Below, one piece after another: positions 1 to 64,000 of a stretch of 64,000 nt of DNA. The stretch is from assembly GCF_001425025.1 (NCBI RefSeq), contig NZ_LMDE01000009.1:63047-127046 (forward strand), written 5' to 3'. Every line of letters starts with the position of its first letter. Position 1 is the stretch's first letter. The stretch comes from Nocardioides sp. Root122 (GTDB lineage: Bacteria; Actinomycetota; Actinomycetes; Propionibacteriales; Nocardioidaceae). The notes beneath the pieces are model-generated. The model did not search any database. It had not been told where the DNA came from and saw nothing but the letters and a program-made list of their open reading frames with translations. The position numbers and the translations under genes were made by a program.

Positions 1-945
1 CCGGGCCAGGCGCCGAGCCGACATCGCGGCGAGCTTGTCGAGGGTGTCGGCGAGGTGGTCGGGCGCCCAGGCGGGCCGCTCGCTGTCGGTGTGCTCGCCC
101 GCGTCCGTGTCCACCGTGTCCTTCGTGGGCTTGGTGTCCTCGGTGTCCTCCGTGGGCCCGGCGTCCTCCGTCTGCTCGGTGTGCTCGAGGAGCAGCTTGA
201 GGAGGTCGGCGGGGCGGGCGAGCCAGCCCAGGGCGATGGAGCGGAGCTCGTCGCGGTTGTGGTCGTGGCCCATGGTGATCGCGAGGATGTCGGCGATGCG
301 GTCGATCATGGCGTCGAGCCAGGCGGCGTCGCCGGCGGTGACGCGGGCGATGAGGCAGCGGTAGCCGAACTCGTCGGAGCGGGACAGCGAGACGTAGCGC
401 TGGTGGCGGGAGCGCTCCTGTTCGGCGCGGTGGGTCTCGGGGTCGGCCTCGATCACTTTCGCTCGTGCGATCTCGAGGACCGTGGAGGGCGCGTGCCCGG
501 CGATGGCCTTGGCGACCGCCCGGTCGACCTTGACCACCTGCTCGCTGAGCAGTGAACGGGAGAGGACCGCGACCTTGCGGGCCACCCAGGGCTCGCAGTC
601 ACCGGCCGCGACGACCCCCCAGGTCAGGGGCAGCCGGTGGACCAGGTCCAGCCCGTCCGCGATGAGCGCCCGCGTGGTGGCGGGGTGTGTCTCGCGGGCC
701 ATGGCCAGCTCGGGGATCGCGTGCTCGCGGACCTCGGGCGTGCCGTCGCCGCCGGGCGTGACCATCGGGTCGCGGTCGTCGCGGGGGTGGCCGCTGAGGA
801 CGGCCCACTGGATCGCGAGGCGGAGCTCCTCGACCTCCGCCAGCCGGCGGGCGCGGAGGGCGGTCGTGGCCATGGTCAGCACCTGCGTCGCCGACGCCTC
901 ATCAGCCGCACGAGGCGGCTGGGGGAACGAGTAGGCGATCGGCAT
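1..945 (-). CDS. DUF222 (13E12-type) HNH endonuclease-like protein, partial
   Basis: The minus strand is open from ATG at 945 to the left edge: 315 codons, with no stop seen. The N-terminal part resembles the DUF222 region of actinobacterial 13E12-repeat proteins, which usually carry a C-terminal HNH nuclease domain; that domain would lie outside the window and was not seen. A Thr/Asp/Glu-rich linker (roughly residues 250-290) matches repeated GGTGTCCTC-like DNA at about 110-195. The family is multicopy in actinobacteria, sometimes associated with mobile DNA, and its cellular role is not settled. The promoter carries a perfect LexA-type box, so the gene is probably DNA-damage inducible and possibly leaderless. 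The family call rests on the overall pattern, not on a visible catalytic motif. Confidence 0.82.
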   Translation of the reverse strand, partial: MPIAYSFPQPPRAADEASATQVLTMATTALRARRLAEVEELRLAIQWAVLSGHPRDDRDPMVTPGGDGTPEVREHAIPELAMARETHPATTRALIADGLDLVHRLPLTWGVVAAGDCEPWVARKVAVLSRSLLSEQVVKVDRAVAKAIAGHAPSTVLEIARAKVIEADPETHRAEQERSRHQRYVSLSRSDEFGYRCLIARVTAGDAAWLDAMIDRIADILAITMGHDHNRDELRSIALGWLARPADLLKLLLEHTEQTEDAGPTEDTEDTKPTKDTVDTDAGEHTDSERPAWAPDHLADTLDKLAAMSARRLAR

Positions 946-950
946 GCCTG

Positions 951-980
951 ATTCTATCGAACAAGTGTTCGACAGCACAA
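951..980 (-). promoter_or_regulatory. SOS (LexA) box inside the promoter of the DUF222 gene
   Basis: TCGAACAAGTGTTCGA (957-972) is a perfect match to the actinobacterial LexA consensus TCGAAC-N4-GTTCGA. On the minus strand it fills the 18-nt spacer between a -35-like TTGTGC (980-975) and a -10-like TAGAAT (956-951). The ATG begins 5 nt after the -10, so the transcript would be leaderless or nearly so. LexA bound here would block RNA polymerase directly. Confidence 0.85.
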
Positions 981-1069
981 GAGGCGCAACGAGTTGGGGA
1001 CTGTCATGTGCAGCGGGACGGTCACTGCCACGACGGACACCGACCGCAGCTCTCGAGGCCCGGCTCCCG

Positions 1070-2374
1070 TCAGCTCATCCCGAGCACGCGATCGATCATC
1101 GGGTTGCGGAAGGTGCCGGACGGGTCCACCCGCTCCGCCAGCGAGCGGAAGTCGGCGAGGCGTGGGTGGTGGGCCGGCTCGACGCGGTCGTACACCTTTC
1201 CCCAGTGGGGCCGGGCGGCGAACGGCTCGAGGGCGCCCTCGACGCGACGGACCATGGCGAGCACCGCCTCGGGGTCGCGCGACCAGGTGAAGTGGAGCGC
1301 GACGGTCTCCCGGCCCTGGGCCGGCGACAGCCAGAGATCGTCCGCGCGGATGGCGCGGATCTCGCTCACGATGAGGAGCGCAGCCATCTCCCCGCCGGTT
1401 CCGGCCGCCAGGTCGGTGACGGCACGCAGGGCGTCCGGTGCGGAGGAGGCGGGGACGAACCATTCCGACTGGATCTCCGCACCGAAGCTGGGCTGCCGGT
1501 CCGCGCGGAAGTGGGGCAGCCGATCCGACCACGGCCCGGGCGTGCCGCGCACCGTGAGGTGGTCGCCCTCCCCGAGCGTGAGCGACGCCGTGGTGGCCGG
1601 GACTGCATCGGTCGCGCCGAGCCAGCCGGCGGGACCGCTCTCGTCGGCGACGCGGGTCTTGACCAGCACCTCGGTGGGGTCCGCGTCGTTCCACCGGCCG
1701 AAGACGCTGACGCTGTAGGCCGACCCCAGGACCTCGTTGATCTGCTCGACGACCTCGCTCCACCGCAGATGGGCGTACAGGTCCTGTCGAACGTCGTACG
1801 TCGGCTCGACGTCGAGGTCGAGCGACACGACGGCACCGAGGGCGCCGAGGGCGACGACGGAGCCGTCGAAGTCCGGATCGCCGCGCGAGATCGTGCGCAG
1901 CTCGCCGTCCGGACCGATGAGCTCGAGACGGCTGACGCCCGCACCCAGGATGCGGTTGGCAGCTCCCGAGCCGTGCGTGCCAGTGGCCGTCGCGCCGGCC
2001 ACCGAGATGTGGGGCAGTGAGCCCATGTTGGCCAGCGCGAGCCCGTGCGCCTGCACGTGGGCCGCGACGGCGGCGTACGGCGTGCCGCCGGCGACCCGGA
2101 CCGTTGCGCGCCCCGGGTCGATCACCGGCTCGGCGGCCAGGCCCGTGAGGTCCAGCAGCGTCCCCTCGGTGTCGCACAGGGCGTTGAACGAGTGACGGGT
2201 GCCGAGCAGCCGCACGTTGCGGGACGAGCGGATGACCTCCTGGGCCTCCTCGAGCGAGCGCGCCCGGACGTGGCGCGCCGCCGTGTAGGTGTGGTTGCCG
2301 GCCCAGTTCGTCCCCGGCGAGAGGAGGCTGTCCCGGTCGGGCGAGGCGCTCGGCACGTCTTGCGGTCTGGGCAT
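1070..2374 (-). CDS. Alditol oxidase-like FAD-linked oxidoreductase
   Basis: 434 aa. Resembles actinobacterial alditol oxidase (AldO/xylitol oxidase) and the related aldonolactone oxidases, which oxidise sugar alcohols or aldonolactones with O2 and carry covalent FAD. The N-terminal NWAGNHTYTA motif (about residues 23-32) and the GTRHSFN motif are typical; His61 in the latter is the expected FAD attachment site. An FAD-binding PCMH domain (about residues 35-200) is followed by the ALO-type C-terminal domain ending near FRNPMID. It lies 9 bp behind the DUF1810 gene and is probably the last gene of the amidohydrolase-IclR transcript. The family is confident; the substrate (polyol or lactone) cannot be read from sequence. 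Confidence 0.85.
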   Translation of the reverse strand: MPRPQDVPSASPDRDSLLSPGTNWAGNHTYTAARHVRARSLEEAQEVIRSSRNVRLLGTRHSFNALCDTEGTLLDLTGLAAEPVIDPGRATVRVAGGTPYAAVAAHVQAHGLALANMGSLPHISVAGATATGTHGSGAANRILGAGVSRLELIGPDGELRTISRGDPDFDGSVVALGALGAVVSLDLDVEPTYDVRQDLYAHLRWSEVVEQINEVLGSAYSVSVFGRWNDADPTEVLVKTRVADESGPAGWLGATDAVPATTASLTLGEGDHLTVRGTPGPWSDRLPHFRADRQPSFGAEIQSEWFVPASSAPDALRAVTDLAAGTGGEMAALLIVSEIRAIRADDLWLSPAQGRETVALHFTWSRDPEAVLAMVRRVEGALEPFAARPHWGKVYDRVEPAHHPRLADFRSLAERVDPSGTFRNPMIDRVLGMS

Positions 2375-2383
2375 GTGGCCTCC

Positions 2384-2812
2384 TCAGGCGTCCAGCAGGT
2401 CGACGGTTCTCGGGTCATCCTCGCCGGCGAAGAACGCGTCCAGCACGCGCTGGAACGGGGCGTCCGGGCCGGCGGCACGGGCGAACAACGTCATCGACGA
2501 GCGGAGCTTCACGTCGTCGGGCGAGCCGAGGATCTCCAGCGCCGTGAGATCGGAGTGGGACAGGGTGGCCTCGACGCACTCGACCAGCCGGGGTCCGAGC
2601 ACGGGGTGGTCCAGGTAGGCGCGGGCCTCCTCGAGCGAACCGATCGCGTAGCGCTGTGCCATGGCCGAGGAACCCAGGCCGCCCACCTGCGGGAAGACGA
2701 ACCACATCCAGTGGCTCGTCTTGCGGCCGGCGCGGAGCTCGGCCAGTGCCCGGTCGTGGACCCCCTCCTGGGCGTCGACGAAGCGCTGGAGTCGGTAGGG
2801 GTCCACGTCCAT
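2384..2812 (-). CDS. DUF1810 family protein
   Basis: 142 aa. Matches the short DUF1810 family of mostly alpha-helical bacterial proteins, with the characteristic KTSHWMWFVFPQ stretch (about residues 31-42) and a downstream L-x-HPVLGPRL segment. No catalytic residues are established for the family and no role is assigned here. It lies 27 bp after the IclR gene and 9 bp before the alditol oxidase, so it is probably cotranscribed with them. Nothing links it biochemically to the catabolic genes other than position. Confidence 0.85.
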   Translation of the reverse strand: MDVDPYRLQRFVDAQEGVHDRALAELRAGRKTSHWMWFVFPQVGGLGSSAMAQRYAIGSLEEARAYLDHPVLGPRLVECVEATLSHSDLTALEILGSPDDVKLRSSMTLFARAAGPDAPFQRVLDAFFAGEDDPRTVDLLDA

Positions 2813-2839
2813 CCCCGCGACGCTACGCCACGCAACCCC

Positions 2840-3652
2840 TCAGCTCAGGGCCGCTGCCACCTCGACGTGGGGCCGGGACTGCCAGAGCGCCCAGTCGGCA
2901 CTGATCTCGCTGGCGGCGCGCACGAGCTGGGGCAGGTGCTCGTCCACGAGCGTCTCGCGCGAGGTCTCGGCGGCGTGGACCGTGACGCTCATCGCCGCGC
3001 GCACCTCCCCGTCGCCGTCGCGGACGGGGACGGCGATCGAGCGCACGCCCGGGGCGAGCTCCTCGTCGGCGAGGGCCCAGCCGCGGGCGCGGACCTGGCT
3101 GAGCTCGTCCATCAGCTCGTCGAGCGAGCGCCCGGCCTGCGGCGGCAGGCCCGACCGGCTGGGGGTCTCCAGGACCGGTGCGACCTGGCGGGCCGGGAGG
3201 GCGGCGAGGAGCACCTTGCCCTTGGAGGTCTGGGCAGCCGGGAAGAGCGTGCCGATCTCGACGCGGAGCGCGATGATCTTCGGCACCGACACCCGCGCCG
3301 TGTAGACGATGTCGGACCCGTCGAGCTGGGCCAGCGACACCGACTCGTTGATCCGGCCGACGAGGTCCTCCATGTGGGGGCGCGCGACGTCCCACAGCCC
3401 CAGCGAGCCGACGTAGGCCATCCCGAGGCCGATCACCCGCGGGGTCAGTGAGAACGCGCCGTCGCGCAGGCGCACGTAGCCGAGCTCCTCGAGGGTCAGC
3501 AGCAGCCGACGAGCCGTGGGGCGGGCCAGGCCTGCGGAGGTGGCCACCTCCGAGAGCGTCATGGTCGGTCGGTGCGGACCGAAGCCGGCCAGGACGTCGA
3601 GCCCGCGAGCCAGCGACTCCACGAAGTCGGGCCCGCTGCCACGACCGGCCAT
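2840..3652 (-). CDS. IclR family transcriptional regulator
   Basis: 270 aa. The N-terminal winged helix (about residues 8-70, LARGLDVLAGF then SEVATSAGLARPTARRLLLTLEELGYV) is followed by the IclR effector-binding domain (about 80-260). It resembles the PcaR/PobR-like branch often found with aromatic catabolism. It starts 3 bp after the amidohydrolase stop, so it belongs to the left arm of the divergent locus. It is the obvious candidate to bind the paired CGGACA-N2-TGTCCG palindromes between the two arms. Activator or repressor mode cannot be told from sequence; operators between promoter and start codon on both sides would fit repression relieved by a pathway intermediate. Confidence 0.93.
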   Translation of the reverse strand: MAGRGSGPDFVESLARGLDVLAGFGPHRPTMTLSEVATSAGLARPTARRLLLTLEELGYVRLRDGAFSLTPRVIGLGMAYVGSLGLWDVARPHMEDLVGRINESVSLAQLDGSDIVYTARVSVPKIIALRVEIGTLFPAAQTSKGKVLLAALPARQVAPVLETPSRSGLPPQAGRSLDELMDELSQVRARGWALADEELAPGVRSIAVPVRDGDGEVRAAMSVTVHAAETSRETLVDEHLPQLVRAASEISADWALWQSRPHVEVAAALS

Positions 3653-3655
3653 GGG

Positions 3656-5137
3656 CTACCTCCCCGAGTTCGGCTCGCCGAAGACCGTACCGCGAGCGCC
3701 GTGCGTGGTGTGCGAGCGGTAGTCGGTGTACTGGTACGGGTTGTCGAGCACCTTGTGGTCCTCGCCGGGCAGGTCCGGGTTCATGCCCTGCTGCCAGACG
3801 TCCTCGCCCATCGCGGAGCGCAGGTGGTCGACCGTGTTCGCCACGTCGGTGCGCACGGACGCGAGGTCGGCGTCGACGAGGCGGTGGTCGCGCTTCACCA
3901 CGCGCCCGTCCACGACGACGGTGTGCACGTCGCCGCGCTGGGCCTGGAAGGCCACGTGGCCGTAGGGGTTCAGCAGCGGGAACGACACGGGGGAGTCGTC
4001 GTTCTTGATGAGTACGACGTCCGCCTTGGCGCCGGCGGTCAGGTGACCGAGGTCGTCGCGTCCGAGCGCACGGGCACCGCCGCGGGTGGCCCACTCGACG
4101 ACCTGCTCGGCGCGCAGCGCGGAGTGGGTGACGGTGTCGCCGGCGGCGTGCGCCTCCAGGTGCTCGCGCGAGCGGTCCGCGCCGAGCGTCGTGCGCATCG
4201 CGCTGAACAGGTCGCTGCTCCACCACACCGACGTGTCCATGGACAGCGAGACATCGATGCCGTGGCGGCGGACCTGCCAGGTGGGCGGGTAGCCCTGCCC
4301 GGCGCTCTGCTCGGACTCGGTGGAGACCGACACGGATCCGCCGGTGGCGGCGATGCGGTGGTAGCTGTCGGTGGTCAGCGTCGCGGCGTGGACGTAGACG
4401 GTGTCGGGCTGCATGAAGCCGTGCTCGTGCATCAGCCGGATGCCGTCGTCGTTGGTCGCGCCCCAGACGCCGGCGTGCGTGGTGACCGGGAGGCCGAGGT
4501 CCTGGGCGAGCTCGAAGGCCGCCTTCTCGGGGAAGGCCGGGTCGCCGGTGACGTCGAAGGCGAGCTGGAAGCCGAGCATGTCGCCGTCGGTGCCCCGGTT
4601 GCGCTCGAAGAACTGGCGGACGGCCGGGTCCGCGGTCCACTCCCACGGGGCGGCCTGGATGTTGCCGTAGGCGAGGACGAACCGTCCGGGCACCGACCGC
4701 AGCGCGTCGACGGCCGCCTCGGCGTGGTCGACGGTCTGGAGGCCGTGCGACCAGTCGACGGTGGTGGTGACGCCGGCCTCGAGGGCGTCCCAGGCCGAGA
4801 GCAGGTTGCCCGCCCGGATGTCCTCGGGGCGGAACTTCGCGCCGTGCTCGAGGTAGTACCAGACGAAGTACTGGGTGAGGGTCCAGTCGGCGCCGTAGGC
4901 GCGCATGGCCGTCTGCCACATGTGGCGGTGGGTGTCGATCATCCCCGGCATCACGATGCCGCCGGACGCGTCGACGACCTCGGCGCCGTCGGGCGCGGAC
5001 AGGCCGGTGCCGACCTCCGCGATGCGGTCGTCGACGACCAGCACGTCGGCGTCGGTCAGCACGGTGTGCTGGTCGTCCATGGTGAGCACGGTGCCGCCGG
5101 TGAAGAGCACCGGGCGACGGTCGGCCGTGGTGGGCAT
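3656..5137 (-). CDS. Amidohydrolase superfamily protein (AtzA/TrzN/cytosine-deaminase-like branch)
   Basis: 493 aa from ATG at 5137, chosen because AAGGAG (5145-5150) sits 7 nt upstream; an in-frame ATG at 5161 lies inside an operator palindrome. The TIM-barrel metal enzyme signature is visible: DTHRH (His70, His72), a TTHAG His about 150 residues later, a VYVHA His and an SMDTS Asp. These suggest a mononuclear deaminase/chlorohydrolase-type hydrolase acting on a ring C-N, C-Cl or amide bond in the cytoplasm. It is the first gene of the left arm, opposite a CoA-transferase/extradiol dioxygenase operon, so the substrate may be an N-containing or lactam/lactone aromatic compound. That substrate is inference; the superfamily is confident. 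Confidence 0.88.
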   Translation of the reverse strand: MPTTADRRPVLFTGGTVLTMDDQHTVLTDADVLVVDDRIAEVGTGLSAPDGAEVVDASGGIVMPGMIDTHRHMWQTAMRAYGADWTLTQYFVWYYLEHGAKFRPEDIRAGNLLSAWDALEAGVTTTVDWSHGLQTVDHAEAAVDALRSVPGRFVLAYGNIQAAPWEWTADPAVRQFFERNRGTDGDMLGFQLAFDVTGDPAFPEKAAFELAQDLGLPVTTHAGVWGATNDDGIRLMHEHGFMQPDTVYVHAATLTTDSYHRIAATGGSVSVSTESEQSAGQGYPPTWQVRRHGIDVSLSMDTSVWWSSDLFSAMRTTLGADRSREHLEAHAAGDTVTHSALRAEQVVEWATRGGARALGRDDLGHLTAGAKADVVLIKNDDSPVSFPLLNPYGHVAFQAQRGDVHTVVVDGRVVKRDHRLVDADLASVRTDVANTVDHLRSAMGEDVWQQGMNPDLPGEDHKVLDNPYQYTDYRSHTTHGARGTVFGEPNSGR

Positions 5138-5154
5138 CGGTCCGCTCCTTGTCT

Positions 5155-5168
5155 CGGACATGTGTCCG
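5155..5168. promoter_or_regulatory. Left palindromic operator, CGGACA-TG-TGTCCG
   Basis: Perfect 6-bp arms with a 2-bp spacer. The palindrome lies exactly 17 bp upstream of the amidohydrolase ATG (5137) and has a twin 17 bp upstream of the opposite gene. The neighbouring IclR protein is the likely binder. Confidence 0.7.
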
Positions 5169-5193
5169 CATGACGGTCGTCGTGATGCAGGTC

Positions 5194-5261
5194 ACTGTGC
5201 GACTCGTCGGTCCGCCGTGTCAAGAGCGGTCTTGACAGCCACGTTCGAGCGGACGAACACT
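5194..5261. promoter_or_regulatory. Mirror-symmetric divergent promoters
   Basis: The centre is a perfect inverted repeat, TGTCAAGA (5218-5225), GCGG, TCTTGACA (5230-5237), so each strand has a consensus TTGACA -35. Rightward: TTGACA 5232-5237, 18-nt spacer, AACACT 5256-5261 as -10. Leftward: TTGACA 5223-5218, 18-nt spacer, CACAGT 5199-5194. The two -35 boxes face apart, so one palindrome can serve both arms; it could also be a regulator site. Confidence 0.6.
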
Positions 5262-5275
5262 GTGGCGACGACACG

Positions 5276-5289
5276 CGGACACCTGTCCG
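5276..5289. promoter_or_regulatory. Right palindromic operator, CGGACA-CC-TGTCCG
   Basis: Same arms and 2-bp spacer as the 5155-5168 site. It ends exactly 17 bp before the GTG start (5307) of the CoA-transferase gene and just before its GGAGG ribosome binding site (5297-5301). Confidence 0.7.
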
Positions 5290-5306
5290 CTGATGTGGAG
5301 GAACTC

Positions 5307-6470
5307 GTGACCGACCATCCGAAGCAGGGGCCGCTGGCCGGCCTGCTCGTCGCCGACCTCTCCCGGATCCTGGCCGGCCCCTACGCCACCATGCTGATGG
5401 GCGACCTCGGGGCCGAGGTGGTCAAGGTCGAGGGCCCGCAGGGCGACGACACCCGCACCTGGCAGCCGCCGGTGCGCGACGGCGTGTCGACGTACTTCCT
5501 CGGGGTCAACCGCAACAAGCGCTCGATCGCCCTCGACTTCAAGGACGCCGACGACCTCGAGGTCGCGCGCAAGCTGGTCGCGCGCGCCGACATCGTGCTG
5601 GAGAACTTCCGCCCGGGTGCACTGGCTCGCTTCGGCCTCGACTACGCGAGCGTGTCCGAGGCCAACCCCGGTGTCGTCTACGCCTCGATCAGCGGCTTCG
5701 GCAGCGGTGAGCAGGGAGCGAAGCTCCCCGGCTACGACCTGATCGTCCAGGCCATCAGCGGGCTGATGAGCCTCACCGGCGACCCCGAGGGCGAGCCCTT
5801 CCGCGCCGGCATCTCCGTCTTCGACGTGATGGCGGGCCTCCACGCCACCATCGGCGTCCTCGCCGCGGTCCAGGACCGCCACCGCACCGGCCGCGGGCAG
5901 CACGTCGAGGTCAACCTGCTCTCCTCGGCGCTGTCCGGGATGGTCAACCAGTCCAGTGCGTACGTCGCCGGCGGCACCGTGCCGTTCCGGATGGGCAACT
6001 CCCACCCCAGCCTGTTCCCCTACGAGCCGCTGCCGTGCTCCGACCGCGACCTCATCGTCACCGCCGGCAACAACGGCCAGTTCCGCAAGCTCGTCGAGGT
6101 CCTCGGCGTCCCCGAGCTCGCCGACGACCCGCGGTTCGCGCGCAACGAGGACCGCACCGCCAACCGCGACGAGCTCCGCCCGCTGCTCGTCGAGCGGCTC
6201 GCGTCCCGCACCGCCCAGGAGTGGTTCGAGGACATCATCGGCGCGGGCGTGCCGTGCGGCCCGATCAACACCGTCGACGGGGGAGTCGCCTTCGCCGAGC
6301 AGATCGGCCTCGACCCCGTCGTCACCGTCGGCACCGGCGACGCCGCGCTGCCCGGCGTGCGCCACCCCATCCGCTTCTCCGACGCCGAGGCGCGCTACGA
6401 CCGGCCGCCGCCGGCGCTGGACGAGCACGGTGCCGAGATCCGTGCCTGGCTCGACGAGGAGATGCCATGA
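5307..6470 (+). CDS. CaiB/BaiF (type III) CoA-transferase
   Basis: 387 aa from GTG at 5307, supported by GGAGG at 5297-5301 with a 5-nt gap; the open frame extends far upstream but only this start has a ribosome binding site. Typical features are the N-terminal VADLSRILAGPYATMLMGDLGAEVVKVE region, the NRNKRS segment, and a GYD motif before IVQAISG that supplies the catalytic Asp of the family. These enzymes move CoA from an acyl-CoA to a carboxylic acid. It is the first gene of a six-gene coupled operon, so it probably activates a dicarboxylate or tricarboxylate from ring cleavage for the lyase encoded next. Family confident; acid substrate unknown. Confidence 0.92.
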   Translation: MTDHPKQGPLAGLLVADLSRILAGPYATMLMGDLGAEVVKVEGPQGDDTRTWQPPVRDGVSTYFLGVNRNKRSIALDFKDADDLEVARKLVARADIVLENFRPGALARFGLDYASVSEANPGVVYASISGFGSGEQGAKLPGYDLIVQAISGLMSLTGDPEGEPFRAGISVFDVMAGLHATIGVLAAVQDRHRTGRGQHVEVNLLSSALSGMVNQSSAYVAGGTVPFRMGNSHPSLFPYEPLPCSDRDLIVTAGNNGQFRKLVEVLGVPELADDPRFARNEDRTANRDELRPLLVERLASRTAQEWFEDIIGAGVPCGPINTVDGGVAFAEQIGLDPVVTVGTGDAALPGVRHPIRFSDAEARYDRPPPALDEHGAEIRAWLDEEMP

Positions 6471-7270
6471 CCACCCCCGAACGCCCGACCTCCCAGTACC
6501 CCACGTCTCTGGGCACCTCCACCGCCGACGAGATCAGGCTGCTCGGCCAGGACCTCACCGCCGACCTGATGGGCGAGGTCGGCTTCGGCGAGCTGGCCTT
6601 CTGGCTGGTCGCGATGCGTCGGCCCACCCCGTCGGAGACACGGCTCTTCGAGGCCGTGCTGGTCGCGCTCGCCGACCACGGGTTCACCCCGACGGCGATC
6701 GCGGCGCGGCTGACGTACCTCTCGGCGCCCGACTCGCTGCAGGGGGCGCTCGCCGCCGGGCTCCTCGGCGGTGGGTCGCGCTTCCTCGGCGTGACCGAGG
6801 ACTGCGGCGGCTACCTCCACGACGTCGTCGTCGCCACCGACGACCTGCCCGCCGACGACGAGGGCTTCGACGCCCTCGCGCTCGACGCCGTACGACGCAC
6901 CAAGGAGGCCGGCCGCTACGTGCCCGGCCTGGGGCACCCGGTGCACAAGGAGCGCGACCCGCGCACGCCCGTGCTGATGCGCATCGCCGAGGAGGAGGGA
7001 CTGCTCGGTCCCCACCTGCGGCTCTTCGCGGCCATCGGCCGGGTCCACCCCGAGGTGCTGGGGCGCACCCTGCCGCTCAACGGCGCCGGCGTCTGCGGTG
7101 CGGCACTGGCCGACCTCGGCCTCCCGGTCGAGATGCTGCGCGGCTTCGCGCTGCTGGCCCGCGCCGCCGGGCTGCTCGGGCAGCTCGCCGAGGAGCGCCG
7201 GCGCCCGATCGGCATGGACGCCTACCTGAGCGTCGACCGCAACGCCGTCTACGTCGACCCCGAGAGCTGA
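6467..7270 (+). CDS. Citryl-CoA lyase-like / citrate synthase-fold protein
   Basis: 267 aa, with start overlapping the CoA-transferase stop (ATGA). Aligns with the short citrate-synthase-fold proteins annotated as citryl-CoA lyase. The GLGHPVHKERDPRT motif is the family His region (equivalent to citrate synthase His320). The segment where the family normally has N-x-D (catalytic Asp) reads LNGAG, and the usual first catalytic His motif is not obvious (LLGGGSRFLG), so the chemistry may differ from citrate synthase. Paired with a CoA-transferase, the likely role is Claisen-type cleavage of a CoA-activated acid into acetyl-CoA or another acyl-CoA plus an oxoacid. Fold fairly sure; reaction inferred. 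Confidence 0.8.
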   Translation: MTTPERPTSQYPTSLGTSTADEIRLLGQDLTADLMGEVGFGELAFWLVAMRRPTPSETRLFEAVLVALADHGFTPTAIAARLTYLSAPDSLQGALAAGLLGGGSRFLGVTEDCGGYLHDVVVATDDLPADDEGFDALALDAVRRTKEAGRYVPGLGHPVHKERDPRTPVLMRIAEEEGLLGPHLRLFAAIGRVHPEVLGRTLPLNGAGVCGAALADLGLPVEMLRGFALLARAAGLLGQLAEERRRPIGMDAYLSVDRNAVYVDPES

Positions 7271-7283
7271 GGAGCCGCCACGC

Positions 7284-8174
7284 ATGGCCGAGATCGTCGC
7301 CGTCATCGCCTCGACCCACCACCCGTTCTACTACCGCGCGAGCACCGCTGTCGGGGACGACCGGCCGCCGTTCGCGGACGAGTGGGTCCGGAAGATCGAG
7401 GCCTTCCGCGAGACGCTGACCCGCGCCCGCCCCGACGTCCTGGTGATGGTCGGCAGCGACCACTTCCACCAGCTCTGGCTCGACAACATGCCCCAGTTCC
7501 TCGTCGGCAAGGCTCCCTTCTACGACGCCAACTGGTACAACGAGGAGCGCGAGTTCGGCCTGCCGCGGATGACGCTGGCCGGCCAGGAGGACCTCTCCGC
7601 CCACGTGCTCCGCGGCGGCCTCGACCTCGGCTTCGACCTCGCCTTCAGCAACGAGCTGCGGATCGACCACAGCATCACCTGCCCGATCATCACGCTGCGT
7701 CCGGAGGCGGACCTGCCGATCGTGCCCATCTACACCAACATCTTTGCCCCACCGCTGCCCCAGCCCGGCCGGTTCGTGGCGCTCGGCAAGGCCATCCGCG
7801 AGCTCGTGGAGTCGTGGCCCTCCGACCAGCGCGTGGCGATCATCGGCACCGGTCACCTCTCGCTCGAGCTCGGCGGTCCCCGCCAGTTCGGCGAGCACGG
7901 CCCCGACCCCGAGTTCGACCGGCGGGCCGTGGAGTGGATCGCCAACGGCGACATCGACGGCTGCTGCCGCGAGGTGACGCTCGACAGCCTCCACCTGCCC
8001 GGCAACGCCACGCACGGGTTCATGGACTTCATGCTGATGATGGGGGTCGCGGGGGAGGGCGCGAAGGCGCACCACGTCGACTCGCTCGACCTCTTCCACA
8101 CCATGGAGGCCTACTTCACCTGGTATCCCAACGGCGCGCCCCAGGTCGGAGCACAGGACGGAGCAGCACGGTGA
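7284..8174 (+). CDS. Extradiol ring-cleavage dioxygenase, LigB-like catalytic subunit
   Basis: 296 aa. Belongs to the type II extradiol dioxygenases (LigB superfamily; protocatechuate 4,5- and gallate dioxygenase relatives), which open dihydroxylated aromatic rings using Fe(II) and O2. His12 (ASTHH) and His60 or His62 (SDHFH) fit iron ligands, and IGTGHLS carries the expected catalytic His around residue 190. The next gene overlaps by GTGA and encodes the small LigA-type subunit, supporting an alpha-beta enzyme. No ring hydroxylase is present nearby, so the substrate probably enters as a ready-made catechol, gallate or dihydroxy-N-heterocycle. The exact ring substrate cannot be deduced. Confidence 0.9.
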   Translation: MAEIVAVIASTHHPFYYRASTAVGDDRPPFADEWVRKIEAFRETLTRARPDVLVMVGSDHFHQLWLDNMPQFLVGKAPFYDANWYNEEREFGLPRMTLAGQEDLSAHVLRGGLDLGFDLAFSNELRIDHSITCPIITLRPEADLPIVPIYTNIFAPPLPQPGRFVALGKAIRELVESWPSDQRVAIIGTGHLSLELGGPRQFGEHGPDPEFDRRAVEWIANGDIDGCCREVTLDSLHLPGNATHGFMDFMLMMGVAGEGAKAHHVDSLDLFHTMEAYFTWYPNGAPQVGAQDGAAR

Positions 8175-8530
8175 GCAAGTACCTCATGGACAAGTTCCTC
8201 TTCACCGTCGACCGCGACCCGGCGCTCGTCGAGCGCTACCGCGGGGACCCGCGCGGCACGGTCGAGTGGTGGGAGGCCGAGGAGGCCAACCGGATCCTCA
8301 ACTGCATCTCCGACGAGCGCTCCACCTGGCTGGCGTTCGAGGACGACGAGCGCGAGGCGCTGGCGACCCACGACCACGTGAGGCTCTTCGAGCTCGGCGC
8401 CCACCCGTTCCTCACGCTCACGCTGTTCATCGCGATGTTCGAGCGCGACCACGGACCGCTCGAGTACCAGCTCGCCTACGGCGAGGCGCTGAAGCACCTG
8501 TCGCTGCCCTATCCCGACATCGCGACCTGA
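8171..8530 (+). CDS. LigA-like small subunit of extradiol dioxygenase
   Basis: 119 aa, GTG start overlapping the LigB stop (GTGA). Small helical subunit of the LigAB type: KYLMDKFLFTVDRDPALVERY at the start and EREALATHDHVRLFELGAHPF in the middle are typical. In known enzymes this subunit caps the active site of the beta subunit and shapes substrate binding. Strict translational coupling to the catalytic subunit fits an equimolar complex. The order here is beta then alpha, the reverse of the Sphingobium ligAB order. Confidence 0.87.
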   Translation: MSKYLMDKFLFTVDRDPALVERYRGDPRGTVEWWEAEEANRILNCISDERSTWLAFEDDEREALATHDHVRLFELGAHPFLTLTLFIAMFERDHGPLEYQLAYGEALKHLSLPYPDIAT

Positions 8531-9522
8531 TGCGCGCCGCGGTCCTGCGCCCCCACGGTGCCGCGCCGGCGTACGCCGAGCACCCCGACCCGGTCCCGGG
8601 GGACGGCGAGGTGCTGGTCCGCGTCACGGCGGCCCCGGTCGTCCCGCTGGACCTGCTGTGCGCCAGCGGCACGTCCTACTTCGGTGCGCGCACGCTGCCC
8701 TACGTGCCGGGCGTGCAGGGGGTGGGCGAGGTGGTGTCCGGTGGCGATCTCGCGCCCGGGACGCGGGTGTTCGTGTCGACCTCGGCCGGGATGGCCGACG
8801 GCGACGGGGCGCTGGCCGAGCTGTGCGTGGTGCCCGCAGCGGGAGTTGTGCCCCTCCCGGCGGATCGGCGCGTCGACGACGTCACCCTCGCCGCTCTCGG
8901 GCTGTCCGGGGTCGCGGCGTGGCAGGCGCTCGCCTGGCGCGCGGGGCTCCGGCCGGGCGAGACCGTCGTGGTGCTGGGCGCCGGTGGCGCCGTCGGCCAG
9001 GCGGCCATCGGTGCAGCGCGTGCCCAGGGCGCCGGACGGGTCGTGGCCGTGTGCCGTGCCGGCGACTCGGCAGCGCGGGCGGCCGCGCAGGGTCCCGACG
9101 CCGTCGTGGAGATCGGTCAGGCGGCGCCGCAGGAGCTCGCCGAGGCGCTGCTCGAGGTGCTCCCGGGCCGCGCGGACGTGGTCGTCGACCCGGTGTTCGG
9201 CTGGGTCGCGGAGGCGGCGCTGCGGGTGATGGCCCCCGGCGGCCGGCTGGTCAACCTCGGCGGGTCCGTCTCCGACGGCGCGACGGTCTCGTCCGCAGCT
9301 CTGCGCGGCGGCTCGGTCTCGCTGCTCGGCTACACCAACAACGCGCTCGACCCCGGCCAGCGGGCGGAGGCGCTGACGGCCGTGGCGCAGCTCGCCGCGG
9401 ACGGCCGGATCGGGGTGGCGCACGCGGCGCGGCCGCTCAGCCAGGTCGAGGAGGCGTGGCAGGAGCAGCGCGGCGGGTCCGGCGTACGCCAGGTGCTGGA
9501 GCCCGCGAGGATGGCTCCGTGA
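8530..9522 (+). CDS. MDR family NAD(P)H-dependent oxidoreductase (quinone-oxidoreductase-like)
   Basis: 330 aa, start overlapping the LigA stop by one base (TGATG). Medium-chain dehydrogenase/reductase with a GroES-like N-terminal domain (about 1-125) and a Rossmann domain with VVLGAGGAVGQAAIGAARAQGA (about 150-172) for the dinucleotide. No Cys ligands for a catalytic zinc are apparent, so it looks like the zinc-free quinone/enoyl reductase branch. Position in the ring-cleavage operon suggests reduction or oxidation of a ring-opened intermediate. Substrate inferred only from context. Confidence 0.85.
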   Translation: MRAAVLRPHGAAPAYAEHPDPVPGDGEVLVRVTAAPVVPLDLLCASGTSYFGARTLPYVPGVQGVGEVVSGGDLAPGTRVFVSTSAGMADGDGALAELCVVPAAGVVPLPADRRVDDVTLAALGLSGVAAWQALAWRAGLRPGETVVVLGAGGAVGQAAIGAARAQGAGRVVAVCRAGDSAARAAAQGPDAVVEIGQAAPQELAEALLEVLPGRADVVVDPVFGWVAEAALRVMAPGGRLVNLGGSVSDGATVSSAALRGGSVSLLGYTNNALDPGQRAEALTAVAQLAADGRIGVAHAARPLSQVEEAWQEQRGGSGVRQVLEPARMAP

Positions 9523-10592
9523 CCAGCGACCCCGTGTTCGGCCAGATGCCCGACGGGCGTGACGTCCACCTGCTCACCATCGGCGCCGAGCCGGGCCCGG
9601 TCGTCGAGGTGCTCAGCCTCGGCGCGACGGTGCACCGGATGGTCGTCACCGGGGGCGACGGCGAGCGGCGCAACGTGGTGCTGGGCCAGCCCGACGTCGC
9701 CGAGCGGCTCGCCAGCAGCGACTACCTCGGGGGGACCATCGGGCGCTACGCCAACCGCATCGCGGGCGGCCGGTTCCCCCTCGACGGCCGGGAGGTCGAG
9801 GTGCGCACGCACGACCGTGGCAACAGCCTGCACGGCGGTCCCGACGGGTTCGACGCCCGCGTCTGGGACGTCGTCTCGCACACCACCGACGAGGTCGTGC
9901 TGACGCTGGTCAGCCCGGACGGCGACCAGGGCTTCCCGGGGACCGTGACGACCACGGTCCGCTACCGCGTCGACGGCGACACCGTGCGGGTCGAGATGGC
10001 GGCGACCACCGACGCCACCACGGTCGTGAACCTGACCAACCACGCCTACCTCAACCTCGACGGCGAGGGCGCCGGGACGATCGACGACCACGAGCTGGTG
10101 GTGGAGGCCGACGACTACACCCCGGTCGACGCCACCGGGATCCCGCTCGGCGACCACGCGCCGGTCGCCGGCACGCCCTTCGACCTGCGTGCCCCGACCG
10201 TGCTCGGGCCGGTGCTCCGCACCGACCACCCGCAGGTCGTCGACGCCCAGGGCATCGACCACAACTACGTCGTGCGCGGCACCGGACTGCGTCGCGCGGC
10301 CGTCCTCGGCTCGCCGGCGACGCGGACGAGCGTCGAGCTCTGGACCGACCAGCCGGGCCTGCAGGTCTACACCGGCAACTTCCTCGACGGCACGCGGCGC
10401 TCGACGACCGGCGCCCTCTACCGTCAGGGCGACGGCATCGCCCTCGAACCGCAGCTGTTCCCCGACTCACCGAACCGGCCGGAGTGGCCCTCGGCCGTGC
10501 TCGAGCCCGGCGAGACCTACTCGGCCACGCTCGAGTGGCGCTTCAACCAGGGGCGGGACGAGCCGCCTGGCGCCCGGACGGGCCGTTTCTAG
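9519..10592 (+). CDS. galM: Aldose 1-epimerase (galactose mutarotase-like)
   Basis: 357 aa, GTG start overlapping the previous stop (GTGA). Family landmarks: GGTIGRYANRI near residue 70, NLTNHAYLNL with the catalytic His around 175-180, and LEPQLFPDSPN with the catalytic Glu near the C-terminus. The usual activity is interconversion of alpha and beta anomers of aldoses. It is the last gene of the CoA-transferase/LigAB operon, which is unexpected: either it acts on a sugar moiety released from the catabolised substrate, or it is simply cotranscribed. The alditol oxidase on the opposite arm would fit a sugar-linked substrate, but this is weak inference. The stop codon lies in the loop of a strong inverted repeat. 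Confidence 0.92.
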   Translation: MTSDPVFGQMPDGRDVHLLTIGAEPGPVVEVLSLGATVHRMVVTGGDGERRNVVLGQPDVAERLASSDYLGGTIGRYANRIAGGRFPLDGREVEVRTHDRGNSLHGGPDGFDARVWDVVSHTTDEVVLTLVSPDGDQGFPGTVTTTVRYRVDGDTVRVEMAATTDATTVVNLTNHAYLNLDGEGAGTIDDHELVVEADDYTPVDATGIPLGDHAPVAGTPFDLRAPTVLGPVLRTDHPQVVDAQGIDHNYVVRGTGLRRAAVLGSPATRTSVELWTDQPGLQVYTGNFLDGTRRSTTGALYRQGDGIALEPQLFPDSPNRPEWPSAVLEPGETYSATLEWRFNQGRDEPPGARTGRF

Positions 10593-10602
10593 ACCCGTCC
10601 GG
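10574..10602 (+). terminator. Inverted repeat at the galM stop, probable terminator
   Basis: Perfect 9-bp arms CCGGACGGG (10574-10582) and CCCGTCCGG (10594-10602) around an 11-nt loop that holds the TAG stop. No T-tract follows, as is common in GC-rich actinobacteria. A second perfect palindrome, CGGTCCCGGGACCG, follows at 10615-10628. Confidence 0.55.
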
Positions 10603-10614
10603 ACTTCACCCAGG

Positions 10615-10815
10615 CGGTCCCGGGACCGACTGTGGCGCCCCCAGAGGGTTCCCCGTGCAGGGGAGTCCCATGAGCGCTGGCGGCGTCGGATGTCGATCGG
10701 ACCCCGTGAGCGTGGTCACCGTCGAGCGCCATGGCCTGCGCAGCCGGTTGAGGATCTCCGGTTTGGGTCGACCCGGAGCGGGAAGGAACGGCGCGAACGT
10801 CAGGACCGCCCTGAC
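10615..10815 (+). promoter_or_regulatory. Structured 5' region upstream of the secreted coiled-coil gene
   Basis: The 252-bp gap 10593-10844 holds no credible gene but a string of potential stems: palindrome 10615-10628, TCCCC/GGGGA hairpin 10650-10664, nested GGGTCGACCC (10765-10774) inside CTCCGG/CCGGAG (10756-10778), and GTCAGG-ACCGC-CCTGAC (10799-10815). They could be a leader RNA or protein-binding sites. No known riboswitch core was recognised. Confidence 0.35.
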
Positions 10816-10844
10816 CGAGCACCACCCGTCAGGAGACGTCCGAG

Positions 10845-12146
10845 ATGAAGACCGGCACCCGCACCGCCTCGTGGCTCACCGCCGCCGCCCTGTCCGTGTC
10901 TCTGTCCGTGTCCATGGCTGCACCCGCAGCCCTGGCCGCCGACACGAGCAGGGAGGCGAGCGGTGTCTCCGCCCGCACCGAGAGCCACGGGATCGACGCC
11001 CGGCAGGCCGCCACGCTCAAGGAGCTGAAGGCCCGGCTGCGCAAGGCCGTGAAGGCCAAGCGGAAGAAGGCCACCGCGGTCGGCACGGCCACGACCAGGC
11101 TCCAGGCCCTCCGCGACGCCGGCACCGCCGCGATCTTCACCTACCAGGGTGCGTCCGTGGCGCTCGACGAGGCTCGCGCCAAGCACGCCGCCGCCAAGGC
11201 GGCCCTCGACCGCACCCAGGGCCTCGTCGCCAACGAGGACGCACTCTGGGCCGACCTGCGCCAGCGGATGACGACAGCCGAGGCCGGCTACCAGCCCCTG
11301 CGGGCTGCCTACGACGCCGCCGTCGCCAGGCGGACCGAGCTGCAGAACGCCGTGCAGGCCCTGCGCACCCAGCGGGAGACCGCCTTGGCGAACCAGAACG
11401 AGGCAGCAGTGGCTGCCAGCAACGTGCAGGCCGAGATCGCTCAGGCCAAGGACGCGCTCAACGCCGCCCGGGCCGACGAGCAGAGGGCACTGGCCTACGT
11501 CGAGGACTGCCGCCTCGACTTCGCCCGTCGTCAGGCCCAGTGGGACGACACCCGCAAGCGCAACGGGCACTGGGAGGGGCTGCGCAACGGGACGTGGCGC
11601 CCGGTTGCCGGCCTCGATGACGCGGAGGCCCTGCTGGAGCGGGCCGTGGCCGAGCTCCGCGCCGCGGAGAGCCGGGTGGCCGACGTCCTGAACCACCTCA
11701 ACCAGCTCGACGCCCAGCTGACCGAGATCCAGACGGCCATCCAGCACTGGGCTGACGTCGCCGCTGACCTGGGTCGCCAGATCGACGGCTACGCGCAGCC
11801 GCTGGCCGACCAGGACGCCGCCGTCGCCTCTGCGAGCGCCGCCATGGACGCCTACTACGCACAGCACATCGACCCGCTCCACAAGGAGGCCGACCAGCTC
11901 CGCACGGACCTCGAGGCGGCCAAGGCGAACCTGCCGGCCCTGGTCGCGGCGGAGAAGCCACTGGCGGACGCGGTGACCCAGGCGAGCGCCGCCCTGGCGG
12001 CCGCGACCCCGGCCTACCAGTCCGCGCAGGCGGCGATCGACGCGGCGGAGCTGGTCCTGACCAAGGCACGCGACGCCCTGGGCAAGGCCGAGTCGAAGGT
12101 CAAGAAGCTCAAGAAGCAGATCCGCAAGGCGAAGTCCCGGCGCTGA
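10845..12146 (+). CDS. Secreted coiled-coil protein of unknown function
   Basis: 433 aa, ATG preceded by AGGAGA about 9 nt upstream. A Sec-type signal peptide is clear: KTGTRTAS, a hydrophobic Ala/Ser/Val stretch, and cleavage probably after ALAA near residue 31. The rest is almost all Ala-, Glu-, Gln- and Arg-rich heptad-like helix, interrupted near residues 235-260 by a GHWEGLRNGTW segment. The tail is Lys/Arg-rich (KVKKLKKQIRKAKSRR), suggesting binding to an anionic surface or polymer. No enzymatic domain such as NlpC/P60 was seen. It resembles the coiled-coil halves of actinobacterial cell-wall proteins in general character only. The 3' end overlaps the convergent MFS gene by 38 bp. Confidence 0.8.
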   Translation: MKTGTRTASWLTAAALSVSLSVSMAAPAALAADTSREASGVSARTESHGIDARQAATLKELKARLRKAVKAKRKKATAVGTATTRLQALRDAGTAAIFTYQGASVALDEARAKHAAAKAALDRTQGLVANEDALWADLRQRMTTAEAGYQPLRAAYDAAVARRTELQNAVQALRTQRETALANQNEAAVAASNVQAEIAQAKDALNAARADEQRALAYVEDCRLDFARRQAQWDDTRKRNGHWEGLRNGTWRPVAGLDDAEALLERAVAELRAAESRVADVLNHLNQLDAQLTEIQTAIQHWADVAADLGRQIDGYAQPLADQDAAVASASAAMDAYYAQHIDPLHKEADQLRTDLEAAKANLPALVAAEKPLADAVTQASAALAAATPAYQSAQAAIDAAELVLTKARDALGKAESKVKKLKKQIRKAKSRR

Positions 12147-13383
12147 CCGTGACCGGGGCCGGCGCCGGCGTCGGCGTCGGTCCCGTGCTCGCGGCTCGCA
12201 GCCGTGCCTGCTGCGAGGTCATCAGCGCCGCCGCCACCACGGTGGCGCCGACCGTGACGCCGAAGGCCGCGGTCGCGCCGGACGCGTCGGCCAGCCGGCC
12301 CGCGAGGCTCGAGCCCAGTGCGTACCCCAGGCCGGTCGCGCTGGCCAGCATCGTCATCGCCGCACCGACGCGGGCAGGCGGCACCACGCGCTCGGCGAGC
12401 GAGAAGACCGCGATCATGTAGGGCGCGACGGCGAAGCCGAGCACCAGCACCGTCGCGGTCGTCCCGAGCAGGCTGTCCACGAGGAGCAGCGGGACGGAGA
12501 ACGCGAGCAGCGCCCACGCCGCGACCAGGGCACGTCGTTCGTGGCCGATGCGCTCGGGGACGTACGCCGTCGCCAGCCCGGCGAGCGCGCTGCCCACGCC
12601 GAGCGTGGCGTGGACGAAGCCAGCCAGCCCCGGGCTGCCGAGATCGGTGGCGAGGACCGTGGCCCCGGTCTGCGTGGCGCCGAACAGGGAGCCGATGGTG
12701 ACCTGCGCGACGGCCAGGACGACGAAGGCGGGGACGAGGAGCCGCCCGGTCGCCACGGCGCGGGTGCCGTCGTGGGCGAGGCGCGCGGACGGGTCGAGGG
12801 CGAAGAGCGACCCGAAGACGGCGAGCAGCACGGCGGCCAGCAGCAGCGCGCCCGACGGCGAGACCGCGGCGACGGAGAGACCGACCAGCGCGGGGCCGAT
12901 GGCGAAGGACGCCTCGTCGGCCGCTCCCTCGTAGGAGAAGGCCGCGTCGACCAGTCGACGCTGGTGGGCGCCGGTGGAGCGGGTGAGGGGGCGCCAGCGC
13001 ACGCGCGCCAGCGGGCCGACCTGGGGGAGGGCCAGTCCGGTGGCGGCGGCGGTCAGCACGACGAGCGCGTCGGTGGCGTCACTGCGCACGACCGCGACGA
13101 GCGCGACGAGGCCGGCCGCGCCGAGCAGCGACTGGGCCAGCACGACGTGCCGCTGCCCGATGCGGTCCGCGAGGCTGCCTGCGACCGGCGCGCCGACGGC
13201 GTTCGCGACCGCGAGCGCACCGGCGCTCAGGCCGCCGAGGCCGTAGCTGCCGCTGGCCGTGGCGACGAGGAGGAGGGTGCCGAGCTGGCTCATGGCGAGC
13301 GGCAGCCGGCCGATGAACGCCACGGCGACGTAGGTCGGGCCGGCCAGCTGCAGGAGTCGGCGGTAGGAGGCGAGGGGGCTCAC
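12109..13383 (-). CDS. MFS transporter
   Basis: 424 aa from GTG at 13383, chosen because GAAGGA lies about 7 nt upstream and the upstream in-frame extension is not hydrophobic. About 12 hydrophobic segments and the MFS motif after TM2 (SLADRIGQRHVV) are visible. The overall look is that of drug/metabolite exporters of the YbfB/AraJ type, but the substrate is unknown. The C-terminal tail is Pro/Thr/Ala-rich and its last 12 codons are encoded antisense to the end of the coiled-coil gene (12109-12146). It is divergent from a quinone reductase gene. Confidence 0.88.
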   Translation of the reverse strand: MSPLASYRRLLQLAGPTYVAVAFIGRLPLAMSQLGTLLLVATASGSYGLGGLSAGALAVANAVGAPVAGSLADRIGQRHVVLAQSLLGAAGLVALVAVVRSDATDALVVLTAAATGLALPQVGPLARVRWRPLTRSTGAHQRRLVDAAFSYEGAADEASFAIGPALVGLSVAAVSPSGALLLAAVLLAVFGSLFALDPSARLAHDGTRAVATGRLLVPAFVVLAVAQVTIGSLFGATQTGATVLATDLGSPGLAGFVHATLGVGSALAGLATAYVPERIGHERRALVAAWALLAFSVPLLLVDSLLGTTATVLVLGFAVAPYMIAVFSLAERVVPPARVGAAMTMLASATGLGYALGSSLAGRLADASGATAAFGVTVGATVVAAALMTSQQARLRAASTGPTPTPAPAPVTVSAGTSPCGSAS

Positions 13384-13543
13384 AGGTGGGTCCTTCAGGG
13401 TGCGTCGGAACGACGCGCCGAACCCACCTCCAAGACGCGTGAAACCCTGTGCTGCTCCAGATCGTACGGGCTCGGCCCCTGCGGGCATGGATCGGCGCTG
13501 GTAGGTGTTGGGGGCAGACACACCTCCGACGAAGGGCAACCCC

Positions 13544-14560
13544 ATGCGTGCTGTGGTCTACACCGAGAGCGGCGACTCCTCCGTGCTGGAGGTGGTCGAG
13601 CGCGAGGCGGCGGAGCCGGGACCCGGTGAGGTCCGGGTGCGGGTCGTCCGCGCCGGCGTGAACCCGACGGACTGGAAGTTCCGGGCCGGCGGCATGGGCG
13701 AGCTCGCCTTCCCCGAGATCGTGCCCGGCCAGGACGGCGCCGGCGTGATCGACGCAGTGGGGTCCGGCGTCACCGACCTCGCCGTCGGCGACCGCGTCTG
13801 GACGATCCTCGCCCAGCACACCCGGCCCGGTGGCACGGCGCAGGAGCAGGTCGTCCTGCCAGTGGCACACGTGGTCCCGCTTCCCGACGCGGCGTCGTAC
13901 GACGTGGGGGCGTCGCTCGGCGTCCCGGCCGTCACCGCGCACCGCGCGCTGACCACGTCCGAGGACGGACCGGACCGGCTCTCGCCGGGCGCGATGGACG
14001 GCATGACGGTGCTCGTGGCCGGCGGCGCCGGCGCGGTCGGCAACGCCGCCGTCCAGCTGGCCCGGTGGGCGGGTGCGACCGTGATCAGCACGGTCAGCAG
14101 CGACGAGAAGGCAGCGCTGGCGCAGGCCGCCGGAGCCCAGCACACCGTGAACTACCGCGAGGCGGACACCGTCGCCGCGGTCCGCGAGATCGCCCCGGAC
14201 GGGGTGGACCTCGTGGTCGAGGTGGCACCGGCACAGAACCTGCGCACCGACCTCCAGGTCATCAAGCCGCGCGGCACGATCGCGATCTACGCCAACAACG
14301 GCGGCGACGAGGTCACCCTCAGCGTCCGGGAGACCTTCTCGACCAACGCCCGCTTCCAGTGGGTGCTGCTCTACACCGTGGGCCCGGCAGCGCTGCGGGC
14401 CGCGGCGGAGGACATCACGGCCGCGCTCGTGGACGGCGCGTTCGGGGTCGGCGACGACCACGGCCTGCCGCTCCACCACTACCCGCTCGAGCAGACGGCC
14501 GACGCGCACGCCGCGGTCGAGGACGGCGCCGTCGGCAAGGTGCTCCTCGACGTGGGGTGA
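13544..14560 (+). CDS. NADPH:quinone reductase-like MDR protein
   Basis: 338 aa from ATG at 13544; GAAGGG lies about 7-8 nt upstream. Medium-chain dehydrogenase/reductase with a GroES-like N-terminus (GVNPTDWKFRAGG, about residues 38-50) and Rossmann motif VLVAGGAGAVGNAAVQLARWAGA (about 156-178). No structural or catalytic zinc Cys set is seen, which fits the quinone reductase/zeta-crystallin branch that reduces quinones or enones with NADPH. It faces an MFS exporter across a 160-bp gap, which would suit a detoxification pair. Substrate unknown. Confidence 0.88.
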   Translation: MRAVVYTESGDSSVLEVVEREAAEPGPGEVRVRVVRAGVNPTDWKFRAGGMGELAFPEIVPGQDGAGVIDAVGSGVTDLAVGDRVWTILAQHTRPGGTAQEQVVLPVAHVVPLPDAASYDVGASLGVPAVTAHRALTTSEDGPDRLSPGAMDGMTVLVAGGAGAVGNAAVQLARWAGATVISTVSSDEKAALAQAAGAQHTVNYREADTVAAVREIAPDGVDLVVEVAPAQNLRTDLQVIKPRGTIAIYANNGGDEVTLSVRETFSTNARFQWVLLYTVGPAALRAAAEDITAALVDGAFGVGDDHGLPLHHYPLEQTADAHAAVEDGAVGKVLLDVG

Positions 14561-14569
14561 GGGACGCCC

Positions 14570-15382
14570 TCAGAACAGCTGGGGCACGAACGTCTGCTCG
14601 TGCAGCGGCGGCCTGACGTAGGGGATGTCGCGCACCTCCGGCAGCTCGACGCGCGGGGGCGCGACGTCCTCGTAGTCGAACTGCGCGAGCAGGTGGCTGA
14701 TGCAGTTGAGCCGGGAGGCGAGCTTGTCGTCGGACGGCACGACGTACCAGGGCGCCTGCTTGATGTCGGTGTACTGGAAGGTGGTGTCCTTCGCCATCGA
14801 GTAGCGGACGTAGAGCTCGCGCTCGGCGAGGTCCATGTCGGAGAGCTTCCAGCGCTTGAGCGGCTCGTTGTTGCGGGCCTCGAAGCGTCGCTGCTGCTCC
14901 TCGGCGCTGACCGAGAACCAGTACTTCAGCACCACGATCCCCGAGCGCACGAGCATCCGCTCGAGCTCGGGACAGCTGCGCAGGAACTCCTGGTGCTCGT
15001 CCTCGGTGCAGAAGCCCATCACCCACTCGACGTTCGAGCGGTTGTACCAGGACCGGTCGAACAGGACCATCTCGCCGGCGGCGGGCAGGTGCTCGACGTA
15101 GCGCTGGAAGTACCACTGCGTGCGCTCGCGGTCGGTCGGCTTGGGCAGCGCCGCGATCCGCACGGTGCGAGGGCTGGTGCGCTCGGTGATCCGCTTGATC
15201 ACCCCGCCCTTGCCGGCGGAGCCGCGGCCCTCGAAGAGCACGACGACACGCAGGCCCTGGCTCTGGATCCAGTACTGCAGCAGCACGAGCTGCTCCTGCA
15301 GCCGCTTCATCTCCGCCTCGTAGACCGACGTGCGCAGGCGCCCCTTCGCGGTGTAGCGCTGGTCCCTGGTCGTCTCGTCCAT
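14570..15382 (-). CDS. ppk2: Polyphosphate kinase 2 (PPK2)
   Basis: 270 aa from ATG at 15382, with GGGAG 5 nt upstream. PPK2 proteins transfer phosphate between polyphosphate and nucleotides (GDP/ADP or NMP, by subclass). The Walker A motif EGRGSAGKGG is at residues 51-60 and the Walker B/lid motif DRSWYNR begins at Asp109. The single-domain length of about 270 aa fits class I or III. Basic residues around TSPRTVRIAALPKPTDRERTQW are typical of the polyphosphate channel. Convergent with the preceding reductase, 9 bp apart. Subclass not assigned. Confidence 0.93.
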   Translation of the reverse strand: MDETTRDQRYTAKGRLRTSVYEAEMKRLQEQLVLLQYWIQSQGLRVVVLFEGRGSAGKGGVIKRITERTSPRTVRIAALPKPTDRERTQWYFQRYVEHLPAAGEMVLFDRSWYNRSNVEWVMGFCTEDEHQEFLRSCPELERMLVRSGIVVLKYWFSVSAEEQQRRFEARNNEPLKRWKLSDMDLAERELYVRYSMAKDTTFQYTDIKQAPWYVVPSDDKLASRLNCISHLLAQFDYEDVAPPRVELPEVRDIPYVRPPLHEQTFVPQLF

Positions 15383-15496
15383 GCCGTCTCCCGCGGGTGC
15401 CGGCCCACCCGTCCTTGGCTCCGGGCGGACCACTGGTGAGAATGATGCTCCTATGGAGGGGCCTGCCGGCGAGGCGGGCGAGCAGAGGGAGCGTCG

Positions 15497-16186
15497 TTGT
15501 CCACGCAGAACGCCAACATGTCGGAGTTCGCCGACCTTGCCCGCGCCTTCGGGGCGGCCGACGGTGAAGGGGACCGGCTGACGCTGGCCGTGGAGGCGGC
15601 CGTCGAGCTGATCCCGGGGTGCCTGCACGCCGGCATCACCATCAACCGCGGTGGGGAGTGCCACACGCTGGCGTTCTCCGACGAGGTCACGCCGGTCATC
15701 AACTCGTTGCAGAACGAGCTCGGTGAGGGCCCGTGCAAGTCCGCGGACCGCGAGGAGGAGGTCGTGGTGATCACCGACCTCGCCAGGGACGAGCGCTGGT
15801 CGGGCTGGGGGGCCCGCGTGCACGGCGACTTCCGGATCGGGTCGGTCATCTCGATCCTGGTCTTCACCGGGCGGGGGGTCTACGGCACCCTGAGCCTCTA
15901 CGGCGCGGGCCGCGGCGCCTTCGACGCCGACGACCTCGCGACCGCGCAGGCCCTCGCGGGGCACCTCGCGGTGGCGATGGCCGCCGGTCGCGAGATCGAG
16001 GGCATGGGCGTCGCCCTGCAGAGCCGGACGGTCATCGGGCAGGCGGAGGGCATGGTGATGGAGCGCCTCGGCGTCGACGCCGACCAGGCCCTGGCCTACC
16101 TCAAGCGCGTGTCGTCCCACACCAACACCAAGCTCGTGCAGGTCGCCCAGCAGATCGTGCTCACCCGAGAGCTGCCCGAGGGCTGA
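15497..16186 (+). CDS. GAF-ANTAR domain protein (1)
   Basis: 229 aa from TTG at 15497, supported by GAGGGAG 5 nt upstream; the first in-frame ATG (codon 8) has no ribosome binding site. The N-terminal GAF domain (about 20-165, with the NELGEGPCKSADR signature) senses a small ligand or redox state. The C-terminal ANTAR helix bundle (about 172-225, LQSRTVIGQAEGMVMERLGV...) is the RNA-binding antitermination output. Such proteins bind paired hairpins in mRNA leaders. It is the first of seven ANTAR proteins in the window. The TTG start implies low translation. Ligand and RNA targets unknown. Confidence 0.9.
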   Translation: MSTQNANMSEFADLARAFGAADGEGDRLTLAVEAAVELIPGCLHAGITINRGGECHTLAFSDEVTPVINSLQNELGEGPCKSADREEEVVVITDLARDERWSGWGARVHGDFRIGSVISILVFTGRGVYGTLSLYGAGRGAFDADDLATAQALAGHLAVAMAAGREIEGMGVALQSRTVIGQAEGMVMERLGVDADQALAYLKRVSSHTNTKLVQVAQQIVLTRELPEG

Positions 16187-16192
16187 CGGGGC

Positions 16193-17221
16193 TCAGGTGT
16201 TGGCGTTGCGGGCGTCGACCCGCCACGTGGCGTCGTCGACGGCGTAGTCGTCGGCGAGGTTGACCGCAGTGCAGACGTGGTTCGGCACGACCCGCACGCG
16301 GGTGCCGCGGGGTGCGTCGAATCCGGTGACGGTGGCGTGGTGCTCGGACAGGGCGGTGATCACGGCGTCGGGGTGGTCGAGGAACCGGCCGTGGCCGGTG
16401 GCCCACGACGACCGGTCGGCCCCGAGGACCTTGCTGCCCGCGTCCAGGACCACCCGGTCGGGGTAGTGACCGACGACGGTCGCCACGACCGTCAGGGCCA
16501 CCTGCTCGGGAGCGATCGTCCCGAGCTCCCACTGCTGCGCGTCGCCGAAGACGTACACGCCGGGGCGGACCTCCGTGAGCACCTCGCCGCGGGCGTAGGC
16601 GACGGACGGCGTGGAGCCGCCGCTGACCGTCGGGCACGGGATGCCGGCCGCGACGAGGACGTCCCGGGCCGCAGCGAGCTCGCGCTGCTCGTCGGCGGCC
16701 GCGGAGGCGCGGGCGTCCGGTGAGTAGGAGTGGCCCGGGAAGGTGAACACGCCGTCGACCAGCAGGCCGACCTCCGTGGCGGCGGACGCGACGGCCACCA
16801 CGTCGCCGGCCGGCACGCCGCTGCGGTGGTGGCCGCTGTCGACCTCGACGCGGACCCGCAGCCCCGCGTCGGCGAGCGGCGCGAGGCGGCGTACGGACTC
16901 GACGGAGTCGACACCGACCGCCACGGCCGCGCGCTCGAGCACCCCGCGCAGCCGGCCGGCCCGCTCGTCGTCCATCCAGAGCGGGTAGGCGATGACGAGG
17001 TCGTCGCACACCGCGGCGAACACCTCCGCCTCCGAGACGGTGGCGACGGTGAGCCCCACCGCACCGGCAGCGAGCTGGAGACGGGCGACCTCGAGCGACT
17101 TGTGGGTCTTGGCGTGCGGGCGCAGCGCGAGTCCCGCGGCACCCGCGGCCCGCTGCATCGTGTCGATGTTGCGCTCGAGGACGGCCCGGTCGATCCGGAC
17201 GTGGGGTGTCGGCCTGCTCAT
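16193..17221 (-). CDS. D-threonine aldolase / D-serine dehydratase-like PLP enzyme
   Basis: 342 aa. Fold type III (alanine-racemase-like) PLP enzyme: the Lys in RPHAKTHKS (about residues 35-43) binds PLP, and PNHVCTAVN near the C-terminus supplies the His/Cys metal site characteristic of D-threonine aldolase and eukaryotic-type D-serine dehydratase. It would cleave D-3-hydroxy amino acids to glycine plus an aldehyde, or deaminate D-serine, in the cytoplasm. It lies 45 bp downstream of the alpha/beta hydrolase gene on the same strand and may be cotranscribed. Aldolase versus dehydratase cannot be decided by eye. Confidence 0.87.
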   Translation of the reverse strand: MSRPTPHVRIDRAVLERNIDTMQRAAGAAGLALRPHAKTHKSLEVARLQLAAGAVGLTVATVSEAEVFAAVCDDLVIAYPLWMDDERAGRLRGVLERAAVAVGVDSVESVRRLAPLADAGLRVRVEVDSGHHRSGVPAGDVVAVASAATEVGLLVDGVFTFPGHSYSPDARASAAADEQRELAAARDVLVAAGIPCPTVSGGSTPSVAYARGEVLTEVRPGVYVFGDAQQWELGTIAPEQVALTVVATVVGHYPDRVVLDAGSKVLGADRSSWATGHGRFLDHPDAVITALSEHHATVTGFDAPRGTRVRVVPNHVCTAVNLADDYAVDDATWRVDARNANT

Positions 17222-17266
17222 CGCGCCATGCTCGCAGCCCCGCGCGCGGGCAGCCGCACGGCCGCG

Positions 17267-18148
17267 TCAGGCGGCCCGGGTGAACCAGTCCAGAGCGAGC
17301 CCGGCCACCTCGGCCGGAGCGTCGTCGGTGATGAAGTGGGCGGCGTCGTCGACGAAGGCCAGCTCGAGCCGGTCGGCGTGCTGCTCCCGGTCGCGACACA
17401 GGTGCTCGAGGAGGTCGGGGGTGGTGGGGTGGTCGCGCCGCCCGAAGGCGACCAGCGTCGGCACCGTGAGCCGCTTGCGGCGGTAGACGCCGCGGGCCAT
17501 CCGCATCGCCTCGGGCAGGACCATGCGGCGGACGAGTGGTCGCACCGCTGCGTCGACCTCGGGCCGGGCGAACTGGGCGAGGTGCGCGTCGACGGTCTCC
17601 TCCGACATCGGGTGCGCGGCGTAACGCTCGGAGAAGGTCGGGCGGAGCGATGCGCCGGGTCGGTGCCAGATGAAGGGCGGCAGGTGCTGGAAGGCCGGTG
17701 CGAGCCGAGGGCTGAAGCGGATGAAGGCCGGCCACACCGACAGCTGCACGGCGGTGCGGACCCGCTCGGGGTGGTCGTAGGTCAGCTGCAGGGCGGTGAT
17801 GACGCCCATGTCGTGGGACACGAGGTGGACGCGCTCGACGTCGAGCGCGTCGAGCAGCGCGAGCAGGTCCCGGAGTCGCGACTCCCGCTCGACGCCTGGG
17901 TCGGCCGCAGCGGTCCAGCCGGCGCCGCGCAGGTCCGGGCAGAGCACGCGGTGGCCGCCCGCGGCGATGAGCGGTGCCACCTCGTGCCACTGCCACCAGT
18001 GCTCGGGGAAGCCGTGCAGCAGCAGGACGGGATCGCCCGCGCCCACGCTGGCGAGGTGGGTCCTGAGGCCGGCGGTCTCGACGACCTGGTGCTGGAAGCC
18101 CGGCGCCTCGGGCAACGGCGGCGACCAGGCCGAAGTGGGCGTGTCCAT
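17267..18148 (-). CDS. Epoxide-hydrolase-like alpha/beta hydrolase
   Basis: 293 aa from ATG at 18148, with GGGAGG 5 nt upstream; an upstream in-frame start at 18184 would overlap the operator. Alpha/beta-hydrolase fold with HGFPEHWWQW (oxyanion region, about residues 45-54) and SHDMG, where the nucleophile is Asp, as in epoxide hydrolases and haloalkane dehalogenases rather than Ser esterases. The C-terminal catalytic His is in DDAAHFI. It is divergent from a TetR gene, with a perfect palindrome between them, so it is very probably repressed by that protein and induced by an epoxide-like or xenobiotic compound. Confidence 0.88.
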   Translation of the reverse strand: MDTPTSAWSPPLPEAPGFQHQVVETAGLRTHLASVGAGDPVLLLHGFPEHWWQWHEVAPLIAAGGHRVLCPDLRGAGWTAAADPGVERESRLRDLLALLDALDVERVHLVSHDMGVITALQLTYDHPERVRTAVQLSVWPAFIRFSPRLAPAFQHLPPFIWHRPGASLRPTFSERYAAHPMSEETVDAHLAQFARPEVDAAVRPLVRRMVLPEAMRMARGVYRRKRLTVPTLVAFGRRDHPTTPDLLEHLCRDREQHADRLELAFVDDAAHFITDDAPAEVAGLALDWFTRAA

Positions 18149-18172
18149 CGCGACCTCCCGCGTGTGGGTCGA

Positions 18173-18188
18173 TACTATGTTCATAGTA
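18173..18188. promoter_or_regulatory. TetR-type operator, TACTATG-TT-CATAGTA
   Basis: Perfect 7-bp arms with a 2-bp spacer, AT-rich in a GC-rich background, between the divergent hydrolase (start 18148) and TetR (start 18211) genes. It sits 24 bp from the first and 22 bp from the second start, so one dimer site could control both genes. Confidence 0.75.
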
Positions 18189-18210
18189 GACCGCCACGAG
18201 GGAGGTGTCG

Positions 18211-18762
18211 ATGCCTGCGGCCACCCGCGACCGAGCCCTCGAGGCGGCGGTGGAGCTGCTGGGCGTCGAGGGCGTCCGGGCTTTGAGCCATGCGCGAGTC
18301 GACGACCGGGCGGGGCTGCCGCCGGGGTCGACCTCGAACTGGTTCCGCACCCGCCGCGCCCTGCTCGGTGGCATCGTCGAGTGGATCGCCGAGCGGGACG
18401 TCGCGGACTTCGACCCCGCGTCGCTGCCTGTGGTCGCCGGGGTCGAAGACCTGGTCTCGGGACTCTCGGCGATGACCGAGCTCCAGTCCGGGCCGTACGC
18501 CGCCCGTACCCGGGCGCGCTACGCCCTCTTCCTCGAGCTCGCGGACGATCCGGGGCTCGGGGACCCGCTCCGGCGGCACCGGCGAAGGATCGCGCAGTGG
18601 CTCGAGCGCATCGTGACCGAGGTCGGCATCCCCGAGCCGGGTTCCGCCACCACGGCGCTCATGGCGCTGGGTGACGGGCTGCTGATGCACCGGCTCACGG
18701 TCGAGCCCGAGCTCGAGCTGCGACCCGTGATCGAGCGGGCGGTGCGGGCGCTGGCGGGGTGA
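18211..18762 (+). CDS. TetR family transcriptional regulator
   Basis: 183 aa from ATG at 18211, chosen over the in-frame GTG at 18205 because GGAGG (18201-18205) is 5 nt upstream of the ATG. The N-terminal HTH (about residues 5-50, ALEAAVELLGVEGVRALSHARV then GLPPGSTSNWF) is followed by a helical ligand-binding domain. It is divergent from the epoxide-hydrolase-like gene over a perfect palindrome and most likely represses both. The stop codon lies in a short CGGGG/CCCCG hairpin (18755-18767). The inducer is unknown. Confidence 0.9.
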   Translation: MPAATRDRALEAAVELLGVEGVRALSHARVDDRAGLPPGSTSNWFRTRRALLGGIVEWIAERDVADFDPASLPVVAGVEDLVSGLSAMTELQSGPYAARTRARYALFLELADDPGLGDPLRRHRRRIAQWLERIVTEVGIPEPGSATTALMALGDGLLMHRLTVEPELELRPVIERAVRALAG

Positions 18763-18774
18763 CCCCGTGCGCCC

Positions 18775-19218
18775 TCAGCCCTGCAGGCGGTTGAGCACCG
18801 TGGTCATGTCGTCCTCGGTGTCGCTGCCGATCTTCTCGAAGACGATCTTCATGATCGGGTCGGCGATCCTGGCCGCGCCGGAGAGCTCGATGACCGCCTC
18901 GTAGGTGATCCGGCTCCCGGGACCCTCGGGGTTGGGCACCACGGTGATCGTGTCGGTCGAGGTGGCGGTGTCGTTGCGCCCGACCAGGACGATCGTGTCG
19001 TGGGTCAGCGTCTCGAGCGTGTAGTCCAGCTCGGTGGTGATGCCGGCGATCTTCGACGTGTTGTGCCAGGTCGACCCGACCTGGACCGGGCCGGTGTCGG
19101 TGCGCACGCAGGACTCGGTGCCGGGGTCCCAGTCCTCGGCGTTGCTGAAGTCCTTGAGGTAGGCGAGCACCAGGTCGGGCGCGGGGCGGACGTCGAACGT
19201 ACGGCTCACTGTCGTCAT
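18775..19218 (-). CDS. SRPBCC (polyketide cyclase/dehydrase-like) family protein (1)
   Basis: 147 aa. START/Bet v1-like lipid- or small-molecule-binding fold, recognisable from the N-terminal strand SRTFDVRPAPDLVLAYLKDFSNAEDWDPGT and the C-terminal long helix. These proteins bind hydrophobic ligands or act as cyclases; no catalytic residue can be named. No signal peptide. Convergent with the TetR gene, 12 bp apart, and 52 bp after the GntR gene on the same strand. No specific role assigned. Confidence 0.8.
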   Translation of the reverse strand: MTTVSRTFDVRPAPDLVLAYLKDFSNAEDWDPGTESCVRTDTGPVQVGSTWHNTSKIAGITTELDYTLETLTHDTIVLVGRNDTATSTDTITVVPNPEGPGSRITYEAVIELSGAARIADPIMKIVFEKIGSDTEDDMTTVLNRLQG

Positions 19219-19270
19219 GCCTCGACAGTAGGCAGGTGCGGCGACGGCGCAGACCGCCCGCAGGGGTGCC

Positions 19271-19960
19271 TCAGCAGCCGGTCGCGGCGTAGGCCTCGGT
19301 GAGCTGGGCCTCGGCCGCGGTGAGGTAGCGCTCCAGCGTCTCGGCCGCGCCCGCGACGTCGCCGGACTCCAGGAGGTCGAGGATGCGGCGGTTCTCGGCG
19401 AGATAGGGCTCGTGGAAGGTCCGCGGCGCCGCCATCACGTGGAAGACCAGGCGCAGCTCGGCGAGCACGTGCCGCATCGACTCCTCCACCCGGGGGCTCC
19501 CCGCGAGGGCCGCGACCGCCTGGTGGAAGCGCATGTTGGCCGTGCCGACGTCGACCCACCGCCCGCCGGCGGCCGCGGACTCGCCCTCCTCCACCGCACG
19601 GCGTACGTCGTCGAGCGGGGCGTCGGCCGAGGTGGTGCGCAGCACCCCGCCCTCGACCAGTCGCCGGAAGCGGTAGAGGTCGTGGACGTCGTCGACCGTG
19701 AGGCGGCGGACGAAGACGCCGCGGTTGAACTCGTGGACCAGCAGCCGTTCGTGGGCCAGCAGGCGGAAGGCCTCGCGCAGGGTGTTGCGGGAGACGCCGA
19801 GCGCGACGCCGATGTCCTCCTCGGAGAGCCGGGTGCCCGGTGGCAGCCGACCCTCGGTGATGCGCGAGCGCAGGATCTCCGCGACCCGGCCGGCCGTGCT
19901 GGCACGGGTCAGGGCCGCCCGCTCCCCGGAGAGCTCCTCGACCCACGCGCTCGATGCCAC
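19271..19960 (-). CDS. GntR family (FadR subfamily, FCD) transcriptional regulator
   Basis: 229 aa. N-terminal winged helix (about 15-85; SEEDIGVALGVSRNTLREAFRLLAHERLL) and C-terminal FCD domain (about 100-220) with His residues of the type that bind metal and a carboxylate effector. It is divergent from the oxoprolinase operon, whose promoter holds a perfect 15-bp palindrome of FadR-subfamily type. The likely role is repression of the operon until 5-oxoproline or a related acid appears. In Bacillus the corresponding locus uses an IclR-type regulator (KipR), so regulator type differs here. Confidence 0.93.
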   Translation of the reverse strand: MASSAWVEELSGERAALTRASTAGRVAEILRSRITEGRLPPGTRLSEEDIGVALGVSRNTLREAFRLLAHERLLVHEFNRGVFVRRLTVDDVHDLYRFRRLVEGGVLRTTSADAPLDDVRRAVEEGESAAAGGRWVDVGTANMRFHQAVAALAGSPRVEESMRHVLAELRLVFHVMAAPRTFHEPYLAENRRILDLLESGDVAGAAETLERYLTAAEAQLTEAYAATGC

Positions 19961-19986
19961 GGCCCCAGTCTAGGGGCACGAGGGGA

Positions 19987-20016
19987 TTGACAGATTGTTG
20001 AACAATCCCGCACTCT
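19987..20016 (+). promoter_or_regulatory. Promoter of the oxoprolinase operon with embedded GntR operator
   Basis: TTGACA (19987-19992), 18-nt spacer, CACTCT (20011-20016). The spacer contains the perfect palindrome GATTGTT-G-AACAATC (19993-20007), whose core TTGTTGAACAA fits the FadR-subfamily pattern T-N-GT-N3-AC-N-A. A bound repressor would occupy the space between -35 and -10. Confidence 0.75.
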
Positions 20017-20063
20017 GGTGTGACGGGGCTCACCATGACCCACTCACCAGGACAGGAAGACCC

Positions 20064-21329
20064 ATGGATCAGCAGGCGGATCAGCAGGCGAACCAGCAGG
20101 CGAACCAGCAGGCGGACCACCACGCGGCAGGTACGGCCGCCCGCGCCGGTCGAGGTGCCCTCGTCGGGGCGATGTTCCTCATGGCGACCAGCGCGATCGG
20201 TCCCGGCTTCATCACCCAGACGACCGTCTTCACCGACCAGCTCGGGGCCGCCTTCGCCTTCGCGATCCTGGTCTCGATCGTGGTGGACGTCGCCGTTCAG
20301 CTCAACGTGTGGCGCGTCATCGGCATCGCCGGCATGCACGCACAGGACCTGGCCAACAAGGTGGCCCCGGGTGCCGGCTACGTGCTGGCCGCCCTCGTGG
20401 TCCTCGGCGGCCTGGTGTTCAACATCGGCAACATCGGCGGCACGGCGCTGGGCATGAACGCGATGTTCGGCATGGACGTCAAGCTCGGCGGCACCATCTC
20501 CGCGGCCATCGCGATCGCGGTCTTCCTCAGCCGTCGCGCAGGCATGGCGATGGACCGGATCGTGGTGGTGCTCGGCATCGTGATGATCGCGATGGTGCTC
20601 TACACGGCGTTCGTCTCCGACCCGCCCGTCGGCCAGGCCCTGAAGCAGAGCGTGCTGCCCGACGAGGTCGACTTCCTCATCATCACCACCCTCATCGGCG
20701 GGACGGTCGGCGGCTACATCACCTACGCGGGAGCCCACCGGCTCGTCGACTCCGGCATCACCGGTCCCGATCAGGTCTCGCAGATCAGCCGCGGCAGCGT
20801 CACCGGCATCCTGGTCACAGGCGTGATGCGCGTGCTGCTCTTCCTCGCGGTCCTCGGCGTCGTCGCCGGCGGCGCCGCGCTGGCGGCCGACAACCCGCCC
20901 GCCTCGGCCTTCCAGCACGCTCTCGGCGACGCCGGCGTCCGGGTCTTCGGCGTCATCCTCTGGGCGGCGAGCATCACCTCGGTCATCGGCGCGTCCTACA
21001 CCTCGGTGTCCTTCCTCAGCGGACTGCTCAAGGGCAACGAGCGCCGCCGCAACTACGCGGTGGTCGGCTTCGTCGCCCTGTGCGCCGCCCTCTTCCTGGT
21101 GCTGGGCAAGGCACCCGTCACGCTCCTGGTCCTCGCCGGCGCCCTCAACGGGCTGATCCTGCCCGTCGGTCTCGCCGTCATCCTCTGGGTCGCCGCCCGG
21201 CGCACGCACGACCTCCTCGGCGGCTACCGCTACCCGCGGTGGCTGCTCGCGATCGGTGCCGCCGTGTGGGTGCTGACCGTCTACCTGGGCTGGAACTCGC
21301 TGGGCGGCATCGCCGACCTCTGGGGCTGA
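20064..21329 (+). CDS. NRAMP-fold transporter (YcsG-like, without metal motifs)
   Basis: 421 aa from ATG at 20064 with AGGA upstream. About 11 hydrophobic segments and GPGFITQT in TM1 place it in the NRAMP superfamily. However, the DPGN motif of TM1 and the MPH motif of TM6, which bind divalent metal in true NRAMPs, are not seen: the equivalents read [16 protein letters not shown] and [11 protein letters not shown]. This matches the YcsG-like branch that sits with 5-oxoprolinase genes. As first gene of the operon it probably imports the operon's substrate or a related acid; this is inference. The N-terminus has four tandem 12-bp repeats (20067-20114) encoding DQQA/NQQA. Confidence 0.88.
20067..20126 (+). 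repeat. 12-bp tandem repeat in the 5' end of the NRAMP-like gene
   Basis: Two copies of GATCAGCAGGCG followed by two of AACCAGCAGGCG, then a decayed fifth unit GACCACCACGCG. The unit is in frame and encodes D/N-Q-Q-A, extending a polar N-terminal tail before TM1. Slippage would add or remove four residues without a frameshift. Confidence 0.9.
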
Positions 21330-21343
21330 CGGGAGTGCCTGAC

Positions 21344-22126
21344 ATGACGACCGGCCCCACCAGCATCGACCTCAACGCCGACCTCGGCGAGGCCTTCGGC
21401 CAGTGGACCCTCGGCGACGACGACGGGCTGCTCGAGGTGGTGACGAGCGCCAACGTCGCCTGCGGCTTCCACGCCGGTGACCCCACCGTGCTCCGTCGCG
21501 CCTGCGGCCAGGCGGCCGAGCGCGACGTGGCCATCGGGGCGCAGGTCGGCTACCGCGACCTCGCCGGCTTCGGGCGTCGCTTCATCGACGTCGCCCCCGA
21601 CGAGCTCACCAACGACGTGCTCTACCAGATCGGTGCACTGGAGGCCTTCGCCCGCGTCGCCGGCACCCGGGTGCGCTACGTCAAGCCGCACGGCGCGCTC
21701 TACAACGCGATCGTCCACCACGAGGCGCAGGCCACCGCTGTCGTCGACGCCGTGCTCCGCTACGACGCGACGCTCCCCGTCCTGGGGCTCCCCGGCTCGG
21801 TCTTCCTCGCCCTCGCGGCCGACGCCGGTCTGACGACGGTCGCCGAGGCGTTCGCCGACCGCGCCTACACCGCCGAGGGCACCCTGGTCTCGCGACGGGA
21901 GGAGGGTGCGGTGCTGCACGACGCCGAGGAGGTGGCCGCGCGCTGCGTGCGGATGGCCACCCACGGAGAGGTCGAGGCGATCGACGGTTCGCCGGTCGCG
22001 GTGCGGCCCGCCTCGCTGTGCGTGCACGGCGACAGCCCGGGTGCGGTGGCGATGGCCGCCCGCGTCCGCGCGTCGGTGGAGCAGGCCGGGGTGCGGGTCG
22101 CCCCCTTCGTCGGCGGCTCGGTCTGA
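21344..22126 (+). CDS. pxpA: 5-oxoprolinase subunit A (LamB/YcsF family)
   Basis: 260 aa, GGGAG 8 nt upstream of the ATG. LamB/YcsF family: opens with [14 protein letters not shown] and carries [12 protein letters not shown] and KPHGALYN, all diagnostic. PxpA works with PxpB and PxpC to hydrolyse 5-oxo-L-proline (pyroglutamate) to glutamate with ATP in the cytoplasm. Its TGA overlaps the pxpB ATG (TGATG). Complete subunit set and gene order here make the assignment firm. Confidence 0.95.
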
Positions 22127-22737
22127 TGCGTCTGCTCCCGTGCGCCGACTCCGGCCTGCTCGTCGAGCTGGCCGACCTCGACGAGGTGCTCGCGCTCTAC
22201 GCCGAGCTGGTCGACGACCCGCCCCCGGGCGTGGTCGACCTCGTCCCGGCCGCCCGCACCCTGCTGCTGCGGCTGGACCCCGCCGGCGCCGACCTCGCCG
22301 AGGTCGAGCGTGCGGTGCGCGAGTCCCGGCCGCGGCGCGGGGCGCGGCCCGACGTGGGCGAGGTCGAGATCCCGGTCGTCTACGACGGCCACGACCTCGC
22401 GGAGGTCGGCGAGCTGACGGGCCTCGGCGCCCGTGGCGTCGTCGAGGCCCACACCGGCCAGGAGTGGACGGTGGCCTTCGGTGGCTTCGCGCCGGGCTTC
22501 GGCTACCTCGTCGGCAGCGACGAGCGCCTCCACGTGCCGCGGCGTGCCACCCCCCGCACCAAGGTCCCGGCGGGAGCCGTCGGCCTGGCCGGGGAGTTCG
22601 CCGGCGTCTATCCGCGTGAGTCCCCGGGCGGCTGGCAGCTGCTGGGTCACACGCCGCTGCGGATGTGGGACCTCGACCGCGACCCGCCGGCACTGCTCCT
22701 GCCCGGCACCCGGGTCCGCTTCGTGGAGGCCTCGTGA
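22126..22737 (+). CDS. pxpB: 5-oxoprolinase subunit B (KipI family)
   Basis: 203 aa, start overlapping the pxpA stop. KipI-type (allophanate hydrolase subunit 1) domain with [13 protein letters not shown] (about 117-129), [18 protein letters not shown] and [16 protein letters not shown]. In the PxpABC complex it pairs with PxpC. Bacillus KipI also inhibits the sporulation kinase KinA, which has no meaning here because no such kinase system is indicated. GTGA overlap with pxpC indicates tight coupling. Confidence 0.95.
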
Positions 22738-23603
22738 CCGCGCGCGCCCTCGAGGTCGTCGCCACCGGCCCGCTCGCCACCATCCAGGACCTCGGGCGGC
22801 CGGGTCTCGCCGCCTTGGGCGTCGGCCGTTCGGGTGCGGCCGACACGACCTCGATGGAGCTCGCCAACCGGCTCGTGGGCAACGAGCCCGGCACGGCATG
22901 CGTCGAGGTCACCTTCGGGGGACTGGAGGTGGTGGCCCACGGCGGCCTCACCGTCGCGCTCGCGGGCGCACCGTGCCCGATGAGCGTCGACGGCCGGCAG
23001 GTGGCCCCCCTCGCGGTGGTCTGGGTGCCCGACGGTGCGACTCTCCGGCTGGGCGCGCCCACGTCCGGCCTGCGCAGCTACCTCGCCGTGCGCGGCGGCC
23101 TCGACGTGCCGGCGGTGCTCGGCTCGCGCTCGACCGACACGCTGTCCGGCGTCGGTCCTGCCGTGCTCGAGCCCGGCCGGCGGCTGCGGGTCGGGCGCGC
23201 CACCCGACCCCTGCCCGGGGTCGACGTCGTGCCCGTGCGGGTCCCCGACCACGGCGACCTGTGGTTGCGCGTGGCGCGGGGGCCGCGCGCCGACTGGTTC
23301 ACCGACGAGTCCTACGACGCCCTGCTGGCGACCCCCTACGAGGTCACCGCCGAGAGCAACCGGGTCGGCATGCGACTGAGCGGGGCGACGCTGGAGCGGT
23401 CCCGCGACGAGGAGCTGCCGAGCGAGGGCATGGTGCCCGGTGCCCTGCAGGTGCCGCCGTCGGGGCAGCCCACGCTGTTCCTGGCCGACCACCCGGTGAC
23501 AGGCGGCTATCCCGTCGTCGCCGTCGTGGTCCGCGCCGACGTCGGGCTCGCCGCGCAGGCTCGCCCGGGACAACAGATCCGATTCCGCAGCGACGCGAGG
23601 TGA
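22734..23603 (+). CDS. pxpC: 5-oxoprolinase subunit C (KipA / biotin-dependent carboxyltransferase-like)
   Basis: 289 aa, GTG start inside the pxpB stop (GTGA). KipA/allophanate-hydrolase subunit 2 type domain: TIQDLGRPG near the start, [22 protein letters not shown] and the [10 protein letters not shown] segment are diagnostic. Despite the carboxyltransferase family name it forms the 5-oxoprolinase complex with PxpB and PxpA. No biotin carrier is encoded nearby, supporting the oxoprolinase reading. Confidence 0.94.
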
Positions 23604-23608
23604 GCCCC

Positions 23609-24397
23609 ATGACGATCGACGACCCCTCCCACCTGTCCCCACACGAGGCCCGAGCCCGGTTCCGTGCCGGGCTCCGGGTGCCGACCGCCGGGTGGTCGGC
23701 CGGCTGGACGCAGGCCAACCTGATCGCGGTGCCGCGCGAGGTGGCGTACGACGTGCTGCTCTTCGCGCAGCGCAACCCGAGGCCCTGTCCGGTGCTCGAC
23801 GTGACCGAGCCGGGCGCCACGAGCAGCCCCCTGTTCTCCGGCGACCTGCGCACCGACCTGCCGGCCTACACCGTCTACGAGCACGGCGAGCTCGTCGCGG
23901 AGGTCGACGACGTCACCGACCTCTGGCGCGACGACCTCGTCGCCTTCCTGGTCGGGTGCAGCTTCACCTTCGAGGCCGCGCTCCTCGAGGCAGGGGTGCC
24001 CGTGCGGCACGTCGAGGCGGGCAGCAACGTGCCGATGTACCGCACGTCGGTCGAGTGCCGTCCGGCCGGAGCGCTCTCCGGTCCGCTGGTCGTCTCGATG
24101 CGTCCGGTCCCCGCGAGCCAGGTCGCGACCGCGGTCCGTGTCACGTCGCGCTATCCCGCCGTGCACGGCGCGCCGGTCCACGTCGGCGACCCGCGGGCCC
24201 TCGGCATCGCCGACCTCGACCGGCCCGACTTCGGGGAGCCCGTGGAGGTCCGTGCCGGCGAGGTCCCGGTCTTCTGGGCGTGCGGCGTCACCCCCCAGGC
24301 GGCCGTGATGAGGTCGCGGCCGGCGTTCGCGATCGGCCACGCGCCCGGCCACATGGCGATCACCGACGCCCGTGACAGCGACTACCTGGTGCCGTGA
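23609..24397 (+). CDS. DUF1445 putative hydro-lyase (YcsI-like)
   Basis: 262 aa, ATG 5 bp after the pxpC stop, with GAGGTGA overlapping that stop. DUF1445 family: [26 protein letters not shown] near the N-terminus, a Cys in [18 protein letters not shown] (around residue 115), and [12 protein letters not shown] with a second conserved Cys near residue 230. The family is annotated as putative hydro-lyase; a related domain occurs in eukaryotic D-glutamate cyclase proteins, so a role in handling 5-oxo-D-proline/D-glutamate is plausible. The same gene sits in the Bacillus ycsFGI-kip operon. Confidence 0.9.
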
Positions 24398-24403
24398 GGG
24401 GAC

Positions 24404-25813
24404 TCAGGAGTCGAAGCCGAGCCCGGCCCGGTCGAGGGCGCGGAGGAACAGGTTGCGCCGGCCCTGGCGGTGGTCGGCCCGGTCGAGCGACCAGCGGGTG
24501 AGGTTGATGCCGAGCGACGCCAACGGCTCGGGCGGGAACGGAAGGGGTCGCTCGCGCACCATCCGCAGCTCGGTGCGCTCCGTCTGCTCGCCGGCCAGCA
24601 GGTCGAGCAGCACCTCGGCGGCGAAGCGCGTCGCGCCGACCCCGAGGCCGGTGAAGCCGGCGGCGTGCGCGACCCGGCCGCCGTGGGTGAGCCCGTAGAA
24701 CGCGGTGAACTGCGTGCAGGTGTCGATCGCGCCCGCCCAGCGGTGGCTGAACCTGACGTCCTCGAGCTGCGGGAAGGTGGCCAGGAAGTGCGACGCCAGC
24801 CGTGCGTGGCTCTCCGGGCGGTCCTCGTGCCGGGCCCGCACCTTTCCGCCCCTCGGGTAGATCGCGTCGTAGCCGCCCCAGAGGATGCGGTTGTCGCTGG
24901 TCAGCCGGGAGTAGTGGAACTGGTTGGCCAGGTCGCCGAGGCCCTGCCGGCCCGCCCAGCCGACCGACGCCAGCTGCTCGGCCGTCAGCGGCTCGGTCAT
25001 CAGGACGTAGTCGTAGACCGGGACCGTCATCAGCCGGTTGCGGCGCAGCAGCGAGGGGAACACGTTGGTCGCCAGCACCACGTGGTCGGAGGTCACCACG
25101 GCGCGGTCCGTGTGCACCTCGACCCGGCCCACCGACGTACGCAGCTCGGTGACCGCCGAGTGCTCGTGGACCTCCACGCCGAGGTCGGCCGCGACCCGGG
25201 CGAGCTCCAGGGCGAGTCGCGCCGGGTGCACGAGGGCGTTCTGGTCGGGCTCGAGCAGACCCGCGAGGAAGAGGGGGCTGTCGATCTCGGCGCGGACCGC
25301 CGGTCCGTCGAGGACGTGCGGTCCCTCGCCCAGCTCGTCGACCTGGTGCTCCTCGACCGCGACCGAGAGCGCCCCGGTCCGCTCCCACTCGCACGCCAGG
25401 CCGAGGTCGCGGACGTCGGCCTCGAAGGCGTCGAGGTTGGCGCGTCCGAGGCGGTCGAGGACGTCGTGCTCGTCGGGCCACCGGCTGCGCCCGTTGTCCT
25501 CGCCGTGGGTGATCGAGGCCTCGCAGAAGCCGCCGTTGCGGCCCGATGCCGCCCACCCGACGGTGCGTGCCTCGAGCAGGACGACCCGGCGCGCCGGGTC
25601 GCGGCGCTTGGCGTGCACGGCCGCCCACAGGCCGAGGTAGCCGCCGCCGACGACCGTGAGGTCGGCCGTCGTCGGTGCGGTCAGCTCGGGGTGGCGGGCC
25701 TCGGCGCCGGCGTCCTCCAGCCAGAAGACCGCCTGCCGGCTGCCCGCGAGGGCGCGCTCCACGACGCGGGGGTCGGGAGCGTTCCGCTCGTAGGCCGTCA
25801 GGTGGGAGGGCAC
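24404..25813 (-). CDS. FAD-dependent amine oxidoreductase (PuuB/DAO-like)
   Basis: 469 aa. DAO-type flavoprotein with the dinucleotide motif VVGGGYLGLWAA (about 55-66), SGRNGGFCE flavin region (about 95) and C-terminal GFTGLGVGATRF. It resembles gamma-glutamylputrescine oxidase and related enzymes that oxidise secondary amines to aldehydes. It is the last gene of the minus-strand transcript mmsA-type dehydrogenase, aminotransferase, oxidoreductase, which faces a PucR regulator. The aldehyde product would feed the aldehyde dehydrogenases of the same cluster. No gamma-glutamylputrescine synthetase is present, so the exact amine is uncertain. Confidence 0.87.
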   Translation of the reverse strand: MPSHLTAYERNAPDPRVVERALAGSRQAVFWLEDAGAEARHPELTAPTTADLTVVGGGYLGLWAAVHAKRRDPARRVVLLEARTVGWAASGRNGGFCEASITHGEDNGRSRWPDEHDVLDRLGRANLDAFEADVRDLGLACEWERTGALSVAVEEHQVDELGEGPHVLDGPAVRAEIDSPLFLAGLLEPDQNALVHPARLALELARVAADLGVEVHEHSAVTELRTSVGRVEVHTDRAVVTSDHVVLATNVFPSLLRRNRLMTVPVYDYVLMTEPLTAEQLASVGWAGRQGLGDLANQFHYSRLTSDNRILWGGYDAIYPRGGKVRARHEDRPESHARLASHFLATFPQLEDVRFSHRWAGAIDTCTQFTAFYGLTHGGRVAHAAGFTGLGVGATRFAAEVLLDLLAGEQTERTELRMVRERPLPFPPEPLASLGINLTRWSLDRADHRQGRRNLFLRALDRAGLGFDS

Positions 25814-25826
25814 GCCGGACAGTGTG

Positions 25827-27182
25827 TCAACCGGCGGCGGCGGTGAGCGCCTCGTCGAGGACGGCCAGCCCCTCGCGCGCCTCCTCGTCGGTGATCGTGA
25901 GCGGCGGCACCACGTGGATCCGGTTGTAGTTGGCGAAGGGCAGCAGGCCGCGCTCCTGGCAGCCCTTCACCACCGCGGCCATCTCGGGGCTGGACCCGCC
26001 GTAGGGCGCCAGCGGCTCGCGCGTGGTCCGGTCGCTGACCAGCTCGACGGCCCAGAAGGCGCCGGTGCCGCGGACCTCGCCGATCCACGCGTGCTTCTCC
26101 GCGAGGGCCCGCAGGCCGGGGCCGATCACCTCGGCGCCGAGCCGGTCGGCGCGCCCGACGACGTCCTCGTCCTCCATCGTGCGAATGGTGGCGACCGCGG
26201 CAGCGCAGGCGAGCGGGTGGCCGGAGTAGGTGAGACCGCCGGGGTAGGTGCGGTGCGCGAAGGTCGCGTGGATCGCGTCGCTGATCGCGACGCCGCCCAG
26301 CGGGACGTAGCCGGAGTTGACCCCCTTGGCGAACGTGAGCAGGTCGGGCGCCACGCCCCCGTGCTCGACGGCGAACCAGCGACCCGACCGGCCGAAGCCC
26401 GACATCACCTCGTCGGCCACGAGCACGATGCCGTGCCGGTCGCAGATCTCCCGGACGCCGGCGAGGTAGCCCGGGGGCGGCACCATGATCCCGGCGGTGC
26501 CGGGGATCGCCTCGAGCACGATCGCCGCGATCGTCGCCGGTCCCTCGAGCGCGACGACCTGCTCGAGGTGCTCGAGCGCGCGCTGGCACTCCTCCGCCTC
26601 GGTGGTCGCGTGGAAGGCGCTGCGGTAGAGGAAGGGGCCGAAGAAGTGCACGGTGCCGGTCGAGCCGTGGTCGCTCGCCCAGCGGCGCGGGTCGCCGGTC
26701 ATGTTCACCGCGAGGTGCGTGCCGCCGTGGTAGCTGCGGTAGGTGGTGAGCACCTTGTGCCGGCCGGTGTGCAGCCGCGCCATGCGTACGGCGTGCTCGT
26801 TGGCGTCGGCGCCGCCGTTGGTGAAGAAGACGTGGTCGAGGTCGCCGGGGGTGTGCGAGGCGATCAGGCGGGCGGCCTCCGACCGGGTGCCGTTGGCGAA
26901 GGCGGGAGCGACGGTGGCGAGGTGCCCGGCCTGCTCCTGGATCGCTGCCACGATGCGCGGGTGCTGGTGGCCGAGGTTGGTGAAGACCAGCTGGGAGCTG
27001 AAGTCGAGGTAGCGCCTGCCGTCACCGTCCCAGACGTGGCTGCCCTCGGCGCGGGTGATCACCATCGGAGTGATCTCCGCCTGGGCGGACCAGGAGTGGA
27101 AGACGTGGGCGCGGTCGAGCTCGTAGGCCCGCGCGGCGTCGTGGGTGCCGGCGAGGTCGCTGGCGATCGTGGTCTCAGTCAT
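25827..27182 (-). CDS. Class III aminotransferase (aspartate aminotransferase family)
   Basis: 451 aa. PLP-dependent fold type I, class III (omega-) aminotransferase. The PLP Lys is in LTFAKGVNSGYVPLGG, the Asp ring-N ligand in LVADEVMSGFGR, and TNGGADANEHAVRMAR is the cofactor phosphate region. Typical substrates are terminal amines such as GABA, beta-alanine, putrescine or taurine with pyruvate or 2-oxoglutarate. Its start overlaps the stop of the upstream dehydrogenase by 8 bp, so the two are coupled. Together they would turn an omega-amino acid into a semialdehyde and then an acyl-CoA. Confidence 0.93.
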   Translation of the reverse strand: MTETTIASDLAGTHDAARAYELDRAHVFHSWSAQAEITPMVITRAEGSHVWDGDGRRYLDFSSQLVFTNLGHQHPRIVAAIQEQAGHLATVAPAFANGTRSEAARLIASHTPGDLDHVFFTNGGADANEHAVRMARLHTGRHKVLTTYRSYHGGTHLAVNMTGDPRRWASDHGSTGTVHFFGPFLYRSAFHATTEAEECQRALEHLEQVVALEGPATIAAIVLEAIPGTAGIMVPPPGYLAGVREICDRHGIVLVADEVMSGFGRSGRWFAVEHGGVAPDLLTFAKGVNSGYVPLGGVAISDAIHATFAHRTYPGGLTYSGHPLACAAAVATIRTMEDEDVVGRADRLGAEVIGPGLRALAEKHAWIGEVRGTGAFWAVELVSDRTTREPLAPYGGSSPEMAAVVKGCQERGLLPFANYNRIHVVPPLTITDEEAREGLAVLDEALTAAAG

Positions 27183-28713
27183 TGCGCGGGAACCCCAGCT
27201 CGAGGCCGCCCTCGGGGCGGTTGGCCGGGTCGATCCACCGGGTGGTGACGACCTTGCCGCGGGTGAAGAAGTGGACGCCCTCGGTGCCGTGGGCGTGGGT
27301 GTCGCCGAACAGCGAGCGCTTCCAGCCGCCGAAGGAGTAGTAGGCCACCGGCACCGGGACCGGCACGTTGACGCCGATCATGCCGACCGTCACGTCGGCC
27401 TCGAAGCGGCGGGCCGCACCGCCGTCGTTGGTGAAGACCGCTGTGCCGTTGCCGTACTGGTTGGCGTTGACCAGCGCCACGGCCTCCTCGTAGGTCTTCA
27501 CGCGGACCACCGAGAGGACCGGCCCGAAGATCTCCTCGGTGTAGATGTCCATGTCGGGAGTGACGTCGTCGAAGAGCGTCGGCCCGAGCCAGAAGCCCTC
27601 CTCGCCACCGCGGGCGGTGACGTCGCGGCCGTCGACCACGACCTTCGCTCCGGCCGCCTCGCCGGAGTCGATGAAGGAGCTGACCCGGTCGCGGTGGGCC
27701 TTCGTGACGAGCGGGCCCATGTCGGCCTCCTTCTCCCCGCCGGTGGCCTCGCGGCCGCCGTCGCCGACCAGGAGGGTGCGGGTGCGATCGGCGATGCGGG
27801 CGACGAGCTCGTCGCCGATCGGGTCGACGGCCACGAGCACGCTGATCGCCATGCACCGCTCGCCGGCGCTGCCGTAGCCCGCGTTGACCGCGGAGTCGGC
27901 GGCGAGGTCGAGGTCGGCGTCGGGCAGCACCACCATGTGGTTCTTCGCGCCGCCGAGGGCCTGGACCCGCTTGCCGTGCCGGCTCGCGGTCTCGTAGACG
28001 TACTCCGCGATCGGGGTCGAGCCGACGAAGCTGATCGCCTGGACCTCGGGGCTGGTGAGGAGCGCGTCGACGGCGGTCTTGTCACCGTGGAGGACGTTGA
28101 AGACACCATCGGGCAGCCCCGCCTCCTGCCACAGCGCGGCGAGCCAGTTGGCGGCGCTCGGGTCCTTCTCGCTGGGCTTGAGGACGACGGCGTTGCCGGC
28201 GGCGATCGCGATGGGGAAGAACCACATCGGCACCATCGCGGGGAAGTTGAAGGGGCTGATGATCCCGACCACGCCGAGCGGCACCCGCTTGGAGTGCACG
28301 TCGACCCCGGTCGAGGCCTCCTCGCTGTGACCGCCCTTGAGCAGGTGGGAGATGCCGCACGCGAACTCCACGACCTCGAGGCCTCGGGAGATCTCGCCCA
28401 TCGCGTCGGAGTGCACCTTGCCGTGCTCGGCGGTGATGATCGCGGCGAGCTCGTCCTTGCGGCTGAAGAGCAGCTCGCGGAAGGAGAACAGCACCTGCGT
28501 GCGCCGGGCCAGCGACGTCGTGCCCCACGCGCCGGCGGCGCGGGAGGCGGAGGCGATGACGTGGGTGGCGTCGGCCTCGCTGGCGAGGGCGACACGTCCG
28601 GTCACCTGCCCGGTCGCCGGGTTGGTCACCTCGGCCCAGCCGGTCGGGGAGCCGGTCAGGCCGGCGCCGTCGACCCAGTGCACGATGTCAACAGTGTCGT
28701 CAGGGAGGGGCAT
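27175..28713 (-). CDS. mmsA: CoA-acylating methylmalonate-semialdehyde dehydrogenase-like
   Basis: 512 aa from ATG at 28713 (CAGGA upstream); the upstream in-frame start at 28794 adds 27 unconserved residues. Aldehyde dehydrogenase fold with the SPFNFPAMVPMWF region and catalytic Cys in GSAGERCMA (around 285-290), the hallmark of the CoA-acylating MmsA branch. It converts (methyl)malonate semialdehyde to propionyl-CoA or acetyl-CoA, with CO2 release. Coupled to an omega-aminotransferase, it fits beta-alanine or beta-aminoisobutyrate breakdown as a branch of polyamine or pyrimidine catabolism. Confidence 0.93.
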   Translation of the reverse strand: MPLPDDTVDIVHWVDGAGLTGSPTGWAEVTNPATGQVTGRVALASEADATHVIASASRAAGAWGTTSLARRTQVLFSFRELLFSRKDELAAIITAEHGKVHSDAMGEISRGLEVVEFACGISHLLKGGHSEEASTGVDVHSKRVPLGVVGIISPFNFPAMVPMWFFPIAIAAGNAVVLKPSEKDPSAANWLAALWQEAGLPDGVFNVLHGDKTAVDALLTSPEVQAISFVGSTPIAEYVYETASRHGKRVQALGGAKNHMVVLPDADLDLAADSAVNAGYGSAGERCMAISVLVAVDPIGDELVARIADRTRTLLVGDGGREATGGEKEADMGPLVTKAHRDRVSSFIDSGEAAGAKVVVDGRDVTARGGEEGFWLGPTLFDDVTPDMDIYTEEIFGPVLSVVRVKTYEEAVALVNANQYGNGTAVFTNDGGAARRFEADVTVGMIGVNVPVPVPVAYYSFGGWKRSLFGDTHAHGTEGVHFFTRGKVVTTRWIDPANRPEGGLELGFPRND

Positions 28714-28806
28714 GGGGTCATCCTGCTCGTCGTACGCCGTCGCGGCGGGTGTCGGATCGTAGGCTTTCGCGGCCTTGCTCGGACACTTCGTCACCCTGCC
28801 GCTGGG

Positions 28807-28821
28807 TAGGCTGCACCGGTG
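28807..28821 (+). promoter_or_regulatory. Leaderless-type promoter of the PucR gene
   Basis: TAGGCT (28807-28812) is followed by exactly 6 nt and then the GTG start (28819), with no purine-rich ribosome binding site. A -10 this close would start transcription at the GTG itself. No convincing -35 is seen. Confidence 0.55.
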
Positions 28822-30438
28822 GCCGAGACGACGCCGGGCGTGACGCTCCAGGAGGCCCTCGCGCTGCCCACCTTCCGTCGCGCCTCACCCACCGTGGTGG
28901 CGGGCGCGTCCGCGACGGACCGGCCGATCCGGTGGGTCCACGCGACCGAGCGACCGGACGTGCGCGAGCTGCTCCGCGCCGGTGACCTCGTCCTGACGAT
29001 GGGCACCGGGCTGCCGGCCGACGACGACGAGGCCGGGCTCTCCGCCTTCGTCGACGCGCTGGTCGACGTGGGCAGCGCCGGCGTGGTGGTCGAGCTCGGC
29101 CGCCGCTGGCGCTCGTCCCTCCCCGACGCCCTCGTCGCGGCCTGCGAGCGGCACGGCCTGCCGTTGGTGGTGCTGGCCCGGGAGACCCGGTTCGCCGCCC
29201 TCGCCCAGGAGATCGGCGAGCGGGTGGTCGACCACCAGCTCAGCGAGCTGCGCGAGGCCCAGCGGGTGCACGAGACCTTCACCGAGCTGAGCTTCACCCA
29301 GGCCGGGCCGGTGGAGATCCTGCAGGCCGTGCAGCGGCTCGCCGGCGGGCCGGTCGTGGTGGAGAACGCCCAGCACCGCCCGCTCGACTACTTCGCCGGC
29401 CCCGACGACACGAGCGGGTTCCTCGACGGCTGGCCGGCACGGTCGCGCCGCGTCGAGGTCGCGGGGCGCACCGGGTGGGACGCCGCCAACGGCTGGCTCG
29501 TCACCCGTCTCGGCACGACCGACCAGGCGTGGGGCCGCCTGGTGATCGGCTCCGCCACCGCCCCGTCGCAGCGGCTGGTCGCGGTCGCCGAGCGCGCCGC
29601 CGCCGCGCTCGCGCTGCACCGGCTGCACGACCGCGACCGGGGCACCCTCATGCGCCGCACCCACCTCGAGCTGCTCACCGGGCTGGTCGAGCAGCCCGAC
29701 TCCGAGGAGGTGCTGCGGCGGTGCGAGGTGGCCGGCTTCCCGGTGCGCCGGCGCCGCTTCGTCGGGCTCGTGGTCCGGCCCCGCGTCGGTACGACGTCCG
29801 CGTCAGACCTCGACGAGCTCGCCGCGGCCGTGGTCCGGGCCGCCCACGGACTGCGCCTGCCGGCCCTCGTCTGCGAGGTCGAGCGCGACCTCAGGGTGCT
29901 CGTCTCGGCGCCCGCCTCGGCCGACGCCGACGACCTGGTCGACCGGATGGCGGGCCGTGTGCTCCCGCACCACGACGTCGTGCTGGCTGCGGGGCGGGTG
30001 GTCGAGGAGCGCACCGGGATCGCCCGGTCGCTGACCGAGGCCGGGCAGGTCGCCGACGCGGCGCCGCAGACCCGGCGCGAGCACGACCCCGAGGTGCACC
30101 GGCTCGCCGACCTGCACCTGCGGGGGCTGCTCGCGCTGCTGGGCGAGGACGAGCGGGTCCGGCTCTTCGTCGAGCGCGAGCTGGCGCCGCTCAAGCAGCA
30201 CGACCGTGCCCACGGCTCGCGCACCGAGCTGCTCGCCGCGCTGCGGGCGCTGCTGCTGCACCCGTCGAGCAAGACCGAGGCCGCGGCCAGCCTCCACCTG
30301 TCCCGCGCCGCGTTCTACGACCGGCTGGCGCGGATCGAGGCGGTCCTCGACGCCGACCTCGACGACCCCGACGTGCGGGTCTCGCTCCACGTCGCGCTGG
30401 TGGCCGACGAGCTCCTCAGCGAGTCAGCACGAGCATGA
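28819..30438 (+). CDS. PucR family transcriptional regulator
   Basis: 539 aa. N-terminal PucR domain (about 8-125; VTLQEALALPTFRRASPTVV, GDLVLTMGTGL), a middle GGDEF-like region, and a C-terminal PucR-type HTH near residues 470-525 (LFLHPSSKTEAAASLHLSRAAFYDRLARIE style). Such proteins activate purine, amine and amino-acid catabolic genes. It faces the mmsA-aminotransferase-oxidoreductase transcript across 105 bp and runs in the same direction as a cupin and an aminobutyraldehyde-dehydrogenase gene, so it probably controls both arms. Start GTG, apparently leaderless. Confidence 0.93.
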   Translation: MAETTPGVTLQEALALPTFRRASPTVVAGASATDRPIRWVHATERPDVRELLRAGDLVLTMGTGLPADDDEAGLSAFVDALVDVGSAGVVVELGRRWRSSLPDALVAACERHGLPLVVLARETRFAALAQEIGERVVDHQLSELREAQRVHETFTELSFTQAGPVEILQAVQRLAGGPVVVENAQHRPLDYFAGPDDTSGFLDGWPARSRRVEVAGRTGWDAANGWLVTRLGTTDQAWGRLVIGSATAPSQRLVAVAERAAAALALHRLHDRDRGTLMRRTHLELLTGLVEQPDSEEVLRRCEVAGFPVRRRRFVGLVVRPRVGTTSASDLDELAAAVVRAAHGLRLPALVCEVERDLRVLVSAPASADADDLVDRMAGRVLPHHDVVLAAGRVVEERTGIARSLTEAGQVADAAPQTRREHDPEVHRLADLHLRGLLALLGEDERVRLFVERELAPLKQHDRAHGSRTELLAALRALLLHPSSKTEAAASLHLSRAAFYDRLARIEAVLDADLDDPDVRVSLHVALVADELLSESARA

Positions 30439-30536
30439 CGAGTCCGGTCCCGATCCGCCGGATCGTCCACCGGCACACCGAAGGTCCGACAGATCGTCGG
30501 CCGCCCGCGCCTGCCTCGGCGCGCGACGATGGCGCC

Positions 30537-30860
30537 ATGTTCCGCGTCCTCGACGTCGCCGCCGCCGTGCCGACCACCCCGCTCGACCCCGCCACCGTCG
30601 TCGACGGCGCGCCCGAGGCCGGCTCCAGGGCGCTCGCTGCGGTCGCCGGCGTGGAGGTCGGGGTGTGGGAGATGAGCCCCGGCACCGCCACTGACGTGGA
30701 GGTCGACGAGGTCTTCGTCGTCCTGTCCGGGTCGGCCACCGTCAGCTTCGAGGACGGCGAGCGCGTCGACCTCGGTCCCGGCACCGTCGTACGCCTGCGG
30801 GCCGGCGAGCACACCACCTGGGTCGTCCACGAGACCCTGCGCAAGATCTACGTCGCCTGA
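30537..30860 (+). CDS. Cupin domain protein (DUF861/Cupin_3)
   Basis: 107 aa from ATG at 30537, preceded by GACGAT and exactly 6 nt (leaderless pattern). An alternative start at 30435 overlaps the PucR stop (ATGA) but adds 34 unconserved, Pro/Arg-rich residues. The cupin barrel shows VEVDEVFVVLSGSATVSFEDG and PGTVVRLRAGEHTTWVVHETLRKIYV, the Cupin_3 pattern. Members bind metal or small ligands; no enzyme activity is assigned. The position just before the aldehyde dehydrogenase suggests an accessory role in amine catabolism. Confidence 0.85.
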   Translation: MFRVLDVAAAVPTTPLDPATVVDGAPEAGSRALAAVAGVEVGVWEMSPGTATDVEVDEVFVVLSGSATVSFEDGERVDLGPGTVVRLRAGEHTTWVVHETLRKIYVA

Positions 30861-30869
30861 GGAGCAACG

Positions 30870-32297
30870 ATGACCGACACGATCCGCAACTTCATCGACG
30901 GCGAGCTCGTCGAGTCCGCCGCCACGGACTTCATCGACCTCGTCGACCCGACCACCGGCGAGCTCGACGGCCGCTCGCCGGTCTCGACGGCCGAGGAGGT
31001 CGACCGGGCGTACGCCGCGGCGTCGAGGGCCGGCGAGTCGTGGAAGCGGCTGACCCCCGGGCGCCGCCAGGGCCACCTCCTCGACCTCGCGAGCGCGATC
31101 GCCGAGCGGCGCGACGAGATCAGCGAGGTGCAGGCGCGCGACACCGGTCAGCCGCTCCGCTACATCGCGAGCGAGGAGGTCGACCAGGGCGTCGACCAGC
31201 TGCGCTTCTTCGCCGGCGCCGCCCGGCTGCTCGAGGGCAAGTCGGCGGGGGAGTACCTCGAGGGCCACACCTCCAGCATCCGCCGCGAGCCGATCGGCGT
31301 CGTTGGCCAGGTGACGCCGTGGAACTACCCCTTCGCGATGGCGATCTGGAAGGTCGCTCCCGCGCTGGCGGCGGGCAACACGGTCGTGCTCAAGCCCAGC
31401 GACACGACTCCGCGCTCGACGGTCCTCCTCGCCGAGATCGCGGGCGGGATCCTGCCGCCCGGCGTGCTCAACGTGGTCAACGGCGACGCCACCACCGGCC
31501 GCCACCTCGTCGAGCACCCGACGCCCGGCCTCGTCGCGATCACCGGATCCGTCCGTGCCGGCATCGAGGTGGCGACCTCCGCCGCGAAGAACCTCAAGCG
31601 CGCGCACCTCGAGCTCGGGGGCAAGGCCCCCGTGGTGGTGACGCCCGACGCCGATCTCCCGCGCGCCGCGGAGATGGTCGCTGCCGCCGCCTACTTCAAC
31701 GCCGGCCAGGACTGCACCGCCGCGACCCGCGTCATCGTGCACCGCAGCGTCCACGACGAGCTCGTCGAGCTGCTCGTCACGGAGGCCACGGGCACCCGGC
31801 CCGGTCCGCCGTCCGACGACGAGGCCGACTACGGCCCGCTCAACAACGCCTCGCACCTCGCCAAGGTCGAGGCCTTCCTGACCGGCCTCCCCGACCACGC
31901 CGACGTACGCACCGGGGGCGCGCGGCACGGCGACGCGGGCTTCTTCTTCGCGCCCACCGTCGTGACCGGCGTGCGCCAGGGCGACCGCATCGTGCAGGAG
32001 GAGGTCTTCGGCCCCGTCCTCACCGTGCAGCCGTACGACGACGAGGCCGAGGCCGTGCGGATGGCCAACGGCGTCCCCTACGGACTGGCCGCCAGCGTGT
32101 GGACCCGCGACCACGGCACCGCCGACCGGCTGACCCGCGAGCTCGACTTCGGGTGCGTGTGGGTCAACACCCACATCCCGTTCGTGTCCGAGATGCCGCA
32201 CGGCGGCTTCGGCCACTCGGGCTACGGCAAGGACCTGTCGGGCTACGGCTTCGACGACTACACCCGCATCAAGCACGTGATGACCGCGCACTACTGA
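30870..32297 (+). CDS. Aminobutyraldehyde dehydrogenase-like NAD-dependent aldehyde dehydrogenase
   Basis: 475 aa, 9 bp after the cupin gene. Aldehyde dehydrogenase with VGQVTPWNYPFAMAIWKVAPALAAGNTVVLKPSD (NAD site), LELGGKAP (general-base Glu) and FNAGQDCTA (catalytic Cys around 280). Overall it is closest to gamma-aminobutyraldehyde dehydrogenases (PatD/YdcW type), which oxidise 4-aminobutyraldehyde to GABA after putrescine deamination. With the FAD oxidoreductase, aminotransferase and MmsA-like enzyme this gives a plausible putrescine or related diamine degradation set under PucR control. Confidence 0.9.
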   Translation: MTDTIRNFIDGELVESAATDFIDLVDPTTGELDGRSPVSTAEEVDRAYAAASRAGESWKRLTPGRRQGHLLDLASAIAERRDEISEVQARDTGQPLRYIASEEVDQGVDQLRFFAGAARLLEGKSAGEYLEGHTSSIRREPIGVVGQVTPWNYPFAMAIWKVAPALAAGNTVVLKPSDTTPRSTVLLAEIAGGILPPGVLNVVNGDATTGRHLVEHPTPGLVAITGSVRAGIEVATSAAKNLKRAHLELGGKAPVVVTPDADLPRAAEMVAAAAYFNAGQDCTAATRVIVHRSVHDELVELLVTEATGTRPGPPSDDEADYGPLNNASHLAKVEAFLTGLPDHADVRTGGARHGDAGFFFAPTVVTGVRQGDRIVQEEVFGPVLTVQPYDDEAEAVRMANGVPYGLAASVWTRDHGTADRLTRELDFGCVWVNTHIPFVSEMPHGGFGHSGYGKDLSGYGFDDYTRIKHVMTAHY

Positions 32298-32312
32298 CAT
32301 CCTTGCGCCGTG
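32298..32312 (+). promoter_or_regulatory. Leaderless-type start of the YczE-like gene
   Basis: CATCCT (32298-32303), exactly 6 nt, then the GTG start at 32310, with no ribosome binding site. It lies right after the aldehyde dehydrogenase stop, so the gene may have its own promoter. Confidence 0.4.
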
Positions 32313-32921
32313 CCCTCCGCCCGCCGCTTGCTCCAGCTGTTCGTCGGGTGCGTCGTGCTGGGGGTCGGCGTGGCGATGCTGCTCACCGCCGACCTCGGCT
32401 CCGACGGCTACTCGACGATGGTCAACGGCATCGCGCTGGCCTCGGGGATGAGCTTCCTGCTCGCCAACACCCTGGTCAGCATCGCCTTCCTCGCCCTGGC
32501 CGCGGCGCGCAAGGTCTTCCCGGGCATCGGCACCGTCGTGCAGGTGGTGGTCGTCGGCGTCACCGTCGACGTCCTCCTCGGGGCCTGGCACGTCCCCGAG
32601 GACTGGCCGGCGCGCATCGCGCTGCTCGTGCTCGCCTTCCCGGTCCTCGCCGTCGGCATCGCCACCTACCTCGGCAGCCACACGGGCGCCGGACCGGCCG
32701 AGGCGGCCGCACTGGCCTACGACCCGCCGCTGCCGTTCCGCTGGAGCTACAGCGCGGTCCAGGGCGGCGGGGCACTGCTCGGCTGGCTGCTCGGTGCCAC
32801 GGTCGGGGTCGGCACCCTCGCGGTGATCGTCGCCCTCGGCCCCTGCGTCGACCTCGCCAGCCGGGTGCTGCGGCTCGACGTGCACCAGGGCCGCGAGACC
32901 GATCTCCGTCCCATGGGGTGA
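32310..32921 (+). CDS. YczE/YitT-type integral membrane protein
   Basis: 203 aa, GTG start. Five to six hydrophobic segments and the family opening RRLLQLFVGCVVLGVGVAMLLTADLGSDGYSTMVNGIA, with conserved Leu-Gly-x-Asp/Gly-Gly-type small residues, identify the YczE/YyaS/YitT membrane family. The C-terminal GPCVDLASRVL segment is also typical. Function of the family is unknown; some members sit near transport or antibiotic genes. No charged catalytic site seen. Confidence 0.82.
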   Translation: MPSARRLLQLFVGCVVLGVGVAMLLTADLGSDGYSTMVNGIALASGMSFLLANTLVSIAFLALAAARKVFPGIGTVVQVVVVGVTVDVLLGAWHVPEDWPARIALLVLAFPVLAVGIATYLGSHTGAGPAEAAALAYDPPLPFRWSYSAVQGGGALLGWLLGATVGVGTLAVIVALGPCVDLASRVLRLDVHQGRETDLRPMG

Positions 32922-32956
32922 AGCCGGACCCTGCCGGCGCGGGGCAGCATCGGAGC

Positions 32957-33619
32957 GTGACTGAAGTCCTCACTGGCATCGACACGGTCGTCGTCGACCT
33001 CGACGGCACGCTCGTGGACTCCAACTACGTCCACGTCGTGGCGTGGCGCGAGGCGTTCCGCGACGTCGGCCTCGACATCCCCTCGCACCGCATCCACGCC
33101 CTGATCGGGATGGGTGGTGACCAGCTGGTCGAGCGCGTCGCGGGCGAGGCGGTCGAGCGCAACGTCGGCGACGAGGTACGCCGCCGCCACCAGGTGCACC
33201 TCACCGAGCGCGCCGGCATCGTCTCGGCCACCGAGGGGGCCAGCGAGCTGATCGAGCTGCTCCGTGACCGCGGGGTCCGCGTCGTGCTCGCGTCCTCCTC
33301 CGAGCAGCAGATCACCGACCGGTTCCTCGAGCTGGTCGAGGGGGCCTCGGGCATGCTCACCGCCGCGATCACCGGCGACGACGTGTCGCGATCCAAGCCG
33401 CACCCCGACCTGATCCAGGTCGCGCTCGAGGAGGTCGAGGCGGGCAAGGCCGTGGTCGTCGGCGACACCGTGTGGGACATCGAGGCCGCGACCGCGGCAC
33501 GCGTGCCGTGCATCGCGCTGCTGACCGGGGGCATCCCCGAGCGCGACCTGCGCGAGGCCGGAGCGGTCATGGTCTTCGAGAACCCCCGCGACCTGGCCCG
33601 GACCCTCCGCAACTCCTGA
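32957..33619 (+). CDS. HAD superfamily hydrolase (phosphoglycolate phosphatase/beta-phosphoglucomutase-like)
   Basis: 220 aa from GTG at 32957, preceded by CAGCAT and 6 nt (leaderless pattern). HAD motifs: I VVVDLDGTLVDS (nucleophile Asp and acid Asp), II VVLASSSE, III KPHP, IV VVGDTVWDIEAA. The helical cap after motif I is the small C1 type of phosphoglycolate phosphatase, beta-phosphoglucomutase and related enzymes. The likely substrate is a small sugar or organic phosphate. No operon partner gives a hint. Confidence 0.92.
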   Translation: MTEVLTGIDTVVVDLDGTLVDSNYVHVVAWREAFRDVGLDIPSHRIHALIGMGGDQLVERVAGEAVERNVGDEVRRRHQVHLTERAGIVSATEGASELIELLRDRGVRVVLASSSEQQITDRFLELVEGASGMLTAAITGDDVSRSKPHPDLIQVALEEVEAGKAVVVGDTVWDIEAATAARVPCIALLTGGIPERDLREAGAVMVFENPRDLARTLRNS

Positions 33620-33716
33620 TCGCGCCCGGGTTCGCCCGGGCGGGTGTGGTGTGGGTCCGTCGGGCGCCCGCACCATCGAAGGAGGCAGTTACCGAGCTTC
33701 GATGGGTGGGACCGGG

Positions 33717-34376
33717 ATGGAGCTGTTGCCCCAGAGCCGCGAGGCGCTGGACGAGTACCTCACGCCCTCGGGCGACGACCTCGAGGACCAGCTGAGCGAG
33801 ATCGAGAGCTGGGCCGTGCGGACCGTCCCCGAGTGCGTCGCCATGAGCGTGACGCTGCTCGAGGAGGACCTGACCTTCACCTTCGTCCGGCAGCCGCCGG
33901 ACGTCGGCGAGGCGGCGGACCCCGCGGGCCCCGCGCCTCCGGCGGGCGGCGGGTGGCACGCCCTCGACGAGGAGGGCTGGGCCGCGCTCGCCCGCCAGCA
34001 GGCGGCCGCCGGGATCGCGAGCACCGTCTCGCTGCCGGTGGTGCACCGCGACCGCGTCGTGCTCGGCATCGACCTCTACGCCTGCACGCCGCACGCCTTC
34101 GACGACCGCCTCGAGGACCTCGCATCCTCGCTGGGCGCCTGGCGGGACGGGGCGGTGACCAACGCCGACCTCGCCTTCGACACCCGTCGCCTCGCGGAGG
34201 AGGCGCCGCAACGGCTGAAGGAACGTCGTACGGTCGAGGTGGCGGTCGGTCTGCTCGCCGCGCGGCAGGGGCTCGACATCGAGTCCGCCCGCTCGGTGCT
34301 GCACTCGTGCGCCCGGCAGGCAGGGATCGAGGACGTGCAGGCGGCCCTGGTCCTGCTCGCCCTCCCGGACCTCTGA
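33717..34376 (+). CDS. ANTAR domain protein with GAF-like sensor (2)
   Basis: 219 aa from ATG at 33717, chosen because the MELLPQSREALDEY start is shared with the paralogue at 47491; upstream in-frame ATGs at 33651 and 33702 are not conserved. A divergent GAF-like N-terminal domain (about 10-155) contains an inserted Pro/Gly/Ala-rich loop near residues 60-80. The C-terminal ANTAR bundle is about 165-215 (RRTVEVAVGLLAARQGLDIESARSVL). Forms a clear sub-pair with the 47491 protein (shared EECVAMSV/ECVALSVTLLEEDLTFT core). Presumed RNA-binding antiterminator. Confidence 0.85.
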   Translation: MELLPQSREALDEYLTPSGDDLEDQLSEIESWAVRTVPECVAMSVTLLEEDLTFTFVRQPPDVGEAADPAGPAPPAGGGWHALDEEGWAALARQQAAAGIASTVSLPVVHRDRVVLGIDLYACTPHAFDDRLEDLASSLGAWRDGAVTNADLAFDTRRLAEEAPQRLKERRTVEVAVGLLAARQGLDIESARSVLHSCARQAGIEDVQAALVLLALPDL

Positions 34377-34444
34377 GGCGGGCGTCGACAACAGGTCGGG
34401 CAACACGGGTGCATGCTCCACCCTTGACGGGGTACCCAGACCGC

Positions 34445-35131
34445 ATGCATCGACCATCCCCCACCGTCCTCCCCACCCGTTCCCTGCTCGTGGGTGTCCG
34501 GGAGGAGAGCGAGCTGGTGCTCCACGGCCTGCGGAGCATGCTCGCCCCGCACGCGGCCGCGGTCACCCTCGTCGGCCTGCGCGCCGACCAGCCGGCTCCG
34601 CCGTGCGACCTCACCCTCTTCGAGCCCGTCGCGCCCCACCGGGCGCCCGGACAGCCCCTCCGCGTGCCCGGGCGCATGGTGGCCTACAGCTACGACTGCT
34701 CGCCGAGCGCCGTGTCCACCGCCATGTCGCGTGGCGCGGCCGGCTTCGTCAGCAAGTGGCTGCCGGCCCATCGCATGGTCCGCGACCTGCTGCAGATCGC
34801 CGACGGCCGCGTGGTCATCGACGCCTGGACCGGCCGCAAGGCCGCGCAGAAGGCGGGCGAGGAGCGGTGGCCGCTGACCCAGCGTGAGACCGAGGTCCTG
34901 GCCTTCATCGCCGCCGGTCGCTCCAACCAGGACATCGTCGACGAGACCCTCCTGAGCATCAACTCGGTGAAGTCCTACATCCGCAGCGCCTACTCCAAGA
35001 TCGGCGTGACCTCCCGGTCGCAGGCGGTCCTGTGGGCGGTGCGCCACGGGCTGCTGCTCTCCAGCGAGGCCGACCAGGGCGGGCTGCGCCTGGTCGACGC
35101 CCCCATGGAGGCCGTGCGGCCGACTGCCTGA
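34445..35131 (+). CDS. LuxR/NarL-type regulator with degenerate receiver domain
   Basis: 228 aa from ATG at 34445. C-terminal NarL-type HTH is intact (about 155-215: LTQRETEVLAFIAAGRSNQDIVDETLLSINSVKSYI). The N-terminal region aligns with a receiver domain, but the acidic residues are altered: the DD pair is EE (REESELVLHGL) and the phospho-acceptor Asp of the usual VVLLD strand is Glu (LTLFEPV). The switch Lys is kept (GFVSKWL). Glu at the acceptor position often mimics the phosphorylated state, so it may be constitutively active or respond to something other than a kinase. No kinase gene is adjacent. Confidence 0.85.
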   Translation: MHRPSPTVLPTRSLLVGVREESELVLHGLRSMLAPHAAAVTLVGLRADQPAPPCDLTLFEPVAPHRAPGQPLRVPGRMVAYSYDCSPSAVSTAMSRGAAGFVSKWLPAHRMVRDLLQIADGRVVIDAWTGRKAAQKAGEERWPLTQRETEVLAFIAAGRSNQDIVDETLLSINSVKSYIRSAYSKIGVTSRSQAVLWAVRHGLLLSSEADQGGLRLVDAPMEAVRPTA

Positions 35132-35155
35132 CACCCCCGCTGTCACCATGGGGGC

Positions 35156-35719
35156 ATGGTGCGCACGGACTCCTGGCGCGACGCCGCCCTGGTGACCGGT
35201 GCGTTCGTCGCGCTGCTGTGGGTGCTCGAGGTCGTCGACAGCGCGACCGGCCACCCGCTCGACGCGTACGGCGTCCAGCCCCGCACCGAGGAGGGGCTCG
35301 TCGGCGTGCTGGTGGCGCCGCTGCTGCACTTCGGCTTCGACCACCTCGTCAGCAACACGATCCCCGTCGCGGTCCTCGGCTTCCTCGCCCTCGTCACGGG
35401 CATCGCCCGCGGGCTGCTCGCCACCGCGATCATCTGGGTCGTCGGCGGTCTGGGCGTGTGGGTGTTCGCCGGCAGCCAGACCAACCACGCGGGCGCGTCC
35501 GTGCTGGTCTTCGGCTGGATCGTCTACCTGGTCGTCCGCGGCTTCCTCACCGGACGCACGGCCGAGATCCTCATCGGCGTCGCGGTGTTCCTCCTCTACA
35601 GCGGTGCGCTGCTCGGCGTGCTGCCCGGCCAGCCCGGTGTCTCCTGGCAGGGCCACCTGTTCGGCGCCCTCGGCGGTGCACTCGCGGCGCGGCTCACCAG
35701 CGGTCGCCGGGAGACATAG
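35156..35719 (+). CDS. Rhomboid family intramembrane serine protease
   Basis: 187 aa from ATG at 35156, preceded by CACCAT and 6 nt. About six hydrophobic segments. The catalytic Ser is probably in TNHAGASVLVFGW (the usual GxSG reads GASV) and the catalytic His in SWQGHLFGALGG. The HFGFDHLVSNT motif in the second membrane segment is the family's conserved H-x-x-x-x-H-x-x-x-N region. It would cleave membrane protein substrates within the bilayer. The altered Gly after the Ser is seen in some actinobacterial members. Confidence 0.88.
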   Translation: MVRTDSWRDAALVTGAFVALLWVLEVVDSATGHPLDAYGVQPRTEEGLVGVLVAPLLHFGFDHLVSNTIPVAVLGFLALVTGIARGLLATAIIWVVGGLGVWVFAGSQTNHAGASVLVFGWIVYLVVRGFLTGRTAEILIGVAVFLLYSGALLGVLPGQPGVSWQGHLFGALGGALAARLTSGRRET

Positions 35720-35808
35720 GTCTCCCCGGCGTGCTGGAATCCCGGTCGCCGCCCGCCGGTTCTCCCAGAGCCCCCGGGCCACAGAATCCCCCACGGCAGG
35801 AGAGACAC

Positions 35809-36786
35809 ATGCGCAGCGTCGGTCACGACACCTTCGGAGCACCCGACCAGGTCCTCACCGAGCGGGAGGTGGAGACGCCGGTCGCCGGCCCCGGACAGGT
35901 GCTGGTGCGCACCCTGCTCTCCCCGATCCACAACCACGACCTGGTGACCGTGGCCGGCAACTACGGCGTGAAGCCGACGCTGCCCGCCGTGGGTGGCACC
36001 GAGGCCGTCGGGGTGGTCGAGGCGGTGGGCGAGGGTGCCGACGAGGCCCTCGTCGGACGCCGCGTCGCCGTGGCCGGCTCGCCCGGCACGTGGGCGGAGT
36101 ACTTCGTCGCCCCCGCCGGTGCCGCCATCGCGGTCCCCGACGCGATGACCGACGAGGCTGCCGCCCAGCTCATCTCCATGCCCTTCAGCGCCATCAGCCT
36201 CGTCGAGTTCCTCGGCGTGAGCGCCGGCGACTGGATCGTGCAGACCGCCGCCAACGGCGCCGTCGGCAAGATCGTCGCCGTGCTGGCGAAGTCGCGCGGC
36301 CTCAACGTCGTCAACCTCGTGCGCCGTGAGGCCGCCGTCGCCGAGCTCGCCGAGCTGGGCATCGACAACGCCATCGCCACCGAGTCCGCCGACTGGGTGG
36401 CACAGGCGCGTGCCCTGATCGGCGACGACGGCGCCCGGGCAGCGGTCGACTCGGTCGGTGGCGACGTCGCCAACGGCCTCGCCGAGCTCCTCGGCGAGGA
36501 CGGGCTGCTGGTCACCTTCGGTGCGGCCAGCAACCAGCCGCTGGTCATCAGCAGCGGCCCGGTCATCTTCAAGCAGCTGACCGTGAAGGGCTTCTGGGGC
36601 GCCAAGGTCAGCCGCACCACCTCCGCCGAGGACCGCGCGCGGATGTTCGGCGAGCTCATCGGACTGGTCCTCGACGGCAGCCTGGCGCTCACGTCGGGCG
36701 GCACCTTCGGGCTCGACCAGCCGACCGACGCGGTCACGGCGTCGCAGTCGCCGGGCCGCACCGGCAAGATCATGTTCCGCCCCTGA
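35809..36786 (+). CDS. Zinc-binding-dehydrogenase family MDR oxidoreductase (quinone reductase-like)
   Basis: 325 aa from ATG at 35809, with AGGAGA 5-6 nt upstream. MDR enzyme: GroES-like N-terminus (VRTLLSPIHNHDLVTVAGNYGVKP) and a Rossmann segment QTAANGAVGKIVAVLAKSRG (about 143-162). Resembles trans-2-enoyl-CoA reductase/quinone reductase types (MECR-like opening HNHDL). No zinc-ligand Cys. The open frame upstream is a shadow of the rhomboid gene. Convergent with the GH36 gene, 12 bp apart. Substrate unknown. Confidence 0.88.
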   Translation: MRSVGHDTFGAPDQVLTEREVETPVAGPGQVLVRTLLSPIHNHDLVTVAGNYGVKPTLPAVGGTEAVGVVEAVGEGADEALVGRRVAVAGSPGTWAEYFVAPAGAAIAVPDAMTDEAAAQLISMPFSAISLVEFLGVSAGDWIVQTAANGAVGKIVAVLAKSRGLNVVNLVRREAAVAELAELGIDNAIATESADWVAQARALIGDDGARAAVDSVGGDVANGLAELLGEDGLLVTFGAASNQPLVISSGPVIFKQLTVKGFWGAKVSRTTSAEDRARMFGELIGLVLDGSLALTSGGTFGLDQPTDAVTASQSPGRTGKIMFRP

Positions 36787-36798
36787 GCGGACTGCCCG

Positions 36799-38949
36799 TC
36801 AGTCGACGGCGGTCAGCCGGAGCACCCGTGCGGTCTCCGGCGCCATCACCGGCAGCGCCACCCCGGACGTGGCCAGCACCCGGCCGGGCAGGACGTGGTC
36901 GCCCGAGGCCACCCACCACGGCCTGAGGTCCGCGTCGTGCTGGTCGTGGGTGGCCGTCACGTCGGCGAGCCGGTAGGACCGGTCGGGGTCCAGGCCGGTC
37001 AGCCGCAGGGGCGCCGGGTGCTGGGTCGCGGGTGAGGCGACGGTGGCCATGACGTACCACGCCTCCGAACGGTCGGCGGCCACCACGCCGGTGACCACCA
37101 CGGCCGGGTCCGCGTGGTCGGGGTGCACCAGTGTCCCGGTGCCGATGAGCGGACGCACCTGCTTGTGCAGCGCGATCCACCGCCCGAGGGCGTCCAGGGT
37201 GGGCGCGTCGAGACCGGTCACGTCCCACTCGACGCCGAACGAGTAGAGCAGGGCCGTGGCCGCCCGGTAGCCGAGGCGGTGGGCCCGGCCGGTGGTGTGC
37301 GCGACGGGGCCGCCCACGTGGGAACCGATGAGCTCCGGTGGCACGAGCAGCGAGGTCCACCGCTGGATGGTCTGGCGCTCCAGCGCGTCGATCGTGTCGC
37401 TGGCCCAGATCCGGTCGGTGTGCTCGAGGATCGCGGCGTCGACCCGCGCGCCGCCGGACGAGCACGACTCGATCTCCACCTCGGGGTGGGCCGCGTGCAG
37501 CTCGTCGAGCAACCGGTGCAGGGCCAGCGTCTGGCCGTGGACGGCGGGTCGGCCGGCGTGGGTGGCGTCGGTGAGGTCCCGGTTGTGGTCCCACTTGAGG
37601 TAGGCGATGTCGTACTCGTCGAGGAGGGCGAGCAGCGCGTCGCGGACGTCGGCGTAGGCCGCGTCGTCCTGGAGGTCGAGCACCTGCTGGTCACGCCAGG
37701 ACGCCGGCGGGTCGCTGTGCCCGCGCAGCACCCGCTCGGGGTGGCGGCGGACCACCTCGGAGTCGGGGTTGACCATCTCGGGCTCCACCCACAGGCCGAA
37801 CTGCATGCCGAGCCCGCGGACGTGGTCGACGAGGGGATGAAGGCCCTGGGGCCACACCTGGGGGTCGACGGTCCAGTCGCCCAGGCCGGCGGTGGCGGCC
37901 CGGCGGCCGAGGAACCAGCCGTCGTCGAGGACGAACCGCTCGATGCCGGCGGAGGCGGCGACGTCCGCGAGGTCGGTGAGCCGGTCGAGGCGGTGGTCGA
38001 AGTAGACCGCCTCCCACGTGTTGGCCACGACCGGCCGCTCGTCGCGCGAGCGTGGTGAGCGCGCCCGGACGTGGGCGTGCAGCCGGTGGCTCATCGGGTC
38101 GAGCCCTTGGTCGGACCACGAGCCGAGCAGCCACGGGCCGACGTACGCCTCTCCCGGGTCGAGGGCGACCTCGCCCGGGGCCAGCAGCTCGCCACCGCCG
38201 AGGAGGCACTCGCCTTCCGGTGTGCGCTCGGCGTACGTCGTGTGGTCGCCGCTCCACGCCGTGTGCACGCCCCAGACCTCGCCGTGGCCGAAGCCGAAGC
38301 CCGGCGTGCCGGCGACCATCAGGAGGGTCGCGTCGTGGCCGGTGCGGCCGTGCCGACCGTCACGGCGGTGGGTGCCCTGCACCCACGGGTGCCGCTGCGG
38401 CGCGCGTTCCTTGGACCAGCGGCCGGTCAGGTCGAGCAGCTCGGTGGCGTGCGCGCCCACCGGGAGGGCGGAGCGGACGCCGGTGAGGTGCAGGACCCCG
38501 TCCCGCGTGTTGGTGACCGAGGTCCGCACGCGCACCAGGCCGGCGTCGCTGAGCAGCAGGCGCACCTCGACCGACCACCCGGCCTCGTCGTCGACGCCGG
38601 TCAGGGATACGCCGGTGTCGGTCCCGTCGTCGCACGGGCGGCACGACCACCGCGCCAGGCGCGGGAGCGCCGCCGCCTCCCCTCCCACCCGGTGGCCCTC
38701 CAGGGCCGGCGTCCCGGTGTAGCCGCGGGTGACCTCCGGGACCAGCCCCGTGGTGCGGGGGTGGTCGTAGGCGGAGTGCGGCACCCCGGGCCGGCGCGCG
38801 GCGACGAGCCCGGCCAGCACCGCGGCGTCCGGGTCACCGAGCGCGGCACCCCAGTGGACGAGGACGGGCACGCCCTCGTCGTCGGGTGCGACCACGACGC
38901 TGACCCCGTGCCGGCTGAGGTGGACGGGGGCGAGGAGCTCAGCCGTCAT
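36799..38949 (-). CDS. Alpha-galactosidase, GH36
   Basis: 716 aa. GH36 clan-D glycosidase with an N-terminal beta-sandwich (about 1-320), a TIM barrel (about 320-600) and a C-terminal beta domain. The nucleophile is the Asp in YLKWDHNR (about 454), the acid/base the Asp in IWASDTIDALER (about 517); ESCSSGG and VLDDGWF are also diagnostic. No signal peptide, so it acts on imported alpha-galactosides (melibiose, raffinose family). Its start overlaps the DeoR stop by 11 bp, making a GH42-DeoR-GH36 transcript opposite a sugar ABC importer. Confidence 0.95.
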   Translation of the reverse strand: MTAELLAPVHLSRHGVSVVVAPDDEGVPVLVHWGAALGDPDAAVLAGLVAARRPGVPHSAYDHPRTTGLVPEVTRGYTGTPALEGHRVGGEAAALPRLARWSCRPCDDGTDTGVSLTGVDDEAGWSVEVRLLLSDAGLVRVRTSVTNTRDGVLHLTGVRSALPVGAHATELLDLTGRWSKERAPQRHPWVQGTHRRDGRHGRTGHDATLLMVAGTPGFGFGHGEVWGVHTAWSGDHTTYAERTPEGECLLGGGELLAPGEVALDPGEAYVGPWLLGSWSDQGLDPMSHRLHAHVRARSPRSRDERPVVANTWEAVYFDHRLDRLTDLADVAASAGIERFVLDDGWFLGRRAATAGLGDWTVDPQVWPQGLHPLVDHVRGLGMQFGLWVEPEMVNPDSEVVRRHPERVLRGHSDPPASWRDQQVLDLQDDAAYADVRDALLALLDEYDIAYLKWDHNRDLTDATHAGRPAVHGQTLALHRLLDELHAAHPEVEIESCSSGGARVDAAILEHTDRIWASDTIDALERQTIQRWTSLLVPPELIGSHVGGPVAHTTGRAHRLGYRAATALLYSFGVEWDVTGLDAPTLDALGRWIALHKQVRPLIGTGTLVHPDHADPAVVVTGVVAADRSEAWYVMATVASPATQHPAPLRLTGLDPDRSYRLADVTATHDQHDADLRPWWVASGDHVLPGRVLATSGVALPVMAPETARVLRLTAVD

Positions 38950-39748
38950 GCGCTGCCCCGTTGGTCGCGTCGCCGGAGGTGTTGACCAGGACCAGCTCGT
39001 CGACGTGGTCGGACAGGATGCCGCTGGCCTGCGCCGACAGGCCGGAGTCGGTGATGAGCACCGACGCCTCGGACAGGGAGGCCATGCTGCTGAGTCCGAC
39101 GACGCCCCACTTGCTCGAGTCGGCGCAGACGATGAGGCGGCGCGATCGCTCGATCATCGCCCGGTTGGTCTCCGACTCGAGGAGGTTGGGCGTGCTGAAG
39201 CCCGCCCGGACGTCCATGCCGTGCACCCCCATGAAGAAGGCGTCGACGTGCAGGCTGCGCAGCGACGACACGGCGACGGGGCCGACGAGCGCGTCCGACG
39301 GGGTGCGGAGGCCGCCGGTGAGGAGCACCGCGGTCGTGCTGTCGCCGTTGCGGTGCAGCACGTCGGCGACCCAGACCGAGTTGGTGACGACCGTGAGGTT
39401 GGGGATCCGGGTGAGGTGCTCGGTGAGGGCGTGGGTGGTGGTGCCGGCCGAGACCGCGATGGCCATCCCGGCGTGCACGAAGCCGGCCGCACGGGCGGCG
39501 ATGGCCTCCTTCTCCCGGGGGCGCTGCACCGACTTGGCGGCGAAGCCCGGCTCCGACGACGAGGGCTCGGCGACCGCGAGCGCGCCGCCGTGGACCTTCT
39601 CGAGCAGGCCCTCGCGGTGGAGCGCCACCAGGTCGCGGCGCACGGTCATGTCGGAGACGCCAAGCAGGTCGACGAGGTCGGTGACGCGCACGGTGCCGCC
39701 GCGGCTCAGCTCGGCCAGGATGAGGCTCCGTCGCTGTGCCGCCAGCAT
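38939..39748 (-). CDS. DeoR family transcriptional regulator
   Basis: 269 aa. N-terminal DeoR HTH (RRSLILAELSRGGTVRVTDLVDLLGVSDMTVRRDLVAL, about 5-45) followed by the sugar-phosphate-sensing DeoRC domain with SAGTTTHALTEHL (about 100) and VCADSSKWG. Probably regulates the galactoside locus, sensing a phosphorylated sugar. Its start codon shares a base with the GH42 stop (TGATG) and its end overlaps the GH36 start, so it is cotranscribed and autoregulated. The direct repeat TGTTTGATT in the divergent region is the likely binding site. Confidence 0.92.
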   Translation of the reverse strand: MLAAQRRSLILAELSRGGTVRVTDLVDLLGVSDMTVRRDLVALHREGLLEKVHGGALAVAEPSSSEPGFAAKSVQRPREKEAIAARAAGFVHAGMAIAVSAGTTTHALTEHLTRIPNLTVVTNSVWVADVLHRNGDSTTAVLLTGGLRTPSDALVGPVAVSSLRSLHVDAFFMGVHGMDVRAGFSTPNLLESETNRAMIERSRRLIVCADSSKWGVVGLSSMASLSEASVLITDSGLSAQASGILSDHVDELVLVNTSGDATNGAAHDG

Positions 39749-41751
39749 CAGCCCCTCTCCTCCCGCACCACGGCGACGCCGCCGGCCGGCACCACCAGGT
39801 CGCCGCTGACGGCCCGGTCCGCGGCCAGGTCGTGTCCGCTCACCGCGACCGGTGCGTCCTGCTCGCCGTGGTTGATGACGAAGAGCCACGAGGCGTCCGC
39901 GCCCACCCGGCGGGTGACCTCGACGTCCGGACCCGCGCCCGGCAAACGTTCGACGCCGGCCTCGGCGACGAGCCGCTCGACGAGGCGGTCGGTGCCCTGC
40001 GGGGAGAGCCGGGTGGCGACGTACCAGGCGGCGCCGGAGCCGACGTCGCGCCGGGTGACGGCAGGCAGGCCGCGCGCGGGCCCGTCGGCGTGGGTCGCGA
40101 CGGCGCTGGCGCCGCTCAGCTCGAGGTCCTCGGCCCAGGTGTCGGCCTCGAGGCCGCCCTCGCCCAGGCCGTCGACCCGCACCACCTCGCCGGACAGGAG
40201 GGGCAGCAGCTCCGTGGTGCGCACGCCCAGCAGCTCGCGGAACGCACCGGGGTAGCCGCCGAGCCGGATGTGGTCGTGCTCGTCGACGATGCCGCTGAAG
40301 TAGGTCACGACGACGGTGGCGCCGCGTTCTGCGGCGGCGGCCACGGCCGCGGCGGCCTCGTCGGTGACGAGGTAGAGCGTCGGCACCAGCACCAGGTCGT
40401 ACGCCGACAGGTCGGCGCTCGGGTGGACCACGTCCACCCCGACGCCCAGCGCCGTCAGCGCCCGGTGGAGGTCCTCGGCCCGGTCGCGGTAGTGGACGTC
40501 GACGCTGGGGTGGGAGTCCAGCTCGCATCCCCACCACGCCTCGTAGTCGAAGAGGATCGCGGCCTGGTTGCGCGGCACGCTGCCGGCGACCTCCTCGACC
40601 CGGTCGAGCAGCTGCGAGAGCTCGACCACCTCGCGCCACTGGCGGGTGTCGGTGCCGGCGTGGGGGAGCAGTCCGGAGTGGAACTTCTCCGCCCCGGCGC
40701 GGGAGGCGCGCCACTGGAAGAACAGCACCGCGTCCGCGCCTCGTGCGACGTGCGCGAGGCTGTTGCGGATCATCTCGCCGGGGACCTTGGCACGGTTGCG
40801 CGGCTGCCAGTTGACGGCGCTGGTCGAGTGCTCCATCAGGAGCCAGGGACGGCCGCCCGCGGTGCCGCGGGTGAGGTCGGCGCTGAACGCGAGCTCACGG
40901 TGGCCGCCGTCCTCCGCGGCGATGAGGTAGTGGTCGTTGGAGACGATGTCGAGCTCGCGGCCCCACCGGAGGTAGTCCATCTCGAAGGTCTGGCGCATGA
41001 CCATGAAGTTCGTGGTCACCGGCACGCCCGGCGACACCTCGTGCAGCACGTCGCGCTCGACGACGAAGTTGTCGAGGAGCTGGTCGGAGGAGAAGCGGAG
41101 GAAGTCGAGCTGCTGGGTGGGGTTGGCGTGCGCCGGGGCGGCCCGCGGTGGGAGCACCTGCTCGAAGTCGGTGTAGCGCTGCGACCAGAACGCCGTGCCC
41201 CAGGCGTCGTTGAGGTGCGCCACGTCGGCGTAGCGGTGGCGCAGCCAGGTGCGGAAGGCGTCGGCGCTGACGTCGCAGTAGCAACGGGCGTTGTGGCAGC
41301 CGAGCTCGTTGGAGACGTGCCACATCGCCAGCGCGGGGTGGTCGGCATAGCGCTCGCCGAGGGCGCGGCACAGGGCGAGGGCGTGCTCCCGGTAGACCGG
41401 CGAGCTGGGGCAGAAGGCCTGCCGACCGCCGGGCGACAGCGTTCGGCCGTCGTGGGTGACCGGCAGCATCTCCGGGTGCTGGTGCGTCAGCCAGGGCGGT
41501 GGCGACGCCGTGGCCGTCGCCAGGTCGACCCGGATGCCCGCGGCGTGCAGCTCGTCCATCTGCTCGTCGAGCCAGGCGAAGTCCCACGTGTCGGGGGACG
41601 GCTGGAGCCAGGCCCAGGAGAAGACGCCGAGCGTGACCAGGTCCACCCCCGCCTCCCGCATGAGGGCGCGGTCCTCGACATGGGCCTCGCGCGGCCACTG
41701 CTCGGGGTTGTAGTCGCCCCCGAAGGCGAGCACGGGCAGGGGAGTCGGCAT
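39748..41751 (-). CDS. Beta-galactosidase, GH42
   Basis: 667 aa from ATG at 41751; a TTG 30 nt upstream is possible but has no support. GH42: FGGDYNPEQWP opening, acid/base Glu149 in WHVSNELG, nucleophile Glu in LLMEHSTS (around 313), and a Cys cluster (Cys near 114, GCHNARCYC) of the structural zinc site. Three domains: TIM barrel (to about 380), trimerisation domain, C-terminal beta domain. No signal peptide; cytoplasmic action on imported galacto-oligosaccharides. First gene of the minus transcript with DeoR and GH36. Confidence 0.95.
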   Translation of the reverse strand: MPTPLPVLAFGGDYNPEQWPREAHVEDRALMREAGVDLVTLGVFSWAWLQPSPDTWDFAWLDEQMDELHAAGIRVDLATATASPPPWLTHQHPEMLPVTHDGRTLSPGGRQAFCPSSPVYREHALALCRALGERYADHPALAMWHVSNELGCHNARCYCDVSADAFRTWLRHRYADVAHLNDAWGTAFWSQRYTDFEQVLPPRAAPAHANPTQQLDFLRFSSDQLLDNFVVERDVLHEVSPGVPVTTNFMVMRQTFEMDYLRWGRELDIVSNDHYLIAAEDGGHRELAFSADLTRGTAGGRPWLLMEHSTSAVNWQPRNRAKVPGEMIRNSLAHVARGADAVLFFQWRASRAGAEKFHSGLLPHAGTDTRQWREVVELSQLLDRVEEVAGSVPRNQAAILFDYEAWWGCELDSHPSVDVHYRDRAEDLHRALTALGVGVDVVHPSADLSAYDLVLVPTLYLVTDEAAAAVAAAAERGATVVVTYFSGIVDEHDHIRLGGYPGAFRELLGVRTTELLPLLSGEVVRVDGLGEGGLEADTWAEDLELSGASAVATHADGPARGLPAVTRRDVGSGAAWYVATRLSPQGTDRLVERLVAEAGVERLPGAGPDVEVTRRVGADASWLFVINHGEQDAPVAVSGHDLAADRAVSGDLVVPAGGVAVVREERG

Positions 41752-41803
41752 GCCAGAACTGTGACGAGCATCGCACGACAAGTCAACGGATCGACGGTGA
41801 CTT

Positions 41804-41898
41804 TGTTTGATTTTTGTGGAGTTCTCACTCAGAAATCGACATCGTGAGGGTTGACGGGGCTGTGTCGGCCGTCACATGCTGTCGTTCCCTGTTTGATT
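41804..41898. promoter_or_regulatory. Divergent galactoside promoter region with TGTTTGATT direct repeats
   Basis: TGTTTGATT occurs at 41804-41812 and 41890-41898, both followed by a T/C-TGTG tract, in the same orientation and 86 bp apart. Between them, TTGACG (41851-41856), 18-nt spacer and CATGCT (41875-41880) form a rightward promoter for the ABC importer; the second repeat would lie at its transcription start. AT-rich repeats of this kind are typical DeoR-family operators. Confidence 0.55.
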
Positions 41899-41917
41899 CT
41901 GTGTCTTGGAGGCTCCC

Positions 41918-43264
41918 GTGTCCCGACCCCGCCCCTCCGGTGCCCTCGGCGGCACCTCCGTGCCCCGGTCCGCCCTCGCGACCCGGGCCGCCACGCGCCG
42001 CACGATCCTGCGCGGTGCCGCGCTGTCCGGCCTCGCCGTGGGCGGGGCCAGCCTGCTCGCTGCCTGCGGTGGGGACTCCGGAGGGGGCTCGGGGTCCGGC
42101 TCGGGCACGGTGAAGTTCGGCATCAACGAGGCCGAGGGCGTCGGCGCTGCGCACGACCGTCTCGCGGCGATCGCCAAGGCCTACCAGAAGGAGTCGGGCA
42201 CCACGGTCGAGCTCAACGCGGTCGACCACAACACCTTCCAGGAGAGCATCAACACCTACCTCCAGGGCACCCCCGATGACGTGTTCACCTGGTTCGCCGG
42301 CTTCCGGATGTCGCAGTTCGCCGAGAACGGCCTGATCACCGACCTGAGCGACATCTGGCCCATCGACGGCCTCAACGACTCGTTCAAGCAGGCGTCCACC
42401 GCCGCCGACGGCAAGCAGTACTTCGTGCCGATCAGCTACTACCCGTGGGCGGTCTTCTACCGGAAGTCGGTCTTCGAGAAGAACGGCTGGGAGGCGCCGA
42501 CCACCAACGACGACTTCATGGCGCTGATGGACGACATGCAGGGCAAGGGCATCACCCCGTTCGCCTTCGGCGACAAGGACGGGTGGCCCGCCATGGGCAC
42601 CTTCGACATCCTCAACATGCGCCTCAACGGCTTCGACTTCCACATGAGCCTGATGGCCGGCGACGAGGCGTGGGACGGCGACGAGGTCAAGCTGGTCTTC
42701 GACACCTGGCGCAAGCTGCTGCCCTACCACCAGGCCGACCCGCTCGGCCGCACGTGGCAGGAGGCCGCGACGTCGATGGGCAAGGGCGACTGCGGCATGT
42801 ACCTCCTCGGCACCTTCGTCGTCGACGCCCTCGGCGAGAACGGTGAGGACCTCGACTTCTTCACCTTCCCCGAGCTCGACTCCTCCATCGGCTCCGACGC
42901 GCTCGACGCCCCGATCGACGGCTTCTGCGTCGCGGCGGCGGGCAAGAACCAGGAGGGCGGCAAGGCGATGGCGAAGTGGCTCGGGAGCGCCGCTGCGGCC
43001 GACGCCGGCAACAACGCCGCCGACGCGCCGTTCATCGCCGCCAACGAGGGCGCCAGCACCTCGACCTACAGCGACCTGCAGAAGAAGTCCGCCGAGGTCG
43101 TCGGTGCGGCCGCCAACATCGCGCAGTTCATGGACCGCGACACCAACGCCGACTTCGCCAGCACGGTGATGATCCCGTCCATCCAGGAGTTCCTGAAGAA
43201 CCCCGACGACATCGACGGGGTCACGTCCAGCATCCAGGAGCAGGCCGCCTCGATCTTCGGCTGA
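41918..43264 (+). CDS. Sugar ABC transporter substrate-binding lipoprotein
   Basis: 448 aa from GTG at 41918, with GGAGG (41908-41912) 5 nt upstream. N-terminal twin-arginine-like signal (TRRTILRG) and lipobox LLAAC (Cys around 50) indicate a Tat-type lipoprotein anchored outside the membrane, followed by a Gly/Ser linker. The mature part is a family 1 solute-binding protein with aromatic-rich segments (VFTWFAGFRMSQF, PISYYPWAVFYRKSVFEKNGW). Next to GH36 and GH42 it probably binds galactosides or galacto-oligosaccharides. Confidence 0.94.
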   Translation: MSRPRPSGALGGTSVPRSALATRAATRRTILRGAALSGLAVGGASLLAACGGDSGGGSGSGSGTVKFGINEAEGVGAAHDRLAAIAKAYQKESGTTVELNAVDHNTFQESINTYLQGTPDDVFTWFAGFRMSQFAENGLITDLSDIWPIDGLNDSFKQASTAADGKQYFVPISYYPWAVFYRKSVFEKNGWEAPTTNDDFMALMDDMQGKGITPFAFGDKDGWPAMGTFDILNMRLNGFDFHMSLMAGDEAWDGDEVKLVFDTWRKLLPYHQADPLGRTWQEAATSMGKGDCGMYLLGTFVVDALGENGEDLDFFTFPELDSSIGSDALDAPIDGFCVAAAGKNQEGGKAMAKWLGSAAAADAGNNAADAPFIAANEGASTSTYSDLQKKSAEVVGAAANIAQFMDRDTNADFASTVMIPSIQEFLKNPDDIDGVTSSIQEQAASIFG

Positions 43265-43267
43265 GTC

Positions 43268-44203
43268 ATGGCACACATCGACGAGGCGCCGCAGCAGGCC
43301 GCTGCTGCGGCGCCCAAGCAGGGCAGGGAGAAGCGGCTGCCCGCCCGCGACCGCATCACCGTGATCCTCATGGTGACGGTGCCGCTGCTGTTCGTGCTGC
43401 TCCTGGTCTGGGTCCCGGCGCTGGGGTCGGTCGCGTTGTCCTTCGGCAAGTGGAACGGCTTCGGAGACCTCGACACGATCGAGTGGGTCGGCTTCCAGAA
43501 CTACCGGGACATCGCCACGATCTACCCGCCGTTCTGGCCCGCGATCCAGCACAACCTGATCTGGCTGGGGTTCCTGTTCCTGTTCCCGACGGTGCTCGGG
43601 ATCCTGCTCGCGGTGGTGCTCGACCGGGAGATGCGCGGCAGCCGGTTCTACCAGACCGCCTTCTACATGCCCGTCGTGCTGTCCCTGGCCCTCATCGGGT
43701 TCATCTGGCAGCTCTTCTACTCCCGCGACCAGGGCCTGATCAACGACGTGTTCGGCACCCAGGTGGACTGGTACGGCGACCCGGAGATCAACCTCTGGGC
43801 GGTGCTCCTCGCCACCGCGTGGCGCCACACCGGCTACATCATGCTCATCTACCTGGCCGGCCTGAAGGGCGTCGACGCCTCCCTGCGGGAGGCGGCCGCC
43901 GTCGACGGCGCCGGTGAGGTGAGGACGTTCTTCAACGTGATCTTCCCGGTGATGCGACCGATCAACATGGTCGTCGTGGTCATCGTGGTGATCGAGTCGC
44001 TGCGGGCCTTCGACCTGGTCTGGGTCATCAACAAGGGCCGCAACGGCCTCGAGGTGATCGGCGCCCTCGTCGCGCAGAACGTCATCGGCGAGGCGACGCG
44101 CTACGGCTTCGGCTCCGCGCTCGCGGTCATCATGATGCTGATCTCGTCGATCTTCATCACCATCTACCTGCGGACCGTGTTCCGTGAGGAGCGTCGAGGA
44201 TGA
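43268..44203 (+). CDS. Sugar ABC transporter permease (MalF/UgpA-like)
   Basis: 311 aa, 3 bp after the binding-protein stop. Six predicted membrane segments and the EAA loop EAAAVDGAGEVRTFFNVIFP (about 218-237), which docks to the ATPase. Typical first permease of carbohydrate uptake CUT1 systems. No ATP-binding subunit is encoded in the locus; in actinobacteria a shared MsiK-type ATPase often serves such importers. Stop overlaps the second permease start (ATGA). Confidence 0.95.
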   Translation: MAHIDEAPQQAAAAAPKQGREKRLPARDRITVILMVTVPLLFVLLLVWVPALGSVALSFGKWNGFGDLDTIEWVGFQNYRDIATIYPPFWPAIQHNLIWLGFLFLFPTVLGILLAVVLDREMRGSRFYQTAFYMPVVLSLALIGFIWQLFYSRDQGLINDVFGTQVDWYGDPEINLWAVLLATAWRHTGYIMLIYLAGLKGVDASLREAAAVDGAGEVRTFFNVIFPVMRPINMVVVVIVVIESLRAFDLVWVINKGRNGLEVIGALVAQNVIGEATRYGFGSALAVIMMLISSIFITIYLRTVFREERRG

Positions 44204-45132
44204 CCTACGAGACCCCTGTCGCGGCGGCTCCGAGCAGCGCCGTCGCGTCGGCACCCCGGTCGGACGGCGGCGGTGTGGCCCTCGGTCGCCGGCGCGGCAC
44301 CGTCGCCACGGTGATCATGGCGGTGCTCGCGCTGGTCTGGTTGTTCCCCCTGCTCTGGGCGCTGGTCAACTCCTTCCGCGAGTACGACTACACCCAGGCC
44401 AACGGCTACCTCTCGTTCGGCGGCTGGACCTTCAGCAACTACGAGGAGGCGTGGACCCGCGCCAACTTCGGGCTCCACATGAAGAACTCCTTCCTCGTGA
44501 CCGTCCCGGCGGTGCTGCTCACGCTGTGGCTGTCCTCGATGGTCGCCTTCGTGCTGGCACGGTTCAGCTACCGCTTCAACCTCACCCTCCTCGGGGTCTT
44601 CCTGGCGGCCAACCTGCTGCCGCCGCAGGCGCTCCTCATCCCGGTCTTCCGGATGTTCCGCGAGATCCCGCTGCCCTACTTCATGAGCGACTCGGGCTCG
44701 ATGCTCAACAGCTTCTGGGCGCTGATCCTGGTCAACACGGCGTTCCAGATGGGCTTCTGCACGTTCGTGCTGAGCAACTACATGAAGACGCTTCCCTACG
44801 AGATCTACGAGTCTGCACAGCTCGACGGGGCAAGCGTGTGGCGCCAGTACTGGCAGCTGACCATGCCGCTCGTCCGGCCTGCGCTCGCGGCGCTGGCCAC
44901 GCTCGAGGTCACCTGGATCTACAACGAGTTCTTCTGGGCGACCGTGCTCATCCAGCAGGGCGACAAGCTGCCGGTGACCTCCGCGCTCAACAACCTGCGC
45001 GGGCAGTTCTTCACCGACACCAACCTCGTCGCGGCAGGCTCGATCATCGTCGCCCTTCCCGTGCTGGTGGTCTTCTTCGCCCTCCAGAAGCAGTTCGTGG
45101 CCGGCCTGACCCTCGGCTCCACCAAGGGGTGA
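44200..45132 (+). CDS. Sugar ABC transporter permease (MalG/UgpE-like)
   Basis: 310 aa, start overlapping the first permease stop (ATGA). Six membrane segments; EAA loop ESAQLDGASVWRQYWQLTMP (about 207-226). The second CUT1 permease. Forms the membrane channel with the preceding permease for galactoside import. It is the last gene of the rightward transcript and no ATPase gene follows. Confidence 0.95.
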   Translation: MTYETPVAAAPSSAVASAPRSDGGGVALGRRRGTVATVIMAVLALVWLFPLLWALVNSFREYDYTQANGYLSFGGWTFSNYEEAWTRANFGLHMKNSFLVTVPAVLLTLWLSSMVAFVLARFSYRFNLTLLGVFLAANLLPPQALLIPVFRMFREIPLPYFMSDSGSMLNSFWALILVNTAFQMGFCTFVLSNYMKTLPYEIYESAQLDGASVWRQYWQLTMPLVRPALAALATLEVTWIYNEFFWATVLIQQGDKLPVTSALNNLRGQFFTDTNLVAAGSIIVALPVLVVFFALQKQFVAGLTLGSTKG

Positions 45133-45187
45133 GGATGCTCACGTACCGCCCGGTAACAAACGGCGGACGGGGCCCGCGTCGTCCTCC

Positions 45188-45202
45188 TAGCCTGCACGCA
45201 TG
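45188..45202 (+). promoter_or_regulatory. Leaderless-type promoter of the small lipoprotein gene
   Basis: TAGCCT (45188-45193), exactly 6 nt, then ATG (45200); no ribosome binding site precedes the start. Same spacing as at 28807, 30525, 32298, 32945, 35144 and 60624. Confidence 0.5.
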
Positions 45203-45652
45203 CGTGCTCTCGTCGTCCTCCTCGCCCTGCTCGTCCCCGGCCTGTCCGCCTGCTCCGGAGGCGCCGACGCGGAGCCCGGGAGCGGCGACGCGGCCGAGAA
45301 CGTCGCCCAGCAGGAGGACGAGGCGACCGCTGCGTGGCGTGCCGCCGTCGAGGACGAGCTCGGCGCGGACACGTTCGACTTCGACGCGATCCGGGCCCGG
45401 GCCGCGGTCGACTGCCAGCGCACCGACGCCGGGGCGTGGACCGTGCACCTCGCCCTGAGCGGTGACACCGCCACGTCGGCACTGACCCGGATCGGTCTCG
45501 AGCACGCCTGCGCCGACGTGGTGCCCGCCTTCGACAAGGGCGTCGCCTCTGTCGAGCAGGCCGCCGACCCCCTCGACCTGGTGTGCGGCCCGGGCGTCGA
45601 GCTGTCCTCCGAGGACGAGCTCAAGGCCGACCTGGTGTGCGCCAACCGCTGA
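45200..45652 (+). CDS. Small hypothetical lipoprotein
   Basis: 150 aa. Short signal peptide with lipobox GLSAC (Cys18), then an acidic Gly/Ala/Glu linker and a compact domain of about 100 residues containing three further Cys residues (VDCQRT, EHACAD, LVCGPG) and a C-terminal VCAN Cys, which could form disulfides outside the cell. No family recognised. Leaderless promoter pattern. Convergent with the Rieske oxidoreductase gene, 7 bp apart. Confidence 0.75.
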   Translation: MRALVVLLALLVPGLSACSGGADAEPGSGDAAENVAQQEDEATAAWRAAVEDELGADTFDFDAIRARAAVDCQRTDAGAWTVHLALSGDTATSALTRIGLEHACADVVPAFDKGVASVEQAADPLDLVCGPGVELSSEDELKADLVCANR

Positions 45653-45659
45653 CGGTGGC

Positions 45660-47090
45660 CTAGGGCCGGGTCCGTCCCCGCCTGCGGAGCGGCCGGGTCG
45701 CGGGACCCTCGAGCACCTCGCCGTCGGGTGCGAACCGGGAGCCGTGCAAGGGGCAGTCCCACGTCTCCTCGGCGTCGTTCCACTTCAGCAGGCCACCCAG
45801 GTGGGTGCACACGCCGATCACCCCGCAGTCGTACGCCGTGGGCGCGTCGCTCGTGCCCGGCAGCCGCTCGAGGGCTGCCTTCGCCGCGCGGGTGGCGGCT
45901 GCGACACCGACGCCCAGGTTGACCCGTGCCGCCTCGGCGGCCACGGCGGGCCGCGTGCTCCGGCCCGCGAGCACGGTCGCCCACGGCGGGACGTCGCCGA
46001 GGATGTCGGCGGAGATGGTGCGCGCGGCGGCGACGGCGTTGGCCATGCCCCACTTCTCGTAGCCGGTGGCGACGTGGACGTGCCCGTCGCCTCCGGGCAG
46101 GCGGCCGACGAACGGCACGCCGTCGATGCTGCTGTAGTCCTGCGCGGACCACTGGTGGGTCTCCTCGGTGGCCTCGGGGAACCACCTCGCGGTCCAGTCC
46201 CGCAGCTCCTCGACGTGGGCGGCCTCCGAGCGGGTGCGACCGACCACGTGCCCGCTGCCGCCGATGACGAGGTGGCCGCCGGGGGCGTCGCGCACGGAGC
46301 GCGAGTCCGAGCCTGCGGACAGGTACATGCCGTCGAACGAGCCGTCCCACTGGTAGGCCAGGGCGTAGGAGCGCTGGGGCTCGACCCTGGCGAAGTGGAG
46401 CCCGCGGTCGAGGATCGAGGCGCCGGTCGCCAGGACGACGTGGCGCGCCCGCAGCTCGCGTCCGTCCTCGAGGCGCACCACCGGCTCACCGGACTTCGAC
46501 ACCGAGCGCACCCGGAGGCCCTGGGTGATCGTGCCGCCGTGCCGGCGGACCTCGCCGACGAGCGCGCCGAGCACCTCCATCGAGTCGAGCTGGGCCTGGT
46601 CCTCCAGCACCGTCGCGCCGACGTGGGGGAACGGCACGTCGAGCCGGTCCAGCCACCGCACCTCGAGCCCGAGGGACGCGGCGGCACGGTGCTCCTGCTT
46701 GACCTTCGACCGCTCGGAGTCCTGCGCGGCGTACGTCACCGCGCGCCGGCGCTGGTAGGCCACCTCGTGCTCGTCGCAGAAGCCGAGCAACCACTCCATG
46801 CCCTCGCGGTTGGCCTCCACGTAGGCCGCGCCGACCTCGGCGGACTGGTGGCGCAGGATGCGTGAGAGGTGCGTCCCCTGCAGCAGCGAGACCTTGCCGG
46901 TGGTGTTGCCCGTCGTCACCGCGCCCACGGTGCGGGCCTCGACGACGGCCACGTCCCGGCCGGCCCGCGCGAGCAGCAGGGCCGTGGTCAACCCGGTCAG
47001 TCCGGCGCCCACCACGAGGACGTCCGGTGTGCGGTCGGGGAGCGGGTCGTCGGCGACGGGTGCCACGCCGTCGAGCCAGAGCGAGGTCAC
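45660..47090 (-). CDS. FAD-dependent oxidoreductase with C-terminal Rieske domain
   Basis: 476 aa from GTG at 47090, which overlaps the stop of the upstream small ORF (GTGA). N-terminal DAO-type FAD domain (VLVVGAGLTGLTTALLLARAG, about 26-46; GNTTGKVSLLQGTHL) and, in the last 75 residues, a Rieske [2Fe-2S] site: CTHLGG and CPLHGSRF give the C-x-H and C-x-x-H ligands. This fused architecture occurs in bacteria but its substrate is not known; an amine or imino acid donor passing electrons to the cluster is a reasonable guess. No ring-hydroxylase partner is nearby. Confidence 0.88.
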   Translation of the reverse strand: MTSLWLDGVAPVADDPLPDRTPDVLVVGAGLTGLTTALLLARAGRDVAVVEARTVGAVTTGNTTGKVSLLQGTHLSRILRHQSAEVGAAYVEANREGMEWLLGFCDEHEVAYQRRRAVTYAAQDSERSKVKQEHRAAASLGLEVRWLDRLDVPFPHVGATVLEDQAQLDSMEVLGALVGEVRRHGGTITQGLRVRSVSKSGEPVVRLEDGRELRARHVVLATGASILDRGLHFARVEPQRSYALAYQWDGSFDGMYLSAGSDSRSVRDAPGGHLVIGGSGHVVGRTRSEAAHVEELRDWTARWFPEATEETHQWSAQDYSSIDGVPFVGRLPGGDGHVHVATGYEKWGMANAVAAARTISADILGDVPPWATVLAGRSTRPAVAAEAARVNLGVGVAAATRAAKAALERLPGTSDAPTAYDCGVIGVCTHLGGLLKWNDAEETWDCPLHGSRFAPDGEVLEGPATRPLRRRGRTRP

Positions 47091-47230
47091 CTGTCGCCCT
47101 GCTCGTCGTTCTCCTCGACGGGGTTGCCGGCCAGGTCGGTCTCGGGGTCGGGCGCGTTGACCGGATCGGTGTCGAGGTGGGTCTGGGGGTCGGCCTGGGT
47201 GCCGGGGGTGTTCTCGCCGGACGAGCTCAT
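47087..47230 (-). CDS. Small acidic protein of unknown function, coupled to the Rieske oxidoreductase
   Basis: 47 aa from ATG at 47230, with GAGGAGG 5 nt upstream. Very acidic, rich in Asp, Glu, Pro, Thr and Asn (QADPQTHLDTDPVNAPDPET), with no hydrophobic segment and no recognised family. Its TGA overlaps the GTG of the oxidoreductase, so it is probably a genuine coupled gene. A longer in-frame form from 47323 would add about 31 residues but lacks a ribosome binding site. It might be a small partner or simply a leader ORF. Confidence 0.5.
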   Translation of the reverse strand: MSSSGENTPGTQADPQTHLDTDPVNAPDPETDLAGNPVEENDEQGDR

Positions 47231-47490
47231 CGGGTCCTCCTCGGGGTGGGCGTCCTCGTACCCAACCCAGGCAGGGTCCATGAGCGAGCGCATGCCCCAC
47301 ACCCCGCCGGGGTACACGGTCATCGCAGCCGGGGCAGCCGGGGAACGCCCTCCCGTACGCCGTGCGAGGACGTCCCCGGCGGCCGTGGCGCTCGCGAGGG
47401 GCACATGACCCCCTCGCCCCGCCGGGTGTGGTGGGCACGGCCCGGGAGGCGCACCATCGTCACTTGCCCCGCACCGACCGAACGGACGTC

Positions 47491-48147
47491 ATGGAGCTTC
47501 TGCCACAGAGCAGGGAGGCGCTGGACGAGTACGTCACGACGACGGTCGACGACGTCGAGGTGCTGCTGAGGGTCATCGAGGGGTGGGCGATGCGCGCCGT
47601 GCCCGAGTGCGTGGCGCTCAGCGTGACGCTGCTCGAGGAGGACCTGACCTTCACCCTCGTCGACCACGCCGCGACCACGACGCCCGCAGCCGCGGACGCC
47701 GACGCCACCGGGGCCGCGGCCGGCGACCCGCACGCCCTCGACGAGGGCGGGTGGGCGGAGATGGCCCGCGAGCGGGCCTTCGCCGGGATCCTCAGCACCG
47801 TCTCCCTCCCCGTCGTCGAGCAGGGCCGGGCCGTGCTCACCATCGACCTCTACGCCTCCACCCCGCACGCCTTCCACGACCGCATCGACGGCCTCGTGGA
47901 CGCGCTCGGGGGATGGCAGGCCGGCGCGGTGACCAACGCGGACCTCGGCTTCGAGACGCTGCGCCGGGCCGAGGAGGCGCCCGAGCGGCTGCGCGAGCAG
48001 CGTGTGCTCGACGTCGCGATCGGCGTGGCCGCGGCCCGGCTCGGACTCACCACCCGCGATGCCCACGACCTGCTCGTCCTGGCTGCCGAACGCGCCGGCG
48101 TGAGCGCGACACAGGTCGCCTCGGTCGTCCGGACGCTGCTCGCCTGA
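47491..48147 (+). CDS. ANTAR domain protein with GAF-like sensor (3)
   Basis: 218 aa from ATG at 47491, where the start MELLPQSREALDEY matches the 33717 paralogue. The two share the same layout: GAF-like domain (about 10-150) with the ECVALSVTLLEEDLTFT core and a low-complexity Ala/Thr/Asp insertion near 70-85, then an ANTAR bundle (about 165-215; LREQRVLDVAIGVAAARLGL). The upstream DNA also shares a GCGCACCATCG-like stretch with the paralogue. About 260 bp of non-coding DNA separates it from the divergent small ORF at 47230. Confidence 0.85.
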   Translation: MELLPQSREALDEYVTTTVDDVEVLLRVIEGWAMRAVPECVALSVTLLEEDLTFTLVDHAATTTPAAADADATGAAAGDPHALDEGGWAEMARERAFAGILSTVSLPVVEQGRAVLTIDLYASTPHAFHDRIDGLVDALGGWQAGAVTNADLGFETLRRAEEAPERLREQRVLDVAIGVAAARLGLTTRDAHDLLVLAAERAGVSATQVASVVRTLLA

Positions 48148-48203
48148 CGCCGGCGCATGGCGGCCCGCGCGTGGGGTACGTGGCGCGGCATGGAGATCGC
48201 GTC

Positions 48204-49169
48204 GTGACCCGCTTCGGCTACTTCCTCTCGTGCGAGGAGTACGCCCCCGACCAGCTGATCGACCAGGCCCGACGGGCGGAGGAGGCGGGCTTCGACGCGC
48301 TGTGGATCAGTGACCACTTCCACCCGTGGACCGACGCCCAGGGACAGTCGCCGTTCGTCTGGTCGATGATCGGCGCCATCGCGCAGGTGTGCGACCTGCC
48401 CGTGACGACCGCGGTGACCTGCCCGACGGTGCGCACCCACCCGGCCATCGTGGCCCAGGCCGCGGCCACCTCCGCGGTGCTGCTCGGCGAGGGACGCTTC
48501 ACGCTCGGCGTCGGCACCGGCGAGGCGCTCAACGAGCACGTGCTCGGCGACGTCTGGCCGCACGCCGAACGACGCCTGGAGATGCTGGAGGAGGCCGTGG
48601 AGGTGATCCGCCGGCTCTGGGAGGGCGACGTCGTCTCGCACGAGGGCCGCCACTACCGCGTCGACACCGCCCGGATCTACACGCTCCCCGACACCCCGCC
48701 GCCGATCTTCATGAGCGCCTTCGGCCCCAAGGCGCTCGACGTCGCCTGCCGGATCGCCGACGGCTTCATCACCACCCAGCCGGACGCCGACGCCGTGGCC
48801 ACGTTCCGGGAGGCGAAGGGCAAGGACGCACCGACGCAGGCGGGCTTCAAGGTCGCCTGGGGTCCCTCGCGCGACGAGGCCATCGACGCCGCGTACGCGC
48901 TGTGGCCCAACGCCGGCGTGCCCGGCGAGCTGAGCCAGGTGCTGCCGAGCCCGCAGCACTTCGAACAGGCCTCCGACCTCGTGACGCGGGAGGCGTTCGC
49001 CGAGAACGGCGCCTTCGGGCCGGACGTCGCCGAGCACGTCGAGGCCTACGCGCCGTTCGTCGATGCGGGGTTCAGCGACGTGTACGTCGCCAACATGGGG
49101 CCGGACTACGCCGACATGCTCGCCGCCTACGGCTCCGACGTGCTGCCCGAGCTGCGGAGCCGGACCTAG
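48204..49169 (+). CDS. F420-dependent LLM class oxidoreductase (G6PD-related TIGR03557 type)
   Basis: 321 aa from GTG at 48204. Luciferase-like monooxygenase fold; the opening RFGYFLSCEEYAPDQLIDQARRAEEAGFDALWISDHFHPW and TAVTCPTVRTHPAIVAQAAAT identify the subgroup close to F420-dependent glucose-6-phosphate dehydrogenase. Such enzymes transfer hydride between a sugar phosphate or alcohol and coenzyme F420, supporting an F420-making actinobacterium. The stop overlaps the end of the convergent hypothetical gene by 4 bp. The substrate need not be glucose 6-phosphate. Confidence 0.9.
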   Translation: MTRFGYFLSCEEYAPDQLIDQARRAEEAGFDALWISDHFHPWTDAQGQSPFVWSMIGAIAQVCDLPVTTAVTCPTVRTHPAIVAQAAATSAVLLGEGRFTLGVGTGEALNEHVLGDVWPHAERRLEMLEEAVEVIRRLWEGDVVSHEGRHYRVDTARIYTLPDTPPPIFMSAFGPKALDVACRIADGFITTQPDADAVATFREAKGKDAPTQAGFKVAWGPSRDEAIDAAYALWPNAGVPGELSQVLPSPQHFEQASDLVTREAFAENGAFGPDVAEHVEAYAPFVDAGFSDVYVANMGPDYADMLAAYGSDVLPELRSRT

Positions 49170-49642
49170 CCCTCGGCCCCGTCGTCGTACTCCGGGTCGC
49201 CCTCCACGGCGGCGGGTGTGGCCTCGTGGCCCTCACGCCCGTCGCGGGTGCGTCGAAGCTCCTTCATCTCCGCCTCGAAGACGTGGCGCCGGCCGCCCAT
49301 CAGCTCGTCGATGGCGCGCTGGTGCAGCCCCTTGGCCCGGGCGTAGAACCCGTCGTCGAACTCGTCGACCATCTGGAAGGACCACATGCCCGGCAGCGGG
49401 TTGGCGCCGAGGGCGTCGCGGTCGAGCGCGTCGGCGAGGTCGGTGTGCCCGGCGTCGCGCACCAGCTCCGTCGCCTCCTCCAGGGTGCTCTCCGCGCTGC
49501 CCATCAGGCGGTGGAAGGCGTAGAGGTGGCCGCGGGCGTCCTCGATGTGGTCGAGCGCGGCGGAGAGCTTGCCGACGGCCTCGACGGTCTCGTCGCTGAC
49601 GCCGTCGGGACGGGTGTGCTGGGGAGTGGGCTGGTCGTCCAT
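49166..49642 (-). CDS. Conserved hypothetical protein
   Basis: 158 aa. Soluble, highly charged and mostly helical, with DALGANPLPGMWSFQMVDEFDDGFYARAK as the most distinctive segment (about 75-103) and an acidic low-complexity tail (EGDPEYDDGAEG). No signal peptide or membrane segment. I do not recognise a named domain. Overlaps the LLM gene end by 4 bp (convergent) and lies 52 bp after the GAF-ANTAR gene on the same strand, so it may be read from that transcript. Confidence 0.75.
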   Translation of the reverse strand: MDDQPTPQHTRPDGVSDETVEAVGKLSAALDHIEDARGHLYAFHRLMGSAESTLEEATELVRDAGHTDLADALDRDALGANPLPGMWSFQMVDEFDDGFYARAKGLHQRAIDELMGGRRHVFEAEMKELRRTRDGREGHEATPAAVEGDPEYDDGAEG

Positions 49643-49694
49643 CCCCTCACCCTCACAGCCGGCGCGGCACCGCCACCACGCTCGAACGGGCGGG

Positions 49695-50381
49695 CTACGA
49701 GGGCAGTGCGCGGTCGGACACGATCTGGGCCGCGACGTTGCGCAGCTTGAGGTTGTCCTGCGAGGCGATGCGCCGCAGCACGTTGAAGGCGGTGCCCTCG
49801 TCGAGGCCGTAGCGCTCCATCACGATCCCCAGCGCCTGGCCGATCACGGTCCGCGACTCGAGCGCGGTCGCGAGCTGCTCGTCCTGGATCGACCGGGCCA
49901 GGACCACCGCACACATCGCGGCGATGGTCTGGCCGTGGAGGACGTCCTCCTCGCTGAAGGCGTTGGCCTTGGTCGCGTAGACGTTGAGGGCGCCCCACGA
50001 GTCGTGGCGGCGGGTGAAGAGGCGAAAGCTCAGGCTGGACCGGATGCCCAGCTCGGCGACCATCGCACGTCCCCACTCGGGCCACCGGGAGTCTGTGGCG
50101 AGGTCGTGGACGAGGACGGTCGGGTGGTTGCGGATCGCGTCGCGGCACGGGCCCTGGCCGAGGTCGTACTGCGACTCGTCGAGCTCGCGCAGCTTCTCGT
50201 TCGTGGCCGCCGGGGTGTGGACGCGGCCGTGCTCGACGAGGGAGACGCCGACGTAGTCGCAGCCTTCGAAGAACTCGGGCGTGATCGCGACGATCGTCTC
50301 GAGGGTGTGGGGAGGGTCCTCCTGTGCGTCCAGCTCGCGCACGGCATCGGCCAGCTGGCGCTCGAAGATCTCGCGGCTCAT
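49695..50381 (-). CDS. GAF-ANTAR domain protein (4)
   Basis: 228 aa from ATG at 50381, with GAGAGG about 8 nt upstream; the longer open frame is not conserved. N-terminal GAF domain (about 25-165; YDLGQGPCRDAIRNH signature, WPEWGRAMVAELGIRSSLSFRLF) and C-terminal ANTAR (about 172-225; LESRTVIGQALGIVMERYGLDEGTAFNVLRRI). Closest in layout to the 15497 and 56778 proteins. Presumed ligand-controlled RNA-binding antiterminator. No kinase adjacent. Confidence 0.92.
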   Translation of the reverse strand: MSREIFERQLADAVRELDAQEDPPHTLETIVAITPEFFEGCDYVGVSLVEHGRVHTPAATNEKLRELDESQYDLGQGPCRDAIRNHPTVLVHDLATDSRWPEWGRAMVAELGIRSSLSFRLFTRRHDSWGALNVYATKANAFSEEDVLHGQTIAAMCAVVLARSIQDEQLATALESRTVIGQALGIVMERYGLDEGTAFNVLRRIASQDNLKLRNVAAQIVSDRALPS

Positions 50382-50500
50382 CGCCTGGGCCTCTCTCGGA
50401 CACGAAGGGCCGGCGCTGGGGCATCTGGCAGTGCGTACCGCATGGGGTGGATTCCCCGTTGTCGTCCACGGTCCCACCGGGGGGCTCTCAAGGCAAGGCG

Positions 50501-50950
50501 CTACCCCTCGACCCCCGTCGAGCCGTGGGACGCGCCCACCGGCTTGCTCTGCGACGAACCCCGCTGGCGGAGGTAGATGGACAGCACCGCCATCGCACCG
50601 ACGGCCAGGAACTCGCTCTGCCAGTTCTGGAGGGTGCGGGCCCAGAAGTCCGCGGCGGTGAGGTAGGACCCCCACGAGATCGGGTCCTGCAGCTGCTGGA
50701 GCCGCTCCTCGTTGTACGCCGCCCAGCCCGCGACGGACTGCACCGTCCAGGAGGCGAGGAAGATCGCGCCCATCACGATCGCCATCGACCCGGAGAAGAC
50801 GCGGGTCCGCCAGCCGCCCGCCGCGGCCCAGGCCGGCGAGCCCTCCCGGGCGTGGCGTCCCACCAGCTGGTCCTCGTCGGACTCCTTGCCCGCCTTGTCG
50901 AGCTCCTTGGACTCCGGCGAGCCCTTCTGCAGGAGCCAGACCGTCGCCAT
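50501..50950 (-). CDS. DUF6766-type membrane protein lacking its first repeat unit
   Basis: 149 aa. One membrane segment (about 53-72) and the VYN/AYNEERLQQL and FWARTLQNWQSEFLAVGAM motifs of the DUF6766 membrane family. Family members are normally internally duplicated, about 210-220 aa. Here the N-terminus starts with WLLQKGSPESKELD, which mirrors the C-terminal IYLRQRGSSQSKP, so it looks like the tail of a missing first unit. The gene begins 24 bp after the CinA stop and in the same frame. A 5' deletion is likely; whether it is still translated is unknown. Confidence 0.7.
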   Translation of the reverse strand: MATVWLLQKGSPESKELDKAGKESDEDQLVGRHAREGSPAWAAAGGWRTRVFSGSMAIVMGAIFLASWTVQSVAGWAAYNEERLQQLQDPISWGSYLTAADFWARTLQNWQSEFLAVGAMAVLSIYLRQRGSSQSKPVGASHGSTGVEG

Positions 50951-50974
50951 AGGCGCCGGGTGCTCATCGCCGAC

Positions 50975-51484
50975 TCACCCGGCGTCGCGGGCCGACAGCT
51001 CCCGCACGATCTCGGTCAGGCACAGGCCGGTCGCCGAGGCGACGACCTCGGACGGGTCGCCGGGCAGGCACGCGTGCAGGGAGCGGGTGGTGTCCGCGGT
51101 CGCGACGGCGAGGTGCACGGTGCCGGCCGGGCAGCCCTCGTCCGGTCCGGGGCCGCCGACGCCGGTGATCCCCAGAGCGACGTCGGCGCGGAGGAGTCGT
51201 CGTACGCCCTCGGCCATCTCGCGGGCGCACAGGTCGGTGACCACGGGCCCCGGGGTCACGCCGAGGACGCGGAACTTCACGTCCTCGTCGTAGGCGACGA
51301 CCGCCCCGCGGAACCACTCCGAGGCCTGCTGGCCCCGGCCGAGCATGGACGAGACCCGTCCTGCGGTCAGCGACTCCGCAACGGCGATCCGTCGCCCGCC
51401 CTCCTGGGCCAGCGCCGCCACGAGGTCGGCCAGCGCCTCGTCGGTCTGCGGGTCGTCCATCTGCGTCGACGGCTGTGCGGCCAT
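50975..51484 (-). CDS. pncC: CinA C-terminal domain protein / nicotinamide-nucleotide amidohydrolase
   Basis: 169 aa from ATG at 51484 with GGGGGA upstream; an in-frame ATG at 51460 has no ribosome binding site. Stand-alone CinA C-terminal domain: VAESLTAGRVSSML (about 33-46), GAVVAYDEDVKFRVLGV, and GITGVGGPGPDEGCPAGTVHLAV near 117-140. The family hydrolyses NMN to nicotinic acid mononucleotide and ammonia, recycling pyridine nucleotides. The N-terminal COG1058 domain of full CinA is absent, as in PncC. The next gene starts 24 bp downstream, in frame after the stop. Confidence 0.93.
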   Translation of the reverse strand: MAAQPSTQMDDPQTDEALADLVAALAQEGGRRIAVAESLTAGRVSSMLGRGQQASEWFRGAVVAYDEDVKFRVLGVTPGPVVTDLCAREMAEGVRRLLRADVALGITGVGGPGPDEGCPAGTVHLAVATADTTRSLHACLPGDPSEVVASATGLCLTEIVRELSARDAG

Positions 51485-51612
51485 GGCTGCCACGTCCCCC
51501 GATCCCCGCCGCCGCATGCGTCGGGCCGGTCCCACGCATGCTCGGCCGGCAGTGGGGCACTTCAGTGCATGAACGCGCAGCAGCACGACCAGCACGACCG
51601 GGAGGCCACGGA

Positions 51613-52794
51613 GTGAAGGCAGTGACATGGCAGGGCCGGCAGGACATGCAGGTGGTGGAGGTCCCCGACCCCGTCATCGAGCAGCCCACCGACGTCCTCA
51701 TCGAGGTCACCTCGACCGGGCTGTGCGGGTCGGACCTGCACCTCTACGACCCCTTGACGCCCTTCATGACGTCGGGCGACATCGTCGGCCACGAACCGAT
51801 GGGCATCGTGCGCGAGGTCGGTCCGGCCGTGCAGACCTTGCAGGCCGGCGACCGCGTCGTCGTGCCGTTCAACATCAGCTGTGGCTCCTGCTGGATGTGC
51901 GACCGGGGCCTGTTCAGCCAGTGCGAGACCACGCAGAACCGTGACACCGGCACCGGCGCCAGCCTCTTCGGCTACAGCAAGCTCTACGGCCAGGTGCCGG
52001 GCGGGCAGGCCGAGATGCTCCGCGTCCCGTTCGGTGACACGCTGCCGATCAAGGTGCCGCACGGCTCGCCCGACGACCGCTTCCTGTTCCTCTCCGACGT
52101 GCTGCCGACCGCGTGGCAGGCCGTGGAGTACGCCGACGTCGAGGACGGGGGCACGCTCCTGGTGATCGGCGCCGGGCCGATCGGCGACATGGCGACCCGC
52201 ATCGCCCTGCACCGGGGCCTGCGCGTGATCACCGTCGACTCGGTGCGCGAGCGGTTGGCCCGCGTGCACGGACGCGGCGCCGAGACGATCGACCACACCC
52301 AGGTCGACGGCATCGGCGACCGCGTGCGCGAGCTGACCGACGGTCGCGGTGCGGACGCCGTGATCGACGCGGTCGGCATGGAGGCTCACGGCTCGCCGGT
52401 GGCCGAGGTCACCCAGAAGGCGCTCGCCCTCCTGCCCAAGAAGGTGCAGGAGAAGATGATGCTCAACGTCGGCTCCGACAGGCTCGCTGCGCTGATGAGC
52501 GCCATCGACGGCGTGCGTCGTGGCGGCACCATCAGCATCTCGGGCGTCTACGGCGCCCCGACCGACCCGCTGCCGATGTTCCAGCTCTTCGACAAGCAGG
52601 TGCAGATCCGGATGGGCCAGGCCAACGTCCACCGCTGGAGCGACGACATCCTGGCGCTGCTCGACCAGGACGAGGACGTGCTCGGCGTGGAGTCCTTCGC
52701 CACCCACCACCTGCCGCTGGACGACGCCCCCGAGGCCTACCGGAGGTTCCGCGACAAGGAGGACGGCATGGTCAAGGTGGTGTTCACCCCGTGA
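51613..52794 (+). CDS. Zinc-dependent alcohol dehydrogenase (formaldehyde-dehydrogenase-like)
   Basis: 393 aa from GTG at 51613, with GGAGG (51601-51605) 7 nt upstream. MDR zinc enzyme: catalytic zinc ligands in GLCGSDLHLY (Cys near 38) and GHEPMG (His/Glu near 61), structural zinc Cys cluster SCGSCWMCDRGLFSQC (about 96-111), and the NAD motif LLVIGAGPIGDMATRIALHRG (about 185). The length and insertions match the glutathione-independent formaldehyde dehydrogenase-like branch. Probably a stress or detoxification dehydrogenase. Followed directly by the HDO and CDGSH genes. Confidence 0.92.
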   Translation: MKAVTWQGRQDMQVVEVPDPVIEQPTDVLIEVTSTGLCGSDLHLYDPLTPFMTSGDIVGHEPMGIVREVGPAVQTLQAGDRVVVPFNISCGSCWMCDRGLFSQCETTQNRDTGTGASLFGYSKLYGQVPGGQAEMLRVPFGDTLPIKVPHGSPDDRFLFLSDVLPTAWQAVEYADVEDGGTLLVIGAGPIGDMATRIALHRGLRVITVDSVRERLARVHGRGAETIDHTQVDGIGDRVRELTDGRGADAVIDAVGMEAHGSPVAEVTQKALALLPKKVQEKMMLNVGSDRLAALMSAIDGVRRGGTISISGVYGAPTDPLPMFQLFDKQVQIRMGQANVHRWSDDILALLDQDEDVLGVESFATHHLPLDDAPEAYRRFRDKEDGMVKVVFTP

Positions 52795-52796
52795 GG

Positions 52797-53744
52797 ATGC
52801 CGAAGCCACGCGGCGCCCTGAGCGAGTGGACCGTCGCCCGGCTCGGGGCCTCGGCCCCGGAGGTCGCGCTCCGCCCCGCGCCGAACGCCGACTCCTGGGA
52901 CGACGAGGCCATCGCGTTGTGGACCCTGCACGAGCTGTCCTACCGCGGCTTCGAGGACGCGACCGACGAGGGTGAGTGGGACCCCGAGGTGCTGCTGGTG
53001 CGCCACCGCCTCGAGTCCGACCTCGAGGCGCGGCTTCGCGTGCGCTGGCCGGGCGCCGACGCCGCCCCGGCCGACGTACCTGCTGCGCTCGAGACCGTCG
53101 TGTCCGAGGACGACGGCCCGTCCCTGGCCGACCACGTGCGCCGCCGGGCCACCCTCGACGAGGTCCTCGAGCTCCTCCGCCAGCGCTCGATCTACCACCT
53201 CAAGGAGTCCGACCCGGTCGCGTGGGTGGTTCCGCGCCTGCCGGTCCGGGCCAAGGCCGCGCTGATGGAGCTGCAGTACGACGAGTACGGCGACGGCGAC
53301 CCCAACCGGCTGCACCACCACCTCTTCGCCCAGGGCCTCGTGGCCGTGGGCCTGCGCTCGGAGTACGGCGCCTACGTCGACGACGCGCTGCCCGAGACCC
53401 TCGAGCTCAACAACGCCGTGTCCCTGTTCGGCCTGCACCGCCGGCTGCGGGGCGCGGCCATGGGGCACCTCGCCGCCTTCGAGATGACCAGCTCGCTGCC
53501 CTCGCGGAAGATGGTGCAGGGCCTCGACCGGCTGGGGCTCGACGGCCCCATGGCTGCCTACTACGACGAGCACGTCGAGGCCGACGCCATCCACGAGCAC
53601 CTCGCGTCGCAGGACATCTGCGGCACGCTGGCCGAGGACGAGCCCGACCAGGCGGCCGAGATCCTCTTCGGAGCGTGGACCTGCCTCGACCTCGAGGCCC
53701 GCTTCGCCACCGCCCTGCTCGAGCAGTGGGACGTGGGCTCGTGA
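52797..53744 (+). CDS. Heme-oxygenase-like iron-containing redox enzyme family protein
   Basis: 315 aa from ATG at 52797; an in-frame GTG at 52791 overlapping the previous stop is equally possible. Helical heme-oxygenase-like diiron oxidase/oxygenase type: a His/Glu-rich core with LWTLHELSYRGFED (about 40-53), ELQYDEYGDGDPNRLHHHLF (about 157-176) and a late YYDEHVEADAIHEHL (about 256-270) that supply candidate iron ligands. The family is poorly characterised. Coupled by GTGA to a CDGSH iron-sulfur protein, a possible electron donor, and faces a methyltransferase gene. Reaction unknown. Confidence 0.82.
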   Translation: MPKPRGALSEWTVARLGASAPEVALRPAPNADSWDDEAIALWTLHELSYRGFEDATDEGEWDPEVLLVRHRLESDLEARLRVRWPGADAAPADVPAALETVVSEDDGPSLADHVRRRATLDEVLELLRQRSIYHLKESDPVAWVVPRLPVRAKAALMELQYDEYGDGDPNRLHHHLFAQGLVAVGLRSEYGAYVDDALPETLELNNAVSLFGLHRRLRGAAMGHLAAFEMTSSLPSRKMVQGLDRLGLDGPMAAYYDEHVEADAIHEHLASQDICGTLAEDEPDQAAEILFGAWTCLDLEARFATALLEQWDVGS

Positions 53745-53959
53745 GCGGCGAGCCCCGCCCCGGGGCCGAGCGCGAGTTCGCCCACCCCGACATCGTCATC
53801 CAGCCGCACGGCCCGATGCTGGTGCGGGGTGCGGAGTCGATCCGCGACGAGTCGGGGACCGTGCACGCGGTCGACCGCCCGGTCGTGGCGCTGTGCCGCT
53901 GCGACAAGTCGAGCCGGCTGCCCTGGTGCGACGGCACGCACAAGGTGATCCCCCGCTAG
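53741..53959 (+). CDS. CDGSH iron-sulfur domain protein
   Basis: 72 aa, GTG start inside the HDO stop (GTGA). The CDGSH motif is complete: C-R-C-D-K-S-S-R-L-P-W-C-D-G-T-H, giving three Cys and one His ligands of a labile [2Fe-2S] cluster. The remainder is a short strand-rich N-terminus (IVIQPHGPMLVRG). Tight coupling to the heme-oxygenase-like gene suggests an electron-transfer or cluster-donor partnership. Convergent with the methyltransferase gene, 4 bp apart. Confidence 0.92.
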   Translation: MSGEPRPGAEREFAHPDIVIQPHGPMLVRGAESIRDESGTVHAVDRPVVALCRCDKSSRLPWCDGTHKVIPR

Positions 53960-53963
53960 GACG

Positions 53964-54581
53964 TCACGCCCGGTCCAGCCGGGCCAGGACGCCGCGCTCC
54001 TCCTCGCGCACCTCCACCACGGTGAGGCGACCGGTGGCCAGGCACGGCTCCGCCTTCAGCACGTCGACCTGGGCGGTCGTGCCGAGCTGCAGCACGGCCG
54101 ATCCGCCGGGTGCGAGGTGCCGGTCGATGACGGCCAGCACCGCCCTGGCGACGTCAAGACCGTCGTCGCCACCGTCGATGGCGGTCAGCGGGTCCTCGGG
54201 GAACTGGACGGTCTCGTCGCGCGGCACCCACGGCGGGTCGGCGATGACCACGGGGAACCGCTCGTCGTCGCGCACCGCCTCCTCGAGCCGGCCCTCCCGG
54301 ACCTCCACGCGGGCGGCGATGCCGGCCGCGGCCGCGTTGGCGCGGGCGTAGTCGCACGCGACGCTGCTGGCGTCCACGCACACGAGCGGGCGCGAGGAGA
54401 GGAGCACGGCGAGCAGGCCGATGTGGCCGGCGCCCGAGCAGAGCTCGAGCACGGGACCGTCAGGCGCGCTGGTCATCAGGTCCGCGGCCCAGGCGGACTG
54501 GGCGGCGGTCCACTCCCGGGGTCGCAGCACCCGCTCGTCGAAGGCGATGGTCAGCGGCCCGAAGGCGAGGTGCTCGGTCAT
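53964..54581 (-). CDS. Class I SAM-dependent methyltransferase (HemK/RlmG-like)
   Basis: 205 aa. Rossmann methyltransferase with VLELCSGAGHIGLLAVLL (motif I, about 44-61), VCVDASSVACDYARANA (motif II) and VVIADPPWVPRD (motif IV, about 112). D-P-P-W/Y is typical of amino-methyltransferases acting on glutamine, adenine or guanine. Start overlaps the stop of the phytoene-desaturase-like gene (ATGA), so it is third in a minus transcript. Related methyltransferases are often seen near HDO/CDGSH genes in actinobacteria. Target unknown. Confidence 0.85.
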   Translation of the reverse strand: MTEHLAFGPLTIAFDERVLRPREWTAAQSAWAADLMTSAPDGPVLELCSGAGHIGLLAVLLSSRPLVCVDASSVACDYARANAAAAGIAARVEVREGRLEEAVRDDERFPVVIADPPWVPRDETVQFPEDPLTAIDGGDDGLDVARAVLAVIDRHLAPGGSAVLQLGTTAQVDVLKAEPCLATGRLTVVEVREEERGVLARLDRA

Positions 54582-56185
54582 GACCGACCACCTCGCAGCC
54601 GGCGGGTGCGGTGCTCCCACAGCGCGGCCCGGGCGGCGTTGGCGCCGGCCGCGCCGTGCACGCCGCCTCCCGGGTGCGCGGAGGCGGAGGCGAGGAAGAG
54701 GCCGGGCACGCCGGTCGCGGCCCGCCCGCGCATCGCCGGGACGGGTCGGAAGACCAGCTCCTGGTGCAGCTGGGAGGTCCCGCCGTTGATCGCGCCGCCG
54801 ACGAGGTTGGCGTTGCGGGCCTCGAGCTCGTGCGGGCCCATCACCCGGCGCGCGGCCACGAGGTCCCCGAAGCCGGGTGCGCGCGCCTCGATCCGCGCCT
54901 GCATCCGGTCGGCGAAGCGCTCGAGGTCGTCGTGGTCCCAGCGGCCGGTGACCCCCTCGCCGGCGTCGCGACGGGTCATGGCGGGCTGGGGCACGTGCGT
55001 GTAGGCCCAGAACGACTCGGTCCCGGCGGGCGAGCGCGACGGGTCGCTGGTGGTCATCTGGCCGGTGAGCAGGAAGGGCCGGTCGGGCACGACGCCGGAC
55101 GACACCTTCGCCAGGGTCTCGGTCATCTCCTCCACGGAGTCCGCGACGTGCACCGTGCCGGGCGAGTCGTCGGGCCGGCCGGTCCACGGGATCGCCCCGG
55201 TGAGGGCCCAGTCGACCTTCACCGTGCCCGGGTCGAGCTCGAAGTGGCGCATGCCGCGGACGACCCGGGCAGGCAGGTCCTCCCTCGGGACCAGGCCGCC
55301 GAAGAGCTTCGGCGCGACGACGTCCGCCACCACCGCGCGGGCGTCGTACGCCTCGCCGTCACGGGTCTGCACCCCCACCGCCCGGCCGTCGCGCACGACG
55401 ACCCGGGTGACCTCGCGCCCGGTCTCCACGCGGCCGCCGATGCTGGTCAGGCGGGTCACGAGCGCGTCGGTCAGGGCCTGCGCGCCGCCGCGCGGCACCG
55501 GGAACCCGACCGTCTGAGCGAGCATGGACATGAGGACGCCGAACACGCCGGACCCGGGGGAGGACAGCGGGAAGTCGGCGTGACCGGCGTTGCCCGCGAG
55601 CAGCAGGCCGCCGGCCGGTCCGCCGAACATCTCGCGCCCGAGGGAGGCGACGGGCGTCGCGAGCCGTCGGACGGTGTCCAGGCCGCCGGCGCGGGCGAGC
55701 GCCGGCAGCAGGCGGGCTCCCGCGCGCACCGGGGGGAACGGCGAGGTGAGGCCGTCGACGAGCGCGCCGCCGATGCGGTCCCACGTGCGGCACAGCTCGA
55801 GCCACGCCTCGCCGTCGCCGGGGTGCAGCGCGTCCATGCCGGCCGCGGTCCGCTCGCGGTCGCGGTGCAGCACCGCCCACTGGCCGTCGCCGAACGGGTT
55901 GCCGAGCACGGCGGGAGCGTGCTCCCACGCCAGGCCGTGGTCCTCGAGCCGGAGCGAGGTGATGGCGCGGGAGGCGAGGGCGAGGGGGTAGAAGGCGCTG
56001 AACGTGTCGTGCACGAAGTCGGGGTGCAGCTCGCGGTCGCTGCGGACCGCACCGCCGACGGTGGGCTGCGCCTCGAGCACGAGGACGCTCCACCCGGCGT
56101 CGAGGAGCACGTTGGCCGCGACCAGCCCGTTGGGCCCCGCCCCGACGACGACCGCGTCGTAGCGGCGGCCAGGCGCCGAGGTCAC
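54578..56185 (-). CDS. Phytoene-desaturase-like NAD(P)/FAD-dependent oxidoreductase
   Basis: 535 aa from GTG at 56185, overlapping the SRPBCC stop (GTGA). Flavoprotein with VVVGAGPNGLVAANVLLDAGWSVLVLEAQPTVGGAVRS (about 11-48), a FHDTFSAFYPLA substrate region and the C-terminal FAD motif LFLASASAHPGGGVHGAAGANAAR (about 495-518). This branch (pyridine nucleotide-disulfide-like, PDS-related) is widespread in actinobacteria without carotenoid genes; no crtB is nearby. It probably desaturates or oxidises a lipid or isoprenoid ligand, perhaps one bound by the SRPBCC protein. Confidence 0.88.
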   Translation of the reverse strand: MTSAPGRRYDAVVVGAGPNGLVAANVLLDAGWSVLVLEAQPTVGGAVRSDRELHPDFVHDTFSAFYPLALASRAITSLRLEDHGLAWEHAPAVLGNPFGDGQWAVLHRDRERTAAGMDALHPGDGEAWLELCRTWDRIGGALVDGLTSPFPPVRAGARLLPALARAGGLDTVRRLATPVASLGREMFGGPAGGLLLAGNAGHADFPLSSPGSGVFGVLMSMLAQTVGFPVPRGGAQALTDALVTRLTSIGGRVETGREVTRVVVRDGRAVGVQTRDGEAYDARAVVADVVAPKLFGGLVPREDLPARVVRGMRHFELDPGTVKVDWALTGAIPWTGRPDDSPGTVHVADSVEEMTETLAKVSSGVVPDRPFLLTGQMTTSDPSRSPAGTESFWAYTHVPQPAMTRRDAGEGVTGRWDHDDLERFADRMQARIEARAPGFGDLVAARRVMGPHELEARNANLVGGAINGGTSQLHQELVFRPVPAMRGRAATGVPGLFLASASAHPGGGVHGAAGANAARAALWEHRTRRLRGGRS

Positions 56186-56619
56186 GTCGTCCGACCCTCC
56201 ACGACGTAGGCGAGGCGCTGCAGGGTCTCGTCGTTGCGGAGGTCGAGCTGGACGTCGCGCAGCGGCTTGGGCACCAGGACACCGGGGCCGGCCGTGGCGT
56301 CCTCGTGGATGGTGACGAGCGTCTCCGACCCCGTCTGCTCCAGGACGATCTCGACGTGCGCCTCGCCGGCAGGCCAGGCGCGGGCGCGCAGCAGGAGGCG
56401 GTTGCCGGGATCGACCTCGAGGACCTCGGTGGTGTCGTCGATGAGGAGCGGCCACGAGCCGACGCTGTGGTGCAGCCGGGTGCCCACTGCGGGCCAGCCC
56501 TCGTCGACGTCGCGCATCCGCGAGGCGCCCACGACGAACAGGGGGTAGAGCCAGCCATCGGCCAGCACGGACCAGACCCGCTCCGGGGTCGCCTTGATCA
56601 GTCGGCTGCGGGTGCTCAT
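56182..56619 (-). CDS. SRPBCC family protein (2)
   Basis: 145 aa. Polyketide cyclase/START-like fold: RSRLIKATPERVWSVLADGWLYPLFVVGASRMRDVD at the start and a C-terminal helix with VPKPLRDVQLDLRNDETLQRL. First gene of the coupled SRPBCC, PDS-like, methyltransferase transcript (overlaps GTGA and ATGA), so it may present a hydrophobic substrate to the flavoenzyme. Faces a GAF-ANTAR gene across about 158 bp. Confidence 0.82.
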   Translation of the reverse strand: MSTRSRLIKATPERVWSVLADGWLYPLFVVGASRMRDVDEGWPAVGTRLHHSVGSWPLLIDDTTEVLEVDPGNRLLLRARAWPAGEAHVEIVLEQTGSETLVTIHEDATAGPGVLVPKPLRDVQLDLRNDETLQRLAYVVEGRTT

Positions 56620-56695
56620 GCGTCAGTCCCTCCGGGGCTCGTGGTCACGGTGCCGTCGTACCCCCTGCGTGGTCCAGCATGCACGCTGTGTCGCG

Positions 56696-56725
56696 TTGAA
56701 CGGGAGCGCCCGGGTTCGCTAACTT
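56696..56725 (+). promoter_or_regulatory. Promoter of the GAF-ANTAR gene at 56778
   Basis: TTGAAC (56696-56701), 18-nt spacer, TAACTT (56720-56725). Both hexamers are close to the housekeeping consensus; the AT-rich TAACTTTT stretch stands out locally. Confidence 0.55.
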
Positions 56726-56777
56726 TTGCCACGACTCCAGAACACGGGTCGTCGGTGCGCTTCTGCAAGGAACCTCT

Positions 56778-57488
56778 TTGTCGACCCACGACTCCTCGGC
56801 GGTGTTCGCGGCGCTCGCCGCCGAGCTCCAGCTCGAGCCCGACGAGGCGCTGACCTCCCAGGCCATCGTCACCCGGATGCGGGAGCTGGTGCCGGAGGCG
56901 GACCACGTCAGCCTCACCATCCGCACGACCCGCGGTGCCCACAAGACCCTCGCCAGCAGCGCTCCGGTGGCGGCCGAGGTGGACGCGCTCCAGTACGAGC
57001 TGGGCGAGGGGCCGTGCCTCGAGATCGCCGACACGGGTGGCTGGCTGCGCAGCGGGGCGGTCGAGCGAGACCCGCGCTGGCCCGGGTGGGGCCCGAAGGC
57101 GGCCGTCCTCGGAGTGCGGTCGCTGCTGTCGGTCGCCGTGACGGACCGGGACGAACCGCTCGGCGCGCTCAACCTCTACAGCGGTGAGCCGAGCAGCTTC
57201 GCCGACCGCGACGTGGTCGACCTCGCGCTGGTGTACGCCGTCCACGCCACGACGGCGCTCTCGTCCGCGCGACGCGCCACCACCCTCCAGACCGCGGTCA
57301 GCTCGCGGCACGTGATCGGGATGGCGCAGGGGATCGCCATGGAGCGCTACGGCATCGACCAGCACCAGAGCTTCGAGCTGCTGCGCCGGCTCTCGTCGAC
57401 GACCAACGTCAAGCTGCGCGACATCGCGGCCCAGATCGTGGCGACCCGGGCCATCCCGAACGACCTCCGTGAGGACGCGGAGGGCTGA
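56778..57488 (+). CDS. GAF-ANTAR domain protein (5)
   Basis: 236 aa from TTG at 56778, with AAGGAA about 6-8 nt upstream; the first in-frame ATG is well inside the domain. GAF domain (about 15-165; YELGEGPCLEIADTGG signature, VRSLLSVAV) and ANTAR (about 172-225; SSRHVIGMAQGIAMERYGIDQHQSFELLRRLSS). The TTG start matches the 15497 paralogue, suggesting deliberate low expression. Convergent with GAF-ANTAR protein 6, 3 bp apart. Confidence 0.92.
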   Translation: MSTHDSSAVFAALAAELQLEPDEALTSQAIVTRMRELVPEADHVSLTIRTTRGAHKTLASSAPVAAEVDALQYELGEGPCLEIADTGGWLRSGAVERDPRWPGWGPKAAVLGVRSLLSVAVTDRDEPLGALNLYSGEPSSFADRDVVDLALVYAVHATTALSSARRATTLQTAVSSRHVIGMAQGIAMERYGIDQHQSFELLRRLSSTTNVKLRDIAAQIVATRAIPNDLREDAEG

Positions 57489-57491
57489 GCC

Positions 57492-58202
57492 TCACTCCGG
57501 CAGGCGGCCGGTCTCCAGGACCTGCTCCGCGACGCGCCCGATCTTGGTACGACGGTTGCGGGCGGCGCCGCGGAGCCGGTTGAACGCCATCACGGCGTCG
57601 ATCGACTCCTTGGCCATCAGGTAGCCCACGCCGCGCTCGATGAGGACGCGGTAGTCGAGGGCGTACTGGAGCTGGCGGGCGAGCTCGCCGGCCGTGTGGG
57701 CCTGCAGGGCCGTGGACAGGGTGGTGGCGATGACCTCGGCGTACCTGACGAGGGCGGCGACCTCGCTCGCGTCCCAGTCGTGGGCGTGCTCCTGGTAGAC
57801 GTCGAGCGTGCCGACCGGCACGCCGCCCATGCGCACCGGGACGCCGAGGACCGCCCGCACGGGCTGGTCGGCCAGCCGCGTGGCCAGGACCGGCCAGCGC
57901 TCCGGCTCGGCGGTGATGTCGCGGCTGATGACGACCCGGTCCTTGACGAAGGCCTCCGTGCAGGGACCCTCGCCGGCCTCGGCCTCCGTGGTCTCCAGGA
58001 TGCGCCCGGGACCGTCGCTGGCCGCGACGTAGGCGAGCACGTCCTGCTCGTCGGCGATCAGCAGGCCGGCGCCGCCGACGCCGAAGAGGTCGACGCACGC
58101 CGCGACGACCTGCTCCAGCGCCGTCTGCACGCTCCCGTCGTCGACGCGGGACTGGGTGAGGCGGCGGATGCTCTCTGCGAGGGCCGCGTCATCGATGTTC
58201 AC
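57492..58202 (-). CDS. GAF-ANTAR domain protein (6)
   Basis: 236 aa from GTG at 58202, overlapping the stop of the ANTAR-only gene (GTGA), so both come from one transcript. GAF domain (about 15-165; EAGEGPCTEAFVKDR signature, VRAVLGVPVRMGGVPVGTLDVY) and a degenerate ANTAR-like C-terminus (about 185-235; ALDYRVLIERGVGYLMAKESIDAVMAFNRLRGAARNRRTKI). The longer open frame runs back through the ANTAR-only gene in another phase and is a shadow. Confidence 0.9.
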   Translation of the reverse strand: MNIDDAALAESIRRLTQSRVDDGSVQTALEQVVAACVDLFGVGGAGLLIADEQDVLAYVAASDGPGRILETTEAEAGEGPCTEAFVKDRVVISRDITAEPERWPVLATRLADQPVRAVLGVPVRMGGVPVGTLDVYQEHAHDWDASEVAALVRYAEVIATTLSTALQAHTAGELARQLQYALDYRVLIERGVGYLMAKESIDAVMAFNRLRGAARNRRTKIGRVAEQVLETGRLPE

Positions 58203-58558
58203 GGTGCCAGATCCTCCCCCGTGAGCCGCCTCCGAGGCCAGCGCGACGCGGGGAGGTGGGCGACGAAGGCGTCGAGGAGCGCCTGGTCGGCCCCGTCGGC
58301 GGACCCGTCGTGGGTCGCGACCAGGACGCGCGCGACCGTGCGGACCTTCGTGTTGCTGTCCTGCGAGATCCGCAGCAGGCTGCGCCACGCCTGCTCGGTG
58401 CTGCACTCGTAGCGGGCTGACAGCAGCCCGATGGCCATGCCGATCGCGCGCTGCGACTGCACCGCCTCCTGCAGCTGCGCGACCTCCGCGCGCAGCGTCG
58501 GGTCGGGCAGGTCGGCGGGCCCCGATGGCCCGCCCGGGGATAGGGGTGTCCCAGACAT
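58199..58558 (-). CDS. Stand-alone ANTAR domain protein (7)
   Basis: 119 aa from ATG at 58558, with AGAGG 5 nt upstream; an ATG at 58573 lacks one. After a Pro/Gly-rich N-terminus, the ANTAR bundle is about 30-85 (EAVQSQRAIGMAIGLLSARYECSTEQAWRSLLRISQDSNTKV), then an Asp/Ala-rich tail. No sensory domain, so it may pair with the coupled GAF-ANTAR protein or act as a free RNA-binding unit. First gene of the two-gene ANTAR transcript; 58559-58724 is the divergent region facing the AraC gene. Confidence 0.9.
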   Translation of the reverse strand: MSGTPLSPGGPSGPADLPDPTLRAEVAQLQEAVQSQRAIGMAIGLLSARYECSTEQAWRSLLRISQDSNTKVRTVARVLVATHDGSADGADQALLDAFVAHLPASRWPRRRLTGEDLAP

Positions 58559-58724
58559 CGTCACCTCTCGCATGACGTAGGTCCGCGGACACAGGGCGGA
58601 GCTCGGTGATCGAGCCCGATGAGTCTACAAGCGGTCACTGACAACGGCCTTCCCAGTCCATCTGGGATATCGTCGGAGCGACTCGAGCCCAGTGGTCGCC
58701 CGTTCTCCTTGCCGGAGGCGCACC

Positions 58725-59699
58725 GTGCCCACGTCACCCCTGCCCCGCAGGGCACCCGAGGTCTATGACTTCGAGGGCGACGGCGACGCCGCACGCGAGT
58801 GGCTCGACACGGCCTACGGCACCAGCTTCCGCCTCGGCGGCCGCCTCGGCACGGTCCGGCACCACCGGGCGGACCACGGAGCCATCGCGTTCGACCACCT
58901 GACGATCGACGCCCGCTTCACGATCGATTCCGACCCGGTCCCGGCGCTGGTCGTGGTCGACCTGCTGCACGGCAGCTCGGAGTACACCCGCGACCACGTC
59001 ACCGACCGGCTCCGCGACGGCGACTCGGTCGTGCTGTCGGGCTGGGAGATGCCGTTCACCGGCAGCAGCGACGCCCTCGAGGTCCGCGACACCGTCTTCA
59101 CGGCCGAGGCGCTCACCAGCGCCGTCGAGGACGTGGTGCCCGACCACCCCGGGGAGCACCTCACCTTCACCAGCTACGTGCCCCACTCGCCCGCTGCCGG
59201 GGCGAGGTGGCGCGCCACCGTCGACCTGCTCAGCACGGGCTTCCCCGGTGCGGAGGCGCCGCTCGCCCGGTCGCACGCGTCGCGGCTGCTGGGCCACACG
59301 TTGCTCCACACCTTTGCGAACAACGTCGTCGATCCGTCGGCCGTGCCCCGCGGGGTGGACGCCAGCGACGCCACCCCGTCCACCGTCCGCCGCGCCCTGC
59401 GGTTCATCGAGGAGCACGCGGACGAGGACGTCACCGTCGCCCGACTGGCACAGGCGTGCGGAGTGACGCCGCGCGCGCTGCAGTACGCCTTCCGCCGGCA
59501 CCTCGGGTGCACCCCGATGGCCTGCCTCCGCCGGGTCCGGCTGGACCTGGTGCGGCAGGCCCTGCGGGACGGCTCCGCGCTGAACGTCGGTGAGGTCGCC
59601 GTCCGCTACGGCTTCTTCAACCCCGGCCGGTTCGCCGCGGGCTACCGCCAGGCGTTCCACGAGAACCCCCGCGACACGCTGAGCCGCTCCCACTCCTGA
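58725..59699 (+). CDS. AraC family transcriptional regulator
   Basis: 324 aa from GTG at 58725, with GGAGG 6 nt upstream; the ATG-like start at 58692 lacks one. N-terminal AraC-binding-like domain (about 20-190) and C-terminal double HTH (about 225-320; RALRFIEEHADEDVTVARLAQACGVTPRALQYAFRRHLGCTPMACLRRVRLDLVRQAL, then VAVRYGFFNPGRFAAGYRQAFHENP). Divergent from the ANTAR-only gene. No catabolic gene adjacent indicates its target; it may regulate distant genes or the ANTAR pair. Confidence 0.92.
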   Translation: MPTSPLPRRAPEVYDFEGDGDAAREWLDTAYGTSFRLGGRLGTVRHHRADHGAIAFDHLTIDARFTIDSDPVPALVVVDLLHGSSEYTRDHVTDRLRDGDSVVLSGWEMPFTGSSDALEVRDTVFTAEALTSAVEDVVPDHPGEHLTFTSYVPHSPAAGARWRATVDLLSTGFPGAEAPLARSHASRLLGHTLLHTFANNVVDPSAVPRGVDASDATPSTVRRALRFIEEHADEDVTVARLAQACGVTPRALQYAFRRHLGCTPMACLRRVRLDLVRQALRDGSALNVGEVAVRYGFFNPGRFAAGYRQAFHENPRDTLSRSHS

Positions 59700-59840
59700 C
59701 GTCACCCGTCACTCCGGCCCCGTCCGTTCACCCGGCCGTTCGCTTTCCGGCTGGCCAACTGGTCCAGACCATGGCACAGTCGAGGTATCGCCTTGCTGGA
59801 GACCACGGCAAGCCGTCCCCGTTTGTGAAGGGAGCAAGCC

Positions 59841-60602
59841 GTGGTCGACACCATGACCCTCCGCGTTCAGCACCCTCGTTCCACCACCGAGTCGTCCGCC
59901 GAGGCCGAGCGGCACGCGCCGATCCACCGCCTCATCGAGGACAACGTCCCGATCGCCCGGTCGATGGCTGCGCGCTACCGCAACCGAGGCATCGACCTCG
60001 ACGATCTCGAGCAGGTCGCGCTGCTGGGCCTCACCAAGGCCGCCCAGCGCTTCGACCCCCACGCCGGCCACGACTTCCTGTCGTACGCCGTCCCCACGAT
60101 CCGCGGCGAGCTGCGTCGGCACTTCCGCGACGCCGGATGGATGGTCCGCCCGCCCCGGCGGGTCCAGGACCTCCAGGCGCGCATCGCGAGCGCGCAGCGC
60201 GACCTCGAGGCCGAGCTGGGCCGCTCCCCGCGACCCACCGAGGTCGCCGCGCACCTCGGCGAGGAGCTCGACGGCGTGATCGAGGCCCTCTCCGCCGACG
60301 GCTGCTTCACCCCGACCTCGCTCGACGGGACCGTCGGTGACGGCTCGTCCACGCTGGGAGACCTCCTCGGCGCCGACGACCGCGCCATCGAGTCGGCGGA
60401 GGCCCGGGTCGTGCTGGATCCCGTGGTGCGGAAGCTGTCCGACCGCGATCGCCGCATCGTGCGGCTGCGGTTCTTCGACGAGTGCACGCAGCAGGAGATC
60501 GCCGAGGACATCGGCCTCACGCAGGCCCAGGTGTCCCGCGTGATCACGCGCATCCTCGGCGACCTCCGCGAGCAGCTCGGTGAGCGGCACCCCGCGGTCT
60601 GA
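59841..60602 (+). CDS. SigB/SigF-type RNA polymerase sigma factor
   Basis: 253 aa from GTG at 59841, with GGGAG 7 nt upstream. Sigma-70 group 3: region 2 (about 30-100; RYRNRGIDLDDLEQVALLGLTKAAQRFDP), region 3 (SPRPTEVAAHLGEELDGVIEAL) and region 4 (about 190-245; RRIVRLRFFDECTQQEIAEDIGLTQAQVSRVITRIL). This is the general-stress or developmental family normally held by an anti-sigma factor; no RsbW/RsbV gene is in the window. It could activate some of the stress-type genes nearby, but no GTTT-N-GGGTA promoter was convincingly found. Confidence 0.95.
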   Translation: MVDTMTLRVQHPRSTTESSAEAERHAPIHRLIEDNVPIARSMAARYRNRGIDLDDLEQVALLGLTKAAQRFDPHAGHDFLSYAVPTIRGELRRHFRDAGWMVRPPRRVQDLQARIASAQRDLEAELGRSPRPTEVAAHLGEELDGVIEALSADGCFTPTSLDGTVGDGSSTLGDLLGADDRAIESAEARVVLDPVVRKLSDRDRRIVRLRFFDECTQQEIAEDIGLTQAQVSRVITRILGDLREQLGERHPAV

Positions 60603-60635
60603 AGGCAGCGGACGCCCATCGGGCATGCTGGTCGC

Positions 60636-61025
60636 ATGCGCTTCACCGAGCACGAGCTGACCGTCGCCGTCACGGCCGCCGCGAAGGTCGTGGCCGGCGG
60701 GAAGCCACGCCGCCGCGTCACGGCCGACGAGGCGTGGGACGCGATGAGCAAGATCGATCGCTACCACCTCCTCGAGGCGGTCGGCAGCCAGGTGCTGCCC
60801 GTCATGCTCGCGCTGCCCGACATCGAGGTGCCCGCAGGCACCCGCCCGACCTTCACCGACGAGCAGGTCGCCACCGCCGTCGAGCAGACGCTGGGCGAGA
60901 GCGGTGTCGGTCGGCTGCGCCAGAAGGTCGCGGTGGCCGCCCGCGTGACCCTCGTGCGTACGGCGCTGGCGCAGCTGCCGGTCCGTCAGGACCCCGACGC
61001 GCTGGTCGTGCCGGACCACCTGTGA
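60636..61025 (+). CDS. Conserved hypothetical protein
   Basis: 129 aa from ATG at 60636, preceded by CATGCT and exactly 6 nt, the leaderless pattern. Soluble, helical, rich in Ala/Val/Thr/Arg, opening RFTEHELTVAVTAAAKVVAGG. No family recognised. It starts 33 bp after the sigma factor gene, so it may be read both with it and from its own promoter. A strong stem (61034-61058) follows its stop. Confidence 0.75.
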   Translation: MRFTEHELTVAVTAAAKVVAGGKPRRRVTADEAWDAMSKIDRYHLLEAVGSQVLPVMLALPDIEVPAGTRPTFTDEQVATAVEQTLGESGVGRLRQKVAVAARVTLVRTALAQLPVRQDPDALVVPDHL

Positions 61026-61033
61026 GTGGCTCT

Positions 61034-61058
61034 GAACCTGAGGACCGCCCTCAGGTTC
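61034..61058. promoter_or_regulatory. 25-bp perfect stem or operator between the hypothetical and SurA_N-type genes
   Basis: 10-bp arms GAACCTGAGG (61034-61043) and CCTCAGGTTC (61049-61058) around the 5-nt centre ACCGC. It begins 9 bp after one stop and ends 20 bp before the next start. It may be a terminator without T-tract, or an operator, because a -10-like TACGGT (61065-61070) lies just downstream. The core AGGACCGCCCT also occurs in the palindrome at 10799-10815. Confidence 0.55.
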
Positions 61059-61078
61059 GGTGCGTACGGTCGACGGCG

Positions 61079-61888
61079 ATGACTCACACCATGCGTACCC
61101 ACCGGCCCGTCCGGACCACCGTCGGCGCCCTCGCCGCCGCCGCCGCCCTCCTCGCCCTCACCGCCTGCAGCGCGGGCGGCGACGATGACGCCCAGGCCTC
61201 CGACGGCTCCGGTGCCTCCTCGGCCTCCGCAGACCCCTCGGCTGACGCCTCCGCCGGCGCGTCCACCGACGCTGCCGAGCCCGACCTCGAGGGCATCCCC
61301 GACGTCGTCGCCGAGGTCAACGGCGAGGAGGTCACCAAGGACGAGTTCGTCCCCGTCTACCAGGCCAGCTTCCAGCGGGCTGCCGCGCAGGCCCAGATGG
61401 GTGGCGAGGCTCCCGACGAGGAGGCACTGAAGAAGCAGACCGTCGACGACCTGGTGGACACCGAGCTGCTCGCGCAGGAGGCAGACTCCCGCGGCATCTC
61501 GGTCAGCGACGAGGACGTCGACGCCGAGCTGCAGACCCTCGCGGAGCAGAACCAGATGGGCTCCGCCGAGGAGCTGCTGAAGGCCGTGGAGGAGCAGGGC
61601 CTCAGCGAGGAGCAGGCGCGCGCGCAGGTCGAGACCCAGGTCATGGTCGAGCAGCTCGTCGATGACGAGGACGGGCCGATCGAGCCGACCGAGAAGGAGC
61701 TGCGCACCCTCTACGCCCAGGCGAAGAAGCAGCAGGCGCAGTCCGGGCAGAAGGGGCAGGCGATCCCGCCGTTCGCGCAGGTCCGCGACCAGATCGCGGA
61801 GCAGGCCACGGCCGAGCAGGTCGGCAAGGTCGCCCAGTCCCTCGTCGAGGACCTCCGCAAGGGCGCCGACATCACCATCAACCTCTGA
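61079..61888 (+). CDS. SurA_N-type lipoprotein (possible extracytoplasmic chaperone)
   Basis: 269 aa. Signal peptide with lipobox LLALTAC (Cys around 30), then an acidic Ser/Ala/Asp linker (about 33-65) and a SurA N-terminal-like helical domain (about 75-265; EVNGEEVTKDEFVPVYQAS, KKQTVDDLVDTELLAQEADSRGISVSDEDVDAEL). No parvulin PPIase domain is present, so it would be a chaperone-like protein only. A 6-bp stem at 61897-61913 may terminate it. Confidence 0.87.
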   Translation: MTHTMRTHRPVRTTVGALAAAAALLALTACSAGGDDDAQASDGSGASSASADPSADASAGASTDAAEPDLEGIPDVVAEVNGEEVTKDEFVPVYQASFQRAAAQAQMGGEAPDEEALKKQTVDDLVDTELLAQEADSRGISVSDEDVDAELQTLAEQNQMGSAEELLKAVEEQGLSEEQARAQVETQVMVEQLVDDEDGPIEPTEKELRTLYAQAKKQQAQSGQKGQAIPPFAQVRDQIAEQATAEQVGKVAQSLVEDLRKGADITINL

Positions 61889-61896
61889 CCCGTCAC

Positions 61897-61913
61897 GCGG
61901 GAGGGGGTCCCGC
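61897..61913 (+). terminator. Weak terminator-like stem after the SurA_N gene
   Basis: GCGGGA (61897-61902) and TCCCGC (61908-61913) around GGGGG, 9 bp after the stop. No T-tract. Confidence 0.35.
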
Positions 61914-61964
61914 CGGGCCTTCCCCTATCTCCGCTTGTTGGTCCTGCGTGCACGGAGAAGGCAC

Positions 61965-61980
61965 TAAAGTCGACGTCGTG
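61965..61980 (+). promoter_or_regulatory. Leaderless-type promoter upstream of the histidine kinase
   Basis: TAAAGT (61965-61970) is close to the -10 consensus and lies 7 nt before a GTG (61978). No clear -35. Transcription from here would start at or next to that GTG. Confidence 0.5.
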
Positions 61981-62046
61981 TGCCAGTCCCGTGTCCCCGA
62001 GCCCACCGCCTGGCGGCGCGTGGTGACCTTGGGGACGCGTCGGTGA
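61978..62046 (+). CDS. Possible 22-codon leader ORF coupled to the histidine kinase
   Basis: GTG at 61978 opens a 22-codon frame, starting MCQSRVPEPT and ending TLGTRR, whose TGA (62044-62046) overlaps the kinase GTG (62043-62045). A -10-like TAAAGT lies 7 nt upstream. The peptide is basic, with five Arg, and matches no family. It may serve only to couple ribosomes onto the kinase start, which has a weak ribosome binding site (GGGGA, 9 nt). Confidence 0.4.
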   Translation: MCQSRVPEPTAWRRVVTLGTRR

Positions 62047-64000
62047 CGCCGCGTCCACTCGCGCTCCCGTGGGCGCTCGGGTTCGCGGTGGCCTACACGC
62101 TGCTCGCGTTCGCGGCCCGGCTGACGGTCGTGGACGGCCAGACGGTGAGCCTCGTGTGGCCCGGAGCGGGTGTGGCCATGCTGTGGCTGCTGGCGGAGTC
62201 GCCACGCCACCAGGCGCGCGTGCTCGTGCCGCTGACCCTGATCCACGGCAGCGTCTCCACGATCACCTCGGCCCCTGCCACGGTGATCGCCCTGGGAGCG
62301 ATCTCGGTCGCCGTCCAGACCTGGCTCACGGTGGCCCTGATGCGGCGCTGGTGCCCGACCCTCCTGGGCGCGGGTGGCACCGAGAGCTTCCGCTCGCCGA
62401 AGACGCTCGCGCGCACGTGCGCGGCGGCCGCCATCGGCAGCACCGCCGGCGCGCTCATCGGCGCCGCCGGTGTGCTCGTCGCCGGCGACGGGAGCTGGGA
62501 CGCGTGGGTGCCGGAGGCGTGGTTCGCCCGTCACTTCACCGGCATCCTCGTGGTCGGGTGCGTCGGCCACCTCGCGTGGGAGTGGTACACCCAGCACCTG
62601 CCGCCCCGTGCGCGCGGCGGCACGCGACTCGAGCTGGCGATGCTGTGGGTCGTCTCGCTGGTCGTCCTCGTCGCCATCTTCTTCCAGCCCCTGCCGCTGG
62701 TGTTCGTCGTCGTCTCGCTCTGCGTGTGGTCGGCGGCCCGCTTCCCGACCTACCTCGCCGCGCTGCACGCGCTCTCGCTGGGCATGGGCGGCCTCGTGCT
62801 CACCCTCTTCGGCGTGGGCCCCTACGCCAGCCTCGGCGACCCCGTGGAGGAGACCCTGCTCTCCCAGGTCTTCCTCGTCGTCGTCCTGCTGACCGGTCTC
62901 GCCGTCGGCACGCTGAGCGACCGGATCGACAACCTGGTCGCCCGCACGGCGCGCGCCCAGGAGCGGGCGGCCGAGCAGGCAGCGCTGCTCACCGAGATGA
63001 CCGAGAGCATGGACGAGGGTCTCATCGTCATCGACCACGACGGAGGCATCGAGCGCAGCAACGGCGCGAGCAGGCGACTCGCCCACCGGGTGCGGCCAGG
63101 CGCCCCGGACGAGGTGGCGCTGGCGGCACTCGTGGACCTGGTGGTCGACCCCGCACTCCAGAGCACGGGCGCGGTCCGTGCCGAGCTCGGCGTCGGCGAC
63201 GTCGAGGTGCCCCTCGACTCCGGTGAGGAGATGGTCCTCGCGGTCTCCCGCGTCGTCCTCCCCGCCCGGCGCGGCGACGAGGACCGCTCCGCCGTGCTGC
63301 TCGTGCTCCGCGAGGTGACCGAGCACCGCCGGGGCCTGCGTCCTCTGGTGGGCTTCGCCTCGACGGCCGCCCACGACCTCCGCGGCCCCCTGACGGCCAT
63401 CCGCTCCTGGATCGGGCTGGCGTCCGAGGACCTCGACGCCGACAGCGACACCCTGGTCGCGCTCCAGCGCGCCGAGCGGGCATCGGGCCAGATGGCCCAG
63501 CTGATCGACGACCTGCTCGCCCACGCCCTCGCCGAGGCCGGCGACCTGGCACCCGAGGACATCCCGCTCACCGGCCGCGACGGCGTGCTGACGCTCGCCG
63601 GCAACCTCCTCGGCCCCGAGGACGTCCTCGAGGCCCCCGGCACGCTCCCCTCCGTGCACGCCGACCGGCTGGCGGTGCGCCAGCTCTTCGCCAACCTCGT
63701 CGACAACGCCGTCAAGTACGCCCGCCCCGGGGTGCCGGCGCGCATCTCGGTGTCGGCCCACCGACAGGGGTCGCGGGTCGTCGTCGAGATCCAGGACAAC
63801 GGCGTCGGCGTCGGCGAGCACGAGCGCACCCTGATCTTCCAGCGGTTCCACCGCAGCGACACGGTCCGGTCCGGGTTCCGCGGCACCGGCATGGGCCTGT
63901 CCATCTGCCAGACCATCGTCCACCGCCACGGCGGCACGATCGAGTGCCTGGCCGCCGAGCCCGCTCCGGGATCGGTCTTCCGCTTCGACCTCCCGGCCGC
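62043..64000 (+). CDS. MASE1-type sensor histidine kinase, partial
   Basis: At least 652 codons from GTG at 62043; the 3' end is outside the window. N-terminal MASE1-like domain of about eight membrane segments (about 5-295), a coiled stretch, a PAS-like domain (about 320-425), HisKA with the phospho-acceptor His444 (AAHDLRGPLTAI), and HATPase_c with N box NLVDNAVKYA, G1 DNGVGVG and G2 GTGMGLSICQTIVHRHGG. The sequence reaches the end of the catalytic domain, so little or nothing is missing except a possible C-terminal extension. No cognate response regulator is in the window. Confidence 0.93.
   Translation, partial: MTPRPLALPWALGFAVAYTLLAFAARLTVVDGQTVSLVWPGAGVAMLWLLAESPRHQARVLVPLTLIHGSVSTITSAPATVIALGAISVAVQTWLTVALMRRWCPTLLGAGGTESFRSPKTLARTCAAAAIGSTAGALIGAAGVLVAGDGSWDAWVPEAWFARHFTGILVVGCVGHLAWEWYTQHLPPRARGGTRLELAMLWVVSLVVLVAIFFQPLPLVFVVVSLCVWSAARFPTYLAALHALSLGMGGLVLTLFGVGPYASLGDPVEETLLSQVFLVVVLLTGLAVGTLSDRIDNLVARTARAQERAAEQAALLTEMTESMDEGLIVIDHDGGIERSNGASRRLAHRVRPGAPDEVALAALVDLVVDPALQSTGAVRAELGVGDVEVPLDSGEEMVLAVSRVVLPARRGDEDRSAVLLVLREVTEHRRGLRPLVGFASTAAHDLRGPLTAIRSWIGLASEDLDADSDTLVALQRAERASGQMAQLIDDLLAHALAEAGDLAPEDIPLTGRDGVLTLAGNLLGPEDVLEAPGTLPSVHADRLAVRQLFANLVDNAVKYARPGVPARISVSAHRQGSRVVVEIQDNGVGVGEHERTLIFQRFHRSDTVRSGFRGTGMGLSICQTIVHRHGGTIECLAAEPAPGSVFRFDLPA

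Follow-up and report, generated by a model that had tools for sequence, protein, structure and literature searches.

A pxpR-pxpTABC-type operon with an added DUF1445 gene encodes an NRAMP-family transporter with altered metal motifs and a probable role in 5-oxoproline uptake

The window, i.e. the whole stretch of 64,000 nucleotides from a high-GC bacterium that was analysed here, harbors an operon that is likely to be explained as pxpR-pxpTABC carrying an additional DUF1445 gene, with the transporter PxpT importing 5-oxoproline. The operon is a member of a known system and its type has already been described; likewise, the reading of PxpT as a 5-oxoproline importer is well supported and not new. 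It is carried by the gene content, the loss of the metal motifs among the homologues, and the conservation of the operon and its operator. At the same time, the operon raises a testable conflict with the Mn2+ role published for two relatives of its transporter.

In the proposed mechanism, 5-oxoproline that enters or forms in the cell would take the GntR repressor PxpR off its operator, whereupon the operon would be transcribed. PxpT, a putative NRAMP-family secondary carrier with the LeuT fold, would bring in 5-oxoproline, and the ATP-dependent PxpABC, of which Niehaus et al. 2017 is said to be the discovery paper, would open the ring to L-glutamate. The former metal site of PxpT would now be uncharged, as DPGN in TM1, MPH in TM6, D/E in TM3 and Q in TM10 correspond to GPGF, GGY, N/N and G, respectively. 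In amino-acid carriers of the LeuT fold, GxG breaks bind carboxylate, and the backbone left free at the G-P-G break in PxpT may bind the carboxylate of the substrate. The DUF1445 protein probably converts a compound closely related to this substrate, D-glutamate or 5-oxo-D-proline.

Gene content and regulation of the operon

All five genes between positions 20064 and 24397 are present on the + strand and almost contiguous. The first, pxpT (20064-21329), encodes a transporter of 421 amino acids, assigned to the NRAMP fold and the PxpT/YcsG clade by Pfam, alignment, tree and structure model. It is followed by pxpA (21344-22126; LamB/YcsF family, PF03746 LamB_YcsF with 337 bits over profile positions 1-238 of 239; NF003814, 372 bits versus a cut-off of 226), pxpB (22126-22737; PF02682 CT_C_D, 218 bits; TIGR00370, 149 versus 145.55), pxpC (22734-23603; PF02626 CT_A_B, 301 bits; TIGR00724, 294 versus 230), and a gene for a DUF1445/PF07286 protein of 262 amino acids (23609-24397; PF07286 D-Glu_cyclase, 229 bits; NF003969, 409 versus 324). 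The stop codon of pxpA is overlapped by the ATG of pxpB, and that of pxpB by the GTG of pxpC. Each of the three Pxp enzyme components exceeds the cut-off of one NCBIfam model; PxpC stays below the cut-off of the NCBIfam equivalog NF045499 (215 versus 500), as does PxpA for three PxpA equivalogs. Thus, pxpA, pxpB and pxpC are complete and contiguous with pxpT, as expected of pxpR-pxpTABC. The initial annotation had placed an NRAMP-fold transporter at the head of a PxpABC and DUF1445 operon, and Pfam confirms all five genes; its range of 20064-24397 is correct for them and leaves out a divergent regulator gene (19271-19960) and an operator (19992-20008).

Since the N-terminus of PxpT is of low complexity (QQANQQAN...), the predicted start at ATG 20064 is unsure. 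A longer frame from TTG 19995 was not favoured because it would run into the operator, and ATG 20064 was retained.

The divergent gene on the - strand encodes a PxpR-like GntR/FCD regulator (PF00392, 57 bits; PF07729, 69 bits) and occupies the position of PxpR in C. glutamicum (PMC13274462). The predicted PxpR operator, AGATTGTTGAACAATCC, differs at one position from the reverse strand of the published 17-bp site, and is the sole match with up to three mismatches in the 64 kb, where 0.01 are expected. Its core TTGTTSAACAA is exact in 33 of 39 loci from the same taxonomic order (40 matching genomes out of 196, minus the window's own), and each of these 33 cores lies at most 400 bases upstream of either pxpT or the regulator gene. 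The divergent GntR gene and the nearly exact operator thus make the window resemble pxpR-pxpTABC of C. glutamicum, a likeness observed at the level of layout and operator: according to the available text of PMC13274462, a GntR repressor gene likewise diverges there from pxpT-pxpA-pxpB-pxpC in the same order, with a near-identical 17-bp operator. The window differs by its extra terminal DUF1445 gene, a term absent from the text of that report. In C. glutamicum, as described in the same text, PxpR binds 5-oxoproline with a KD of 726 nM and its control of the pxp operon has been demonstrated; deletion of pxpT or of pxpABC abolishes growth on 5-oxoproline and can be complemented, and the relative in B. 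subtilis is cited as also genetically needed for 5-oxoproline use.

The association of PxpT with pxp genes is conserved across genomes. It was found in all 39 same-order loci, in nine of nine plasmid loci hand-picked from 168 matching records, and in 75 of 80 named loci; the latter are the best 80 out of 588 confirmed homologues and, since the ranking followed similarity to a Deinococcus protein, not a random sample. None of 15 other NRAMP loci has pxp genes within 1.5 kb. In the remaining five of the best 80 no pxp gene lies inside the fetched flanks, and PxpA was not found in three of these five genomes. Among 29 loci combining DUF1445 with pxp genes, six from the same phylum have an MFS carrier instead of PxpT within 6 kb, and three a member of a second NRAMP-like clade within the same distance.

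The transporter and its altered metal site

The NRAMP fold of the window PxpT is predicted. It scores 86 bits with the Nramp profile PF01566 (Pfam cut-off 29.8), and its structure model (pLDDT 89) finds DraNramp and EleNRMT as best solved relatives, with Z 43-45 (for DraNramp Z 44.5 across 374 residues, rmsd 2.5). Further down follow other carriers, for instance ApcT (Z 33), and a search against viral models gave distant amino-acid carriers only. PxpT thus shares fold and PF01566 with canonical NRAMP/MntH and NRMT proteins; however, it is only 14-18% identical to the DraNramp and EleNRMT structures, and different residues occupy the metal and TM3 proton-path positions that were checked. In a quick tree without bootstrap, in which long branches were flagged, 56 PxpT rows (55 collected homologues and the window, including B. 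tequilensis YcsG) fall on one side of a branch with SH-aLRT 100, so that the window PxpT, with its GPG and GGY motifs, groups with YcsG in one clade; MumT was not included, and L036, which has an in-frame stop, was not placed.

The TM1 break G46-P47-G48-F49 (20199-20210, +) takes the place of DPGN, and the TM6 break G216-G217-Y218 (20709-20717, +), within the motif GGTVGGY, that of MPH; both were located by alignment, and the model has helix gaps at 45-46 and 216, respectively. We aligned 130 distinct PxpT homologues, including the broken copy L195 and L194 with a gap in TM3, together with 24 non-PxpT rows. G46-P47-G48 is present in 130 of 130, with Asp at the canonical metal position in none, and G216, G217 and Y218 each in 129, the sole gap being L195. 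DPGN and MPH are present in all seven canonical NRAMPs aligned. Moreover, the canonical TM3 acids correspond to N120 in 125 and N123 in 130 homologues, and the TM10 Gln to G359 in 130. The motif loss is therefore clade-wide among the homologues compared, which bears out the earlier claim that the transporter has neither DPGN nor MPH. The possibility that a motif had been misread in an ordinary Mn2+ transporter was rejected because the change is fixed across the 130 homologues.

Consequently, the window PxpT does not qualify as a canonical NRAMP (SLC11), with neither DPGN in TM1 nor MPH in TM6, and with N120 and N123 instead of the proton-path acids D and E in TM3. It also misses the NCBIfam cut-offs for MntH (37.9 versus 430 bits) and Nramp_1 (31.3 versus 50 bits). 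Nor is it an NRMT Mg2+ transporter, which is defined by DxxG in TM1 and TxxA/T in TM6 (PMC8806188); GPGF and GGTVGGY were found instead. A preprint (PMC12873925) describes, in its available text, Nramp-related proteins devoid of DPGN and MPH, and the figure legend for its 'G-motif 3' group includes MntG; in contrast to the present reading, this legend gives MntG as a hypothesised Mn2+ importer.

A second NRAMP-like clade likewise has a GPG break, with a different TM6 motif (mostly VPY), and is encoded next to pxp or DUF1445 genes elsewhere in the phylum. Hence, GPG is no proof of specificity for 5-oxoproline.

Competing functions of the PxpT relatives

For close relatives of the window PxpT, the literature offers two competing functions, 5-oxoproline uptake (PxpT; YcsG) and Mn2+ import (MntG, MumT). 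The B. subtilis operon ycsFGI-kipIAR (pxpA-ycsG-ycsI-pxpB-pxpC), read in B. tequilensis (L115), encodes the same five protein families as the window in a different order, and its YcsG is also named Mn importer MntG. The B. tequilensis YcsG, used in place of that of B. subtilis 168, is 47.9% identical to the window PxpT and shares GPG and GGY; its APPV motif starts at residue 171, matching the report for B. subtilis MntG. The mum operon was read in A. baumannii X4-300 in place of ATCC 17978. Here, genes for the transporter (48.5% identity; GPGF and GGTVGGY), PxpA, DUF1445 and PxpB-PxpC are consecutive as in the window; unlike the window, PxpB and PxpC are fused, a biotin carboxylase is added, and a LysR-like frame (5858-6586), which lacks the start of the profiles, lies upstream. 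The published "mum" genes are ordered as in a pxp operon, and the gene content is that of a 5-oxoprolinase operon, whereas mumTLUHC was assigned to Mn and urea in the available text of PMC5050338. Of 369 genomes belonging to the same class as an Actinobacillus genome, two (G494 and G1017) contain a MumT-like relative at E <= 1e-60. In G1017 (L297, GC 63%), genes for the transporter, pxpA, DUF1445, pxpBC and biotin carboxylase are consecutive, with a divergent GntR gene.

Both published Mn2+ importers, about 48% identical to the window PxpT as judged from the B. tequilensis and X4-300 proteins, are without the same metal residues. The initial annotation had held that metal transport would speak against its oxoproline importer, and such transport has been reported for MntG/YcsG (PMC10448178) and MumT (PMC5050338); as far as the text of these reports extends, the evidence consists of whole-cell Mn phenotypes and not of transport by purified protein. 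In B. subtilis, overexpression of ycsG raised cell Mn, a triple mntH mntA ycsG mutant could be obtained only with a second ycsG copy, and MntR bound the promoter of the ycsG operon (PMC10448178); according to the same paper, earlier work had not entirely excluded a polar effect. In A. baumannii, deletion of mumT lowered cell Mn and was complemented (PMC5050338). These phenotypes and the MntR control (also PMC13055313) would fit a Mn2+ importer that provides metal for the operon's enzymes, with a different entry route for 5-oxoproline; the window's genome encodes two further NRAMP-family proteins, which also have no canonical DPGN/MPH, so that a canonical Mn2+ NRAMP that would render a third member superfluous was not found. 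We nevertheless regard this as very improbable, given that none of the 130 homologues keeps the canonical TM1 and TM6 ligands and the TM3 acids and TM10 Gln are replaced, that the operator belongs to a 5-oxoproline sensor, that other pxp operons have MFS carriers instead, and that pxpT deletion abolishes growth on 5-oxoproline, although the C. glutamicum authors state that metal transport by PxpT cannot be excluded (PMC13274462, available text). Joint transport of 5-oxoproline and a divalent metal in the form of a metal-carboxylate complex would reconcile the two sets of phenotypes, making both direct; it is improbable, as the binding region has no canonical metal ligand and nothing in this analysis points to metal-dependent uptake.

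The evidence from sequence, operon and regulator favours 5-oxoproline uptake over Mn2+ import. The claim of an oxoproline importer built on the NRAMP fold thus agrees with homologues that are encoded in 5-oxoprolinase operons and have no metal ligands, and with relatives needed for 5-oxoproline use (PMC13274462); a measurement of labelled 5-oxoproline uptake by any PxpT was not found in the available text of the PxpT, MntG and MumT literature. Tentatively, the whole PxpT clade, including MntG and MumT, could have given up metals, with the metal site converted into a GxG site for the carboxylate of 5-oxoproline and with only indirect effects behind the Mn2+ phenotypes; the second NRAMP-like clade may have made the same change separately. 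Should PxpT transport an organic acid, the substrates of the NRAMP family would extend beyond metals, and conclusions that treat MntG and MumT as Mn importers would need re-examination.

The DUF1445 protein

The window DUF1445 protein belongs to the PF07286 family by profile score and by its predicted UPF0317 fold. C60, C117 and C225 are invariant in 32 of 32 sequences, and in the model C117 and C225 each lie at a strand-to-helix turn. These two positions led us to look for an Asp/Glu racemase fold; none is among the fold matches listed, an absence that does not exclude it, and besides two UPF0317 structures just one match is clear, that to NrpR-like 3nek (Z 10.5, 165 residues). A cofactor-free two-cysteine racemase or cyclase feeding the D form into PxpABC would accommodate the cysteines and is, in view of these fold matches, rather unlikely. 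Handling of the other enantiomer, as suggested before, is no more than a possibility. No characterised bacterial DUF1445 protein was found in the literature searched; D-glutamate cyclase activity is reported, in the available text of PMC5339696, for a two-domain vertebrate protein whose active domain is not settled.

The Pfam name of PF07286, D-glutamate cyclase, would also suit a carrier for another lactam, a cyclic amide, D-5-oxoproline or D-glutamate, with DUF1445 as first and PxpABC as second enzyme. This is quite improbable, since pxpTABC serves 5-oxo-L-proline in C. glutamicum, where the available text of PMC13274462 does not mention DUF1445, and since 41 of the 80 named PxpT loci (best 80 of 588) have no DUF1445 in the fetched flanks. 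In its favour, DUF1445 occurs with a transporter and without pxp genes in seven of 40 DUF1445 loci (20 of 24 matching genomes and 20 from a further 37), and can therefore work apart from PxpABC.

Organization and regulation of the pxp operon

The operon is located on the forward strand and comprises the gene for the NRAMP-family transporter PxpT (20064-21329), followed by pxpA (21344-22126), pxpB (22126-22737), pxpC (22734-23603) and a DUF1445 gene (23609-24397), with starts and stops that overlap or almost touch. All five genes were assigned by Pfam, and pxpA, pxpB and pxpC each by one NCBIfam model over its cut-off as well. The window proteins cover the Pfam profiles of PxpA, PxpB and PxpC almost end to end; the cut-offs of the PxpC equivalog and of three PxpA equivalogs of NCBIfam were not reached. 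GC content across the window is 67-76% in 2-kb steps. The start of pxpT (20064-20120) encodes a low-complexity repeat ([16 protein letters not shown]) that is absent from the other eight proteins in alignment A1, and the start codon may lie further inside the frame.

Upstream of the operon, a gene for a GntR/FCD regulator (19271-19960) is encoded on the reverse strand. The C. glutamicum GntR repressor PxpR is reported to bind 5-oxoproline and a 17-bp operator (PMC13274462). Searching the 64-kb window for this operator with up to three mismatches yielded one site (19992-20008, one mismatch; 0.01 expected), positioned between the regulator gene and pxpT and ending 56 bases ahead of the ATG of pxpT. 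An exact TTGTTSAACAA core is present at 34 sites in 33 of the 39 same-order loci, each of which has a site no more than 400 bases upstream of either pxpT or the GntR gene; the core was not found in the same-order loci L165, L187, L188, L192, L194 and L195. The window operon is a member of an already known system.

Other genes lie near the operon. A few kb away, on the other strand, positions 16193-17221 encode a D-amino-acid enzyme, an Alanine-racemase-N and D-serine dehydratase-like protein (PF01168, PF14031). The minus-strand genes at 24404-28794 (FAD oxidoreductase, class III aminotransferase and methylmalonate-semialdehyde dehydrogenase, with a PucR-type regulator alongside at 28819) make up a cluster of their own for the breakdown of amines or amino acids.

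Metal-site motifs and predicted fold of PxpT

In canonical NRAMPs the metal is held by the DPGN motif of TM1 and the MPH motif of TM6. At these places the window PxpT has G46-P47-G48-F49 and G216-G217-Y218, respectively. We compared 130 distinct PxpT homologues gathered from the same order, from plasmids and from named genomes. In the alignment, GPG is present in all 130 with Asp at that place in none, and GGY in 129, the remaining one being a gap in the broken copy L195. The seven canonical NRAMPs of the same alignment all contain DPGN and MPH, the D and E of TM3 (7/7 each), for which PxpT has Asn (N120 in 125/130, N123 in 130/130), and the Q of TM10 (7/7), replaced by G359 in 130/130 PxpT homologues. 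Because the replacements in TM1, TM6, TM3 and TM10 run through 130 homologues, the absence of DPGN and MPH noticed in the initial annotation is borne out far outside the window too. That Nramp-related proteins have lost these motifs has been published before; a 2026 preprint assigns MntG to a 'G-motif 3' group (PMC12873925). Two further NRAMP-family proteins of the same genome (L001 and L002) likewise lack canonical DPGN/MPH, one having DDPPG with APW and the other DIGD with TPY, so that no canonical MntH was seen among the NRAMP-family proteins found in this genome.

The AlphaFold2 model of PxpT (44 sequences; mean pLDDT 89, pTM 0.85) places helix breaks at 45-46 in TM1 and at 216 in TM6. Its best fold match is 9a52 (48% identity), which is an integrative model deposited for YcsG rather than an experimentally determined structure of the site. 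DraNramp ranks first among the solved structures (Z 44.5, rmsd 2.5, 374 residues), followed by EleNRMT (Z 43.3) and then by further carriers sharing the fold, ApcT (Z 33.1) among them. In amino-acid carriers, substrate carboxylates are bound by GxG breaks.

Genomic partners of PxpT and carriers that replace it

The flanking sequence fetched for the transporter includes a pxp gene in 75/80 named loci (the best 80 of 588 confirmed, ranked by likeness to a Deinococcus protein), 39/39 same-order and 9/9 plasmid loci, and all three Pxp subunits in 68/80, 38/39 and 9/9, respectively. DUF1445 was found in 39/80, 31/39 and 6/9, or in 39/80, 29/39 and 5/9 without the weak partial hits in L169, L172 and L072. 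Within 1.5 kb of PxpT, a pxp gene occurs in 75/80, 39/39 and 8/9 loci, and within 1.5 kb of other NRAMP-family genes in 0/15. Five named loci have no pxp gene in the flanks (L112, L113, L120, L129 and L140); of their five genomes, two encode PxpA elsewhere, whereas no PxpA was found in the other three. The latter include those of the Runella loci L113 and L120, where the cargo of PxpT may be used another way. In a quick tree of 80 sequences, built without bootstrap and with long branches flagged, all 56 PxpT rows fall together on one side of a single branch (SH-aLRT 100). An Acidaminococcus locus (L130:7001-11191) has two PxpT genes, on either side of pxpA and DUF1445.

Outside the window's own genome, PxpT matches were obtained in 10 of 296 genomes, nine of which also encode DUF1445 (Fisher p about 2e-10, kinship not corrected for). 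Nine of the ten matched proteins form one branch separate from PxpT, L036 not being placed. This second NRAMP-like clade has GPGT in TM1 and VPYN (eight rows) or VTYN (one row) in TM6 and may be a further carrier built on the NRAMP fold that takes cargo of the same kind. Elsewhere in the phylum (L229-L248, e.g. L237:5485-7521 and L247:6490-8608) it adjoins DUF1445, with or without pxp genes.

We further surveyed 40 loci of the same phylum anchored on DUF1445, counting neighbours within 6 kb. The 29 loci with pxp genes contain PxpT (13), an MFS carrier (6), the second NRAMP-like clade (3, one additionally with another MFS protein), another MFS protein (1) or no recognised transporter (6); the 11 without pxp genes contain the second clade (4), an MFS protein (3) or neither (4). 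L243, L244, L245, L292 and L293 share the gene order GntR, MFS, DUF1445, pxpA, pxpB, pxpC, and the MFS protein thus occupies the place expected of a transporter. PxpT is absent and an MFS carrier present in pxp operons with GntR and DUF1445 in L243-L245 and L291-L293. The seven MFS proteins that we tested were best matched by models of aromatic-acid or metabolite/H+ symporters, with scores that fell short of the cut-offs. The MFS replacement in pxp loci makes an organic solute the likelier cargo of PxpT. The interpretation of PxpT as a carboxylate or oxoproline importer, proposed in the initial annotation, is very probably right.

Two published cargoes and the role of DUF1445

The point worth pursuing is a conflict, as closely related transporters have two published cargoes. 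B. subtilis YcsG was reported as a Mn2+ importer and renamed MntG (PMC10448178), and a second paper treats it as such too (PMC13055313). According to PMC10448178, polar effects were not fully excluded in the earlier 5-oxoproline evidence for ycsG; the same paper likens an A. baumannii operon to the ycsG operon. Deletion of mumT in A. baumannii lowered cell Mn and was complemented (PMC5050338). B. tequilensis YcsG and A. baumannii MumT are 47.9% and 48.5% identical to the window PxpT, respectively, and each carries GPGF and GGTVGGY; in MumT, position 120 is occupied by Ser in place of Asn, and N123 is conserved. The MntH of B. tequilensis contains DPGN and MPH.

In A. baumannii NZ_CP064203.1 (L298:6931-13135), the order PxpT, PxpA, DUF1445, PxpB-PxpC fusion, biotin carboxylase fits the published mumTLUHC and a pxp operon alike, and the transporter lacks DPGN and MPH. 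In the protein at the MumH position, Pfam recognises two carboxyltransferase domains and nothing else, which makes the name 'allophanate hydrolase' doubtful. Strong biotin carboxylase hits were also observed in pxp operons of 8/9 plasmid, 8/80 named and 4/39 same-order loci (e.g. L068, L070, L071, L119 and L126), which may open lactams in a biotin-dependent way; the gene is absent from the window operon. As mumC is required for urea use in A. baumannii (PMC5050338), the operon variant with biotin carboxylase may have a role beyond opening 5-oxoproline. Among the literature matches listed, no paper contained both mumC and oxoprolinase, and pxpA, but not mumT, is named in passages of a paper on A. 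baumannii (PMC11734730).

D-glutamate cyclase activity is reported for a vertebrate protein that combines DUF1445 with DUF4392 (PMC5339696); no assay of a bacterial DUF1445 protein was among the literature matches listed. Because 11/40 DUF1445 loci have no pxp genes within 6 kb, DUF1445 may have a separate function. All 32 of 32 DUF1445 sequences share three invariant Cys, and the model (pLDDT 93) matches the UPF0317 structures 2pif (Z 33) and 3db9 (Z 31) and, far lower, an NrpR-like protein (Z 10.5).
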